From Chelatococcus composti (lineage in GTDB: Bacteria; Pseudomonadota; Alphaproteobacteria; Rhizobiales; Beijerinckiaceae), in NCBI RefSeq assembly GCF_014201415.1, contig NZ_JACHEH010000003.1:434001-498000 (forward strand): a stretch of 64,000 nt of DNA. The letters are read 5' to 3'. Positions 1-64,000 of the stretch are shown here, piece by piece. Under the pieces are notes generated by a model that worked only from the letters and a program-made list of their open reading frames with translations, did no database searches and was not told where the DNA came from. A program made the position numbers and the translations under genes. Positions within the stretch are counted from its first letter, which is position 1. Each line of letters opens with the position of its first letter.

Positions 1-670
1 TGTTGACAACGAGATGATAGGGGCGCGGATCCTTTGGATCGCGACCCGCCGTGGCCAGCCAATGCACCGCCAGCAGGTAGTGCGGCATAGAGCCGCCAAA
101 CGACAGGATGCGGTGGTTGTCCAGGTCCACCAGCTTCTCCGGCTGGCCGAAGCGCTTGAGATATTCGGTGGATGCATAGACGTGAAAATGCACCGTGAAC
201 AGGCGGCGCTGGATGAGGTCGCCCTGTACCGGCTGGCGCAGGCGGATGGCGACGTCGGCCTGGCGCATGGACAGGTCGAGTTCCTCGTCGGAGAGGATGA
301 GCTCCACACGCACGTCAGGGTAATGGTCCAGGAACTCGCCGATCCGCGGCGTCAGCCAGTTGGTGCCGAGGCCGAGCGTCGTCGTCACGCGCAGGGTGCC
401 TGAGGGGCGCTCGCGCGATTCGGCGAGACGGGCGCGCGTCGCATCGAGTCGCATGGTCATGTCGCGCGCGGCGCGGAAGAGCAGCTCGCCCTGCTCGGTC
501 AGTATGAGCCCGCGGGCGTGGCGGTGAAATAACGGGGCTTTCAGCTCTCGCTCGAGCGCGCTGACCTGTCGGCTGACTGCCGACTGGCTCAGCCCGAGGT
601 CATCGCCGGCGCGCGTGAAGCTGCCCGCCTCAGCGACAGTGTAAAAAATCCTGATCTTGTCCCAATCCAC
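1..670 (-). CDS. lsrB: LysR-family regulator LsrB/VtlR (3' end cut by window edge)
   Basis: About 223 N-terminal residues are visible. They start at a GTG (668-670) and read MDWDKIRIFYTVAEAGSFTR, then a LysR winged helix-turn-helix (LSQSAVSRQVSALE) and the beginning of the substrate-binding domain. The phrases FHRHARGLILTEQGELL and RVTTTLGLGTNWLTP closely resemble LsrB of Sinorhizobium/Agrobacterium and VtlR of Brucella. In those bacteria this regulator controls envelope, redox-stress and small-RNA (abcR) functions. It lies 75 nt downstream of trxB on the same strand, the same arrangement as in rhizobia, which supports orthology. The effector domain and stop codon are outside the window, so domain integrity cannot be judged. 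The name is from remembered family sequence; no search was run. Confidence 0.85.
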   Translation of the reverse strand, partial: MDWDKIRIFYTVAEAGSFTRAGDDLGLSQSAVSRQVSALERELKAPLFHRHARGLILTEQGELLFRAARDMTMRLDATRARLAESRERPSGTLRVTTTLGLGTNWLTPRIGEFLDHYPDVRVELILSDEELDLSMRQADVAIRLRQPVQGDLIQRRLFTVHFHVYASTEYLKRFGQPEKLVDLDNHRILSFGGSMPHYLLAVHWLATAGRDPKDPRPYHLVVN

Positions 671-745
671 GGCCGCCCCCGCTGGCCTTTCCTGCCTGTT
701 GTGCTGGCAGCGCCCGCAGGTTGCTGCCAGCCGATTCTCCGCTAA

Positions 746-2739
<1,994 letters not shown>

Positions 2740-2853
2740 TGTCGGACTCTCTTGCGAACTCGTCGCCCGAATCATACTAAATCAGGCAGTCACCGTGCCC
2801 GTGCCTCGTCGCATGACGCAATCGTCCGGGACCTGCGAGAAGGATAATCGCGC

Positions 2854-3324
2854 TTGCGCGTGGAACTCGACGCGACGGACTGGAAGATCCTGAAGGAGCT
2901 CCAGGCAGACGGCCGTATCACCAACGTGGAGCTGGCGCGGCGCGCCGGCCTCTCCGCGCCCCCCTGCCTCAGGCGTGTGCGGGCACTCGAGGAGGCCGGC
3001 ATCATCCGGGGCTACCGGGCGATTCTCGATCAGCGGCTGCTCGGCTTCGACGTCACCTGCTTCGCTATGGTCAATCTCGCAAGCCAGGCCGAGGCCGACC
3101 TTGACGCCTTTGCCGCGCGCGTCCGCCAGATGCCGCTGGTACGCGAATGCTGGACCCTGTCCGGCGAGACGGATTTTCTCCTCAAGTGCGTGGCGCCGGA
3201 CCTGCGCGCCTTCCAGTCGTTCGTGCTGGAGCTGACGGCCACGCCGAACGTGCGCAACGTGCGCACGGCGCTGACGCTCGACCTCGTCAAGGACGAGCCT
3301 ATCGTCCCGGTGCTCGAGGGGTAG
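2854..3324 (+). CDS. lrp: Lrp/AsnC-family transcriptional regulator
   Basis: A 156-residue protein with an N-terminal helix-turn-helix (residues about 5-55, DWKILKELQADGRITNVELARRAGLS in segments) and a C-terminal RAM/AsnC ligand-binding domain (about 65-150). The start is TTG at 2854, chosen because GAGAAGGA at 2837-2844 stands 9 nt upstream; a GTG at 2860 is the alternative. It is divergent from the ELM1-trxB-lsrB group, a linkage also seen in rhizobia. Such proteins sense amino acids, and several relatives are global regulators. The target genes cannot be read from the sequence. Confidence 0.9.
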   Translation: MRVELDATDWKILKELQADGRITNVELARRAGLSAPPCLRRVRALEEAGIIRGYRAILDQRLLGFDVTCFAMVNLASQAEADLDAFAARVRQMPLVRECWTLSGETDFLLKCVAPDLRAFQSFVLELTATPNVRNVRTALTLDLVKDEPIVPVLEG

Positions 3325-3408
3325 GGGGCGGGCTAGCGGAACGCCCGTTCCCGAGCCCGACATCAGATGGCGGCTGTCCGCCGCCCTGCCCCGGAGAATC
3401 TCCTCCGG

Positions 3409-3963
3409 CTACCGCCCGACGATCTGGCGCTTGACCCAGTCGGCGTAGAGCTGGGCGATGGTGGCCGCGCGCCGCTGCTCGTTGTCGGCGAGATACCAGG
3501 GGCCGGAATAGCTGGAGGGCAGGGCGAAGAGGATCGGGTAGCGGGCCTGGATGTCGCCCCTGCGGGAGACGATGAGCGCCTCGCCGTCGAGATAGTCGCT
3601 GTCCGAGCCGCCCTCGGCGTAGTCTATCCCTCCGATGCGGATGGAGCTGCTACCCGCCCAGGCCGAGAGGGTGAGGCTCTTGAGGCGGACCACAAGGCGC
3701 GGAGCGGTGCGGTCGCGCGGGGCGAGCCGGTCGGCGAAGGCGCTCGCGAGCGCATCCGACAGCCGGTCGCCGACGAGCGTGGCGAAGGGGCCCTGGCCCT
3801 GGGCGACCAGCGCCGAGACGTCGACCGAGATGGAAGAGAGGCGCAGGTTCGCGGCCTCGTCCGCCGGCAGCGGTGACGTTTGCGGCGTGACACAGGCGCC
3901 GAGCGCCAGTGTGCCGGCGAGCGCGGCCAGGCCGAGGAGGTAACGACGCGACACCGCTGCCAT
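3409..3963 (-). CDS. Predicted outer-membrane or periplasmic lipoprotein, unknown function
   Basis: A 184-residue protein with a clear lipoprotein signal: a positively charged SRRYLLG start, a hydrophobic stretch, and the lipobox ALGAC with the lipidated cysteine at residue 24. The mature part (25-184) has no motif I recognise with certainty. It has alternating hydrophobic strands (RLVVRLKSLTLSAW) and a tyrosine-rich tail, and I cannot assign a function. It lies 22 nt downstream of greA on the same strand, so co-transcription is likely. It converges with the Lrp gene. Confidence 0.8.
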   Translation of the reverse strand: MAAVSRRYLLGLAALAGTLALGACVTPQTSPLPADEAANLRLSSISVDVSALVAQGQGPFATLVGDRLSDALASAFADRLAPRDRTAPRLVVRLKSLTLSAWAGSSSIRIGGIDYAEGGSDSDYLDGEALIVSRRGDIQARYPILFALPSSYSGPWYLADNEQRRAATIAQLYADWVKRQIVGR

Positions 3964-3985
3964 CAGAAAAACTCCGGAAGGCGGA

Positions 3986-4459
3986 TCAGCCGAAGGTGAC
4001 GTTGATGATCTCGTACGACTTTCCGCCGCCCGGAGTCACCACCTCGACGCTGTCGCCGACGGACTTGCCGATGAGGGCGCGGGCGATGGGCGAGGTGATG
4101 GAGACCCGGCCGGAATGGACGTCGGCCTCGGGCTCCCCGACGATCTGGTAGACCTTCTCCTCCTCCGTGTCCTCGTCGACGAGGGTCACGGTGGCGCCGA
4201 ACTTCACCGTCTTGCCGTTGAGCTTGCTGAGATCGATCACGTCGGCGCGGGACAGGATGCTCTCCAGCTCCTGGATTCGGCCCTCGTTGAGGCTCTGCGC
4301 TTCCTTGGCGGCGTGGTACTCCGCGTTCTCCGACAGATCGCCGAGCGCACGCGCCTCTGCGATCGCCTGGATGATGCGCGGACGCTCCTCCTGCTGGCGG
4401 CGCCTGAGCTCCGCTTCAAGGGCCGCATAGCCAGAGGGGGTCATCGGGATCTTTTCCAT
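3986..4459 (-). CDS. greA: Transcription elongation factor GreA
   Basis: A 157-residue protein of standard GreA length. The N-terminal antiparallel coiled coil (residues 1-75) carries the catalytic-tip acidic motif [16 protein letters not shown], which enters the RNA polymerase secondary channel and stimulates cleavage of backtracked RNA. The C-terminal FKBP-like domain (80-157) ends [19 protein letters not shown]. The start [10 protein letters not shown] at 4457-4459 matches the family; the open frame extends upstream but that stretch is not GreA-like. It is preceded by carB on the same strand with a 94-nt gap. Confidence 0.98.
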
Positions 4460-4553
4460 CGCGTACGTTCTCTCACAACAAAGACACCGCCCGGGGCCGG
4501 AGTCCGGACCCCGTGACGCGTGATGAAACTCGACGTGTTGCGGCCTGCGTCTC

Positions 4554-7880
<3,327 letters not shown>

Positions 7881-7938
7881 GCGTGTCGCTCGCGTCTTCG
7901 TCGTATCTGGGCACCCGGCGCGGCACGGCCGGGCACAT

Positions 7939-7961
7939 AAAAAAAGGCCGCGCCGTCGGCC
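7939..7961 (-). terminator. Intrinsic terminator or attenuator between carA and carB
   Basis: Read on the minus strand, a 5-bp GC-only stem (GGCCG/CGGCC, loop ACGGCG, 7946-7961) is followed by seven T residues (7939-7945). It lies downstream of carA and 59 nt before the carB start. The stem is short but the U-tract is strong. It could end carA transcription or act as an attenuator for carB. Confidence 0.6.
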
Positions 7962-8193
7962 TTCCATGAGAGCCGGAGCGCGTCCCCGTGTGCAGCGTGG
8001 CGGGGTCCTGCTCCGTCCACGTTCCGGCCCTCTTAGACGAGAATCACCGATGTGGAAAGGGCGGTGCGCCTGCGCGGCCGGTCCGGCCCGGTCGCGCGTC
8101 CGGTCGGCCGCGGAGCAGGGCAGGCCGCGTGCCGTGTTCCCGAGCGTTGACGCGACAGGAAGGGCCGGGCCTGCCCCGGTCCGGCGCTGTGCC
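7962..8193. other. Non-coding part of the carA-carB gap
   Basis: Together with the terminator and the carB leader this makes a 313-nt gap between two genes that are often adjacent. I see GC-rich sequence, no convincing open frame with family similarity, and no recognisable riboswitch. A carB promoter may lie here but I cannot place it. Confidence 0.5.
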
Positions 8194-9408
8194 TCAGCCC
8201 TGCCGGGCTGCGGCCTTGTGCTTGTCCATCATCTCGACGAAACGGTCGAAGAGATAGTGGCTGTCCTGCGGGCCGGGCGAGGCTTCCGGGTGGTGCTGCA
8301 CAGAGAAGGCCGGGCGGTCCTTCAGCGCGATGCCGCAGTTGGAGCCGTCGAAGAGCGAGACGTGCGTCTCCTCCACATTGTCTGGCAGGCTGTCGCGGTC
8401 GATGGCGAAGCCGTGGTTCATGGACACGATCTCCACCTTGCCGGTGGTGTAGTCTTTGACCGGGTGGTTCGCGCCGTGATGGCCCTGGTGCATCTTGACG
8501 GTCTTCGCTCCCACCGCGAGACCGAGCATCTGGTGGCCGAGGCAGATGCCGAAGGTCGGCACCTTGCGGTCGAGCAGGGCGCGGATCAGCGGCACGGCAT
8601 ATTCGCCGGTGGCGGCCGGGTCGCCCGGACCGTTGGAGAGGAAGACGCCGTCGGGCGAAAGGGCGAGCACCTCCTCGGCGGTCGCCGTCGCCGGCACCAC
8701 CGTGACCTTGCAGCCGCGCGCCGCAAGCAGGCGCAGGATGTTGCGCTTGACGCCGTAGTCGATGGCGACGACGTGGTGCCTCGCCTCGCCCTCACGCCGG
8801 CCGTAGCCCTTGCCGAGCGTCCAGGTGGTCTCGTCCCACTCGTATCGCTGCGTGGTGCCGACGAGGGGCACGAGGTCGAGCCCGTCCATGGAGGGGACCT
8901 CGGCGGCGCGCTTCTTCAGGCGCTCGATGTCGAAGTTGCCGGTGGGATCGTGCGCGATGACGGCATTGGGCATGCCCTTCTCGCGGATGAGGGCGGTGAG
9001 CGCCCTGGTGTCGATGCCGGACAGGCCGACGATGCCGCGTGCCTTGAGCCAGGCGTCGAGGTGGCGTGTAGCGCGCCAGTTCGAGGGCTCTGTCACGTCG
9101 GCGTGGACGACGATGCCGCGCACCTCGGCCGAGCCGGCCATGTTGACCGTCTCGATATCCTCGTCGTTGACGCCGACATTGCCGATGTGGGGAAAGGTGA
9201 AGGTGATGATCTGCCCGGCGTAGGAGGGATCCGTGAGAATCTCCTCGTAGCCCGTCATCGCGGTGTTGAAACAGACCTCGCCGGTCGATTCCCCGATCGC
9301 CCCGAGGCCGAAGCCCTCGAGCACGGTGCCGTCCGCCAGGACGAGGACAGCGGTCGCGCGCGGCTCTTCCCAACCGCCCGCCATTGCGTCGTCTTGCAGC
9401 ATCGCCAT
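8194..9408 (-). CDS. carA: Carbamoyl-phosphate synthase small subunit (glutaminase)
   Basis: A protein of about 404 residues. The N-terminal CPSase small-chain domain ([47 protein letters not shown]) is followed by a class I glutamine amidotransferase domain. The nucleophile cysteine is in [13 protein letters not shown] and the His/Glu pair in HHPEASPGP. It hydrolyses glutamine and channels ammonia to CarB. Three in-frame ATGs compete. I prefer the one at 9406-9408, after a GAGGG; 9450 and 9384 are alternatives. It is divergent from the YqeY-like gene across 160 nt. Confidence 0.96.
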
Positions 9409-9568
9409 GATCAGTTTAAGCCCTCGGCCGACGCCATCACGTCCGGCCATGAAAAATCGGGCCGGCCGCCTGCGACCGTCCGCGCCACTGGCGGCGGAAC
9501 CTAAGAAGCGCGGGCGCCGGCGTCAATGTACTTGTCGTGATGGATGTCACAACCAAGAGAGGATCGTC

Positions 9569-10021
9569 ATGCGCGCACGCTTCACAGAGGCCATGAAGGA
9601 AGCCATGCGGGCGGGCGACAAGCCACGGCTCGCGACCGTGCGGCTCATCCAGGCCGCGCTGAAGGAGAAGGACATCGAGGCGCGCGGCGCCGGCCGGACC
9701 GAGGCGAGCGAGGAGGAGATCCTCGCCATGCTGCAGAAGATGATCAAGCAGCGCCAGGAGTCGGCCGAGATCTACGAGAAGGGCGGGCGGCCGGAGCTGG
9801 CGGAGCAGGAGAGGGCCGAGATCGCCGTCATTGCCTCCTTCCTGCCGCAGCAGATGGACGAGGCGGAGGTCGGCGCGGCCATCGACGCCGCCATTGCCGA
9901 GACGGGCGCTGCCGGCATCAAGGACATGGGCAAGGTCATCGGCGCGCTGAAGGCGAAATATGCCGGTCGCATGGATTTCGCCAAGGCGAGCGCCATGGTG
10001 AAGGCCAAGCTCGCCGGCTGA
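9569..10021 (+). CDS. GatB/YqeY domain protein
   Basis: A 150-residue protein made up of one GatB/YqeY domain (MRARFTEAMKEAMRAGDK to the C-terminal MDFAKASAMVKAKLAG), the helical domain also found at the end of the amidotransferase subunit GatB. The free-standing form may bind tRNA, but its role is not settled. The start at 9569 follows GAGAGGA with 5-nt spacing. It lies just upstream of dnaG, a linkage common in bacteria where a yqeY gene sits near the rpsU-dnaG-rpoD region. Confidence 0.93.
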   Translation: MRARFTEAMKEAMRAGDKPRLATVRLIQAALKEKDIEARGAGRTEASEEEILAMLQKMIKQRQESAEIYEKGGRPELAEQERAEIAVIASFLPQQMDEAEVGAAIDAAIAETGAAGIKDMGKVIGALKAKYAGRMDFAKASAMVKAKLAG

Positions 10022-10216
10022 CCCCGCGGTGGCCGGTTTTTTCCGGCGCCTGTGAGTTCAGTGGATAACGCGCCGAAGGCGTTGCCGAAAAGCAGCTGGC
10101 GGGCGGACCTGCCTGCGCTCCGGTGTGGACAGTCAGTTGTGCGCCGGCTGCACGCGACAAGCGCGCCGGCCACGCTAGAATGAGGCGCCGGGCGGCATTT
10201 GCAGGAGACAAGCGGG

Positions 10217-12184
10217 TTGCGCTTTCCGCCTTCCATCCTCGACGAGATCAGGGCGCGGCTGCCGGTGTCGGCGGTGGTGGGCAAGCGCGTGCGGCTCATC
10301 AAGGCGGGACGGGAGTGGAAGGGCCTGTCGCCCTTCAACCCGGAGAAGACCCCGTCCTTCTACGTCAACGACCAGAAGGGCTTCTATCACTGCTTCTCCT
10401 CCGGCAAGCACGGCGACATCTTCACCTTCCTGATGGAGGTAGAGGGGCTTTCCTTTCCCGAGGCGGTGGAGCGGCTCGCGGCCGAGGCAGGGGTGACGCT
10501 GCCTAAGGCCTCGCGCGAGGCGGCGGCCCAGGAGGAGAAGCGCAAGAGCCTGCACGATGTGCTGGAACTTGCCGCCGCCTTCTTCGAGGCGATGCTCGCC
10601 GGGCCCGAAGGGGCGAAGGCGCGGGACTATCTCGCCGGCCGCGGCCTCGGGCCGGAAATCCAGCGGCGCTTCCGCATCGGCTATGCGCCGGCCGACCGCT
10701 TCGCGCTGCGCGATCACCTCGCCGGCAAGGGCGTGCCGGCCGAGATGATGATCGAGGCGGGGCTGCTCGTGACGGGCGAGGACGTCGCCGTCCCCTATGA
10801 TCGTTTCCGCGACCGGGTGATGTTTCCCATTGCCGACATGCGGGGGCGCGTGGTCGCCTTCGGCGGACGGGCGATGAGCGCCGACGTGCCGGCAAAATAC
10901 CTCAACTCGCCCGAGACGCCGCTCTTCCACAAGGGGCGGCTGCTCTACAACCACCATCACGCCCGCAAGGCGGCGCACGAGAGGGGGACGGTCATCGCCG
11001 TCGAGGGCTACGTCGACGTCATCTCCCTCAGCGCGGCGGGCATCCATCACGCGGTCGCGCCGCTCGGCACGGCACTGACAGAGGAGCAGCTCGGCCTTTT
11101 GTGGCGCATGGCTGACGAGCCGATCCTGTGCTTCGACGGCGACAAGGCCGGACAGCGTGCCGCCTTCCGCGCCATCGACGTGGCGCTGCCCGTGCTGCAG
11201 CCCGGCAAATCGCTGCGCTTTGCACTGCTGCCCGAGGGGCAGGATCCGGATGACCTCGTGCGCAGCCGCGGGCCGGCGGCGATGGAGGCTGTGCTGGCGC
11301 AGGCGCGGCCGCTCTCCGACATGCTGTGGGCGCGGGAGCTGGAGGCCGGACCGTTCGACACGCCGGAGCGGCGTGCGGCGCTGGAGCGGCGCATCGGCGA
11401 GGTGCTCGGCCAGATCCGCGACGAGGTGCTTCGCCGGCACTATCGCGCAGAATTGATGGCGCGCCTCGGGGAGCTCGCCCCTGCCGGTGCCGTGCCGGTG
11501 GCCGCGGGCGGCCGCGGCAGGCCTTGGCGCGGGCGCGAGGGCGCCGGCGCGCGCGGCTATGGCCGCGCGGCGGGCGGCTGGCGGGGCGGCGCGGGCGCAC
11601 ACACGGCCGCCGTCGCCCCGATGCCGAAGGCGAGCCCGCTGCTTGCGCGCCATCCGCTGTTCGCGTCCAGCGAGCCGACCGTTTCCCCGCGTGAGGCCTT
11701 GATCCTCATGACGCTGCTCGTCCATCCGCGCCTGCTGGAGGAGCATGGCGAGACCATCGCCACGCTCGATTTTGCTGACGCCCAGGCAGAGCGCTTCAGG
11801 GCCGCGCTGGTCGATGCGGCGGCGGAGGGGATCAGCGATGGCGCCGTCATCGCCGCGCGGCTGGAGCGCGCCGGGCTTGGCCCCGTGATGGAGCGCTTCC
11901 GCCGCGCAGTGCGCCCCGGCGACGCTTGGGTACTTGAATCGGAAGCCGAATTGTCGGATGTGGAGACTGCGCTGCGTCAGGCCATCATCTTGCAAAGGCG
12001 CCGCCGCTCGCTACATAGCGAGTTGAAGGCGGCCGAACGCGCATTGGCGCAAGACGACAGCGAGGCCAACCTCGTGCTGTTGTGCGAACTGCAGGCGCAG
12101 ATAACATCGCTCGACGGCGCCGAGGCCGAGGTGGAGGCGATCCGGACTCAGGCCGGCCCCCCTGCACCGGGAAGTAGCTCATGA
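10217..12184 (+). CDS. dnaG: DNA primase, with degenerate zinc-binding motif
   Basis: A 655-residue primase that makes RNA primers for replication. The start is TTG at 10217 (MRFPPSILDEIRARL, AGGAG nine nt upstream), matching relatives. The N-terminal zinc-ribbon fold is recognisable (GREWKGLSPFNPEKTPSFYV, FYHCFSSGKHGD), but three of four CHC2 metal ligands are replaced: Ser38, Asn41 and Ser62, with only Cys59 kept. The TOPRIM domain is intact (VIAVEGYVDVISL and CFDGDKAGQRAAFRA). A Gly/Ala/Arg-rich linker (about residues 415-470) joins the C-terminal helicase-interaction domain. rpoD follows 208 nt downstream, the classical order. Confidence 0.97.
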   Translation: MRFPPSILDEIRARLPVSAVVGKRVRLIKAGREWKGLSPFNPEKTPSFYVNDQKGFYHCFSSGKHGDIFTFLMEVEGLSFPEAVERLAAEAGVTLPKASREAAAQEEKRKSLHDVLELAAAFFEAMLAGPEGAKARDYLAGRGLGPEIQRRFRIGYAPADRFALRDHLAGKGVPAEMMIEAGLLVTGEDVAVPYDRFRDRVMFPIADMRGRVVAFGGRAMSADVPAKYLNSPETPLFHKGRLLYNHHHARKAAHERGTVIAVEGYVDVISLSAAGIHHAVAPLGTALTEEQLGLLWRMADEPILCFDGDKAGQRAAFRAIDVALPVLQPGKSLRFALLPEGQDPDDLVRSRGPAAMEAVLAQARPLSDMLWARELEAGPFDTPERRAALERRIGEVLGQIRDEVLRRHYRAELMARLGELAPAGAVPVAAGGRGRPWRGREGAGARGYGRAAGGWRGGAGAHTAAVAPMPKASPLLARHPLFASSEPTVSPREALILMTLLVHPRLLEEHGETIATLDFADAQAERFRAALVDAAAEGISDGAVIAARLERAGLGPVMERFRRAVRPGDAWVLESEAELSDVETALRQAIILQRRRRSLHSELKAAERALAQDDSEANLVLLCELQAQITSLDGAEAEVEAIRTQAGPPAPGSSS

Positions 12185-12392
12185 TGCGGGCCGTAGGCAA
12201 GATGCGCCGGCCACGAAACTTGTGGTCGACAGGTGAAGCCGGGAGATGGTTAACGGTTAGGCAAACGATCTTTGGCTTGATCGGCAGATGAGTGATTTGG
12301 GTGGCCCGGCACAGGCCGGCGCTGCCTTTTCGTCTGTTGTGGCCGGAGAGCCAGCCGGGAGCGATGGACCGGGGCGAGTGGAGCAGTCAAAT

Positions 12393-14369
<1,977 letters not shown>

Positions 14370-14394
14370 GCTTCCCGGAAAGCCGGGACGACAG

Positions 14395-14419
14395 GGGCGG
14401 CCGACGGGCCGCCCTTTTT
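14395..14419 (+). terminator. Rho-independent terminator after rpoD
   Basis: A perfect 8-bp stem GGGCGGCC/GGCCGCCC (14395-14402 and 14407-14414, loop GACG) is followed by TTTTT (14415-14419). It lies 26 nt after the rpoD stop and ends the dnaG-rpoD unit. Confidence 0.93.
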
Positions 14420-14538
14420 CTTGGCCGCGCGATCTTTCCTGGCCGCGTGGTCGCTGCTGCCTGCTGAGCCCTGAACAGAGATGGAATTCACCGGCGGCCC
14501 CTTGGCGCGGGCGCCCTCCGATCCCAATATACTGGGCC

Positions 14539-15921
14539 ATGACCACGGAAGAGATCTCCTCCCGTCCGTCTCTTGCGGCGCCGCTTGCGGATGCGTCGGG
14601 ACCGGCCGTGGGCGACGGCGCCGTGCAGGGCAAGGCGGCGGCCGTTGCCGGCGACGGCGCGCCGATCGCCGTGGCGAAGGCCGAAGCCGCCGCCCGTGCG
14701 AAGCCGCTGCATTTTGACTGCCCCCAGTGCGACAGCGCCTATGAGCTCGCCGGCCGTCTTTCCCCCGATGGCCTGAGGGCGAGCATGGCCCTGCGCGACT
14801 GGCTGCTGAGCGAGGCGCGGCAGATGCGCGATTCCGGCCCCATCGTCGCCGGCATGTGCGAGCGTATGCTCGCGGCGGGGCTGCCGATCGACCGCGTGTC
14901 GCTCACGGTCAAGACCCTGCACTCGCGCCACGCCGCCATCTCGCGCACCTGGATCAAGGGCGCGGGCGTCACACTGCAGGCGTTTCCCTATCGGGTGGAA
15001 TCGCACGGTGGCTATCTGCGCAGCCCGTTCTACGCGGTGCATCAGACGCGCCGGCCGCTGCAGCTGTGGCTGCCGAATACGCCGGATGACAGTTACGGCA
15101 TCGTGCCCGAGCTGAAGGAGGCCGGCTACACGCACTATCTGTGCTTCCCGGTGTTCTTCGCCAACGGCGACGCGAACGGCATCGCCTTCGCGACGAAGTC
15201 CGCCGCCGGATTTTCGCCCGAGCACCAGGCGCTGATCGAGGCGCTCATGCCGGCCATCGGCGCCGTCATGGAGATCGCCGCCGGCTACGCCACGCTCGGC
15301 CATGTGCTGCGGACCTACATCGGCGACGAACCCCACAGGAGGGTGCTGTCGGGCGACGTGCGGCGCGGGGAGGTGACGCGCATCCGCTCGGCGATCCTGT
15401 TCGCCGACATGCGCGGCTACACGCGCCTCACCTCCAGCCTTGCGCCGGAGGAGACAGTCGATCTGCTCAACGCCTATTTCGACTGCCTGGTGCCGCCCAT
15501 CGAGAGCGAGGGCGGCGAGGTGCTGAAATACATGGGCGATGGTCTGCTCGCCATCTTCCGGGATCGTGGCGACGACACGGGCGCGGCCGCACAGTCGGCG
15601 CTCGACGCCGCGCAGTCGGGGCTCGCGCGCCTGGCCTTGGCCAACGATAGCGGCGCGTTCCGCATCAGGCTCGCCGCCGGCATCGCCCTGCACCACGGCG
15701 AGGCGGCCTACGGCAACGTTGGCTCCGGCGACCGGCTGGACTTCACCGTGGTCGGGCGGGACGTCAACGTGACGAGCCGCGTCGCCAAGCTCAACCGCCA
15801 GCTCGGCGAGCCGCTGCTGATGACGCGTGCGTTCGTGGAGCACCTCTGGGCCGATCCGCAGCGGCTCGGCCATTACGAGCTCGATGGCCTGAGCGACGCG
15901 GTGGAGGTCTACCGGCCCTAG
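14539..15921 (+). CDS. Class III adenylate/guanylate cyclase with N-terminal sensory region
   Basis: A 460-residue protein. The C-terminal catalytic domain (about 280-460) has both metal-binding aspartates (Asp290 in ILFADMRGYT, Asp334 in YMGDG), a purine-specifying lysine (Lys330 in EVLKYMGDG) that favours ATP, and NVTSR with the transition-state Asn and Arg. It should therefore be an active adenylate cyclase. The first 250 residues are GAF-like in flavour (SHGGYLRSPFYAVHQTRRPL, CFPVFFANGDANGIAFATK) and contain a CPQC pair at 61-64; their ligand is unknown. No membrane segment is seen. Its stop overlaps the convergent azlD stop by 4 nt. Confidence 0.9.
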   Translation: MTTEEISSRPSLAAPLADASGPAVGDGAVQGKAAAVAGDGAPIAVAKAEAAARAKPLHFDCPQCDSAYELAGRLSPDGLRASMALRDWLLSEARQMRDSGPIVAGMCERMLAAGLPIDRVSLTVKTLHSRHAAISRTWIKGAGVTLQAFPYRVESHGGYLRSPFYAVHQTRRPLQLWLPNTPDDSYGIVPELKEAGYTHYLCFPVFFANGDANGIAFATKSAAGFSPEHQALIEALMPAIGAVMEIAAGYATLGHVLRTYIGDEPHRRVLSGDVRRGEVTRIRSAILFADMRGYTRLTSSLAPEETVDLLNAYFDCLVPPIESEGGEVLKYMGDGLLAIFRDRGDDTGAAAQSALDAAQSGLARLALANDSGAFRIRLAAGIALHHGEAAYGNVGSGDRLDFTVVGRDVNVTSRVAKLNRQLGEPLLMTRAFVEHLWADPQRLGHYELDGLSDAVEVYRP

Positions 15922-16232
15922 AGGAGGGGGATCGGCAGCGCCCTCAGCAGGGCAGCGCAGGCGACGCCGGCCAGCATGGCGCCGACGGCGCTCCGTGTGA
16001 GCACCATCACCAGCCCCGCCGTCGCCACCGCCAGTACCGCCGTCGGCCCACCCTTGACGGCGGCAGGCACGACCAGCGCCACGATGACCGACACGGCGAG
16101 ATGGCGCAGGAATGCCTCGATACGCGGCGTGATCGGCACGAAGCTCATGATGACGACGCCGCCGATGCGCGTGAGGAAAGTGACCGCCGCCATGAGGGCG
16201 ATGGCGAGGAAGGCGGTCGTCCCGTCAACCAT
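15918..16232 (-). CDS. azlD: AzlD-family branched-chain amino acid exporter subunit
   Basis: A 104-residue, very hydrophobic protein with about four membrane segments (FLAIALMAAVTFLTRIGGVV, SVIVALVVPAAVKGG, AVLAVATAGLVMVLTR, GAMLAGVACAALLRA). Size and position right after azlC identify it as the small AzlD partner (AzlCD / YgaZH type). Its start overlaps the end of azlC by 8 nt, suggesting translational coupling. Substrate is inferred from the family. Confidence 0.9.
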   Translation of the reverse strand: MVDGTTAFLAIALMAAVTFLTRIGGVVIMSFVPITPRIEAFLRHLAVSVIVALVVPAAVKGGPTAVLAVATAGLVMVLTRSAVGAMLAGVACAALLRALPIPLL

Positions 16233-16938
16233 GCCTCAGCGCCCCCGTGATGCCGCCGGCGAGCGCCCCGGCGACGACATGCCAGCCAAAGGGCAGCACG
16301 GACGCGCCCACCAGCGCGACGGCCGCCGCCACCAGCCACGGCACGAGATCCGGCAGGCCGCGCCACTGGCCGACAACGGCGGCGGTGAAGAACGAGATCA
16401 TCAGCACGTCGAAGCCGAAGCGGGTGAGATCGCCGAGGTTGGAGCCGAGCACCGCCCCGATGCCGGTGGCGAGGATCCACGCAACCCACATGAGCAGCCC
16501 GCTGCCCAGCACGAGCCCGGCGTCCGTCTCGCCCCGCTGCAGGGCGCGGGTGGCCTGCGCCCAGTTGGGGTCGCTCAAGACGCTGAGGACCGCATAACGC
16601 TTGGCCACCGGCAGGTGCAGCAGCCAGGGGGCGAGGGCCGCGCCGAGCAGGATGTGGCGGGCATTCACCGCAAAGACGGTGAGCGCCAGCATCAGATAGG
16701 GCATGGGCGAGGACCACAGGTCGAGCGCGGCGAACTGGGACGCGCCCGCGAAGACGAAGGCGCTCATGAGGACGGCAAGTGCCGCCGACAGGCCTTTCTC
16801 GATGGCAGCTGCGCCGAAGGCGATACCGAAGGGGATGACGAAGATGGCAACCGGCGCGATCTCGCGCGCGCCGGCGACGATGCCGCGCCAGGTCAGGGTC
16901 GCTGTTCGGGCCATCCTCGGCGCACCGTGCGCGTTCAT
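16225..16938 (-). CDS. azlC: AzlC-family branched-chain amino acid exporter
   Basis: A 237-residue inner-membrane protein with several hydrophobic segments and the AzlC signature region FVFAGASQFAALDLW and NARHILLGAALAPWL. With AzlD it forms a branched-chain amino acid exporter. The ATG at 16936-16938 has AGGAAGGA six nt upstream and is preferred over an upstream in-frame start. It shares its strand with azlD only. The next gene, for the VWA protein, is divergent. Confidence 0.93.
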   Translation of the reverse strand: MNAHGAPRMARTATLTWRGIVAGAREIAPVAIFVIPFGIAFGAAAIEKGLSAALAVLMSAFVFAGASQFAALDLWSSPMPYLMLALTVFAVNARHILLGAALAPWLLHLPVAKRYAVLSVLSDPNWAQATRALQRGETDAGLVLGSGLLMWVAWILATGIGAVLGSNLGDLTRFGFDVLMISFFTAAVVGQWRGLPDLVPWLVAAAVALVGASVLPFGWHVVAGALAGGITGALRHG

Positions 16939-17156
16939 GACAGGTCCTTCCTCATGCCGGGCACGAGAAGCGGGCATGGCCCGCGCCCGCTGTCAACCGG
17001 TTCCAGGCGCCCGGCTGCTGCGCAGCCGCTGCAAGCCGAGGCAGAGCAGACATCGCTAGCGCCCGGTTAAGGCGCTCGACGAAACATCGGGGCAGGGCGA
17101 AACCAGCACTTTACGGCTGTGTGCCATGGTCGTCCCGTGATCATCGAGGTTCCGGG

Positions 17157-18854
17157 ATGATGTCCAAGCGCCGTCTGCTGCCACGCCGGTTCTTCGCCGA
17201 CCAAGGTGGCAACATCGCCATCTGGTTCGCGCTCGCCCTGCTGCCGCTCGTCTTTGCCGTGGGGGTTGCGGTCGACTACTCACGTGCCGCCACGCTACGC
17301 ACCAAGCTGCAGCGCGCGACCGACGCGACGATCGTGGCCATCGCCCCGCTCGCGGCAGAGAAATCGAAGTCGGAGCTGCTCTCGATCGCGCAGACCTATT
17401 TCGACGCGATGATGGAGCCAGACCTCGTCAAGATGGGCGGCACGACGGCCCGTATCGACGACATCTGGATCAGCAACGCGCGCACGGAGATGAAGCTCTA
17501 CACCTCCGCCGCCTATCCGCCGGTGGTCATGAACATCGGGCGGCTCAACAAGGAGCCGATCCCGATCAGCGCCTATGCGCGAACCGTCATTTCCAACGAC
17601 ACGTTCGAGATCGCGCTCGTGATGGACAACTCGGGCTCGATGGGCGATGTCGTGGGCGGGCGCACGAAATTGGCGGCGACCAAGGACGCCGCCAAGAAGC
17701 TCGTCGACATCATGTACGCGAGCCCGGCCGTTGCCGAGCGCACGAAGATGTCCGTCGTGCCCTTCACCCTCTCGGTCAACGTCGGGAAGGACTACTACAA
17801 CAAGAAGAACCCGTCCGCCTCGGCCCCGTGGCTGGACCTTGATGCCAGGTCGTCGATCCATTGGGAGAACATCAAGCTCGACACGAAGGCAGGCGCCTGG
17901 AACCCGAAATCCCGTTTCGCGCTTTTCGAGGAGCTGGCCTACGAATGGGCCGGCTGCGTCGAGACGCGGCCCGGTGAGCACGGGGTCAAGGACACGCCGG
18001 CTTCTTCGAACGACGGCAACAGCTATTTCGTGCCGCAGTTTGCGCCGGACGAGCCGGGGTGTCAGGACAGCAAGAACCACACCGTCAACAAGACGACGGT
18101 ATGCAAACAGCAGAGTTTCAGCGGCTTCTCGAACAGCTATCTGGACGATAACGGAGGTGCTTGCACCGGTCCGGAGCCGACCGATGCGGCGGAGGCGCAG
18201 CGCCGGGTCTGCAAGTACCGCATCAACAAGGACACGTCGAAGCGCAGCACCAGCTCGTCCCGTGGCCCCAACTGGAACTGCGATGCCCGTCCGCTCACAC
18301 GCCTGACGGGGTCGTCGCAGACGATCCGCAGCGCCATTGATCAGATGAGCGCCGGCGGCAACACCAATCTCTTCGAGGGCTTCATGTGGGGCTGGCGCAC
18401 GATCTCGCCGAACACGCCGTTCGGCGACGGCCGCCCCTACGGCACCGAGAACAACCGCAAGATCATCATCCTGATGACGGATGGCGACAACGTGTGGAAC
18501 TCGGCCAGCAACACGCTGAACAGGTCTGTCTATTCGCCCTTCGGCTACTACACAAACAACCGGCTGGCGAACAACGTGACCAGCTCCAGCAAGGCCACCA
18601 CCGTCATGGACAGCAAGACGCTGGAGGCCTGCAATAACGCCAAGGCAAAGGGCATCATCGTCTACACGGTCGCCTTTTCCACGCGCGATGCGCCGATTAG
18701 CAAGGCGGGCCTCAACCTCCTTACCAACTGCGCCTCGATCGACCCCGCTGATTCGAGCCACCGCCTTGCCTATATCGCGGAGACGCCTGCCGAGATCATC
18801 GCGGTCTTCGAGGAGATCGCACGCAACATCGGGGCGCTGCGCATTGCCGAGTGA
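17157..18854 (+). CDS. TadG-like pilus/flp-associated protein with von Willebrand A domain
   Basis: A protein of about 565 residues. It has a short basic N-terminus followed by one membrane segment (about 20-42, NIAIWFALALLPLVFAVGVAVDY, quoted in pieces: NIAIWFALALLPLV / FAVGVAVDY), typical of Tad pseudopilin-like TadE/TadG proteins. A VWA domain follows with an intact MIDAS start DNSGS at about 157-161 (VMDNSGSMGD), which binds a divalent cation. A large cysteine-containing insertion (about 270-370) interrupts the domain before IIILMTDGDNVWN. The start at 17157 has GAGGT six nt upstream. No other tad/cpa genes are nearby, so it is an orphan copy. Confidence 0.88.
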   Translation: MMSKRRLLPRRFFADQGGNIAIWFALALLPLVFAVGVAVDYSRAATLRTKLQRATDATIVAIAPLAAEKSKSELLSIAQTYFDAMMEPDLVKMGGTTARIDDIWISNARTEMKLYTSAAYPPVVMNIGRLNKEPIPISAYARTVISNDTFEIALVMDNSGSMGDVVGGRTKLAATKDAAKKLVDIMYASPAVAERTKMSVVPFTLSVNVGKDYYNKKNPSASAPWLDLDARSSIHWENIKLDTKAGAWNPKSRFALFEELAYEWAGCVETRPGEHGVKDTPASSNDGNSYFVPQFAPDEPGCQDSKNHTVNKTTVCKQQSFSGFSNSYLDDNGGACTGPEPTDAAEAQRRVCKYRINKDTSKRSTSSSRGPNWNCDARPLTRLTGSSQTIRSAIDQMSAGGNTNLFEGFMWGWRTISPNTPFGDGRPYGTENNRKIIILMTDGDNVWNSASNTLNRSVYSPFGYYTNNRLANNVTSSSKATTVMDSKTLEACNNAKAKGIIVYTVAFSTRDAPISKAGLNLLTNCASIDPADSSHRLAYIAETPAEIIAVFEEIARNIGALRIAE

Positions 18855-18992
18855 GGGGGCGCGCTGCGTAACATGCCGGCAGCGGCGGGCGGTATTGTCA
18901 GCGCCCGCCGCCTGTGCCATGGAAGCCCTCCGGCCGCCGCTTGCGTGCGACATCCGTGCCGCGGGCGCAGCGACCGCTCCTAAGTCCTTGAT

Positions 18993-19068
18993 GGGCCAGT
19001 AGCTCAATGGTTAGAGCCGGCCGCTCATAACGGTCTGGTTGCAGGTTCGAGTCCTGCCTGGCCCACCA
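18993..19068 (+). tRNA. tRNA with CAT anticodon, probably tRNA-Ile2 (lysidine type)
   Basis: A full cloverleaf of 76 nt including encoded CCA. It has a 7-bp acceptor stem GGGCCAG/CTGGCCC, a D arm GCTC/GAGC, an anticodon stem GGCCG/CGGTC with loop CTCATAA (anticodon CAT at 19026-19028), a T arm CAGG/CCTG, and discriminator A. CAT could mean Met or Ile2. Absence of an initiator-type mismatch excludes fMet. The C4-G69 and C5-G68 pairs and short 8-nt D loop resemble E. coli ileX, so I favour tRNA-Ile2, which needs TilS modification. Confidence 0.9.
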
Positions 19069-19135
19069 TCTAAGTCTTTGAAGATAAACACTTCTCTGTT
19101 TCCGATACGGATTTCTCGCTGGTTCGTTGAACCTA

Positions 19136-20605
19136 TCATCCCGCGCTGCGCATCCTCGTAAAGTCCAGATCCTCCGCTGCTTCGGGCGTGGGAGCTGCGC
19201 CGAACCTGCCAGCTAGGCGTGCAGCGCGTGGCCGAGGGCCTTGAGGGCCGCTTCCTGAAAGGCCTCGCCCTGCGTCGTGGGCGTGGATGGTGGCAGCCAC
19301 GTCCTCCAGCCGCGCGCCCATCTCGATGGCGAGGCCGAAGGCGGCCGAGAGCTCCGAGACGCCCTGGCCGACCGCCTGGGTGCCGAGCACCAGGTTGTTG
19401 TCGGCTCGCGCGACGACGCGCACGAAGCCGTCCTCGGCAAGGCGCGTCATGGCGCGGCCGTTGGCGCTGAAGGGGAACAGGCCGATCTTGATCTCCCGGC
19501 CGCCGGCGCGTGCCTCGTCGGGCGAGAGGCCGACGGAGACGATTTCGGGATCGGTGAAGCAGACGGCGGGGATGGCGCGGACATCCCAGCTGCGCCGGTT
19601 GCCCGCCAGGATCTCGGCCACCATCGCGCCCTGCGCCATGGCGCGGTGCGCCAGCATGGGCTCGCCGGTCACGTCGCCGATGGCATAGACGCCGCGCATC
19701 GAGGTGCGGCACTGCTCGTCGATGCGCAGGAAGGGGCCGGCCATGTCGAGATCGAGTTCCTCGAGGCCCCAGCCGTCGGTGACGGGGCGGCGGCCGACCG
19801 CCACCAGAACTTTCTCCGCCGGGATGCGCTTCTCGCCGCCGGCGGTCTCGACGACGAGCGCGTTGCCCTTGCCGGACAGGCCGCGTGCCCTGGCCTGTGT
19901 CAATACGGTGACGCCGATGTCCTTCAGGCGCCTGGCGACGGGCCGCGTCAGCTCCGCGTCGTAGAGCGGCAGGATGCGGGACTCGGCCTCAACCACCGTG
20001 ACGGCGGAGCCGAGCTTGGCGAAGGCCGTGCCAAGCTCGAGGCCAATGTAGCCGCCGCCGATCACGGCAAGCGTCCCCGGCAGTCTCGTCAGCGCCAGCG
20101 CCTCCGTGGACGAGATCACGGGGCCGCCGAAGGGCAGGTCCGGCAGCGGTGCGGGCTCCGAGCCGGTGGCGATGACGATCGCCTGCGCGCGGACGAGCTG
20201 CACGCCCGTCTCGGTCTCGACGGTCACGGTCTTGCCATCCCGGAAGCGCGCCCGCCCGTGCAGCGACTTCACGCGCGCCCTCTTGAGAAGGCTGGCGACG
20301 CCGTTGTTGAGGCGGCCGACGATGTGGTCCTTCCACGCGATGGTCCGGGCGAGGTCGAGTGTCGGCGCGCAGACCGAGATGCCAAGGGAGCCATGGCCGC
20401 TCGCCCAGTGCACGGCCTTCTCGAACTCCTCGGCAGCGTGGATCAGTGCCTTGGACGGGATGCAGCCGACATTCAGGCAGGTGCCGCCGAACCTCGTGCG
20501 TTCCACGATCACCGTATCGAGGCCGAGCTGGCCGGCGCGGATGGCGCAGACATAGCCGCCGGGGCCGGCCCCGATCACGAGCAGAGAGCAAACGGTCTCG
20601 TTCAT
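19136..20605 (-). CDS. lpd: Dihydrolipoamide dehydrogenase (E3) with frameshifted C-terminus
   Basis: The E3 of the 2-oxoacid dehydrogenase complex, reoxidising lipoyl groups with NAD+. FAD site GAGPGG (12-17), redox disulfide C43/C48 in GGTCLNVGCIP, NAD site IGGGYIGLELG, and GVYAIGDVTGEPML are intact. The C-terminus is odd. After the catalytic histidine region IHAH, the frame reads an unrelated tail and stops at 19136 (489 residues). In another frame the expected ending TQGEAFQEAALKALGHALHA follows at once and stops at 19213, giving the usual 464 residues. A two-base loss near 19277 would explain this. It is either a real mutation removing the His-Glu partner or a sequencing error. Confidence 0.93.
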   Translation of the reverse strand: MNETVCSLLVIGAGPGGYVCAIRAGQLGLDTVIVERTRFGGTCLNVGCIPSKALIHAAEEFEKAVHWASGHGSLGISVCAPTLDLARTIAWKDHIVGRLNNGVASLLKRARVKSLHGRARFRDGKTVTVETETGVQLVRAQAIVIATGSEPAPLPDLPFGGPVISSTEALALTRLPGTLAVIGGGYIGLELGTAFAKLGSAVTVVEAESRILPLYDAELTRPVARRLKDIGVTVLTQARARGLSGKGNALVVETAGGEKRIPAEKVLVAVGRRPVTDGWGLEELDLDMAGPFLRIDEQCRTSMRGVYAIGDVTGEPMLAHRAMAQGAMVAEILAGNRRSWDVRAIPAVCFTDPEIVSVGLSPDEARAGGREIKIGLFPFSANGRAMTRLAEDGFVRVVARADNNLVLGTQAVGQGVSELSAAFGLAIEMGARLEDVAATIHAHDAGRGLSGSGPQGPRPRAARLAGRFGAAPTPEAAEDLDFTRMRSAG

Positions 20606-20609
20606 CGTC

Positions 20610-21902
20610 TCAGCCTTCCATGAAGATCAGGGCCGGCGTCTCCAGCAGGGCCTTGATGCGCTGCACGAAGACGGCGGCATTCCAGCCATCGACGATGCGG
20701 TGATCGAACGAGGACGACAGGTTCATCACCTGGCGCGGCACGAACTCCCTGCCGTCCCACAGCGGCCGCACCGCCATCCGGTTGACGCCGACGATGGCGA
20801 CCTCTGGCCGGTTGATCACCGGCGTCGAGGCTATGCCGCCAAGCGCGCCGAGGGAGGTGACGGTGATCGTCGAGCCGGTCAGCTCCTCGCGTGTTGCCGT
20901 GCCATTGCGCGCCGCCTCCGAGAGGCGGGCGACAGCGGCCGCGCAGTCCCAGATGTCCAGCGTTTCGACGTGCCGGACGACAGGCACGAGAAGGCCGGCG
21001 TCGGTCTGTGTCGCTATGCCGATGTGGACGCCGCCGAAGCGGCGCACGACGCCGGCCTCGTCGTCGTAGTGGGCGTTGATCATCGGCTGCTCGCGGATGG
21101 CCGTGACCATGGCGCGCATGAGGAAGGGCAGCAGCGTCAGGCGCGGGCGGTCTATGCGCTTGTCGGCGTTGAGCCTCGTTCTCAGCTCCTCGAGCGCGGT
21201 CACGTCCACCTCTTCCACATAGGTGATGGGCACGATGCGGGTGTGGGCCTGCTCCATCCGCTCCGCGATGCGCCGGCGCAGGCCGATGACCTTGATCTCC
21301 TCGACCGTGTCGTCCGGCGCGAGCCCCGGCCGTGGCGCTGCTCCGGGGCCCTGGCGCAGGAAGGCGTCAATATCCTCGTGCGTGATGCGGCCAGCGGGGC
21401 CCGTGCCCGACACCTGGCGCAGGTCGATGCCGGCCTCGCGGGCCCGGTGGCGAACGGCGGGCGAGGCGAGCGGCTTCTCCCCCGGCGGCCGCGGCGCTGC
21501 CCCGATGGCGGGCGCGCGCGGTGCGGGCGCGCGTTGTGGTTGTGGCTTCGGCTCGGCCGTGGCCGCCGCTGGTGCGGCCGGTGGCGGCGCCTCGTCGGCG
21601 GCGGGCCCGGTCTCGTCCTTCTCCTCCTTAGCTTCCGGTGCGGGCGCGTCAGTGTCGCCGCCGGCGGTCCTGAGCCGGACGAGCGGCGCACCGACGGCCA
21701 CCTTGTCGCCCACCTCCGCGCCGATCCAGGCAACCTCGCCATCGACGGGCGAGGGGATCTCCACGGTCGCCTTGTCGGTCATCACCGCGGCGAGGACCGT
21801 ATCCTCGCGCACGAGATCACCGACCTTCACGTGCCATTCGACAAGTTCCGCCTCCGCGATGCCCTCGCCGACGTCGGGCAGCTTGACGATGCGCTCGCCC
21901 AT
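20610..21902 (-). CDS. bkdB: Branched-chain 2-oxoacid dehydrogenase E2 (dihydrolipoyl acyltransferase)
   Basis: A 430-residue core enzyme. A single lipoyl domain (1-80) has the lipoylated Lys44 in [11 protein letters not shown] Pro/Ala-rich flexible linker leads to the E3/E1-binding domain (about 145-185, [19 protein letters not shown]), and the catalytic acyltransferase domain ends with [16 protein letters not shown], which contains the active-site His and Asp. It lies directly between E1-beta (adjacent, 0 nt) and E3 (4 nt), so the four genes are one operon. Confidence 0.95.
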
Positions 21903-22916
21903 TCAGGCCTCCATGGCTCGCACCAGCGCCTCGCCGACGCGGGCGGGACCGGGGAAGTAGTCCCACTCCTGCGCGTGGGGGTAGGGCGTGTCCCAGCCGG
22001 TGACGCGGCCGACCGGCGCCTCGAGGTGGTAGAAGCAATGTTCCTGCACGAGGGCGGCGAGTTCCGCGCCGAAGCCGGAGGTCAGCGTCGCCTCGTGCAC
22101 GACGACGCAGCGCCCCGTCTTGCGCACCGACTCCACGATGCAGTCGAGATCGAGCGGCAGGAGCGTTCTGAGATCGATGATCTCGGCGTCGATGCCCGTC
22201 TCCTCTGCGGCGGCCTCGGCCACGTAGACCATCGTGCCGTAGGCGAGGACGGTGACGCTGTCGCCCTTTCGGCGCACCTCGGCCTTGCCGAGCGGCACGG
22301 TGAAATGGCCGGCGTCGACCTCGCCCAGCGGGTGCCGCGACCAGGGCGTCACCGGTCGCTCGTGGTGGCCGTCGAACGGCCCGTTGTAGAGCCGCTTGGG
22401 CTCGAAGAAGATCACCGGGTCCGGATCGTCGATGGCAGCGATCAGCAGCCCCTTGGCATCACGCGGGTTCGACGGCACAACCACCTTGAGGCCGCAGACG
22501 TGCGTGAACAGCGCCTCGGGGCTCTGGCTGTGGGTCTGGCCGCCGAAGATGCCCCCGCCCGAGGGCATGCGGATGACGATGGGGCAGGTGAACTGGCCGT
22601 TGGAGCGGTAGCGGATGCGGGCCGCCTCCGAGACGATCTGGTCGTAGGCCGGGTAGACGTAGTCCGCGAACTGCACCTCCACACACGGCTTCAACCCGTA
22701 GGCCGCCATGCCGATGGCGGTGCCGACGATGCCAAGCTCGCTGATGGGCGTGTCGAAGCAGCGCGTCCTGCCGTACTTCTGCTGCAGCCCGGCCGTGCAG
22801 CGGAAGACGCCGCCGAAATAGCCGACATCCTCGCCGAACACGACAACCCGCCTGTCCCGCTCCATCGCTATGTCGATGGCCGAGCGGATGGCCTCGATCA
22901 TGGTCATGCGCGGCAT
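21903..22916 (-). CDS. bkdA2: Branched-chain 2-oxoacid dehydrogenase E1 beta subunit
   Basis: A 337-residue transketolase-like subunit. Recognised segments are VVVFGEDVGYFGGVFRCTAG, TPISELGIVGTAIGMAAYG and VRMPSGGGIFGGQTHSQSPE (each a short family signature), then the C-terminal transketolase domain VTVLAYGTMVYVAEAAAEE. The GVFR/GGQ-HSQS pattern fits the branched-chain rather than the pyruvate enzyme. It pairs with the alpha subunit encoded 3 nt upstream and decarboxylates branched-chain 2-oxoacids using thiamine diphosphate. Confidence 0.94.
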   Translation of the reverse strand: MPRMTMIEAIRSAIDIAMERDRRVVVFGEDVGYFGGVFRCTAGLQQKYGRTRCFDTPISELGIVGTAIGMAAYGLKPCVEVQFADYVYPAYDQIVSEAARIRYRSNGQFTCPIVIRMPSGGGIFGGQTHSQSPEALFTHVCGLKVVVPSNPRDAKGLLIAAIDDPDPVIFFEPKRLYNGPFDGHHERPVTPWSRHPLGEVDAGHFTVPLGKAEVRRKGDSVTVLAYGTMVYVAEAAAEETGIDAEIIDLRTLLPLDLDCIVESVRKTGRCVVVHEATLTSGFGAELAALVQEHCFYHLEAPVGRVTGWDTPYPHAQEWDYFPGPARVGEALVRAMEA

Positions 22917-22919
22917 GGC

Positions 22920-24176
<1,257 letters not shown>

Positions 24177-24400
24177 CTACGGGCACGCAACCGTCACGGG
24201 ACGCGATCAGGACTTCTCTGGCCACGCAGCGCGTCAGGCGAAGCGAATGCAACGAGCGACGCCGGAACTGATCATCCGCCGGATCAGCTGCAAATTCCAC
24301 CCTGCGAGCATCCGAAGACGCACGGGCAGCCGTCAGGCCCGATCCCCTCTGGGAGGGAAGGCGATGCCGGAGCGGCTGCAAGCGGCCTGAGCGGCGCGGG

Positions 24401-25957
24401 CTATTCGGCCATCTGCGTCGTCGAGCGCTCGTAGCGGGTCTCGCCGGTCGTGGCATCAATGCCGGCGAGACTGACGTCGTAGCCCCACAGGCGGCGCACG
24501 TGGCGCAGCGTGGCGTCCCGGCTCTCCTCGTCGAGCAGGATGCCGTTCTTGATGTAGTGGGCGAGCCTGAGGTGCCGGTTGCCCAGAAGATCGACGTCCA
24601 CCACCTGGATGTCGGGCAGGTTGGCACCGGTCTCGTAGCTGCGTGCGAGCGCGGCGCGGATGGCTTCGTAGCCGCGCTCGTTGTGGATGGAGGCCACCTC
24701 GCAGAAGTTGTCGCCCGCCTTGTCCGACAGGACGAACAGTCGGAATTTCCGGATCAGCATCGGGCTCAGATACTGCAGGATGAAAGATTCATCCCGATGG
24801 TTGGCCCAGGCGTCGAGCAGCGTGTCGAGCCAGTTGCCGCTGCCGGCGAGATCGGGAAACCAGTCTCGATCCTCGGGTGTCGGATCCGTCGCGATGCGCT
24901 CGATGTCCTGCATCAAAGCAAAGCCCAGGGCATAGGGGTTGATGCCGGAGAAGCGCGGGTCGTCGAAGTCGGGCTGGAAGACGACATTGGTGTGGCTCTG
25001 CAGGATCTCCAGCATCGTCCCTTCATCGATCTTTCCCTGATCGTAGAGGCGATTCATGATATAGTAATGGACGAAGGTCGCGCAGCCCTCGTTCATCACC
25101 TTCGTCTGCCGTTGCGGATAGAAATACTGGGCGATGACGCGCACGATGCGCAGGATCTCCCGCTGCCATGGCTCCAGGACGAGGCTGTTCTTCTCGAGGA
25201 AATAGAGAAGGTTCTCCTCCGGCAGGTTGAGGGTCTTCTTGCGCTCCCTCACTTCGCGTTCGGCCTTCGAGATGCTTTCCCCGTCAGCGCTGCCCATCGG
25301 TGTGGGCAGGGTCCGCCACAGGTCGTTGTAGGTCTGCTCCTCGTATTCCAGCCGCTCGCGGGCGCGCTCGCGCTCCTTCTCCGTCGAGAGGCGCGGCGGG
25401 CGACGGTAGCGGAACACGCCCTGGTCCATGATGGCGTGGGCGGAATCGAGGATTTCCTCCACGGCGGCGGTGCCGTAGCGCTCCTCGCATTTCGCCACGT
25501 ATTTCTTGGCGAATTCCATGTAGCCGAGGATGGCGTTGGCGTCGGTCCACTGCCTGAACAGATAGTTGTTCTTGAAGAAGTGGTTGTGGCCGAAGGCCGC
25601 GTGCGCCGTCACCAGGGCCTGGATGGCCATGGTGTTCTCCTCCATCAGGTAGCTGATGCAGGGGTTGGAGTTGATGACGAGCTCGTAGGCGAGGCCGCGC
25701 AGGCCCTTGCGGTAGAGATGCTCCTCGAAGACGAAGCGCTTGCCGAAGGACCAGTGCTGGTACATCAGCGGCATGCCGACCGAGGAATAGGCGTCGAGCA
25801 TCTGCTCGGACGAGATGATCTCGATCTGGTTGGGATAGACGTTCAGCTTTAGCTCCTCGAGGGCGATGGCCTCGATGGCTTCGTAGGCGCGCGCGAGGGT
25901 GGCGAAGTTCCAGTCGGAACCGGAAAAGAGGAGCGGTGAGGCTGGCTGTTTCGTCAT
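24401..25957 (-). CDS. ycgB: SpoVR family protein
   Basis: A 518-residue soluble protein of the SpoVR/YcgB family, recognisable from SDWNFATLARAYEAIEAIALEE in parts (FATLARAYEAIEAIALEE), LNVYPNQIEIISSEQMLDAY, CISYLMEENTMAIQALV, and MNEGCATFVHYYIMNRLYD. In Bacillus it affects spore cortex; in proteobacteria its role is unclear, but it always accompanies prkA and yeaH. It is the last of three genes, 12 nt after yeaH. Confidence 0.95.
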   Translation of the reverse strand: MTKQPASPLLFSGSDWNFATLARAYEAIEAIALEELKLNVYPNQIEIISSEQMLDAYSSVGMPLMYQHWSFGKRFVFEEHLYRKGLRGLAYELVINSNPCISYLMEENTMAIQALVTAHAAFGHNHFFKNNYLFRQWTDANAILGYMEFAKKYVAKCEERYGTAAVEEILDSAHAIMDQGVFRYRRPPRLSTEKERERARERLEYEEQTYNDLWRTLPTPMGSADGESISKAEREVRERKKTLNLPEENLLYFLEKNSLVLEPWQREILRIVRVIAQYFYPQRQTKVMNEGCATFVHYYIMNRLYDQGKIDEGTMLEILQSHTNVVFQPDFDDPRFSGINPYALGFALMQDIERIATDPTPEDRDWFPDLAGSGNWLDTLLDAWANHRDESFILQYLSPMLIRKFRLFVLSDKAGDNFCEVASIHNERGYEAIRAALARSYETGANLPDIQVVDVDLLGNRHLRLAHYIKNGILLDEESRDATLRHVRRLWGYDVSLAGIDATTGETRYERSTTQMAE

Positions 25958-25969
25958 CCCGATCCCCGT

Positions 25970-27283
25970 TTACTTGCGCTGCTGTGTCGTGGGCTGGCGG
26001 GAGAAGAGCTTGCGGAAGACCGGGTAGATGTCGGCCGGCCGGGCGATCCGCGTCATCTGGAAGTTGGGCCAGGCCTCGTTCACCGTCCGGTATGCCCGCC
26101 ACAGCGATGTGCCGTTGTCGGTCGCGCCAAAGATCTCCGTCTCCCGCTCGTCGATGATCTCGACATAGGCGTAGTACTGGCAAAGGTGCATCAGCCGCCC
26201 GTTGAGCAGGCCGGCGCAGCGCTCGGAATCGCCGGCGATGTTGTCGCCGTCCGACGCCTGGGCGGCATAGATGTTCCAGTCCCGCGCGGGGTAGCGTTCC
26301 TCGATGATGCGCAGCATCTCCTCGAGGGCGGTGGACACGACGGTGCCGCCGCTCTGGGTGGAATAGAAGAAGGTGTCCTCGTCCACCTCCCGCGCCTCGT
26401 CCGTGTGCCGGATGAAGACGATGTCGATGCGGTCGTAGCGGCGCTTGAGGAAGAGGTGCAGCAGGACGAAGAAGCGCTTGGCGAGGTCCTTCTCCCGCTC
26501 GCCCATGGAACTCGACACGTCCATGAGGCAGAACATCACCGCATTGGCGTTGGGCAGTGGCTGCGGCTCGAAGCGGTTGTAGCGGATGTCGACGGGGTCG
26601 ACGTAGGGGATGCGCCGGCGCCGGCGCTCCAGCCGCTCCAGCTCCCCGCGCAGCTCCTCCAGCCGCTTTCCGGTGCCGGGCGAGGGAGGGGCCGCCTCGA
26701 GCGTTTCGATCTCCCGCGTGATCGCCTCGATCTCTGACCGGCGCGGCCGGTGCAGGGCGATGCGCCGGCCAAAGCTGTTGCGCATGGTGCGGCCGACGTT
26801 GATGTTGGTTGGTGCGCCGCTCGTCGCAAAGCCTGCCCGCCGCGGCTTGTAGGACACGGTCTCCTTCAGGGAGAGCTTGATCATGTCGGGCAGCTCCAGG
26901 TCCTCGAAGAAGAGGTCGAGCACCTCCTCGCGCGAGAGAACGAACTGGAACTCGTCTTCCGCAACGCCGCGGCCGGCGCGCGAGCCGGCTCCGCCAGCTC
27001 CTCCGCCGGGCTTCGCGATGCGGTCACCCGGCGTGAACTCCTTGTTTCCCGGCAGGATGTATTGCCGCTGTCCGCTGGAGCGGGAGGGCTGGAACGTAGG
27101 CTCGTCGGTGCCGCGCGCGGGCATGGGCACGCCCTGCTCGGCGTCGATATCGGCGATCCTGCCCGACCTGATGCGCTCCTTGACGACGCGCTTCAGCTCC
27201 TCGTGGGCGCGCCGCATGAAGCGCCGCCGGTTCCCGAGGCTCTTGTCCTTCGGGTTGAGGCGACGATCGATGAAGTTCGGCAT
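25970..27283 (-). CDS. yeaH: YeaH/DUF444 family protein with VWA-like domain
   Basis: A 437-residue protein of the YeaH (DUF444) family: FIDRRLNPKDKSLGNRRRFM at the start, a glycine-rich stretch (GGGAGGAGSRAGRG), and a C-terminal VWA-like fold with CLMDVSSSMGEREKDLAK in which DVSSS forms a MIDAS-like metal site. It lies between prkA (24 nt) and spoVR (12 nt). The trio is a stress/stationary-phase module in many proteobacteria, and YeaH is thought to act with the PrkA kinase. Confidence 0.95.
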   Translation of the reverse strand: MPNFIDRRLNPKDKSLGNRRRFMRRAHEELKRVVKERIRSGRIADIDAEQGVPMPARGTDEPTFQPSRSSGQRQYILPGNKEFTPGDRIAKPGGGAGGAGSRAGRGVAEDEFQFVLSREEVLDLFFEDLELPDMIKLSLKETVSYKPRRAGFATSGAPTNINVGRTMRNSFGRRIALHRPRRSEIEAITREIETLEAAPPSPGTGKRLEELRGELERLERRRRRIPYVDPVDIRYNRFEPQPLPNANAVMFCLMDVSSSMGEREKDLAKRFFVLLHLFLKRRYDRIDIVFIRHTDEAREVDEDTFFYSTQSGGTVVSTALEEMLRIIEERYPARDWNIYAAQASDGDNIAGDSERCAGLLNGRLMHLCQYYAYVEIIDERETEIFGATDNGTSLWRAYRTVNEAWPNFQMTRIARPADIYPVFRKLFSRQPTTQQRK

Positions 27284-27307
27284 TCGCTGACCTTCCCCAT
27301 TGGCGCC

Positions 27308-29257
27308 TCATCCGGCCTTGTTGACGCGCATGTACCAGTCCACCAGCCGCCTGACCTGCCGGCGGGTGTAGCCGCGCTCGATCATGCGCTGCACGAATTC
27401 GTCGTGCTGCTTCTCGGTGGCACTGTCCTTCTTGGAGCCGAAGCTGATGACGGGCAGCAGGTCCTCCACCTGGGCGAACATGCGCTTCTCGATGACCTCG
27501 CGCAGCTTCTCGTAGCTCGTCCACGACGGGTTGCGCCCGTGGTTCCGCGCCCTGGCGCGCAGCGTGAACTTCACCACCTCGTTGCGAAAGTCCTTCGGGT
27601 TGGCGATGCCCGCCGGCTTCTCGATCTGCGACAGCTCGCTATCCAGAATCTCGCGGTTGAGAATCTGGCCCGTGTCGGGGTCCTTGAAGTCCTGGTTCTC
27701 GAGCCAGGCATCAGCATAGGCGATGTAGCGGTCGAAGAGGTTCTGGCCGTACTCGCTGTAGGATTCGAGATAGGCCTTCTGGATCTCGTGGCCGATGAAC
27801 TCGGCATAGCGCGTGGCAAGCTCGGTCTTGATGAAGTCGAGATAGGCCGCCTCGGTCTCCTTCGGGAACTGCTCGCGCTTGATGGCCTGCTCGAGAATGT
27901 ACATGAGGTGCACGGGGTCGGCCGCCACCTCCTTCGTGTCATAGTTGAAGGTCTCCGACAGCACCTTGAAGGCAAAGCGGGTGCTGACGCCTGTCATGCC
28001 CTCGTCGACGCCCGCCGCGTCGCGATATTCCTGGACGGGCTTGGCCTTGGGGTCGAGGTCCTTCAGGTTCTCGCCGTCGTAGACGCGCATCTTGGTGTAG
28101 AGCGGCGAGTTCTCGTGCTCCACGAGGCGTGTCGAGACGGTGAAGCGGCTCAGGATCTCCAGCACCTCCGGCGCGCAGGGCGCGTTGGCGAGCGCGCTTT
28201 CCCGCAGCAGCTTCTCGTAGATCTTCCGCTCCTCCGTCACCCTGAGGCAGTAGGGTACCTTGACGACGAGGATGCGGTCGAGAAACGCTTCGTTGTTCTT
28301 GTTGTTCTTGAACTGCTGCCATTCCGACTCGTTGGAGTGGGCGAGCACGATGCCCTGATAGGGGAAGGCGCCGAAGTTCTCCGTCCCGTTGTAGTTGCCC
28401 TCCTGGGTCGCGGTCAGCAGCGGGTGCAGCACCTTGATGGGTGCCTTGAACATCTCGACGAACTCGAGCAGGCCTTGCGTCGTGCGGTTGAGGCCACCGC
28501 TGTAGGAATAGGCGTCGGGGTCCGACTGGCTGTAGTTCTCGAGCTGGCGGATGTCGACCTTGCCGACGAGCGAGGAGACGTCCTGGTTGTTTTCGTCACC
28601 CGGCTCGGTCTTGGCAATGGCGATCTGCCGCAGGCGGGAGGGCATCAGCCTGACGACGCTGAACTTGGAGATGTCGCCGCCGACCTCGTCGAGCCGCTTC
28701 GTCGCCCAGGGCGAGATGAGGCCAGTGAGGCGCCTCCTGGCGATGCCGTACTTGTCCTCCAGCAGATCGGCCATGCGCTCGGGATGGAAGAGGCCAAGCG
28801 GAGACTCGAAGATGGGGCTGATCTGGCCATTGATGGCGAGCGTGTAGATGGGGCGCTGCTCCATCAGCTTCTTCAGGCGCTCGGCCAGGGAGGACTTGCC
28901 GCCGCCGACGGGGCCGAGCAGGTAGAGGATCTGCTTGCGTTCCTCGAGCCCCTGGGCAGCGTAGCGGAAGTAGCCCACGATCCGCTCGATCGTGTCTTCC
29001 ATGCCGTAGAAGTCGGCGAAAGTCGGATAGATCTTGATGGTGCGGTTGGAGAATATCCGGCCGAGGCGTTCGTCGGCACTCGTATCGACGAGCGTCGGTT
29101 CTCCGATTGCTTCCACCATCCGCTCCTGAGCGGTGGCGTACATGCTCTTGTCATCGCGGCAGGCCAGAAGATAGTCCTGCAGACTCATCTCCTCCTGCGC
29201 CGTACTCTTGTATATCTCCGAAAACAGATCGAAGACGTCGGACTCTCTCCTTTGCAT
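27308..29257 (-). CDS. prkA: PrkA family serine protein kinase / AAA ATPase
   Basis: A 649-residue protein with an AAA-type P-loop GPVGGGKSS at residues 115-123 in the N-terminal PrkA domain and a C-terminal kinase-like domain (FTLRARARNHGRNPSWTSYE). E. coli YeaG is the homologue, induced by nitrogen and stationary-phase stress. It is the first gene of the prkA-yeaH-spoVR operon. GGGAGAG stands just before the ATG. An EcfG-type promoter lies 68-92 nt upstream, which suggests control by the alphaproteobacterial general stress response. Confidence 0.96.
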   Translation of the reverse strand: MQRRESDVFDLFSEIYKSTAQEEMSLQDYLLACRDDKSMYATAQERMVEAIGEPTLVDTSADERLGRIFSNRTIKIYPTFADFYGMEDTIERIVGYFRYAAQGLEERKQILYLLGPVGGGKSSLAERLKKLMEQRPIYTLAINGQISPIFESPLGLFHPERMADLLEDKYGIARRRLTGLISPWATKRLDEVGGDISKFSVVRLMPSRLRQIAIAKTEPGDENNQDVSSLVGKVDIRQLENYSQSDPDAYSYSGGLNRTTQGLLEFVEMFKAPIKVLHPLLTATQEGNYNGTENFGAFPYQGIVLAHSNESEWQQFKNNKNNEAFLDRILVVKVPYCLRVTEERKIYEKLLRESALANAPCAPEVLEILSRFTVSTRLVEHENSPLYTKMRVYDGENLKDLDPKAKPVQEYRDAAGVDEGMTGVSTRFAFKVLSETFNYDTKEVAADPVHLMYILEQAIKREQFPKETEAAYLDFIKTELATRYAEFIGHEIQKAYLESYSEYGQNLFDRYIAYADAWLENQDFKDPDTGQILNREILDSELSQIEKPAGIANPKDFRNEVVKFTLRARARNHGRNPSWTSYEKLREVIEKRMFAQVEDLLPVISFGSKKDSATEKQHDEFVQRMIERGYTRRQVRRLVDWYMRVNKAG

Positions 29258-29324
29258 AGTGCTCTCCCGCGGCAGGCCCGGTCGATTGCGACGGGATGGC
29301 CATCGGCTCCTGCTCTCGGGGGCG

Positions 29325-29349
29325 AACGATCTTGCGCACCCACTGTTCC
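29325..29349 (-). promoter_or_regulatory. EcfG (general stress sigma) promoter for prkA-yeaH-spoVR
   Basis: On the minus strand GGAAC (29349-29345), a 16-nt spacer, and CGTT (29328-29325) form an exact match to the EcfG/SigT consensus GGAAC-N16/17-CGTT. It ends 68 nt before the prkA start and points towards it. The assignment is by consensus and position only. Confidence 0.75.
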
Positions 29350-29510
29350 CTGGGGAACGGGCACCGGCGGGGCCCTAGCAGTCACCTTCGGGCTGTCACA
29401 TCACACCTCCGGAACGATCGGTTGCCGACTCAACAGGAGAATAATATAGGGTCCGATCCCCCTTCTGGAATCGTTCCCTTACCAAATGTGATCGGAAGTC
29501 CTGTCGCCGG

Positions 29511-30434
29511 TCATGGGATGAACGCGGCCAAGGCGAGCGCGGCGGGGATGGTGAAGGCCGCCAGCACTGTCTGCGTGGCCGTGATTCCGGCCATCAAGGG
29601 AGCATCGCCGCCGAGTTGCCGGGCGAGGATGTAGGACGAGGAGGCGGTCGGCAGGGCCTGGAACAACAGGACGACGGTGGCGGCCGGCGCCCCGAGGCCG
29701 GCGAGCCGTGCGACGAGCAGCGTAGCCACTGGCATCACGAGGAATTTGGCCACGGAGGAGGCGGCGACGGGCTTCACCCAGGAGCGAGCCGCGCCGAAGT
29801 CGAGCGCCGCGCCGACGCACAGGAGGCCAAGCGGCATAGAGGCCGCGCCGAGGGCGCGCAGCGCAGGCCCGAGCCACTCCGGCGGGCGCAGACCGAGCCC
29901 TTGCAGAAGGATGCCGCCGAGGCAGGCGACGACGAGCGGGTTCGTGACAATCAGCCGCAGGACGCCGAGGGCTGCGACCCGCGCCGTGGCGAAACGCGCG
30001 AAGACGAGGATGCACAGCAGATTGACCGTGGGCACGAGCGCCGCGTTGCACACGGCAGCGAGCGCGATGCCCGGCGGCCCGAAGATGCCGGCCGCGAGGC
30101 TCAGCCCGATGTAGTTGTTGAAGCGGATGCTGCCCTGGAAGATCGAGGTGAAGGCCGCGCCGTCCACGCTCAGCAGGGGGCGGGCGAGAAGGACGGTGAG
30201 CGCCACCACGGCGGTGGCGACGACGAGCACGAGCGCCATGTCGCGCACGGGCAGGGCACCGAGGTCCGCCGTCGCAAGGCCGTTGAGGAAGAGCGCCGGC
30301 AGCAGGACGAAGTAGCAGAGCCTCTCGGCCTGCGGCCAGAACGCCTCGGCAATGAAGCCGGAACGGCGCAGCCCGTAGCCCAGCGCAATCATGAGGGCGA
30401 TGGGGATGAGCGCGATTGCGACCGTGCCCGTCAC
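29511..30434 (-). CDS. AEC-family (auxin efflux carrier-like) transporter
   Basis: A membrane protein of about 307 residues with around ten hydrophobic segments. AEC hallmarks include ALMIALGYGLRRSGF near the start, QGSIRFNNYIGLSLAAGIFG, VTNPLVVACLGGILLQGLG, and the C-terminal QALPTASSSYILARQLGGD. Substrates in this family are often organic acids or amino acids; this one is unknown. The start is not certain: GTG codons at 30432 and 30438 are the best candidates, because no ATG fits the family N-terminus. Confidence 0.85.
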   Translation of the reverse strand: MTGTVAIALIPIALMIALGYGLRRSGFIAEAFWPQAERLCYFVLLPALFLNGLATADLGALPVRDMALVLVVATAVVALTVLLARPLLSVDGAAFTSIFQGSIRFNNYIGLSLAAGIFGPPGIALAAVCNAALVPTVNLLCILVFARFATARVAALGVLRLIVTNPLVVACLGGILLQGLGLRPPEWLGPALRALGAASMPLGLLCVGAALDFGAARSWVKPVAASSVAKFLVMPVATLLVARLAGLGAPAATVVLLFQALPTASSSYILARQLGGDAPLMAGITATQTVLAAFTIPAALALAAFIP

Positions 30435-30692
30435 GCGCACAGCCCCCGACAGGGATCTGTGCCGGCCGGCCGACGGGCTTCGATCGGTGCAGCGCTCGTC
30501 GTCGGCGTCATGGCTCACCCTGCGCTCGCGGAAATGGCGGTTGCACTCCTGCGGATAACGCCTGCCGGGCCGGCCGGCAATTCCCGGTGGTGCATGGGAG
30601 CGGCAACCGCGCCTCATGGCTGCGGCGGGGTTTGTGGCCCGTGGCCCGCGGGCTAGGATTGTCGGCTCATGTCGCTGCCGAAGGAGTTCGCG

Positions 30693-31397
30693 ATGACGGA
30701 TCTGTCCGCCTTCCCGATCACGAAACGCTGGCCGGCCGCCCATCCCGAGCGCCTGCAGCTCTATTCCGCGCCGACGCCGAACGGCGTGAAGGTGTCCATC
30801 ATGCTGGAGGAGACCGGGCTTGCCTATGAGCCGCATTACGTCGACATCGGCGCCGACGAGACGTGGACGGCGGAGTTCCTCTCCCTCAATCCCAACGGCA
30901 AGATCCCGGCGATCATCGACCCGGACGGGCCCGGCGGGGCGCCGCTTGGACTGTTCGAATCTGGTGCCATTCTCCTTTACCTCGCCGAGAAGACGGGGCA
31001 GCTGCTGCCGCGGGATCCGGCCCGGCGCTGGGAAACTGTCCAGTGGGTCTTCTTCCAGATGGCCGCCATCGGGCCGATGTTCGGGCAGGTCGGCTACTTC
31101 CACAAGTTCGCCGGCCGCGAGATCGCCGACAAGCGGCCGCTGGAGCGCTACGTCAATGAAGCGCGGCGCCTGCTCGGCGTGCTCGAGAAGCGGCTCGACG
31201 GCCGCAGCTGGATCATGGGCGAGGAATACACCGTCGCCGACATTTCCATGCTGGGCTGGGTGCGCAACCTCATCGGCTTCTACGAGGCGGGCGATCTCGT
31301 GCGCTTCGGCGAGCTGAAGCGCGTGCCCGCCTGGCTGGAGCAGGGCCTCGCGCGCCCCGCCGTGCAGCGCGGCCTCGCGATCCCGCAGCGGCCCTGA
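30693..31397 (+). CDS. Glutathione S-transferase, YghU/Ure2p-like (Nu class)
   Basis: A 234-residue cytoplasmic GST. The N-terminal thioredoxin-like domain has LYSAPTPNGVKVSIMLEE (TPNG at 28-31 for glutathione activation), LNPNGKIPAIIDPDG and FESGAILLYLAEK. The helical C-terminal domain has WIMGEEYTVADISMLGWV. The pattern matches disulfide-bond oxidoreductase GSTs such as YghU and YfcG. The start at 30693 follows AAGGAG by six nt. A stress-type flavin/PNPOx gene follows 67 nt downstream. Confidence 0.92.
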   Translation: MTDLSAFPITKRWPAAHPERLQLYSAPTPNGVKVSIMLEETGLAYEPHYVDIGADETWTAEFLSLNPNGKIPAIIDPDGPGGAPLGLFESGAILLYLAEKTGQLLPRDPARRWETVQWVFFQMAAIGPMFGQVGYFHKFAGREIADKRPLERYVNEARRLLGVLEKRLDGRSWIMGEEYTVADISMLGWVRNLIGFYEAGDLVRFGELKRVPAWLEQGLARPAVQRGLAIPQRP

Positions 31398-31409
31398 TCG
31401 TTCCCCGAG

Positions 31410-31435
31410 GGAACTCCCGCCCGCCTTGGCCGGTT
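31410..31435 (+). promoter_or_regulatory. Candidate EcfG promoter for PNPOx-like gene
   Basis: GGAAC at 31410-31414, a 17-nt spacer and GGTT at 31432-31435, ending 29 nt before the ATG at 31465. The -10 element has G for C compared with the prkA promoter, a variant accepted in EcfG regulons. The gene served belongs to a general-stress protein family, which supports the call. Confidence 0.5.
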
Positions 31436-31464
31436 CGTCCGTCATCGCAGGAAGGAGTTGAACG

Positions 31465-31938
31465 ATGGCTGACGACGCGCAACGCGTATGGGATCTCGTG
31501 GAGAAGATCGGTTTCTGCATGCTCGCCACGCGCGATGGCGAGGACATCCGCTCGCGACCCATGGCCGCCTATCCCGACCGGGATGGGCGGGTGATCCATT
31601 TCCTCACCGATGCAGACAGCTGGAAGGACGAGGAGATCGAGCGCAACCCGAACGTGGGCCTCGCCTTCGCCGATACGGATGCGCAGACCTATGTCTCGCT
31701 GACGGGCATGGCGTCCGTTTCCAACGACCGTGGCAAAATCCACGAGCTGTGGTCAGCACCGGCCAAGGCCTGGTGGGACGGTCCGGACGATCCGTCGATC
31801 CGCCTCCTGACGGTGCGGCCGAAGGATGCCCAGTACTGGGACAGCCCCGGCACGGTCGTGAGCTACATCAAGATGTTGGCCGCAGCAGTGACCGATGCGA
31901 AGCCCGCGCTGGGCGACAATGCAAAGGTGCAGCTGTAG
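31465..31938 (+). CDS. Pyridoxamine 5'-phosphate oxidase-like general stress protein
   Basis: A 157-residue split-barrel protein of the PNPOx / general stress protein 26 type. Family features are IGFCMLATRDGEDIRSRPMAAY, IHFLTDADSWKDEEIERNPNVGLAF in segments, and RLLTVRPKDAQYWDSPGTVV near the end. Such proteins bind FMN, FAD or F420; the true reaction is unknown. AAGGAG seven nt before ATG supports the start. It follows the GST gene on the same strand but has its own candidate EcfG promoter. Confidence 0.9.
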   Translation: MADDAQRVWDLVEKIGFCMLATRDGEDIRSRPMAAYPDRDGRVIHFLTDADSWKDEEIERNPNVGLAFADTDAQTYVSLTGMASVSNDRGKIHELWSAPAKAWWDGPDDPSIRLLTVRPKDAQYWDSPGTVVSYIKMLAAAVTDAKPALGDNAKVQL

Positions 31939-31949
31939 GGGCGGGCCCC

Positions 31950-32861
31950 TCAGGCCGCTCGCAACACGGTGCGCATAACGTCGATGAACGCGCGCAGCTT
32001 GGGCTGAATGCTGGCCCGGCGCGGAAAATAGAGGAAGAGGCCCGGGCTGCGCGGCAGGAAAGGCTGCAGCACCGGCCGCAGCCGATCCGCCTCGATCTCT
32101 TCCTCGGCCGCGATGTCAGCGACATAGGCGAGGCCGAGCCCGGCCAGGGCGAAGGAGATGAGCAGGGCACCGTCGTTGACGACGAGGCTGCCAGGGGGGT
32201 CGACCGTCAGTGTCCGGCCGTCGCGCTCGAACTCCCATCGGTAGATGGCGCCGGAGGTGGGGAAACGGTAGCGGATGGCATCGTGCTGCGTCAGGTCTTC
32301 CGGCTGCTGTGGGGTGCCGCGGGCCGCGAGATAGGCCGGGCTCGCCACCACCGACCAGACGATGTCCCGCGTCAGGCGCACCGCCACCATGTCGCGCTCC
32401 ACCATCTCGCCGATGCGGATGCCCGCGTCGTAACCGTGGGCCGGCAGGTCCATCGCCGCATCCTCGACCGAGATCTCGACTGCCACCTTGGGGTGTGCAC
32501 GCCGAAGCACCGGGATGACCGGCTCGATAACGAGCGGCACGGCCATTCGTGGCACGGTGAGCCGCAGCACGCCGGCTGGTTCCTCGCCCATCTCGCCCGC
32601 GGTTTCGAGGGCCTGCAGGATCTCGGCCGCGGCGGGCCGGGCGCGGATGAGCAGTGCCGCCCCCGCCTCCGTGAGGCCGACCCGCCGGGTGGTGCGCAGG
32701 AAGAGCGGCGTGCCGAGCCTGTTCTCCAGCGCCTTCACCGTCTGGCTGACTGCGGCGGGTGAGACGCCGAGTCGCGCGGCTGCGGCTGTGAAGCTGCCGG
32801 TTTCGGCAACGGCCAGGAAGGCGGCGAGGCCCGCGAAAGGGTCGGTCGATGTTCCGGGCAT
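31950..32861 (-). CDS. LysR-family transcriptional regulator
   Basis: A 303-residue regulator: N-terminal helix-turn-helix (FLAVAETGSFTAAAARLGVSPAAVSQTVKALENRL, read in parts) and a C-terminal periplasmic-binding-like domain with GYDAGIRIGEMVERDMVAVRL. It is divergent from the short-chain dehydrogenase gene at 32965, with 103 nt between the starts. A LysR protein usually controls its divergent neighbour, so the dehydrogenase is the probable target. The inducer is unknown. Confidence 0.93.
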   Translation of the reverse strand: MPGTSTDPFAGLAAFLAVAETGSFTAAAARLGVSPAAVSQTVKALENRLGTPLFLRTTRRVGLTEAGAALLIRARPAAAEILQALETAGEMGEEPAGVLRLTVPRMAVPLVIEPVIPVLRRAHPKVAVEISVEDAAMDLPAHGYDAGIRIGEMVERDMVAVRLTRDIVWSVVASPAYLAARGTPQQPEDLTQHDAIRYRFPTSGAIYRWEFERDGRTLTVDPPGSLVVNDGALLISFALAGLGLAYVADIAAEEEIEADRLRPVLQPFLPRSPGLFLYFPRRASIQPKLRAFIDVMRTVLRAA

Positions 32862-32964
32862 GCTTCCACTATAAAGCTGTGCTTAAAGGTTCACAAAGAG
32901 AGACACGATTTTTCAGAGTAATCTGCGTCATTAGCCTTCTGTCCCGCAAATGAGGGAGAGAAGC

Positions 32965-33837
32965 ATGGACGTTCAGTCTGGAACAGGAACGGGTGGTGTG
33001 CCGCGGCGGAACATGCTCGGCGCCATGCTGGCCGCAGGAGCCTTGGCTGGCACCGGCGTCGTCGGGAGCGCCCGCGCGCAGGGGGCTGCCGGCAGGCTGG
33101 CGGGCAAGGTGGCGATTGTCACCGGTGGCACCTCCGGCATCGGCGCGGCGACGGTCGAGGCGCTCGCGGCAGAGGGCGCGAGGGTCGCCTTCAATGGCCG
33201 GCGAGAAGAGCTCGGCCGGGCGGTCGAGCAGCGTGTCCTCGAGCGGGGCGGCGAGGTCGTCTATCTAAAGTCCGACGTGCGCGCTGCAGACCAGATGGAG
33301 CAGTTTGTCGCCGATACAGTGGCGCGCTTCGGCCGGCTCGATATCGCCTTCAACAATGCCGGCATCGATCTGCCACCGGCACCGATCTCCGAAACGGAAA
33401 TCGCCGGCTTCGACGACCGGATCGCCACCAACCTGCGTGGCGTCTTTCTCTCGATGAAGTTCGAGCTGCCGCATCTCGTGCGCGCGAAGGGATCCATGAT
33501 CAACATGGCCTCCATCGGCGGGCGGCACGCCTTTTCGAACATCGTCGCCTACGGCGCCTCCAAGGCCGCCGTCATCCACATGTCGCGCGCCGCCGCGCAG
33601 GAGTACGGGCGCGATGTGCGCATCAACGCCATCGCGCCGGGCCCCATCGAGAGCCCGATGCTGGAGCGTGTCCGCCGCGACTGGGAGGTGACGGCCGAGG
33701 AGCTCGTCGCGCCCTATCCCATGCAGCGTGCCGGCTCGCCCGAAGAAGTGGCCGCTGTCGTGGTCTTCCTGGCGAGCGACGAGAGTTCCTACGTGAGCGG
33801 ACAGGTCATCGGCATCGACGGGGGAGACTTGCCGTGA
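32965..33837 (+). CDS. Short-chain dehydrogenase/reductase with Tat-like leader
   Basis: A 290-residue SDR with nucleotide-binding TGGTSGIG at 53-60, NNAG, and the YGASK catalytic pair. It also carries GSMINMASIGG with the catalytic serine, and ends with the classical VSGQVIGIDGG. The first 40 residues are unusual: twin arginines at 14-15 (VPRRNMLG), a hydrophobic stretch and an ARA cleavage-like site at 36-38. This resembles a Tat signal, which would export a folded, cofactor-loaded enzyme. GAGGGAGAG precedes the ATG. It is probably regulated by the divergent LysR. Confidence 0.9.
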   Translation: MDVQSGTGTGGVPRRNMLGAMLAAGALAGTGVVGSARAQGAAGRLAGKVAIVTGGTSGIGAATVEALAAEGARVAFNGRREELGRAVEQRVLERGGEVVYLKSDVRAADQMEQFVADTVARFGRLDIAFNNAGIDLPPAPISETEIAGFDDRIATNLRGVFLSMKFELPHLVRAKGSMINMASIGGRHAFSNIVAYGASKAAVIHMSRAAAQEYGRDVRINAIAPGPIESPMLERVRRDWEVTAEELVAPYPMQRAGSPEEVAAVVVFLASDESSYVSGQVIGIDGGDLP

Positions 33838-33861
33838 TGCTTTCCTCGCACCTGCCGACCG

Positions 33862-35037
33862 TCAGCGCCCACCAAGGGCCCGGTAGATCCTGGTGCCGGC
33901 GCGGCCCGTCGCAGGCAGGCCGAGGCGCCGCTCCGCATCGGCGATCGCCTCGCGCGTCGCCGGGCCGATCTTTCCGTCTGCCTCGCCGATGTTGTAGCCG
34001 CGTGCGATGAGGAGCTTCTGCAGCTGCAGACGCTGGGCGCGCGACAGGCCGGGGTCGTCCGTCGGCCAGGGCGTGCGCAGCGGCGGGTAGCCGGCCAAAC
34101 GGTCGGCCAGGTGGGAGATGGCGAGGGCGTAGGATTCCGCCTGATTGTAGGAATAGATGGCGTCGAAGTTGCGGAAGACGAGGAAGCCCGGGCCGTCCGG
34201 CCCAGCTGGCAGCAGGAGGCCGGCCTGGGCCTCGCCGGAGAGTGGCTTGCCGTCGGCGCGCGTGATGCCGCGCTGCGCCCAGGTGGAGAGTGGAGCCTTG
34301 TTGCGACGGCCGGTGGGGCCCTTATAGCCCGGCGGCACGCGCACCTCGAACATCCAGGATTCGCCGGTGCGCCAGCCCGCTCGCTTCAGGTAGTTGGCCG
34401 TGGAGGCGAGCGCATCGGCCACGGAACTGACGAGGTCGCGGCGCCCGTCGCCGTCGAAATCGACCGCGAGGCGCTGGTAGGTGGAGGGGATGAACTGCGT
34501 CTGGCCGAAGGCGCCGGCCCACGAGCCGTGGAGCTTGTCGAGCGAGAGGTCGCCGCGCTGGACGAGCCTGAGCGCCGCCATCAGCTCGCCCTTCCAGAAG
34601 CTGGTGCGCCGATTGCCGGCGCAGGCGAGCGTGGCGAGCGCATGCGGCAGGAAGTAGCTGCCCGTCTCCTGTCCGAAGTCGGTTTCTACCCCCCAGACGG
34701 CCGCGATGACGAAGCGGTTGACACCGAACTGCCGCTCGGCAGCGCGCAGGATGCTGTCGTAGCGGCGCATCATGGCGCGCCCCTCGGCCACCCGCTCGTC
34801 ATCGACGAGGAAGGCGAGATAGTCCCAGATCGGCGTCTTGAACTCCGGCTGCACCGTGGAGAGGCGCAGCACCTTCTCGTCGGGGGCGGAAATGTCGAGC
34901 GCCCGGTCGAGAATGGCCCGGCTGACGCCCTGCCGGGCGGCCTCCTGCTTCAGCCCGGCGACGCAGGACTGGAACGAGGCGGCGGCGGGGCTGGCCAGTG
35001 TGGCGGCGAGCGCGGCCCCGAGCAGCATCGATCGCAT
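33862..35037 (-). CDS. MltB-family lytic murein transglycosylase with peptidoglycan-binding domain
   Basis: A 391-residue secreted enzyme. Signal peptide 1-20 (MRSMLLGAALAATLASPAAA) is followed by an SLT_2/MltB domain with the catalytic Glu118 in AAVWGVETDFGQ, the AFGQTQFIPSTYQRLAVDFDGDG region in segments, and FRNFDAIYSYNQAESYALA. A C-terminal PG_binding_1 domain (about 325-390, LQKLLIARGYNIGEADGKIG) completes it. It cleaves murein glycan strands to 1,6-anhydromuropeptides in the periplasm. GGAGGAAG precedes the start. It converges with the SDR gene. Confidence 0.95.
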   Translation of the reverse strand: MRSMLLGAALAATLASPAAASFQSCVAGLKQEAARQGVSRAILDRALDISAPDEKVLRLSTVQPEFKTPIWDYLAFLVDDERVAEGRAMMRRYDSILRAAERQFGVNRFVIAAVWGVETDFGQETGSYFLPHALATLACAGNRRTSFWKGELMAALRLVQRGDLSLDKLHGSWAGAFGQTQFIPSTYQRLAVDFDGDGRRDLVSSVADALASTANYLKRAGWRTGESWMFEVRVPPGYKGPTGRRNKAPLSTWAQRGITRADGKPLSGEAQAGLLLPAGPDGPGFLVFRNFDAIYSYNQAESYALAISHLADRLAGYPPLRTPWPTDDPGLSRAQRLQLQKLLIARGYNIGEADGKIGPATREAIADAERRLGLPATGRAGTRIYRALGGR

Positions 35038-35111
35038 GCGTCTTCCTCCCGTGCGTGTGCCGCTTCTTCCTGCGGGAGTCTAACCGATTCTTTTCAGGAG
35101 CCGACCTGCGT

Positions 35112-36344
35112 TCAGCGGTGCGCCCGCATCAGCATCATCAGGACGCCGCCGACGACGAGCGCCCAGAACGCAGCGCCGATGCCGAGAAAGGAGGTGCCCG
35201 AGGCCGCGGTGACGAAGGTCGCGACGGCGGACAGGCGCTCCTTCTCGCCGGAGAGGGCAGCGACGAGCGCACCGGCAAGGCTCGCGAGCAGGGCAAGGCC
35301 CGCCACCGCCTCGATGAGCAGCGGCGGCGAGGCGGCGATGAAGGCCGCGGCAAAGCCTGCGCCGAGGCCGAGCAGCACATAGGTGCCGCCGGCGACCGTC
35401 GCCGCGATGTAGCGCCGGCGCGGATCGGCATGGGCCTCGGGCCCGGCGCACAGGGCGGCCGTTATGGCGGCGAGGTTGACGAGGTGACCGCCGAAGAGGG
35501 CGATGATGCCGCTCGCGAGGCCGGTGGACACGAAGATGGGCTTCACGTCCGGCTGGTAGCCGTTGGTACGCAGCACGGCCAGGCCAGGGATGTTCTGCGA
35601 CGCCATGGTGACGATGAAGAGCGGCAGCGCAATGCCGACCAGCGCATCGAACGTGAAGACGGGCATCACGAACAGGGGCCGCGGCCAGATATCGGCCAGC
35701 GCGCCGTCGGGGATCGACGTGGCGAATACGACGATGAGAGCGGTGACGACCACCGCCACCGGCACGGCATAGAGCCGGGCGACGCGCATGGTCACCGCCC
35801 AGGCCAGCACGATGGGCAGGGCGAGCAGAGGCATGGTGCCGACGGCGCGCACCGGTGCGAGGCACAGGTCCATCAGCACGCCAGCCAGCATGGCGCTGGC
35901 GAGCGAGACGGGAATGGCAGCGACGGCGCGGCCGAAGGTGCGCCACAGGCCGGCGACCACGACGAGCCCGGCGGCGACTGTGAAGGCGCCGGTTGCCGCG
36001 GCATAGCCGCCTTCGACCGCGCCCGTTGCGACGAGCAGCGCCGCGCCCGGCGTGGACCAGGCGATGCTGATCGGCATGCGCGAGCGCAGGGACAGGAAGG
36101 CCCCGAGGAGCCCCTTGATGACGCAGAGGGCGAGGAGGCCGGAGGCAGCCTGCGCGGGCGTTGCCCCGGCAGCGGTGAGCCCCTGCAGCACGATGGCGAA
36201 GGACGAGGCAAAGCCCACGACCGCCGCGAGAAAGCCGGCGAAGATGGGCTGGGCGGCGGGGCCGCTCGCAGGTGCGGAGGCGCCGGCGACGGAATGGGCG
36301 GGGGCGGCGCCGTCCCCGGCGGCGGTGGTGGTTTCGGAGCGCAT
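35112..36344 (-). CDS. benE: BenE-family benzoate/H+ symporter-like transporter
   Basis: A 410-residue membrane protein with about twelve hydrophobic segments. BenE features include FLAAVVGFASSFAIVLQGL, FTFDALVGIALPLFIVTMASQNIPGLAVL in parts (LPLFIVTMASQNIPGL), LFGGHLVNLAAITAALCAGPEAH, and GTSFLGIGAAFWAL. No benzoate-degradation genes are adjacent, so the substrate is uncertain. It is divergent from a GntR regulator, with a palindromic operator in the 82-nt gap, so repression by that regulator is likely. Confidence 0.88.
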   Translation of the reverse strand: MRSETTTAAGDGAAPAHSVAGASAPASGPAAQPIFAGFLAAVVGFASSFAIVLQGLTAAGATPAQAASGLLALCVIKGLLGAFLSLRSRMPISIAWSTPGAALLVATGAVEGGYAAATGAFTVAAGLVVVAGLWRTFGRAVAAIPVSLASAMLAGVLMDLCLAPVRAVGTMPLLALPIVLAWAVTMRVARLYAVPVAVVVTALIVVFATSIPDGALADIWPRPLFVMPVFTFDALVGIALPLFIVTMASQNIPGLAVLRTNGYQPDVKPIFVSTGLASGIIALFGGHLVNLAAITAALCAGPEAHADPRRRYIAATVAGGTYVLLGLGAGFAAAFIAASPPLLIEAVAGLALLASLAGALVAALSGEKERLSAVATFVTAASGTSFLGIGAAFWALVVGGVLMMLMRAHR

Positions 36345-36393
36345 GGCAGTGCGACGGGCTTGCCGGTTGAAATGCGGCCGGGAGTATTGCTAA

Positions 36394-36405
36394 ATTGGAT
36401 CCAAT
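36394..36405. promoter_or_regulatory. Perfect 12-bp palindrome, probable GntR (FCD) operator
   Basis: ATTGGATCCAAT is an exact palindrome lying 50 nt before the benE start and 22 nt before the GntR start. A half site ATTGGAT recurs at 36418-36424. FCD-type GntR proteins commonly bind such TTGGATCCAA-like sites; the binding itself is inferred. Confidence 0.65.
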
Positions 36406-36426
36406 CGACAAGTAGATATTGGATGC

Positions 36427-37146
36427 ATGCCGATGGATGATGCACGGCGCCCCGGCATGGCTGACGGAAGCGAGGCAGTGGCGGCCCTCGTGTCCGATGC
36501 CCCGCCGCGCTACCGCACCGCGACCGAGTTCGTGGAGGCGACCCTGCGCCGGGGGATCCTGAGCGGGCGGCTGCCCGGTGGCACGCCCCTTCGGCAGGAG
36601 GAGCTGGCGCGGCTCTTCAACGTGAGCCGCATGCCGGTGCGCGAGGCGCTGCGGCAGCTCGAGGCACAGGCGCTTATCGACTTCGTGCCGCACAAGGGTG
36701 CGGTCGTCACCGACATCTCGGCCGAGGATGCGGCCGACAACTATGCCATCCGCCGGGCGCTCGAGCCCGTGGCGTTCACGCTCTCCATACCGCATCTCGA
36801 CGCGCAGGACTTCGCTCGCGCCGAGGAACTGATTGTGGAACTTGACTCCGAGCAGGAGCCGGGCCGCATGGGCGAGCTCAACCGGCGCTTCCATATGTCG
36901 CTCTATGCGCGTGCCGGGCGCCCGAGGCTGCTGGCGCTCACCGAGCAGCAGCTCGCCGCCGCGGACCGCTACGTGCGCTTTCACCTTGCCGCCAAGGGGC
37001 AGGAGCACATGGCCCAGGATGATCACCGCGCAATGCTGGCGGCGGCGCGCGAGCGCAACGTGGAGCGGGCCGTGGCCGTTCTCCTCGGCCATCTCGATAC
37101 TGCGGCCGCCACCATCGACGCCTTCTTCCGCGAGTGGGCCGGCTGA
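36427..37146 (+). CDS. GntR-family regulator, FCD (FadR-like) type
   Basis: A 239-residue regulator: winged helix-turn-helix (about 30-95) with LPGGTPLRQEELARLFNVSRMPVREALRQLEAQ in parts (LRQEELARLFNVSRMPVREA), then an all-helical FCD ligand domain ending in AMLAAARERNVERAVAVLLGHL. Two start ATGs (36427 and 36433) are possible. It is divergent from the BenE-like transporter and probably represses it and itself through the palindrome at 36394. Confidence 0.93.
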   Translation: MPMDDARRPGMADGSEAVAALVSDAPPRYRTATEFVEATLRRGILSGRLPGGTPLRQEELARLFNVSRMPVREALRQLEAQALIDFVPHKGAVVTDISAEDAADNYAIRRALEPVAFTLSIPHLDAQDFARAEELIVELDSEQEPGRMGELNRRFHMSLYARAGRPRLLALTEQQLAAADRYVRFHLAAKGQEHMAQDDHRAMLAAARERNVERAVAVLLGHLDTAAATIDAFFREWAG

Positions 37147-37221
37147 TTCGGCATTTGGCAGCGGCGTTCGCCTGCGCTAGATGGCGGGTGACGGCTCACG
37201 CGTGAAAAGCATCCGAGGATC

Positions 37222-39033
37222 ATGGCTCCGCCCCTCCTGCAACTGACCGACATCCACCTGACCTTCGGCGGCACGCCGCTCCTGACGGGCGCCGAGCTCA
37301 GCGTCGGAGAGGGGGAGCGGCTCTGCCTCGTGGGCCGCAACGGCTCGGGCAAGTCGACGCTGCTCAAGATCGCCGCCGGTCTGGTGGAGCAGGACCGGGG
37401 CGAGCGCTTTGTCCAGCCCACGGCGACGATCCGCTATCTGCCGCAGGAGCCGGACCTGTCGGCCTTTCCCACGACACTCGCCTACGTGGAGGCGGGGCTC
37501 GCGCCGGGGGACGACGCCTATCGGGCACGCTATCTCCTCGAGCAGCTCGGCCTCACGGGCGAGGAGGCGCCGGCCAACCTCTCGGGCGGGGAGGCCCGCC
37601 GCGCTGCGCTGGCGCGCGTGCTGGCGCCCGAGCCGGACATCCTGCTTCTCGACGAGCCGACCAACCACCTCGACCTGCCAGCCATCGAATGGCTGGAGAG
37701 CGAGCTCAAGGCCATGCGCTCGGCGCTCGTGCTCATCAGCCACGACCGCCGTTTCCTCGAAAGCCTGTCGCGCGCCACCGTCTGGCTCGACCGCGGCGTC
37801 ACACGCCGGCTCGATAAGGGCTTCGCCGCCTTCGAGGCCTGGCGCGACGAAATCCTGGAGCAGGAGGAGCGCGAGCGCCACAAGCTCGACCGCAAGATCG
37901 CCATGGAGCTCGACTGGCTGCGCTACGGCGTCACCGCCCGCCGCAAGCGCAACCAGCGGCGCCTCGCCGAGCTGGGCGCCATGCGCCGGGAGCGGCGCGA
38001 GCAGCGCCGGGTGCTCGGCAACGTCGACATGACGGTGAGCGAGGCAGACCTGTCGGGCACACTCGTCATTGAGGCCAGGCACATCAGCAAGTCCTACGGC
38101 GAGCGCCGCATCGTCGACGATTTCTCCATCCGCATCCTGCGGGGCGAGCGGGTCGCCATTGTCGGCGCCAACGGCGCCGGCAAGACGACGCTCGTGGAGA
38201 TGCTGACGGGCCGCCTCGCGCCCGATACCGGCACGGTGCGGCTGGGGTCCAACGTTGTCATGGCGCGGCTCGACCAGACGCGCTCGGCCCTCGACCCCGA
38301 GGCGAGCCTGACGGATGTGCTGACCGACGGCGCCGGTGACACTGTCGTGGTGAACGGCCAGTCCCGCCATGTCGTCAGCTACATGAAGGACTTCCTCTTT
38401 TCGCCGGAGCAGGCGCGCACGCCGGTCAAGGTGCTCTCCGGCGGCGAGCGGGCACGGCTGCTCCTGGCCAAGGCCCTCGCCAGCCCGTCCAACCTGCTCG
38501 TGCTCGACGAGCCGACCAACGACCTCGACCTCGAAACGCTCGACCTGCTACAGGAGATGCTGGCCGATTATGCCGGCACGGTCCTCCTCGTCAGCCACGA
38601 CCGCGATTTCCTCGACCGGGTGGCGACATCAGTCCTGATGGCGGAAGGGCAGGGGCGCTTCGTCGAATATGCCGGCGGCTACAGCGACATGGTGGCCCAG
38701 CGCGGCAGCGGCGTCGGCGCGCGCACGGTGGAGAAGGCCAAGGCCCAGAAGGCGCCGAAGCCCGCGGCCGAGAAGCCGGCCGCGCCGGCCCCTCGCCGGA
38801 AGCTGAGCTTCAAGGACAGGCACGCGCTCGAAACCCTGCCCGCGCGCATTGCGGAGCTCGAGAAGGCGGTGGCCGAGCTGGCGGCAAAGCTCTCCGATGA
38901 AACGTTCTACGCCCGCGATCCGGAAGGCTTCGCGCGCGTGAGCGCCAGGCTCGCCGAGGTGCAGGGCGAGCTTTCCGCCGCGGAGGAGCGCTGGCTGGAG
39001 CTCGAAATGTTGCGTGAGGAGCTGGAAGGCTAG
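37222..39033 (+). CDS. uup: ABC-F family ATPase, Uup-like
   Basis: A 603-residue soluble protein with two ABC domains and no membrane segment. Walker A motifs are GRNGSGKST (38-46) and GANGAGKTT; signatures are NLSGGEARRAALARV and VLSGGERARLLLAKA; Walker B motifs are LLLDEPTNHLD and LVLDEPTNDLD. The linker between them is charged and the C-terminus forms a coiled coil (LPARIAELEKAVAELAAKL), as in Uup. ABC-F proteins act on ribosomes or DNA-related processes. Confidence 0.93.
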   Translation: MAPPLLQLTDIHLTFGGTPLLTGAELSVGEGERLCLVGRNGSGKSTLLKIAAGLVEQDRGERFVQPTATIRYLPQEPDLSAFPTTLAYVEAGLAPGDDAYRARYLLEQLGLTGEEAPANLSGGEARRAALARVLAPEPDILLLDEPTNHLDLPAIEWLESELKAMRSALVLISHDRRFLESLSRATVWLDRGVTRRLDKGFAAFEAWRDEILEQEERERHKLDRKIAMELDWLRYGVTARRKRNQRRLAELGAMRRERREQRRVLGNVDMTVSEADLSGTLVIEARHISKSYGERRIVDDFSIRILRGERVAIVGANGAGKTTLVEMLTGRLAPDTGTVRLGSNVVMARLDQTRSALDPEASLTDVLTDGAGDTVVVNGQSRHVVSYMKDFLFSPEQARTPVKVLSGGERARLLLAKALASPSNLLVLDEPTNDLDLETLDLLQEMLADYAGTVLLVSHDRDFLDRVATSVLMAEGQGRFVEYAGGYSDMVAQRGSGVGARTVEKAKAQKAPKPAAEKPAAPAPRRKLSFKDRHALETLPARIAELEKAVAELAAKLSDETFYARDPEGFARVSARLAEVQGELSAAEERWLELEMLREELEG

Positions 39034-39082
39034 GGCGCGCTTGTCCTCGCCGCGCTGCTCTGCATAGTGGTGCTGCCGCGCC

Positions 39083-40993
39083 TTGCGGCAGTGCTGGGCC
39101 CCTGCTTTGTCCGAGAACATTGCCAGACTGCGTCCGTTTCTCGTGCTCGTCGCAGTGCTCGGGCTCGCGGGCGGGTTCGTGCTCCGCTTCCTGGGCCACG
39201 GCGATGCGGCGCCCTATGTCTGGGCGGCGGCGACGGTGCCGGTTCTCGGCGCCCTCGTGGCCGAGATCGTCACCAGCCTGCGGCGCGGCGACGTCGGGCT
39301 CGACATCGTCGCGGCCCTGTCCATGTCGGGCGCGCTCGCACTGGGCGAGACGCTTGCAGGCGCCGTCGTGGCACTGATGTATGCCGGCGGCCAGTATCTC
39401 GAGTTCTATGCCGAGGGGAGGGCCCGGCGGGAGATGCGGGCGCTGCTGTCGCGCGTGCCGCGCAGCGCCCTGCGCTACGACGGGGAGGGGCGCGTTGTCG
39501 AAGTGCCGCTATCAGACGTCCGGCCCGGCGAGCGTCTCCTCATCCGCCAGGGCGATGTGCTGCCCGTGGACGGCCGGGTGATCGACGAGGCGGCGACCAT
39601 TGACCAGTCCGCCATCACGGGGGAATCCGTGCCGGTGCACCTGTCGCCGGGACGCGAGGCCCTGAGCGGCACAACCAACATCGGCGCGGCCTTCGACCTG
39701 CTCGTGCTGAGGCCGGCGGCTGCCAGCACCTATGCCGGCATCGTCCGCCTCGTCGAGGAGGCGCAGAAGGCCAAGGCGCCGATGACGCGCCTCGCCGACC
39801 GCTATGCCATCGCCTTCCTCGCCGCCACCGTGCTGCTCGCCGGCGCTGCCTGGTTTCTCAGCGGCGATCCGGTGCGGGCACTCGCCGTTCTCGTCGTGGC
39901 AACGCCCTGCCCGCTCATCCTCGCCGTGCCTGTCGCGCTGGTGGCCGGGTTGTCGCAGGCGGCGCGGCACGGCGTGCTCATCAAGGGCGGAGGGGCGCTC
40001 GAGGCGCTGTCGCAGGCGCGCACGGCCGTTCTCGACAAGACGGGGACGCTGACGTTCGGCCGCGCCCGCCTTGTCGACGTGCGCGTTTTCGCCAGCACGG
40101 ACGGGGAGGGCGATGCCGACGAGGCGCTGCGGCTCGCCGCCTCGCTCGACCAGGCGTCGGCCCATGTGGTTGCCGAGGCGCTGATCGAGGCCGCGGAGGA
40201 GCGCGGGCTCGCCCTGTCCGCGCCGCATGATGTCCGCGAGACCGCGGGCAGGGGACTCTCCGGCCGGGTTGAGGGCCGGATGGTCGCCGTCGGCAGCCTG
40301 TCCTATGTCGGCGAGCATCTCGGCGGGGCCCTGCCCTGGATCGAAGGCATCGATGGCCGCATGACGGCGGTCGCCGTGGCGGTGGACGGGCGCCTGCGGG
40401 CGGTGCTTCTGCTCGCCGATCTCCTCCGGCCAGATGCTGCGGCCCTGCTTGCGCGTCTTGGTGAGGAGGGGGTGTCGCGCCTTATTCTTGCTTCCGGCGA
40501 CCGCAGCGACATCGTCGCCGAGGTCGCTGCCGGCCTGCCGCTGTCGGAGGCGCACGGCGATCTGACGCCCGAGGACAAGCTGGCCATCGTGCGGCAGGAG
40601 CGCCGCAAGGGTGCCGGCGCGGTAATGATGATCGGCGACGGCATCAATGACGCACCGGCCCTGGCGGAGGCGGATGTCGGCATCGCTGTCGGCGCCCGCG
40701 GGGCAAGCGCCTCGGCCGAAGCGGCCAATGTCGTGCTGCTGGTGGACGGCCTCAAGCCGGTGGCCGATGCGCTTCTCATCGCCCGGCGCTCCCGCCGCAT
40801 CGCGCTGCAGAGCGTCTATGTCGGCATCGGCCTTTCGGGGCTCGGCATGCTTGCCGCCGCGGCCGGCTTCCTCGCCCCCGTGCAGGGAGCGCTGCTGCAG
40901 GAGGCGATCGACGTGGCCGCCATCATGAACGCGCTGAGAGCACTGGCGTCGGCACCGGGGGCGAGGCGGAGTGCTCCGGACAAGGTGTCGTGA
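39083..40993 (+). CDS. Heavy-metal P1B-type ATPase without N-terminal metal domain
   Basis: A 636-residue metal-transporting ATPase. The actuator motif is TGES (179-182), the phosphorylation site Asp318 in LDKTGTLTF, and the hinge MIGDGINDAPALAEAD. The transmembrane metal motif is TPC (T274-P275-C276, in ATPCPLILAVP) and not CPC or SPC. The usual HP dipeptide in the nucleotide domain is replaced by His361-Val362. There is no N-terminal HMA domain and the first segment starts at about residue 17. Metal specificity cannot be read. The start is TTG at 39083 or TTG at 39107. Confidence 0.9.
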   Translation: MRQCWAPALSENIARLRPFLVLVAVLGLAGGFVLRFLGHGDAAPYVWAAATVPVLGALVAEIVTSLRRGDVGLDIVAALSMSGALALGETLAGAVVALMYAGGQYLEFYAEGRARREMRALLSRVPRSALRYDGEGRVVEVPLSDVRPGERLLIRQGDVLPVDGRVIDEAATIDQSAITGESVPVHLSPGREALSGTTNIGAAFDLLVLRPAAASTYAGIVRLVEEAQKAKAPMTRLADRYAIAFLAATVLLAGAAWFLSGDPVRALAVLVVATPCPLILAVPVALVAGLSQAARHGVLIKGGGALEALSQARTAVLDKTGTLTFGRARLVDVRVFASTDGEGDADEALRLAASLDQASAHVVAEALIEAAEERGLALSAPHDVRETAGRGLSGRVEGRMVAVGSLSYVGEHLGGALPWIEGIDGRMTAVAVAVDGRLRAVLLLADLLRPDAAALLARLGEEGVSRLILASGDRSDIVAEVAAGLPLSEAHGDLTPEDKLAIVRQERRKGAGAVMMIGDGINDAPALAEADVGIAVGARGASASAEAANVVLLVDGLKPVADALLIARRSRRIALQSVYVGIGLSGLGMLAAAAGFLAPVQGALLQEAIDVAAIMNALRALASAPGARRSAPDKVS

Positions 40994-41100
40994 ACAGCTG
41001 GTGGCGACAGCCGCACCGATTGGGCGTGGCCCGCGGCGCTGCTCTGCGCTAAACGGGGGAGCCTGAATCGGCATGTCCCGCCGCCTGCCCGGAGGAAGCG

Positions 41101-41733
41101 ATGCGTCTGGTCGAAGCCCTGGCAATCCGCCCGCTCGTCGCCATCCTGCGCGGCGTGACGCCGGAGGAAGTCGTCGCCGTCGGCCAGGTACTGGTCGATG
41201 CCGGCTTCTCCATCGTCGAGGTCCCGCTCAACTCTCCCCGTCCGCTTGAGAGCATCGCACGCCTTGCGGAGGCCTTCGGCGAGCGGGCGCTGATCGGTGC
41301 CGGAACAGTGACGACGACGGCGGAGGTGAAGGGTGTCGCCGAGGCGGGCGGACGCATCGTCGTCAGCCCCCATTTCGATGAGGCGGTGGTGACGATGGCT
41401 CTCGGGCGCGGGCTCGACGTGCTGCCAGGCTGCATGACGCCTTCGGAGATCTTCGCGGCGCGCCGGGCTGGTGCCGAGGCTGTCAAGATATTCCCGGCGG
41501 AAATCGTTGGCGTCGCAGGGGTCAAGGCGCTGCGTTCCGTCCTGCCCCGGGATCTCAGGATCATGCCCGTCGGCGGCATCTCCCCGGAGAACATGGGCGC
41601 GTTCGCGCGGGCGGGCGCCGACGGCTTCGGCATCGGCTCAGCCCTCTACAAGCCCGGCATGACCCTCGACGAGATCGCCCGCGCGGCTGAACGCTTCGTG
41701 GCCGCCGGCAACGAGGCCTTCGGCGCCGCGTAG
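41101..41733 (+). CDS. dgoA: 2-dehydro-3-deoxy-6-phosphogalactonate aldolase (KDPG/KDPGal aldolase family)
   Basis: A 210-residue class I aldolase that splits a 2-keto-3-deoxy-6-phosphosugar acid into pyruvate and glyceraldehyde 3-phosphate. Schiff-base Lys129 lies in AEAVKIFPAE and catalytic Glu40 in SIVEVPLNSP. The EVPLNSPRPLESI segment resembles DgoA (galactonate route) more than Eda. GGAGGAAG precedes the ATG. No dgoK/dgoD neighbours are present, so the pathway role rests on sequence flavour. Confidence 0.88.
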   Translation: MRLVEALAIRPLVAILRGVTPEEVVAVGQVLVDAGFSIVEVPLNSPRPLESIARLAEAFGERALIGAGTVTTTAEVKGVAEAGGRIVVSPHFDEAVVTMALGRGLDVLPGCMTPSEIFAARRAGAEAVKIFPAEIVGVAGVKALRSVLPRDLRIMPVGGISPENMGAFARAGADGFGIGSALYKPGMTLDEIARAAERFVAAGNEAFGAA

Positions 41734-42066
41734 CCCCTCCTCCCTCGTCTTTCGTCTTTTCTTGCCCTCCTGCTTCTCCGGCGCAGCGCTCGCGCGCGCA
41801 CGCATACCGTCTTCTTGCGTGCGCCGTTCGACGGGGGGCCGCCGGAGCCTGCCCTCGTCCCTGCTAATCGAAACGCATTAGTTGATAGGCTTCTCCTCCT
41901 CCACGGGAGTGACATACTCGAGCGGTCAAGAAGAAGCGACAAAATGGCTGGTTGAAACCTTCGGGCTTCGGCAACCTCGGTGCCATTCGTCGACGCTGTG
42001 TAATCGAACCTGTCTCGTGACCATAGAGAAAAGTTCTGCGTTTCTATTCGACGAGGGAGAGACGAT
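41734..42066. other. 333-nt gap upstream of the SGGN secretion locus
   Basis: No gene is seen. The sequence becomes less GC-rich from about 41860 than its surroundings. An inverted repeat CTAAT-N8-ATTAG lies at 41864-41881. GAGGGAGAG at the very end is the ribosome-binding site of the next gene. The promoter of the secretion locus should lie here but I cannot place -35/-10 elements with confidence. Confidence 0.5.
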
Positions 42067-43398
42067 ATGCCCCTGAACGACAATGACACCTATGGAGTCG
42101 ACCAGAATAACGGTATAATCGATAACGACTTCAACATGAACGTCGGAACGGCGAGCCAGGTCGGCTTCTTCAACTTCGGCGGTGCCGTGCAGGGTATAAG
42201 CAGCGGCGGCAACGGGCAGTTCAACACGTCCGGAATCTCCGACACCAGTGGCATCGACGGTTGGTTCAACGGGAACGACTACTATTCCGTGGACCAGGAC
42301 AATGAGCTTGTCGACAACGACAGCAACAGCAATGTCGGCACGCTCTCCCAGGCTGGTCTGTTCAACTTCGGCGGCCTGACGCAGGGAACGACGAGTGGCG
42401 GCAACGGCCAGTCGAACACGTCCCTCATTCAGGACGGCGGCATGGGGTCAGGCTGGTTCACCGGCAATGACCAGTTCCGTGTCGACCAGTACAACGGCCT
42501 GGCCGACAACGATGAGAACACGCAGGTCGGCGACATCACCCAGATGGGCGGTCTGAACTTCGCCGGCGCCAGCCAGATCATCGGGAGCGGCGGCAACACC
42601 CAGACCAACAGCACGGGCATCGGCGACGCTGCCGTTTCCTTGGGGCTGTTCACCGGCAACGACACCTACTGGACCGGCCAGTCGAACACCATGTTCGACA
42701 TGGACGCCAACGCCAACGGTTCGGCCATTACGCAGATCGGCGATTTCAACTTTGCCGGTGTGACGCAGGCCATCTCGAGCGGCGGAAACGGTCAGGCCAA
42801 CGTCTCCAGCATCACTGACGTCGGCCTCGGCTTCGGCGCGTTCAACGACAATGACGACTACGAGGTCAGCCAGCAAAGCCTGCTGGAAGACATCGATCAA
42901 AACATGAACGTCGGGACCATCCAGCAGGCCGGGTTCGGGAACCTTGCTGGTGTGGGACAGGGCATCGTCAGCGGCGGCAACGCGCAGGCGAATGCCTCGG
43001 GCATCGTCGACCTTGGCTCGGGCCTCGGGCTGGGGGCCGGCAACGACACCTTCCGGGTCGGCCAGCAGAACATCATGTTTGACAACGACATCAACACCAA
43101 TGTCGGCGTGGTGGCGCAAATCGGCTTCGGCAACGTTGCCGGTATCGACCAGAGCATCTTGAGCGGTGGCAACGGCCAGATGAACACGTCCGCGATAAGC
43201 GACGTCGGCTTCGGCGGTTTCGGTGCCAGCAACGACACCTACACCATCAGCCAGGCCAACATGCTGGCCGACAACGACACAAATGCGAACGGGGCCAGCA
43301 TTTCCCAGGCGTTCGCCTTCAACTTCGCTGACTTCGGTCAGGACATCGTGAGTGGCGGCAACGTGCAGGCCAACACGAGCACCATCGACGACGCATAA
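42067..43398 (+). CDS. Seven-fold SGGN repeat protein with curlin-like segments, probable type I secretion cargo
   Basis: A 443-residue protein that is almost entirely repeat: seven units of 63-64 residues (starting at residues 5, 69, 133, 197, 261, 325 and 388; the last is shorter). Each unit has ND-x-Y/F near its start, a Q-x-N segment, a D-x-D-x-N acidic turn, then Q-x-G-x-x-N-x-A/G-x3-Q, then SGGN-x-Q-x-N and I-x-D. The middle element has exactly the spacing of the E. coli curlin repeat. No signal peptide, membrane segment, cysteine or classical RTX nonapeptide is seen. It is followed by a related protein and by ABC and HlyD genes, so I infer type I export. It is rich in Asn, Gly, Asp and Gln. 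Its function is not known; fibre or beta-solenoid formation is inference. Confidence 0.85.
   Translation: MPLNDNDTYGVDQNNGIIDNDFNMNVGTASQVGFFNFGGAVQGISSGGNGQFNTSGISDTSGIDGWFNGNDYYSVDQDNELVDNDSNSNVGTLSQAGLFNFGGLTQGTTSGGNGQSNTSLIQDGGMGSGWFTGNDQFRVDQYNGLADNDENTQVGDITQMGGLNFAGASQIIGSGGNTQTNSTGIGDAAVSLGLFTGNDTYWTGQSNTMFDMDANANGSAITQIGDFNFAGVTQAISSGGNGQANVSSITDVGLGFGAFNDNDDYEVSQQSLLEDIDQNMNVGTIQQAGFGNLAGVGQGIVSGGNAQANASGIVDLGSGLGLGAGNDTFRVGQQNIMFDNDINTNVGVVAQIGFGNVAGIDQSILSGGNGQMNTSAISDVGFGGFGASNDTYTISQANMLADNDTNANGASISQAFAFNFADFGQDIVSGGNVQANTSTIDDA
42079..43395 (+). repeat. Tandem in-frame coding repeat, seven units of about 192 bp
   Basis: Units begin near 42079, 42271, 42463, 42655, 42847, 43039 and 43228. 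They are conserved in protein motifs (SGGN in every unit, D-x-D in every unit) but diverged in DNA sequence, so the array is old and not a recent slippage product. The constancy of unit length (64, 64, 64, 64, 64, 63, then 56 residues) is striking. Confidence 0.9.
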
Positions 43399-43425
43399 CC
43401 AGACCGACCGACGGACGTGCTCGGG

Positions 43426-43459
43426 ACGCGGACCCGGTGAAGCAGCCGGGTCCGCGTTT
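43426..43459 (+). terminator. Intercistronic hairpin, partial terminator or mRNA stabiliser
   Basis: A perfect 12-bp stem (ACGCGGACCCGG at 43426-43437 paired with 43446-43457, 8-nt loop) followed by only TTT. It lies 28 nt after the first repeat-protein gene and 27 nt before the second. The short U-tract suggests partial termination or protection of the upstream mRNA from decay, giving more cargo than transporter. Confidence 0.7.
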
Positions 43460-43485
43460 CCGACGCCAGCGGAGGGGACGGGACG

Positions 43486-45306
43486 ATGCCGGTCGATCGC
43501 ATTTCCGAGTTGCTGTGGAACTATCTCAGGGTCCCCCTCGAGCCGGAAGGTGAGCCGGGCTCCGTGTCCCTCGCCTATGTGCGTACCGATGCCGAGGAGC
43601 CCGAGGTGGTGCAGCTCGGGCCGGATCCTGTCTTCGCGGCGCGCATTGGTGAACTCGATGCCGCCCGCAGGCCGGACCTTCCCGTTGAGCCCGCCTTTCC
43701 GGGTGGCCTCCACCTTCTTGCCGGCACCGTTGATCTGCCCCGGACGTGGCTCGACGCCCATGTGGGGGCCGGCAGCCTCGCCGTGAATCCGGGCGTGTCC
43801 GGTGGCAACTTCGCCGATGACAGCATCGGGGCAGTGCCGGTGCCTGTCCAAGGCGCCGGCTCCCTGGTGCCCGCGAACATGGCGCACAAGGTGTCCGCGA
43901 CCTATGCGCCCGTTGAGCAACCGCCGCCCGCGCCGGCCACCGACACAACCGACACCAACGATACCGCCGACGCCCAGAACGTCCGCCCCGACCTTCCCGA
44001 TCTCACAGACGCTGCAGTTGAGCAGACCGTGACGAGTGGCGGGAACATCCAGGTCAACGAGGTCGTGATCGACGTGCCGGGCAGCGTCGGCAACGGCGCG
44101 GGCGGCAATGTCGTGGTGCAGGGGCTGGATTCCTTCGATGCGCTGGTCAACGGCCTGACCGGACAGGAGCTGCTGCAGGGCTTCTCCGTCGACAGCCATC
44201 TTGGCGGAGCGGTGTCGCAGACGATCGTGCGCCAGTTCAACAACCTCGTCGATCAAGACGTGAACCGGCAGTCGGCTGATCTGGCGATGACCGAGGCAGG
44301 TCCCGACAGCGTCGGCACGGTGACCCAGGAGACGACGAGCGGCGGCAACAGCCTCAGCAATGAGGCCCTTTTGGTCTCCGGCAGCGACGGCTACGACCTC
44401 ATCATCGTCAGCGGCAACTACTACGAATATAACATCATCGTTCAGATCAACCTGATCATCGACCGCGACGTCAACCACGCCTACACGCACGCGGAAATCG
44501 GCGAGGGCGAGGCTTCGCAGCAGGTGGTGGCGAGCGGTGGCAACGTGCAGATCAACGATGCCGCCATCATCGACACCAACAGCGGCGGCGGCGTGCAGGT
44601 GATCGGCGGGCTCTACAGCGAACACTTCATCGCCATACAGTCGTCCATCCTGTTCGACGGCGACATGAATGCCCTTCTGGCGCTTCTCGGCCCGGAGGGG
44701 ATCACAGCAGCGGCCGCCGGCCAGTTGGCCGCGAGCGGCGGCAACATCCAGATCAACATGGCGCTGTTTGGCTTCGAGGAGGGGGGAGACTCCTGCGGGG
44801 ATGCGGCCGACTGGCTCGACTTCCTGGCCAATCCTTTCGCTGGCGGCGCCTATGCCACCCAGCTCGTTGATGCCGACGGCAGGCCGATCAACGTGCTCTT
44901 CGTCGATGGCGATTACTACGACGTCAACTTCATCATGCAGGTGAATATCATCGACGACAGCGACAGCAATACGCTCGATGCCGAGGCGACCGGCGCCCAC
45001 AACCTGTCGGGCGACGGTTTCGGCGCCTTCGACTTCGACCAGTTCTCCGAATCCGGAAGCAACACGACCGTCAATACGGCCTACATCATCGACGACAACG
45101 GCGGTTTCGGCGCGCAGGTTGTGGCCGGCAACTACACCGAATTCAACATCATCGTGCAGCAGAACGTGCTTTTAGATGGAGACACCAATGTTGTGACACA
45201 GATTGCCGGCGCGGTGGACCAGTTTGCGCGTGATGAACTGGCCGAGGCTCTGGCCCAGTCTCCGGCGGCAGCGAGCGGCGATGCGCTGCACACTCTGACA
45301 GGCTGA
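43486..45306 (+). CDS. Large SGGN-motif protein of type I secretion locus
   Basis: A 606-residue protein. The N-terminal 140 residues are a non-repetitive domain, then a Pro/Thr/Asp linker (141-170). The rest carries SGGN motifs at 184-187, 285-288, 350-353 and 418-421 and a variant SGSN at 523-526. Several are followed by a hydrophobic block such as YYEYNIIVQINLIIDRDVN, YYDVNFIMQVNIIDDSDSN or YTEFNIIVQQNVLLDGDTN. The same two elements (SGGN-x-Q-x-N and Q-x-N-x-L-x-D-x-D-x-N) make up the smaller upstream protein. There is no signal peptide or RTX repeat. GGAGGGG precedes the ATG. I infer a secreted partner, nucleator or adhesin; the function is unknown. Confidence 0.8.
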   Translation: MPVDRISELLWNYLRVPLEPEGEPGSVSLAYVRTDAEEPEVVQLGPDPVFAARIGELDAARRPDLPVEPAFPGGLHLLAGTVDLPRTWLDAHVGAGSLAVNPGVSGGNFADDSIGAVPVPVQGAGSLVPANMAHKVSATYAPVEQPPPAPATDTTDTNDTADAQNVRPDLPDLTDAAVEQTVTSGGNIQVNEVVIDVPGSVGNGAGGNVVVQGLDSFDALVNGLTGQELLQGFSVDSHLGGAVSQTIVRQFNNLVDQDVNRQSADLAMTEAGPDSVGTVTQETTSGGNSLSNEALLVSGSDGYDLIIVSGNYYEYNIIVQINLIIDRDVNHAYTHAEIGEGEASQQVVASGGNVQINDAAIIDTNSGGGVQVIGGLYSEHFIAIQSSILFDGDMNALLALLGPEGITAAAAGQLAASGGNIQINMALFGFEEGGDSCGDAADWLDFLANPFAGGAYATQLVDADGRPINVLFVDGDYYDVNFIMQVNIIDDSDSNTLDAEATGAHNLSGDGFGAFDFDQFSESGSNTTVNTAYIIDDNGGFGAQVVAGNYTEFNIIVQQNVLLDGDTNVVTQIAGAVDQFARDELAEALAQSPAAASGDALHTLTG

Positions 45307-45353
45307 TCGAGCAACGCGGCAGGGCATCAGAACACAGGGCCGGGAGGCGGCAG

Positions 45354-47423
45354 ATGCGAGATCCGACGCGTGACGAAGTGAATGCCTCCGGTGCCGCAGC
45401 CGGTGGGGTGCGGCAGCCGGTGGGTGGCCTCCAGTCGGCGGGGCGCGAGTTCCCGCGGCTGCCGCGCGCCATCTGGCCGCCGGCCTTCACGGCGGCGCGG
45501 CGGTCGGCCTCTGCGGCAGCCGGCGAGCGCGGGGGCGAGCCCGGCGCCGGGGAGCGGCGTCCGGGCGCTGCTGGCGTCGGGGCGCAGAAGTCGCCGCCGG
45601 TCGATCTCGCGGGGCGGCCGCAGACGCGGGACCAGATCCTTGCGCCGAAGCGCCGCGACGCCACCGGCGGCGGCAGGAGCACGAGCCGGCGCGCCTATCA
45701 GCCCCGGCCGGATGTCATCCGTGCCGGTCTGCGCGCCTGCTGCCGCGGCATCATGCAGGTCGGCGCTTTCTCCGTCGTCATCAATCTCCTGATGCTGACG
45801 GTGCCGCTCTACCTCTTCCAGCTCTCGGACCGCGTCCTGACGAGCCGCAGCATCGACACGCTCGTGATGCTGTCGGTCATTGCCATCGGCGCGCTGACCC
45901 TGCTCGTTGTGCTCGACGGCCTGCGCCGTTTCGTGCTGACGCGCATCGCGGTGCAGCTCGAGAGCCTGCTCGGCGCCCCGGTCATGGCCGCCGCCCTGCG
46001 CTCCGCCGATGTCGGCGCGACGCGCGACATCCAGGCCCTGCGCGACCTGCAACAGGTGCGCTCCTTCATCAACGGGCCGGTGATGCTCGTGCTGTTCGAC
46101 GCACCGATGGCGCCGCTCTACTTCCTCGCCGTCTTTCTCATCCATCCCATGCTCGGCGTGCTCGCGACGCTGGCCGGCCTGGTGCTCTTCGGCATCGCCG
46201 TGCTCAACGAGCGTCTGACGGCGAAGGACTATGGCGCCGCCGGCAACTATGCCATGCGCGCCAACGTCCAGGCCGCGGCGCAGGCGCGCAACGCCCAGGT
46301 CATCGGCGCGATGGGCATGCTGGAGGAGGCGATCCTCCTGTGGGGGCGGGAGAATGCAGCTTCCATGAAGGCGCAGGTCAACGCCAACGACCGCAACATC
46401 TATCTCGCCAGCCTGTCGCGCTATGTGCGCCTCGTGACGCAGGTCGGCATCCTGGGCTGGGGCGCCTATCTCGCCGTGCAGGGCAGCGTCACCGGCGGCA
46501 TGATGATCGCCGCCTCGCTCATCGCGAGCCGCGCCCTGGCGCCCATCGAGGGGGCCATCGAGGGCTGGCGCGGCTTCGTGCAGGCCAAGGCCGCCTACGG
46601 CCGCATCCGGTCGCTGCTCGACACGCCGACCAACGACACGGAGCGCATGCTGCTGCCGAAGCCCGAGGGCCGGTTGCAGGCGGACAAGATCCTCTACATC
46701 CCACCCGGCACGCGGCGCACCGTGCTCAACGGCGTCTCCTTCACGCTGGAGGCGGGGGACACGCTCGCCATCATCGGCCCTTCGGGCGGCGGCAAGTCGA
46801 CCCTGGCGCGCATGCTCGTCGGCTGCATCGCGCCGACGGCCGGCAGCGTGCGCCTGGACTTCATGGACCTGCGCAACTGGGACCGGCGCCAGCTCGGCGA
46901 GAGCATCGGCTACCTGCCGCAGGACATCGAGCTCTTCCCGGGCACGATCAAGGCCAACATCGCCCGCATGCGGCAGGACGCTACCGACGAGGAAATCGCC
47001 AAGGCGGCTGTGCTCGCCGGCGTGCATGAGATGATCTCCGGCTTCCAGGACGGTTACGAGACGGAGATCGCCGTGGACGGCAGCCCGCTCTCGGGCGGGC
47101 AGAAGCAGCAGATCGCGCTGGCGCGCGCCTTCTTCGGTGATCCTCGTGTCATCGTGCTCGACGAACCCAACGCCAATCTCGACACGGCGGGCGAGCGGGC
47201 ACTGGCTGCGGCGCTGGCGCGCGCCAAGCGCCAGGGCATCACGGTCGTGCTCGTCACGCAGCGGCCGGCCGTGCTGCAGAGCGTCAACAAGATCCTGATC
47301 CTGCGCGAGGGCCAGGTGGCGGCTTTCGGCGAGCGCGACCAGATCCTGCCGCGCCTCATGGCGCAGACGCAGGACGAGGCGCTCGCCGCCGCAAGGGGCG
47401 TTGCCACGCCGGCGCGGGTGTAG
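45354..47423 (+). CDS. Type I secretion ABC transporter/permease (PrtD family)
   Basis: A 689-residue inner-membrane exporter. Six membrane segments (about 130-390, including FSVVINLLMLTVPLYLFQLSDRVL in parts) are followed by an ABC domain. Walker A is GPSGGGKST (475-483), the signature LSGGQKQQIALARA, and Walker B VIVLDEPNANLD. It matches PrtD-type exporters and lacks a C39 peptidase domain. A 120-residue Ala/Gly/Arg-rich extension precedes the first membrane segment, longer than usual. It is co-directional with the cargo-like genes (47 nt) and hlyD (24 nt). No TolC homologue is in the window. Confidence 0.95.
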   Translation: MRDPTRDEVNASGAAAGGVRQPVGGLQSAGREFPRLPRAIWPPAFTAARRSASAAAGERGGEPGAGERRPGAAGVGAQKSPPVDLAGRPQTRDQILAPKRRDATGGGRSTSRRAYQPRPDVIRAGLRACCRGIMQVGAFSVVINLLMLTVPLYLFQLSDRVLTSRSIDTLVMLSVIAIGALTLLVVLDGLRRFVLTRIAVQLESLLGAPVMAAALRSADVGATRDIQALRDLQQVRSFINGPVMLVLFDAPMAPLYFLAVFLIHPMLGVLATLAGLVLFGIAVLNERLTAKDYGAAGNYAMRANVQAAAQARNAQVIGAMGMLEEAILLWGRENAASMKAQVNANDRNIYLASLSRYVRLVTQVGILGWGAYLAVQGSVTGGMMIAASLIASRALAPIEGAIEGWRGFVQAKAAYGRIRSLLDTPTNDTERMLLPKPEGRLQADKILYIPPGTRRTVLNGVSFTLEAGDTLAIIGPSGGGKSTLARMLVGCIAPTAGSVRLDFMDLRNWDRRQLGESIGYLPQDIELFPGTIKANIARMRQDATDEEIAKAAVLAGVHEMISGFQDGYETEIAVDGSPLSGGQKQQIALARAFFGDPRVIVLDEPNANLDTAGERALAAALARAKRQGITVVLVTQRPAVLQSVNKILILREGQVAAFGERDQILPRLMAQTQDEALAAARGVATPARV

Positions 47424-47447
47424 ACGGGACTTTCGGGGGAGGGATGG

Positions 47448-48785
47448 ATGCCCCACGCGGTCATCACCGGTGAGGAATGGTGCGAGGACGTGCCGCGAGC
47501 CACGCGCTGGCCGCTGCTGCTCGGCTCCGCGGTGCTGCTGTTCGGCGTCTTCGGCTTCGGCGTCTGGGCCAGCGTCGCACCCATCGACGGGGCGGTGGTG
47601 GCCTCCGGCACTTTCGTCGCAACCGGTCAGAACAAGATCATCCAGCATCTCGAAGGCGGCATCATCTCGAAGATCCTGGTCCGCGAGGGGGATGTGGTGG
47701 AGGCCGGGCAGCCGCTGGTGCTGCTCGACGACACCGATGCCAAGGCCAATCTGCGGCGCCTCTCCCTGCGGCACGACCGCCTGCTCGCCATCAAGGCGCG
47801 GCTCGAGGCGGAGGTGGCGGGAGCCGACGAGGTGACGTTCGGCCCCGAGCTGCTCGCGCGCACCGCGGATCCCGAGGTGGCGGCCATCGTCGAGGGGCAG
47901 AAGATCGAGTTCAAGGCGCGGCGCGAGCGCGTGATGAGCGAGGTGGCCATCCTTGAGCAGGGCATCGCGGCGCTGCGCGAGAGCATCAACGGCGGGCGGG
48001 CCCAGCTGCGTGCCGTGCAGGCGCAGCTCGGCCTCGTGGCGCAGGAGCTGGAGGCCAAGCGCGAGCTGCTCAAGAAAGGCTATGTCCGCAAGCCGGATGT
48101 GCTGGCGCTCGAGCGGGCCCGGGCGGGACTCGAGGGGCAGATCGGCCAGCTCACCGCCGGCATCAGCGACGCGCGCGAGCGCATCAGCCGCGAGGAGCAG
48201 AAGATCGCGCACGTGCGCTCGCAGCTCATCCAGTCGGCGACGGAGCAGCTGCGCAACACGCTGAGCGAGCTTGACGACGTGCGCGAGCGGATGCGCATGG
48301 CCGAAGGCGTCAGCGAGCGCGTGACCATCGCGGCGCCGGTGAAGGGCATCGTCGTCAAGCTCATGTTCCACACGCCCGGCGGCGTCGTGGCTCCCGGCAA
48401 GGACATCCTCGAACTCCTGCCGGTCAACGACGAGCTGGTCATCCAGGTGCGCGTGCGCCCGCAGGACATCGACAGCGTCCACACCGGGCAGGAGGCATTG
48501 GTGCGTCTGACGGCGCTCAACCAGCGCATCACGCCGATGATCCCGGGCAAAGTGATCTATGTTTCGGCGGATGCGTTGAGCGACGAGCAGCGCGGCCCTA
48601 CCCACGGCAGTGCCTATCTGGCTCGCATCTCGCTCGACAAGAAGGCCGTGTCAGAATTGCCGAAGTTTCGACCGACGCCGGGCATGCCGGCGGAAGTCTT
48701 CATCAAGACTGGCGAGCGGACGTTCTTTGCCTATCTGCTGCGGCCACTGACCGACAGTTTCGCCAGAGCCTTCAGGGAGCGATAG
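47448..48785 (+). CDS. HlyD-family type I secretion periplasmic adaptor
   Basis: A 445-residue membrane fusion protein. One N-terminal membrane segment (about 20-45, LLLGSAVLLFGVFGFGVWAS) is followed by a lipoyl-like half (TGQNKIIQHLEGGIISKILV, VREGDVVEAGQPLVLLDDTD), a long coiled coil (about 95-285), the second lipoyl half (VTIAAPVKGIVVKLMFHTPG) and a beta-barrel. It links the ABC exporter to an outer-membrane TolC channel encoded elsewhere. GGGGGAGGG precedes the start. It is the last gene of the secretion operon. Confidence 0.95.
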   Translation: MPHAVITGEEWCEDVPRATRWPLLLGSAVLLFGVFGFGVWASVAPIDGAVVASGTFVATGQNKIIQHLEGGIISKILVREGDVVEAGQPLVLLDDTDAKANLRRLSLRHDRLLAIKARLEAEVAGADEVTFGPELLARTADPEVAAIVEGQKIEFKARRERVMSEVAILEQGIAALRESINGGRAQLRAVQAQLGLVAQELEAKRELLKKGYVRKPDVLALERARAGLEGQIGQLTAGISDARERISREEQKIAHVRSQLIQSATEQLRNTLSELDDVRERMRMAEGVSERVTIAAPVKGIVVKLMFHTPGGVVAPGKDILELLPVNDELVIQVRVRPQDIDSVHTGQEALVRLTALNQRITPMIPGKVIYVSADALSDEQRGPTHGSAYLARISLDKKAVSELPKFRPTPGMPAEVFIKTGERTFFAYLLRPLTDSFARAFRER

Positions 48786-48840
48786 GCGGCGAGTCCCCCG
48801 TGTCCGGGTTCAGGTATTGGTGAATGTATCAGGGTTTCGG

Positions 48841-48900
48841 ATAGCGCGAAATTTTCATCAAAATTATTGCGAAAATTTTCTGTTTAATGTAATTTTAATC
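48841..48900. promoter_or_regulatory. AT-rich upstream region of the LuxR-type gene with 23-bp spaced direct repeat
   Basis: A sharply AT-rich pocket in a GC-rich genome. GCGAAATTTTC (48846-48856) and GCGAAAATTTTC (48869-48880) form a near-identical direct repeat with 23-bp period, about two helical turns. It is a plausible site for a regulator or a MucR/H-NS-like silencer. No -35/-10 could be fixed. Confidence 0.5.
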
Positions 48901-48986
48901 AAGGCTGCCACCGCTCTCCGGTTAGGTGGGGGATGTTTTTGTTCTGACGAAGTGATCGTGAGTAATACACCATAACGGGGGCGTCG

Positions 48987-50129
48987 ATGCGTGCGAGCCA
49001 GACTTCTAGGGGTGGCCGAGAGACACCGGAGCGAAGATCTGCGCGGGCGCTGCCGGAAGGGATCGCCGCACTGCCGCAGCCGTCGGCTGCGAGCGGCATG
49101 AAGCGCGGGCGCGAGATCATCACCAGCATGGTCGATGTCTTCTGTCGTCTTTCCGGAGCGCACAGCAGCATTGCAGCACAGCTCAACGCAGCGAGCCGGA
49201 CGGCGTCTCCGCTGCACGTGGCAGGACGCGAGGCAAGCGCCATCGCGAGCCATTGCCAGGCCCTGCTGCAGCCGATGGCGAGCGACGTCGGCGTTCGCGA
49301 GTCTTCGCTTTTGAACCCGTCGGCGGAGGGGCCGCTCATCGTTCATGAGCATTTTCTCGACGGGCGCCTGCTGACGGGTACCATGCGTGTCGCGCCTGAT
49401 CCCAACGCCTTCGCACTGGCCTCGGTGCTCCTGCCGGTGCGGCAGGATCCCATCGTTCTCGACCAGGAGCGCCGCGCCTTCGGGACGCTTCTGCAGGGGA
49501 TCGCCGATACGCTGCGGCAGGAGGTGGTGCCGTCGCGCACGCCCGGCGCCTTCATGAGCGCCGCGGTCGTCGACCGTTGCGTGCCCTGGGGCTACGTGGT
49601 GGTAGACGAGGAGGGCTACATTCTGTTTGCCAACCAGCGGGCGAGGGCGGCGATCGTCGCCGGCTGCGGCATCGAGAGCCGCGGCGGCCGCCTCAGGGCC
49701 CTGCGCTCGGTTGTCGACCGCACGCTCGCCGCCACCATCAACGAGATGGCGAAGGCTGCGCTGGAGGGCACCTCGCCGCCCTCGCGCGTCATCGCTGTTC
49801 CGAGCGCGGACGGGGAATGCCGCTTCGCGCTCAAGGTCACACCCTACGGGCGGGGCGAGGGCACGGGCATGGGCACGGCCTATGTCTTCATCATCGACCT
49901 GAAAAGCCGGCTTCGCGCCAACCACGAGGAGCTCGCCTGCCTGTTTTCCCTGTCGGACAAGGAATCGCGCTTCGCCGAGCTTTTCTGCTCCGGCCTGCGG
50001 CTCAACGAGATCGCGGCGATGATGGGTATCACGGCGAACACGGCGCGCGTGCACCTGCATAACCTGTTCAAGAAGACCGGCACCTCGAGCCAGGTCGAGC
50101 TCGCGTGGAAGCTTGCCCGCGTGCTCTGA
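48987..50129 (+). CDS. LuxR-type helix-turn-helix regulator
   Basis: A 380-residue protein. The C-terminal LuxR/GerE helix-turn-helix (about 320-378) has LSDKESRFAELFCSGLRLNE and IAAMMGITANTARVHLHNLFKKTG in family register. The larger N-terminal part has a PAS-like stretch (WGYVVVDEEGYILFANQRARAAI) but no phosphoacceptor receiver or recognisable autoinducer domain. It lies 201 nt after hlyD on the same strand and is the best candidate regulator of the secretion locus. The signal is unknown. Confidence 0.85.
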   Translation: MRASQTSRGGRETPERRSARALPEGIAALPQPSAASGMKRGREIITSMVDVFCRLSGAHSSIAAQLNAASRTASPLHVAGREASAIASHCQALLQPMASDVGVRESSLLNPSAEGPLIVHEHFLDGRLLTGTMRVAPDPNAFALASVLLPVRQDPIVLDQERRAFGTLLQGIADTLRQEVVPSRTPGAFMSAAVVDRCVPWGYVVVDEEGYILFANQRARAAIVAGCGIESRGGRLRALRSVVDRTLAATINEMAKAALEGTSPPSRVIAVPSADGECRFALKVTPYGRGEGTGMGTAYVFIIDLKSRLRANHEELACLFSLSDKESRFAELFCSGLRLNEIAAMMGITANTARVHLHNLFKKTGTSSQVELAWKLARVL

Positions 50130-50141
50130 GGCGGGAGGCCC

Positions 50142-50597
50142 TCAGAGGCGGGGAGCACGCACGACGGTGCGGATCGCGAAGGCCGACTGGATCCGCGCGA
50201 CGCCGGGCAGGCGGGACAGGACGTCCGTGTGGATGCGCTCATAATCGGCCGCGTCCTTTGCGGAGACGCGCAGGTGATAGTCGGCCAGGCCCGTCATCAG
50301 ATAGCACTCCTGCACCTCGGGGCAGCGGCGCACGGCCGCCTCGAAACGGCGCAGGTACTCCTCCGTCTGGCGCTCCAGCGATATCTGGACAATGACAACC
50401 GTTGCCTCGCTGCGCGGCCCCTCGTCGACGATGGCCGTATAGCCGCGGATCACGCCACTTTCCTCGAGATGGTGCAGGCGCCGCAGGCAGGCTGACTGGG
50501 ACAATCCGACCTCGGCGGCCAGCTTGGCGTTGCTCATGCGCCCATCCTGCCGCAGGAGGCGGATGATGCGCAGATCCGTCGCGTCAAGCTCGCGCAT
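50142..50597 (-). CDS. Lrp/AsnC-family regulator, probably of dadA
   Basis: A 151-residue regulator starting MRELDATDLRIIRLLRQDGR, with an N-terminal helix-turn-helix (MSNAKLAAEVGLSQSACLRR) and a RAM ligand domain (AKDAADYERIHTDVLSRLPG). The ATG at 50595-50597 is chosen over longer frames because it matches family length and has GGGGGGA upstream. It is divergent from dadA, as DadR-type or similar Lrp activators of D-amino-acid oxidation are. The GCAATAT repeats in the gap are candidate binding sites. Confidence 0.92.
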   Translation of the reverse strand: MRELDATDLRIIRLLRQDGRMSNAKLAAEVGLSQSACLRRLHHLEESGVIRGYTAIVDEGPRSEATVVIVQISLERQTEEYLRRFEAAVRRCPEVQECYLMTGLADYHLRVSAKDAADYERIHTDVLSRLPGVARIQSAFAIRTVVRAPRL

Positions 50598-50761
50598 GCA
50601 ATATCCCCCCGAAATGACGTAATAATTTGCAATATGTGAGAGAGAATTCGCATAACGTTCGATATCATGCAAGGAAATTAGAGGAACGTTGCGTGTATCC
50701 TGCGCCCGCAGCGGCGCCGCCGGAGGAATGGGCGGCGGTGCAGGATGAGCGGAGGGTTGTC
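50598..50761. promoter_or_regulatory. Divergent lrp-dadA control region
   Basis: A 164-nt gap. GCAATAT occurs at 50598-50604 and again at 50629-50635, a spacing of 31 bp, close to three helical turns, as expected for cooperative Lrp octamer wrapping. The centre is AT-rich. The dadA leader holds GGAGGG at 50751-50756. Confidence 0.55.
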
Positions 50762-52015
50762 GTGAAGGTGCTCGTTCTCGGCAGCGGCGTGATTGGCGTC
50801 GCGAGCGCTTACTACCTCGCCAAGGCAGGCCACGAGGTCACGGTCGTCGACCGGCAGCCGGCGCCTGCGCTCGAGACGAGCTATGCGAACGCCGGTGAGG
50901 TATCACCGGGCTACTCGGCGCCGTGGGCCGGGCCCGGTGTGCCGCTGAAGGCCGTGAAGTGGCTGATGATGAAGCATGGGCCGCTCGTGGTGCGCCCGCA
51001 GCTCGATCCGGCCATGTGGATCTGGATGGCGCGCATGCTCGCGAACTGCACGAGCGCTGCCTACGCGGTCAACAAGGCGCGCATGGTACGGCTCGCGGAA
51101 TACAGTCGCGACCAGCTGCGCGCCCTCAGGGCCGAGACGGGCATCACCTATGACGAGCGCAGCCGCGGCACGCTGCAGCTCTTCCGCGAGGAGGCGCAGC
51201 TCGAGGCAACCGCCAAGGATGCGGCGGTCCTCGCCGAGTCCGGCGTGCCCTACGAGGTGCTGGACGTCGAAGGCTGCATCCGTGCCGAGCCGGCGTTGGC
51301 CCGTGTGCGCGGCAAGTTCGTCGGCGGCTTCCGCCTGCCGGACGACGAGACCGGCGACTGCCACATGTTCACGCAGAAGCTGGCGGCGCTGTGCGCCGAG
51401 CTTGGCGTCGTCTTCCGCCACGGCGTCCACATCAAGGCCCTGTCGATGGAGGGGGAGCGCCTCGCCGGGGTCTCGACCGATGCAGGCTTCCTCACCGCTG
51501 ATGCCTATGTCCTGTCGCTCGGCAGCTATTCGCCGCTTCTGCTGCGCCCTCTCGGCCTGTCAATCCCGGTCTATCCTGTGAAGGGCTATTCCATCACCGT
51601 GCCGATCACCGATGAGACGGCGGCGCCGGTGTCCACCGTGATGGACGAGACCTACAAGGTGGCGATCACCCGCCTTGGCGACCGCATCCGCGTGGGCGGC
51701 ACGGCGGAACTTTGCGGCTACGACCTGACACTGCGCCCCTCCCGGCGCGCCACGCTCGAACACTCGGTGGGCGACCTGTTCCCGGATGGGGGAGACCTGT
51801 CGAAGGCAAGCTTCTGGTGCGGGCTGAGGCCCATGACGCCAGACGGCACTCCGGTGATCGGGCCGACGCGCCTGTCCAACCTCTATCTCAACACCGGTCA
51901 CGGCACGCTGGGCTGGACGATGGCCTGCGGTTCCGGTCGTGTGATCGCGGACATCGTCGGCGGGCGAAAGCCGGAGATCGAGACGGCCGACCTCGCCATG
52001 AGCCGCTACGGCTGA
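50762..52015 (+). CDS. dadA: D-amino acid dehydrogenase (small subunit)
   Basis: A 417-residue FAD enzyme oxidising D-amino acids such as D-alanine at the membrane, with electrons to the respiratory chain. The FAD motif GSGVIG lies at 8-13 with [32 protein letters not shown] (in parts) typical of DadA, and the C-terminal [20 protein letters not shown] and [21 protein letters not shown] in parts. The start is GTG at 50762 with GGAGGG five nt before; the open frame extends upstream but lacks family similarity. No alanine racemase gene follows. Confidence 0.95.
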
Positions 52016-52025
52016 GGCACGCGCC

Positions 52026-52481
52026 TCATCCAAACTGGCCGGAGGCCAGCGTGTCGGGCAGCTTCTCGATGATCCTGGCGAGCCCTTCCTCGTTGACCAG
52101 CCGGGCGGCCTCTCCGGGGGAGAACCAGCGGCGTTCGCGCTCGTCCATCTCCGGCCAGCGGCGCCGCTCTTTCTCCACCGTCAGCGGAAAGAGTTCGACC
52201 TCGCAATCGACGGTCGAGTTGCGCTTCAGGCGCTTGGCGTAGACGTAGGACCCGATGGGCCGGTCCGAGATGGAGCCGTTGACGCCCGCTTCCTCGAAGG
52301 CCTCGCGCGCCGCGGTGTCATGGCCTTCGAGGCCCTTCATCGGCCAGCCTTTTGGCACGATCCAGCGGCGCGTCTGGCGCGACGTGATCAGCATGATCTC
52401 GAGCTGGCCCTCCGGTGTGAAACGAACCGGGATGGCTCCAAACTGCTTGCGGCGGGACTTGCCCATGGGCTCCTGATACAT
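52026..52481 (-). CDS. NUDIX hydrolase
   Basis: A protein of about 151 residues with a NUDIX fold: PKGWPMKGLEGHDTAAREAF then EEAGV. The REAFEEAGV core is present but the glutamate before it is one residue closer than in the canonical box. The GWPMKG context is typical of a rhizobial group that resembles diphosphoinositol-polyphosphate-type NUDIX proteins. The substrate is unknown. Starts at 52481 (MYQEP) or 52466 (MGKSRR, after AGGAG) are possible. It converges with dadA. Confidence 0.88.
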   Translation of the reverse strand: MYQEPMGKSRRKQFGAIPVRFTPEGQLEIMLITSRQTRRWIVPKGWPMKGLEGHDTAAREAFEEAGVNGSISDRPIGSYVYAKRLKRNSTVDCEVELFPLTVEKERRRWPEMDERERRWFSPGEAARLVNEEGLARIIEKLPDTLASGQFG

Positions 52482-52796
52482 CGCGTCTCGTCGTGTACCT
52501 CGCGGGTCTGCGCGGCCTCGTCCGGTCGCTCCCGTGCCAAAACGACAATCGCCGCCCCTCATGAAGGGGCGCTGCTCGATCAAGGCGGAGGAAGCAAGCG
52601 GTACCGGTTGCCGCTATGTAACCATACGCTTCGACGCGCAGGCTGTCACGCGGGTCACGGTTGTCTTGCTCGCACCTGCCGCACGTTTGCTGCGGAAGCG
52701 AAATGAGAACCGAACGAATCGAATATAACATAACCGGCTAATGATTCGAGCGGGCTTGTGGCCGCGCTGACCCCGGTTGCGAGCTTCGCGAAAGCT

Positions 52797-53708
52797 TCAG
52801 AAGCCGGCCGCGGTGCCGGCCGTCGAGACGACCTGCGGGGCGGGAGCAGGATCTGGCCGGTTTCCGGCGACCGCGACCGCCGCGGGCTTGCGGGCCGCGT
52901 TCAGGATTTCCTGCGCCAGGCTCGCGGCGAGGCAGGCATAGCCCTGGTCGCTCATGTGGAAGCCGTCGGCTGCCAGCATGGGGCGCAGTCCCCCCGGCGC
53001 GCGCAGAGCCCAGGTCTTCATGAGCCCGTAGCGGGAAAAGACGCAGGCCTTAAGACGCGCACCGACATCGTCGATGATGGACACGAAGCGCTCGTAGCGA
53101 GCGGGCCGCGATATGGTGGGGTAGAACTGCTGGTCGATGAGAACGAGATCAGCGCCGGTGGCGAGCACGCTCGCGACGCCGCGCTCCACCAACTGTCGGA
53201 AGGCATCCTCGTGCATATCGGTCAGGGCGTCGTTCGTTCCCACCTGCCACAGCACCAGGTCGGGCCGCACGATGGCGAGCTGCTGCTCCAGGCGGGCGAG
53301 CGTCTGGGCCGCCGTCTCGCCGCTGACGCCCGAGACATGCATGCGCACCTCGACGCCGGGCAACGCGGTTTCCACGAGCCGCTCGAACTGGAAGGGGTAG
53401 CCGGCGCTCGGCGTCGAGGCTCCGACGCCGGCGGTCGTCGAGGAGCCGATGGCGAGGATGGTGAGCGGCGCCCCCTTTGCCAGCCGCTCGGCTGTCCGCT
53501 CCAGCGTGTCGTAGAGCTTCAGCATCGGCGGATGGGTGGCACAGGGCACGGCGGTTTCGCCCGCGACTGCCCGAGAGGGCGCCGTCATACCCTCCTGCGC
53601 GTTCGACACGCCAGAGGAGACGAGCAGCCCGACGCAGGCAACGAGAGCGCACCACGGACGAACAGGCACACGACGCGCTGCTGCCGGCATCGGTCGCAAA
53701 TTGTGCAA
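52797..53708 (-). CDS. SGNH/GDSL-type hydrolase, secreted
   Basis: A 303-residue esterase-like protein. An N-terminal signal peptide (about 1-38, ending VSNAQ) is followed by an SGNH domain: block I ILAIGSSTTAGVGAS with the nucleophile serine, the glycine block GVSGETAAQ, block III GTNDALTDM, and block V DGFHMSDQGY with the Asp-His pair. A Pro/Ala-rich tail follows. It is probably periplasmic and acts on an acyl ester. The start TTG at 53706-53708 is preferred because GAGGGGGG stands eight nt upstream; an ATG at 53690 is the alternative. Confidence 0.9.
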   Translation of the reverse strand: MHNLRPMPAAARRVPVRPWCALVACVGLLVSSGVSNAQEGMTAPSRAVAGETAVPCATHPPMLKLYDTLERTAERLAKGAPLTILAIGSSTTAGVGASTPSAGYPFQFERLVETALPGVEVRMHVSGVSGETAAQTLARLEQQLAIVRPDLVLWQVGTNDALTDMHEDAFRQLVERGVASVLATGADLVLIDQQFYPTISRPARYERFVSIIDDVGARLKACVFSRYGLMKTWALRAPGGLRPMLAADGFHMSDQGYACLAASLAQEILNAARKPAAVAVAGNRPDPAPAPQVVSTAGTAAGF

Positions 53709-53893
53709 GATGATGGCCCCCCTCGGCGCGAGCGCGCCGTTCCAAACACCTTCATATCATGGCGGCGAGGTCGGCAAAAGATGCCCGGTCGGGCCGGATG
53801 TGGCCTTGCGGCTGGACGAGCGGCCGCCCAGACGCCACCTTGGAAGCGGACCCCGCAGGGGCGACGCAGCAGGGGAGACGAGGCGTGAACGTG

Positions 53894-55360
53894 ATGAAGG
53901 CAGGCCATTTCGAACCCGTCGCGAGTGCGAGCGAAGCCGTGGACCGGCTTGCGGCGCTGCACGGGGCTGCCTGCCAGTCCCTGCGCGACGCGCTCGAACG
54001 GTATCTGAAGACGCGCAAGCCGCCGACGCCGGCAGAGCGCGCCACTTTCCGCTACCCGGAAGTGCGGGTGACCTACCGCCCCGAAGGGGTTATGCCGGTC
54101 TCGGCGCGGGCTTATGCCAAGTTCCAGGGGCCCGGCGTCTATTCGACGACCGTGACGCAGCCCGAGGCATTCCGGCCCTATCTCGTCGAGCAGCTCGGCC
54201 TCCTGATGCAGGACTTCGACGCGCGGGTGGAGGTGGGCGTCAGCGAGCTGGAGATCCCCTATCCCTATGTCGTCGATCGCGGCGACGAGCTGGCGGGGCA
54301 CGGAGTGAGTGCAGTCGAGCTGGCGCGCTTCTTCCCGACGCCGATGCTCGCGGCGGTCGGCGACGAGATCGCCGACGGGCTGTGGGAGGGGGAAGAAGGT
54401 CAGCCGCGGCCGCTCGCCCTGTTCGACGCCGTGCGGGTCGACTTCTCGCTCCGGCGCCTCGTCCACTACACCGGGACGGATTGGCGCCTCATCCAGCCCT
54501 GGGTGCTGCTCACCAACTACCACCGCTATGTCGACCAGTTCGTGCGCTGGGCGCTGGCACGGCTCAAGGACGACGAGCGCTATGAGCGGCTGGTGCTGCC
54601 GGGCAATGTCGTCATTCCCCGCGGGCTGGCGGAAGACGAGGCCATCGCGCGCGTCACCGGCGTGGCCTGGCACCGCTTCCAGATGCCGGCCTATCATCTC
54701 GTGGCGCGCGACGGCCACGGCGTGACGCTGGTCAACATCGGCGTCGGGCCGGCCAATGCCAAGAACATTACGGATCATCTTGCCGTGTTGCGCCCGCACT
54801 GCTGGTTGATGATCGGTCACTGTGGCGGCCTCAGGCAGTCGCAGATGATCGGCGACTACGTTCTCGCCCACGCCTACCTCAGGCAGGACCGCATTCTCGA
54901 TGAGGCCGTGCCGACGCATGTGCCGATCCCCGCGCTCGCCGAGGTGCAGGTCGCCCTGCAGGAGGCAGCGGCCATCGTCACCGGCGACAAGGGCGAGGCG
55001 CTGAAACGCCGCCTGCGCACCGGCACCGTCCTCACCAACGACGACCGCAACTGGGAGCTGCGCTGGTCGCAGGAGCGGCGCGTCATCAATCTCTCGCGGG
55101 CCATCGCGGTGGACATGGAGAGCGGCACCATCGCCGCCCAGGGCTACCGCCTGCGCGTGCCCTACGGCACGCTGCTTTGCGTGTCGGACAAGCCGCTGCA
55201 CGGCGAGATCAAGCTGCCAGGCGCCGCCAACGCCTTCTACGAGCGGGCGGTGGGCGAGCATCTGCAGATCGGCCTCAAGGCGCTCGACCTCTTGCGCAGC
55301 CAGCGTGCCCAGCTTCACTCGCGCAAGCTGCGCAGCTTCGACGAGCCGCCCTTCCGTTAA
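53894..55360 (+). CDS. amn: AMP nucleosidase
   Basis: A 488-residue enzyme that hydrolyses AMP to adenine and ribose 5-phosphate, adjusting AMP pools. The N-terminal AMNp_N domain (PYPYVVDRGDELAGHGVSAVE in parts) is followed by a phosphorylase-like catalytic domain with VTLVNIGVGPANAKNITDHL, GHCGGLRQSQMIGDYVLAHA, and AVDMESGTIAAQGYRLRVPY near the end. Length equals the E. coli enzyme (484). A GTG at 53885 is an alternative start. Confidence 0.95.
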   Translation: MKAGHFEPVASASEAVDRLAALHGAACQSLRDALERYLKTRKPPTPAERATFRYPEVRVTYRPEGVMPVSARAYAKFQGPGVYSTTVTQPEAFRPYLVEQLGLLMQDFDARVEVGVSELEIPYPYVVDRGDELAGHGVSAVELARFFPTPMLAAVGDEIADGLWEGEEGQPRPLALFDAVRVDFSLRRLVHYTGTDWRLIQPWVLLTNYHRYVDQFVRWALARLKDDERYERLVLPGNVVIPRGLAEDEAIARVTGVAWHRFQMPAYHLVARDGHGVTLVNIGVGPANAKNITDHLAVLRPHCWLMIGHCGGLRQSQMIGDYVLAHAYLRQDRILDEAVPTHVPIPALAEVQVALQEAAAIVTGDKGEALKRRLRTGTVLTNDDRNWELRWSQERRVINLSRAIAVDMESGTIAAQGYRLRVPYGTLLCVSDKPLHGEIKLPGAANAFYERAVGEHLQIGLKALDLLRSQRAQLHSRKLRSFDEPPFR

Positions 55361-55449
55361 GCGTCTGCAAATCCGGAATGCATCATCGGCATGGCATCGG
55401 CCGCGCAAGTTGAGGCAGGCTCGTGGCCCATCCTGCAGCGAGGTTTTCC

Positions 55450-56148
55450 ATGCAACTGTCGATCGCCGAGATAGCGTCCGCGTTCCCCAGGTTCCGCGTG
55501 GCGGTGGTAGCGGTCGACGATCTCGCAATCACCGGCGCGCGTCCGCAGGCGCTCGATGCGCTCATTGCCGCGCGCGAGGCGGCCTGTCGGGAACGATGGG
55601 GCCATCTGGAGCTGTCGCAGGTGCCGGGCATTGCGGTCTGGCGCGAGGCCTACAAGGCCTTCGGCATCAAGAAGACGAGCTATCGCTCCTCAGTCGAGCG
55701 GCTGGTGAAGCGCGTCCTCGCCGGCGAGCGGCTGCCCGTCGTCAACAGCTTCGTCGATCTCTACAACGCCGTGTCCTTGGAACACGTCTTCTGCTGCGGG
55801 GCCGACGACCTCGACAAGGTGGCTCCGCCGCTCGCCTTCCGCTTCGCCCGGGAGGGGGACAGCTTCCGCGACATGGCCGCCGGCGGCGCGGAGGAGGATC
55901 CGCCGAAGCAGGGCGAGGTCGTCTATGCCGACACCCGCCACGTGCTCTGCCGGCGCTGGAACTGGCGGCAGGATGCGCGCACCGGCATCGATCTCGGCAC
56001 CAGGCGTGCCGTGGTGACCATCCAGGCCAACGGTGTCGGTGATCTCGAGGCGGCGATCGCCGATTTCTCGGCGCTCGTCGCCGAGTATTGCGGCGGCCGC
56101 TGCCGCGTGGCCATCGCCGACCAGGCGACGCCGGTCGTCACCCTCTGA
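55450..56148 (+). CDS. B3/B4 tRNA-binding-domain protein (PheT-like)
   Basis: A 232-residue protein made of one B3/B4 domain, the fold found in the phenylalanyl-tRNA synthetase beta chain editing region. Diagnostic text is VPGIAVWREAYKAFGIKKTSYRSSVE in parts (WREAYKAFGIKKTSYRSSVE) and LPVVNSFVDLYNAVSLEH. Stand-alone copies are thought to edit or bind mischarged tRNA or D-aminoacyl groups; this is not proven. GAGG stands six nt before the chosen ATG at 55450. Confidence 0.9.
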   Translation: MQLSIAEIASAFPRFRVAVVAVDDLAITGARPQALDALIAAREAACRERWGHLELSQVPGIAVWREAYKAFGIKKTSYRSSVERLVKRVLAGERLPVVNSFVDLYNAVSLEHVFCCGADDLDKVAPPLAFRFAREGDSFRDMAAGGAEEDPPKQGEVVYADTRHVLCRRWNWRQDARTGIDLGTRRAVVTIQANGVGDLEAAIADFSALVAEYCGGRCRVAIADQATPVVTL

Positions 56149-56152
56149 GCCG

Positions 56153-56400
56153 TCAGCGCTCGGCGCGCAACGCTGCGGCGAGTGTGCGCAGCGCCAATTG
56201 CGTGCGCGGGTTGCTCGCCCGGCTGAAGCACGATGGGGGAAGGCGGGAAGTCGGGCAGACCCCAGGCCAGCCCAATGTCGGGCGGCGCATGCCTGGGCGA
56301 TGCGGCGGGCGAGCGGCGCGACGGCGAGCCCCGCCTCCACTGCCACGACGGCGGCGATGCCGCTGCCGACCAGGCCTATGCCGCTGCTGACCACGCACCA
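56153..56400 (-). pseudogene. Decayed C-terminal fragment of a LysR-type regulator
   Basis: On the minus strand, three different frames give consecutive pieces of a LysR effector domain. They are SGIAAVVAVEAGLAVAPLARRI, then IGLAWGLPDFPPSPIVLQ in a second frame, then RASNPRTQLALRTLAAALRAER ending at a stop (56153) in a third. The DNA-binding half is absent. At least two indels separate the pieces, so this is a dead remnant and not a short gene. It fills the 311-nt gap between the B3/B4 gene and the tautomerase gene. Confidence 0.6.
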
Positions 56401-56459
56401 TGTTATCTTCAATGGATCGGGCGCGGTAGCCTCGGCGCCCGCTGGAGGAGGCGAGGGCC

Positions 56460-56873
56460 ATGCCGATCATTGAAGTGAAGTATGCCGCTGCGCAGGGGCG
56501 GCGTGTCGCACGCAGCGATATCGCGAAGGCGGCGAGCGCGCTTGCCGCCGATGTGCTGGGCAAGTCGCCGGCCGTCACCGCCGTGGTGGTGGAGGAGGTG
56601 GCGGCGCAGAACTGGTTCTGTGGGGGTCGCGCCCTCGCCGAGAGCGGCCTTGCGAGTTTCTGGCTGTCCATCCGCATCACGGAAGGCACGAACACCCGCG
56701 CCGAGATGGGCGACTTCGTCGCCGCGACCTTCTCGGCCATGGGCAGCCTGCTCGGGCCGGTGCACGAGGAGAGCTACGTGCATGTGATGGAGGCGCGCGG
56801 TTTCGCCTATGGCTATGGCGGCCGCACGCAGGACGAGCGGGAGACTGGAAGGCGCGCAGGCGCGACGGCCTGA
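56460..56873 (+). CDS. 4-oxalocrotonate tautomerase-family protein
   Basis: A 137-residue member of the tautomerase superfamily. It begins MPIIEVKY, so Pro1 after Met removal is available as the catalytic base. The remainder repeats the beta-alpha-beta fold (VTAVVVEEVAAQNWFCGGRA, ASFWLSIRITEGTNTRAEMG). It is longer than classical 62-residue 4-OT and resembles the YusQ/PptA-like group. The substrate is unknown. It is next to a decayed LysR fragment on the opposite strand, a pairing typical of LysR-tautomerase loci. Confidence 0.85.
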   Translation: MPIIEVKYAAAQGRRVARSDIAKAASALAADVLGKSPAVTAVVVEEVAAQNWFCGGRALAESGLASFWLSIRITEGTNTRAEMGDFVAATFSAMGSLLGPVHEESYVHVMEARGFAYGYGGRTQDERETGRRAGATA

Positions 56874-56974
56874 GGTGAGGCAAGGGACGAGGCCGGCCCG
56901 GCTCGGTCCTTCGCCATCCGCTGCACACCATTTGTCGGCAGCGCGGCGTTCTTCCTTGCATCTGTCTCAGGTTC

Positions 56975-56994
56975 ATATAAACATATGTTTATAT
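56975..56994. promoter_or_regulatory. Perfect 20-bp palindrome, probable operator of the ArsR-methyltransferase regulator
   Basis: ATATAAACATATGTTTATAT is an exact 20-bp palindrome in otherwise GC-rich sequence. It ends 16 nt before the regulator start. ArsR-family dimers bind such AT-rich palindromes. Placement at the promoter of the regulator-metF(-metH) genes suggests autoregulation. Confidence 0.75.
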
Positions 56995-57010
56995 CTGTTG
57001 GACCAGAGCG

Positions 57011-58024
57011 ATGCGCCAGCCGCTGTCACTGCCATTCACGACGGTTCTTGCCGGGCTCAAGGCCGCGGCGGAGGAGACGCGCCTGCGCATCCTGGCACTG
57101 CTCGCGGACGGTGAGCTCAACGTTTCCGATCTCACCGACATCCTCGGCCAGTCGCAGCCGCGCATCTCGCGCCATCTGAAGCTGCTTACCGAGGCCGGGC
57201 TCGTCGAGCGCCACCGCGAGGGGGCGTGGGCTTTCTTCCGCCTCGACCACCGCAACGGGGCCGCGGCGGCGATCCGCGCGGTGCTTGAGAGCCTCGATCA
57301 CGACGACCAGCAGCTCGCTGCCGACCGGGCGCGCCTTGCCGCCGTGCGCAAGGCGCGGGCCGAGAGCGCGCAGGCCTTCTTCGCGCGCCTCGCCGCGGAC
57401 TGGGATCGCATCCGTTCGCTCCATGTCTCGGAGGAGGCGGTGGAGCAGGCGGTGCGGGAGACGATCGGCGACAAGCCGGTCAATGCCTTTCTCGATCTTG
57501 GCACCGGCACGGGGCGCATGCTGCAGCTCGTGGCGCCGCTCGCCCGCCGGGCGGTGGCTGTCGACGCCAACCATGCCATGCTCTCCGTCGCGCGGGCCAA
57601 CATCGAGCGCGCCGGCCTCTCGGGCATCGAGCTGCGCCAGGGCGACATCTACGCCCTGCCGGTCGAGCGCAATGCCTTCGACCTCGTGCTCGTGCATCAG
57701 GTACTGCACTATCTCGACGATCCCGCGCGGGCCATCCGCGAGGCGGCGGCGGTGCTGGCGCCGGGCGGGCGCCTGCTGGTCGTCGACTTCGCGCCCCACG
57801 AGCTCGAATTCCTGCGCGCCGAGCATGCCCACCGTCGCCTCGGCTTCGCCCATGAGCAGATCGCCCAGTGGTTTGCCGAGGCGGGGCTCGAGCTCGTCTC
57901 GACGCGTGAGCTGAAGCCGCCGCGCGACGAGACCGACAAGCTCACCGTCTGCCTGTGGCTGGCGCGCGACAGGCGCGTCGTCACCGACTGGCCATTGCAA
58001 GCACCCGAGAAAGAGGTCGCCTGA
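57011..58024 (+). CDS. ArsR-family regulator fused to SAM-dependent methyltransferase
   Basis: A 337-residue fusion. The N-terminal winged helix-turn-helix (residues 10-90, EETRLRILALLADGELNVSD and QSQPRISRHLKLLTEAGLVE) is ArsR type without metal-binding cysteines. The C-terminal class I methyltransferase domain has FLDLGTGTGRMLQLVAPLAR (motif I), AVDANHAMLSVARANI and LVHQVLHYLDDP. Its stop overlaps the metF start (TGATG). Given this linkage it probably senses SAM or SAH and controls the methionine cycle genes. A perfect palindrome lies just upstream. Confidence 0.92.
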   Translation: MRQPLSLPFTTVLAGLKAAAEETRLRILALLADGELNVSDLTDILGQSQPRISRHLKLLTEAGLVERHREGAWAFFRLDHRNGAAAAIRAVLESLDHDDQQLAADRARLAAVRKARAESAQAFFARLAADWDRIRSLHVSEEAVEQAVRETIGDKPVNAFLDLGTGTGRMLQLVAPLARRAVAVDANHAMLSVARANIERAGLSGIELRQGDIYALPVERNAFDLVLVHQVLHYLDDPARAIREAAAVLAPGGRLLVVDFAPHELEFLRAEHAHRRLGFAHEQIAQWFAEAGLELVSTRELKPPRDETDKLTVCLWLARDRRVVTDWPLQAPEKEVA

Positions 58025-58950
58025 TGTCGCACGCCCCCTTCCGCCCCAGCCGTCGTGGCGCGTGCCCGGTGCGCGTCTCCTTCGAGTTCTTCCCGCCGAA
58101 GACCCCGGAGATGGAGGAGACGCTGTGGGCGTCGATCAAGCGGCTGGCGCCGCTCGGGCCTCACTTCGTCTCCGTTACCTACGGGGCGGGCGGCTCGACG
58201 CGCGAGCGCACGCACGCGACCGTCAAGCGCCTCGTCGAGGAGACGTCGCTCGCGCCGGCGGCGCACCTCACCTGCGTCTCGGCTACGCGGGAGGAGGTGA
58301 ACGAGGTGGTGCGCGCCTATTGGGAAGCGGGCGTGCGCCATATCGTGGCCCTGCGGGGTGACCCGGCCGAAGGCATCGGCGCCGCCTTCAGGCCGCATCC
58401 CGGCGGCTACGAGGGCTCACCGGAGCTCGTCGCCGGCATCCGCGCCATCGCCGATTTCGACGTCTCGGTCTCGGCCTATCCCGAGAAGCACCCCGAGAGC
58501 GTCTCCATCGACGCCGACATCGAGCTTCTAAAGCGCAAGGTGGATGCGGGCGCCTCGCGTGCCATCACCCAGTTCTTCTTCGACAACGACGTCTATTTCC
58601 GCTACCTCGACAAGGTGCGGGCCCGCGGCATCGACATCCCCATCGTGCCGGGCATCCTGCCGGTGCAGAACTTCAAGCAGGCGGCCAACTTCGCCGCGCG
58701 CGCGGGGGCGAGCGTCCCGGCCTGGCTGGCGAACCGCTTCGACGGCCTCGACAACGACGTTGAGACGCGCCGCCTCATCGCCGCGGCTGTGGCGGCGGAG
58801 CAGGTGATCGACCTCGTCGACCGCGGCGTGACGGATCTGCACTTCTACACGATGAACCGCGCCGACCTCGTCTATGCCATCTGCCACCTGCTCGGCCTGC
58901 GGCCGACGACGGCGGAGGCCGAGCCCGTGGCCGCTGTGGCGGTGGCGTAA
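58024..58950 (+). CDS. metF: Methylenetetrahydrofolate reductase
   Basis: A 308-residue flavoprotein making 5-methyltetrahydrofolate for MetH. TIM-barrel signatures are [15 protein letters not shown] (with catalytic Glu), [30 protein letters not shown] and [20 protein letters not shown]. It overlaps the upstream regulator gene by one base and precedes metH by 22 nt, so the three genes form a regulated unit. Confidence 0.97.
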
Positions 58951-58972
58951 CCCTTTCGAAGGTTCTTTTCAC

Positions 58973-62716
<3,744 letters not shown>

Positions 62717-62728
62717 GCCGGCGCGCCA

Positions 62729-63517
62729 TCATGCGATGGTGGTCGCTTCCGGGCGGCTGGCGATGAGGTCGCGCAAGGTGGTGATGGTCGAGGCGTCTGC
62801 GATGCCGTCGACGCGCTCGGGCCGGAAGTGACGCTGGAAGGCGGTGACAACAGCCTTCGTCGCCTCGTCATAGATGCCGGAGATGGGCACGTCGTAGCCA
62901 TACATGGCGAGCATCGCCTGCAGCGCCTCGATCGGCTGGCCACGCTCGCCGGGACTGAGGAAGCGCCCGCTGCGGATCGGGGCGGGGCGCACGAAATGGC
63001 CGACGCCGGCGCGGTGGAGCTCCTCCCACGGAAAGAGTTCGCCCGGATCCTGCTTGCGCAGCGGGGCCACGTCCGAATGCCCGAGGACGCGGTCGGCCCG
63101 GATCGACCAGCGGTTGATGATGTCGCGGCAGAGTGCGACGACGGCTGCGATCTGCGCCGCAGGGTAGGGCGGCAGGCCGCCGTCGTGGCCGGGGTTGGCG
63201 ATCTCGATGCCGATGGAGGCCGAGTTGATGTCGCGCTCGCCCGTCCAGCAGGCCTTGCCCGCATGCCAGGCGCGGCGCGCCTCGGGCACGAGCTGCAGCA
63301 CATGGCCATTCTCGAAGACGAAATAGTGCGCCGAGACCTCGGTGGTGGGGTTGCACAGGCGCTGCAGCGCCTCGCCGGCATCGGCCATGCCGGTGTAATG
63401 CAGTACCAGCATGTCGGGCCGGCGCGGCCTGCCGTCCGCTGTCAGCCGCTCACTGTGGTTGGGGGATGCAAACACCTTGGCGGCGACGGGGCTGTCGGGA
63501 GTGGGCTGCTGGCTCAT
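62729..63517 (-). CDS. N-acetylmuramoyl-L-alanine amidase with PG-binding domain
   Basis: A 262-residue amidase_2 (AmpD/AmiD-like) enzyme cleaving the bond between muramic acid and the stem peptide. Zinc-site features are His40 in LVLHYTG, SIGIEIANPGHDG and GHSDVAPLRKQDPGELFPW. A C-terminal peptidoglycan-binding domain (about 195-255) follows, with PIEALQAMLAMYGYDVPISG. No signal peptide is seen, so it may act in the cytoplasm on recycled muropeptides, although AmiD-like relatives are exported. Its start overlaps the end of the upstream TerB-DnaJ gene by 4 nt (ATGA). It converges with metH. Confidence 0.93.
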   Translation of the reverse strand: MSQQPTPDSPVAAKVFASPNHSERLTADGRPRRPDMLVLHYTGMADAGEALQRLCNPTTEVSAHYFVFENGHVLQLVPEARRAWHAGKACWTGERDINSASIGIEIANPGHDGGLPPYPAAQIAAVVALCRDIINRWSIRADRVLGHSDVAPLRKQDPGELFPWEELHRAGVGHFVRPAPIRSGRFLSPGERGQPIEALQAMLAMYGYDVPISGIYDEATKAVVTAFQRHFRPERVDGIADASTITTLRDLIASRPEATTIA

Positions 63518-64000
63518 GACGCGGTCTCTGCGGGGTCTTTCTCGTTCATGCGGCGCTGGCGCACGATCTCGTCCCAGGCGGCATTGAGGGCGGCGGCACG
63601 CTCGGTGGCGATGCGCACGGCCTCCGCTGGCAGGCCGCGGGCGATCTGCCGGTCCGGGTGGCTCTCGGCGATGCGCTTGCGGTAGAGGCGGCGCAGCTCC
63701 TCGTCGCTCATGCCCCGGTCTGCCCCCAGGATGACATAGGGATCGTCGGCGCGATGCACGTGCCGCGCCTCGATGCGGCGGAAATCCTCGTCACTCAGGC
63801 CGAAGATGGCGGCGACGGTCGAGAGGTAGGCGAGCTCGTCCTCGTGCAGGGCGCCGTCGGCCGCCGCGATGAGGAAAAGGCCATCGAGGACGTCCTCAAG
63901 CAGCGCAGGCTCGTCGGCGAACAGCGTGGCGAGCTGGCGGGCATAGGCCTCGAAGCCGGCGGTGGTCGCCTTGGCAATGTTGAAGAGGCGGGAGATCTGG
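63514..64000 (-). CDS. TerB/DjlA-like co-chaperone with C-terminal J domain (5' end cut by window edge)
   Basis: The visible 162 residues contain the C-terminal part of a TerB-like helical domain (LFADEPALLEDVLDGLFLIA, ADGALHEDELAYLSTVAAIF), a linker and a J domain with the HPD triad in RIAESHPDRQIAR. This is the DjlA/DjiA architecture of DnaK co-chaperones. An N-terminal membrane segment, if present, lies beyond the right edge. It overlaps the amidase gene by 4 nt, suggesting co-translation. Confidence 0.88.
   Translation of the reverse strand, partial: QISRLFNIAKATTAGFEAYARQLATLFADEPALLEDVLDGLFLIAAADGALHEDELAYLSTVAAIFGLSDEDFRRIEARHVHRADDPYVILGADRGMSDEELRRLYRKRIAESHPDRQIARGLPAEAVRIATERAAALNAAWDEIVRQRRMNEKDPAETAS

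Follow-up and report, generated by a model that had tools for sequence, protein, structure and literature searches.

The window, that is, the whole 64-kb stretch of Chelatococcus composti DNA analysed here, contains a perfect 20-bp palindrome, ATATAAACATATGTTTATAT, at positions 56975-56994, which is its only perfect palindrome of that length (the next longest, of which there are three, measure 16 bp). A gap of 16 bp separates its end from the ATG at 57011 of a plus-strand regulator gene, here called sahR (57011-58024), with a possible Shine-Dalgarno GGA seen by eye at 57000-57002 (+). The 337-aa product matches, in Pfam, an ArsR winged helix at residues 22-66 (HTH_5, 60 bits against a cut-off of 22) and a class I methyltransferase-like domain, whose best match is Methyltransf_11 at residues 161-257 (89 bits against a cut-off of 21). 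Its stop codon ends at 58024 on the A of the ATG of metF (58024-58950, +), a 5,10-methylenetetrahydrofolate reductase gene by its profile match (MTHFR, 313 bits), and 22 nt beyond metF follows metH (58973-62716, +), encoding a B12-dependent methionine synthase of 1247 aa (TIGR02082, 1771.5 bits, cut-off 1010.85). An earlier note on this DNA had described a site self-complementary over all 20 bases, placed just before a regulator with a C-terminal SAM-methyltransferase domain that overlaps metF, and the coordinates and Pfam matches bear out all three points, the overlap being a single nucleotide.

Upstream of the operon lies a tautomerase-family gene (56460-56873; Pfam 27.8 bits, cut-off 22) whose 137-aa product is longer than typical members of that family. 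Between it and the palindrome, at 56933-56948, is a hairpin that resembles a terminator and is followed by a T-rich tail (TGTCGGCAGCGCGGCG TTCTTCCTTG); one such hairpin was seen against 0.2 expected from shuffles. Further upstream, the 533-aa product of positions 53759-55360 is of the AMP nucleosidase type (AMNp_N 161 bits, PNP_UDP_1 64 bits). Riboswitch control of the operon was considered and rejected: at Rfam gathering scores a tRNA was the sole match in the window, and no riboswitch was found in the operon.

Base composition alone predicts about 0.2 perfect 20-bp palindromes per 64 kb and about 0.00014 in the 137-bp intergenic region, so the position of this one counts for more than its symmetry. 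In 78 of 80 named relatives, the best-ranked of 308, a site matching at 15 or more of the 20 positions is found upstream of the regulator, the two exceptions being L025 (best site 13/20) and L068 (12/20). Among 550 mononucleotide-shuffled upstream regions, none scored above 14 and 17 reached 13 or 14, so that the L025 site proves nothing by itself. The same threshold of at least 15/20 was reached in all 29 loci taken from further members of the order, which were the top-scoring ones among 199 genomes. At class level, a relative of the regulator was detected at an E value of 1e-60 or better in 72 of 142 genomes, and among the best 29 of these loci, one of which belongs to the host's own family, agreement with the 20-position consensus is 18 or more in 25 and 15-17 in the remaining four; the named, order and class-level sets overlap in part. 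This conservation upstream of relatives is the best evidence in the sequences against a chance palindrome: that the site is a fortuitous AT-rich symmetry without regulatory role, as the composition-based expectation of about 0.2 per 64 kb might allow, has next to no probability given its retention at the corresponding position in 78 of 80 relatives, at a level that no shuffle reached. Judged by its conservation, the palindrome is a conserved operator, annotated here as the predicted, unstranded SahR operator. The downstream genes are largely kept as well, with metF just downstream of the regulator on the same strand in 76 of the 80 named loci, and metF together with metH in 51 of 80, several loci being too short to tell. 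Four sahR relatives (L068, L039, L055 and L060) have no metF downstream within the DNA examined, and L068 is also without the operator.

A consensus built from 108 sites, host included, reads RYATAAASATATSTTTATRY, in which ATAAA and TTTAT are almost fixed. The host operator carries a symmetric C8/G13 pair (CATATG centre), a minority form: C stands at position 8 in 36 of the 108 sites and G at position 13 in 14. A link between positions 8/13 and the recognition helix was rejected on inspection by eye, the helix being near-constant while the operator varies; the helix variation seen was I or V at residue 52, and K57R in locus L069.

The regulator itself is 97% identical to its counterparts in Chelatococcus sambhunathii and C. 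caeni. For a broader view, we used an alignment of 52 sequences (A1), comprising the window protein and 51 of the 80 named relatives chosen to thin near-duplicates, with rows that are matched ranges and not always whole genes. Invariant across these 52 sequences are Q47-S48-Q49-P50-R51 and S53-R54-H55-L56, a segment that, by homology, should form the DNA-reading helix typical of ArsR proteins. Equally invariant are the SAM/SAH pocket motifs (D162, G164-T-G-T-G168, D185 and D212) and two further motifs, H229-Q-V-L-H233 and D259-F-A-P-H263. A confident AlphaFold model of the regulator (mean pLDDT 87.1, pTM 0.81) was compared with known structures by Foldseek, and all 50 matches listed were methyltransferases or proteins with that fold, many of them solved with SAM or SAH; RdmB ranked first and YcgJ second, with Rv2258c, DnrK and others after. 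Full-length matches gave TM-scores of about 0.4-0.5 and rmsd values above 15 Å, so the two domains of the regulator are probably arranged differently. Single-domain enzymes such as YcgJ, BH2331 and Hvo_0019 gave TM-scores of 0.64-0.70 by target length. In two further chain listings (60 of 72 chains in one, 23 of 23 in the other), no chain had a best stretch spanning both domains.

Next, we evaluated the distribution of the operator across the host genome (3.72 Mb in 24 contigs, rated 99.99% complete). Within three mismatches of the family consensus, the whole genome holds two sites, against none for a reversed-pattern control. The second, ATATAAAGACTTCTTTATGT (G000:C2:344139-344158), stops 79 bp short of the ATG that starts the sole ahcY (AdoHcyase, 496 bits). 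The earlier note had proposed looking for further copies before metK, ahcY and metA/X/Z, and of these places only ahcY has one: the whole-genome scan found no SahR-type site within three mismatches at the sole metK and no third site of that quality anywhere, hence none before metA/X/Z. At Rfam gathering scores, no riboswitch was detected at ahcY, at metK or at two Chelatococcus loci. In the metK region (L134 1006-1440 and 1565-2749), a helix-turn-helix gene (HTH_3, 46 bits) precedes metK.

Elsewhere in the host genome, we noted a SAM-II (SAM_alpha) riboswitch candidate at G000:C4:509651-509723 (+) (locus L135, 1501-1573). It scores below the Rfam cut-off (28.3 of 36 bits) and keeps the conserved core GGUGAUUUGA, GCUUGC and CGCUAAAG. 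Downstream on the same strand are an NADPH-dependent FMN reductase (FMN_red, 111 bits) and a frame for an ABC-type binding protein (NMT1, 44 bits), two matches from which the genes 3' of the candidate look like a sulfonate-use set.

Across the order, the motif occurs within two mismatches in 54 of 61 genomes, host included, while the reversed-pattern control matched five times in three genomes, with three of these matches in G051, a genome that also has three true-pattern matches. Of the 57 ahcY-bearing genomes, host included, 35 have a site at a distance of 73-248 bp upstream of the ahcY Pfam match; the earlier note had named a lack of further copies near methionine genes in related genomes among its refuting conditions, and these are such copies. 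The other 22 genomes have no site within two mismatches at ahcY, and 17 of them bear the motif elsewhere. Before sahR, a site was found in 44 of the 47 genomes (out of 61) for which a sahR position was listed, and before metK in 4 of 59 metK-bearing genomes. Another 37 sites are not beside a listed sahR, ahcY or metK, and we examined the neighbours of 18: 16 adjoin a protein that Pfam identifies as homocysteine methyltransferase, pterin-binding or MTHFR, and two (L116 and L130) have no such neighbour. The remaining 19 may include sites of sahR genes that were not listed. One site in G015 is absent from these order counts. Overall, the motif in this order precedes sahR, ahcY and, where sampled, methionine synthase genes.

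The sites before sahR and ahcY differ at their centres. Of 44 sahR sites, 39 have ATAT as the middle four bases; of 35 ahcY sites, two do, and 22 carry AAAT or its reverse complement there. When both sites are present in one genome, an ATAT centre at sahR is paired with a non-ATAT centre at ahcY in 29 of 32 cases, and the reverse was never seen. The Fisher value for this difference (1.3e-14) overstates independence because the sites are related by descent. Since the search pattern was itself ATAT-centred, the non-ATAT result at ahcY cannot be its product, although the sahR ATAT count may be inflated by it. Speaking against such inflation, 108 sites near sahR were found by similarity instead of by this pattern, though with a palindrome that was also ATAT-centred, and 103 of them have T at position 10 and 104 have A at position 11. 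This operator difference offers a testable way into the question of whether control within the regulon is graded.

Taken together, the palindrome is very likely the operator of a SahR encoded just downstream, an SAH-responsive repressor of the SAM cycle. Novichkov and colleagues reportedly defined SahR, in 2014, by an ArsR winged helix fused to a SAM-methylase-like domain, and the methylase-like domain is said to be the SAH sensor. Both domains are found here by Pfam, the AlphaFold model and PDB fold matches. Leyn et al. (2014, PMC4239095) describe SahR as an ArsR-family, SAH-responsive regulator with a 20-bp palindromic motif, present in each alpha- and deltaproteobacterial group examined there, if not in each genome, and with sahR, ahcY, metH, metF and metK as core targets; metK is "core" there by frequency (>70% of SahR genomes) and is not required in each. 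SahR motifs are further reported to show taxon-specific substitutions (PMC5343134). The publications found to name both SahR and Chelatococcus look unrelated to this locus.

In such a system, a SahR dimer would bind the symmetric site through its ArsR winged helices. Bound 16 to 36 bp before the start codon, it would most likely block the sahR-metF-metH promoter, an occlusion that we can only infer, since a sigma-70 scan found no promoter at the palindrome site. Through the second site, it would also repress ahcY, if repression follows the published family. When SAH accumulates, it would act as the inducer proposed for that family, binding the methyltransferase-like domain and causing SahR to leave the DNA. 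Release would switch on ahcY for SAH removal, along with metF and metH for homocysteine remethylation, and would also switch on sahR itself, amounting to negative autoregulation. The earlier note had pictured a SAM- or SAH-sensing switch with the methyltransferase fold as the sensor, an idea that is sound and amounts to a rediscovery of SahR as already described; by the same family resemblance, which also suggests DNA binding, SAH is the likelier signal of the two.

A signal other than SAH, either SAM (as co-repressor or inducer) or homocysteine, is unlikely. In favour of such a signal, the SAM pocket motifs are conserved, class I methyltransferase folds can accommodate SAM as well as SAH, and PMC4239095 assigns no effector to the distant relative SamR. 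However, the host's two sites serve ahcY, metF and metH, not metK, a set that suits the clearing of SAH, and the Desulfovibrio SahR is reported to respond to SAH (PMC4239095, PMC8877191).

A different function is suggested by the arsR^M-metF-HMT-metH operon of Brevundimonas sp. M20, whose regulator was described as a bifunctional, arsenite-linked ArsR^M that attaches to its own promoter and uses SAM to methylate As(III) (PMC10190100). The report gives a promoter gel shift, a kit-measured signal of 0.87 U/mg and, in E. coli, an increased MIC for arsenite, and both the kit activity and the raised arsenite tolerance count against reading the protein as SahR. With the numbering shifted by a uniform 6, seven of the nine SAM/arsenic residues that it names are identical in the window protein: H223, Q224, H227, Y228, F254, R263 and H268 correspond to H229, Q230, H233, Y234, F260, R269 and H274, while C134 and P296 are replaced by S140 and K302. 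The match includes both residues assigned to arsenic, Q224 and Y228 (Q230 and Y234 here). With so many residues shared at one offset, the two proteins very probably belong to the same family, and, judged from the named residues, the Brevundimonas ArsR^M is very probably a SahR and a probable orthologue of the window protein.

For the window protein, we consider it quite unlikely that the function is that of ArsR^M. The arsenic-assigned residues sit in an order-wide motif, H229-Q-V-L-H233 being invariant in the 52 aligned sequences and Y234 present in 28 of them, and the sampled neighbours of the motif are SAM-cycle genes. The NCBIfam arsenite methyltransferase model scores 59 bits against a cut-off of 263. 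In other ArsM enzymes, conserved cysteines are reported to bind As(III) (PMC10190100); no such conserved cysteines were found in the window protein or the order set. The window protein has a single cysteine, C314, and in the order set cysteine is absent from 42 of 80 full-length sequences (and from 30 of the 52 A1 rows), with no cysteine column shared by more than seven, so cysteine-based arsenite binding is not common to the family there. Class-level relatives are richer in cysteine, with only two or three of 29 having none, depending on where the start was cut, 19 of 29 sharing the residue 206 column and 12-14 sharing each of three others, none of these columns being invariant. This cysteine test argues against an ArsM-type site but does not refute the ArsR^M function, because the published model uses no cysteine. 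On balance, arsenite methylation is poorly supported for the window protein, for which the sequence evidence favours SahR, though it may still apply elsewhere. There is a conflict in print, in which what is very probably one family has been named both as a SAM-cycle repressor (SahR) and as an arsenite methyltransferase (ArsR^M).

We regard a trigger-enzyme version of SahR as highly unlikely. Its still-catalytic domain would make SAH in its own pocket, using arsenite or another acceptor, and so bring about release from DNA, and the two operator classes would let ahcY open before the synthase operon. If this were true, the sensor would report methylation flux and not only the SAH pool, and the symmetric ATAT centres (sahR) and asymmetric AAAT-type centres (ahcY) would set the order of opening.

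Returning to SahR as an SAH-responsive repressor, we compared the host system with those described before. The Brevundimonas ArsR^M shares the same domain fusion and the same operon type, and differs in that its authors read it as an arsenite methyltransferase and in its reported palindrome, CTTTATATAAAG (PMC10190100), which was found in 0 of 29 class-level upstream regions. SamR of Xanthomonadales, as presented in PMC4239095, is a distant SahR homologue acting on methionine genes, with about 30% identity to SahR, a wider biosynthetic regulon and a 24-bp palindrome, whereas the host motif measures 20 bp. Another system is sahR of Ensifer aridi LMR001, a gene of similar length (1023 bp) whose expression was highest in its own deletion mutant; its predicted regulon, with sites before sahR, ahcY, metH, metK and bhmT, is larger than that of the host, which has two sites only (PMC8877191). 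Compared with SahR as described in PMC4239095, the host differs by having no metK site, with no third site within three mismatches, and by an operator of the minority C8/G13 form. It shares the ArsR helix-turn-helix with a methylase-like domain, the 20-bp palindrome before the regulator's own gene and the SAM-cycle targets ahcY, metF and metH, the latter as judged from sites and operon structure rather than expression. The locus is therefore an instance of a known system, SahR with its operator, found in a host where it is new. It is well formed yet ordinary for its kind, and it adds Chelatococcus, with a regulon of two sites, to the bacteria with this SAH switch.
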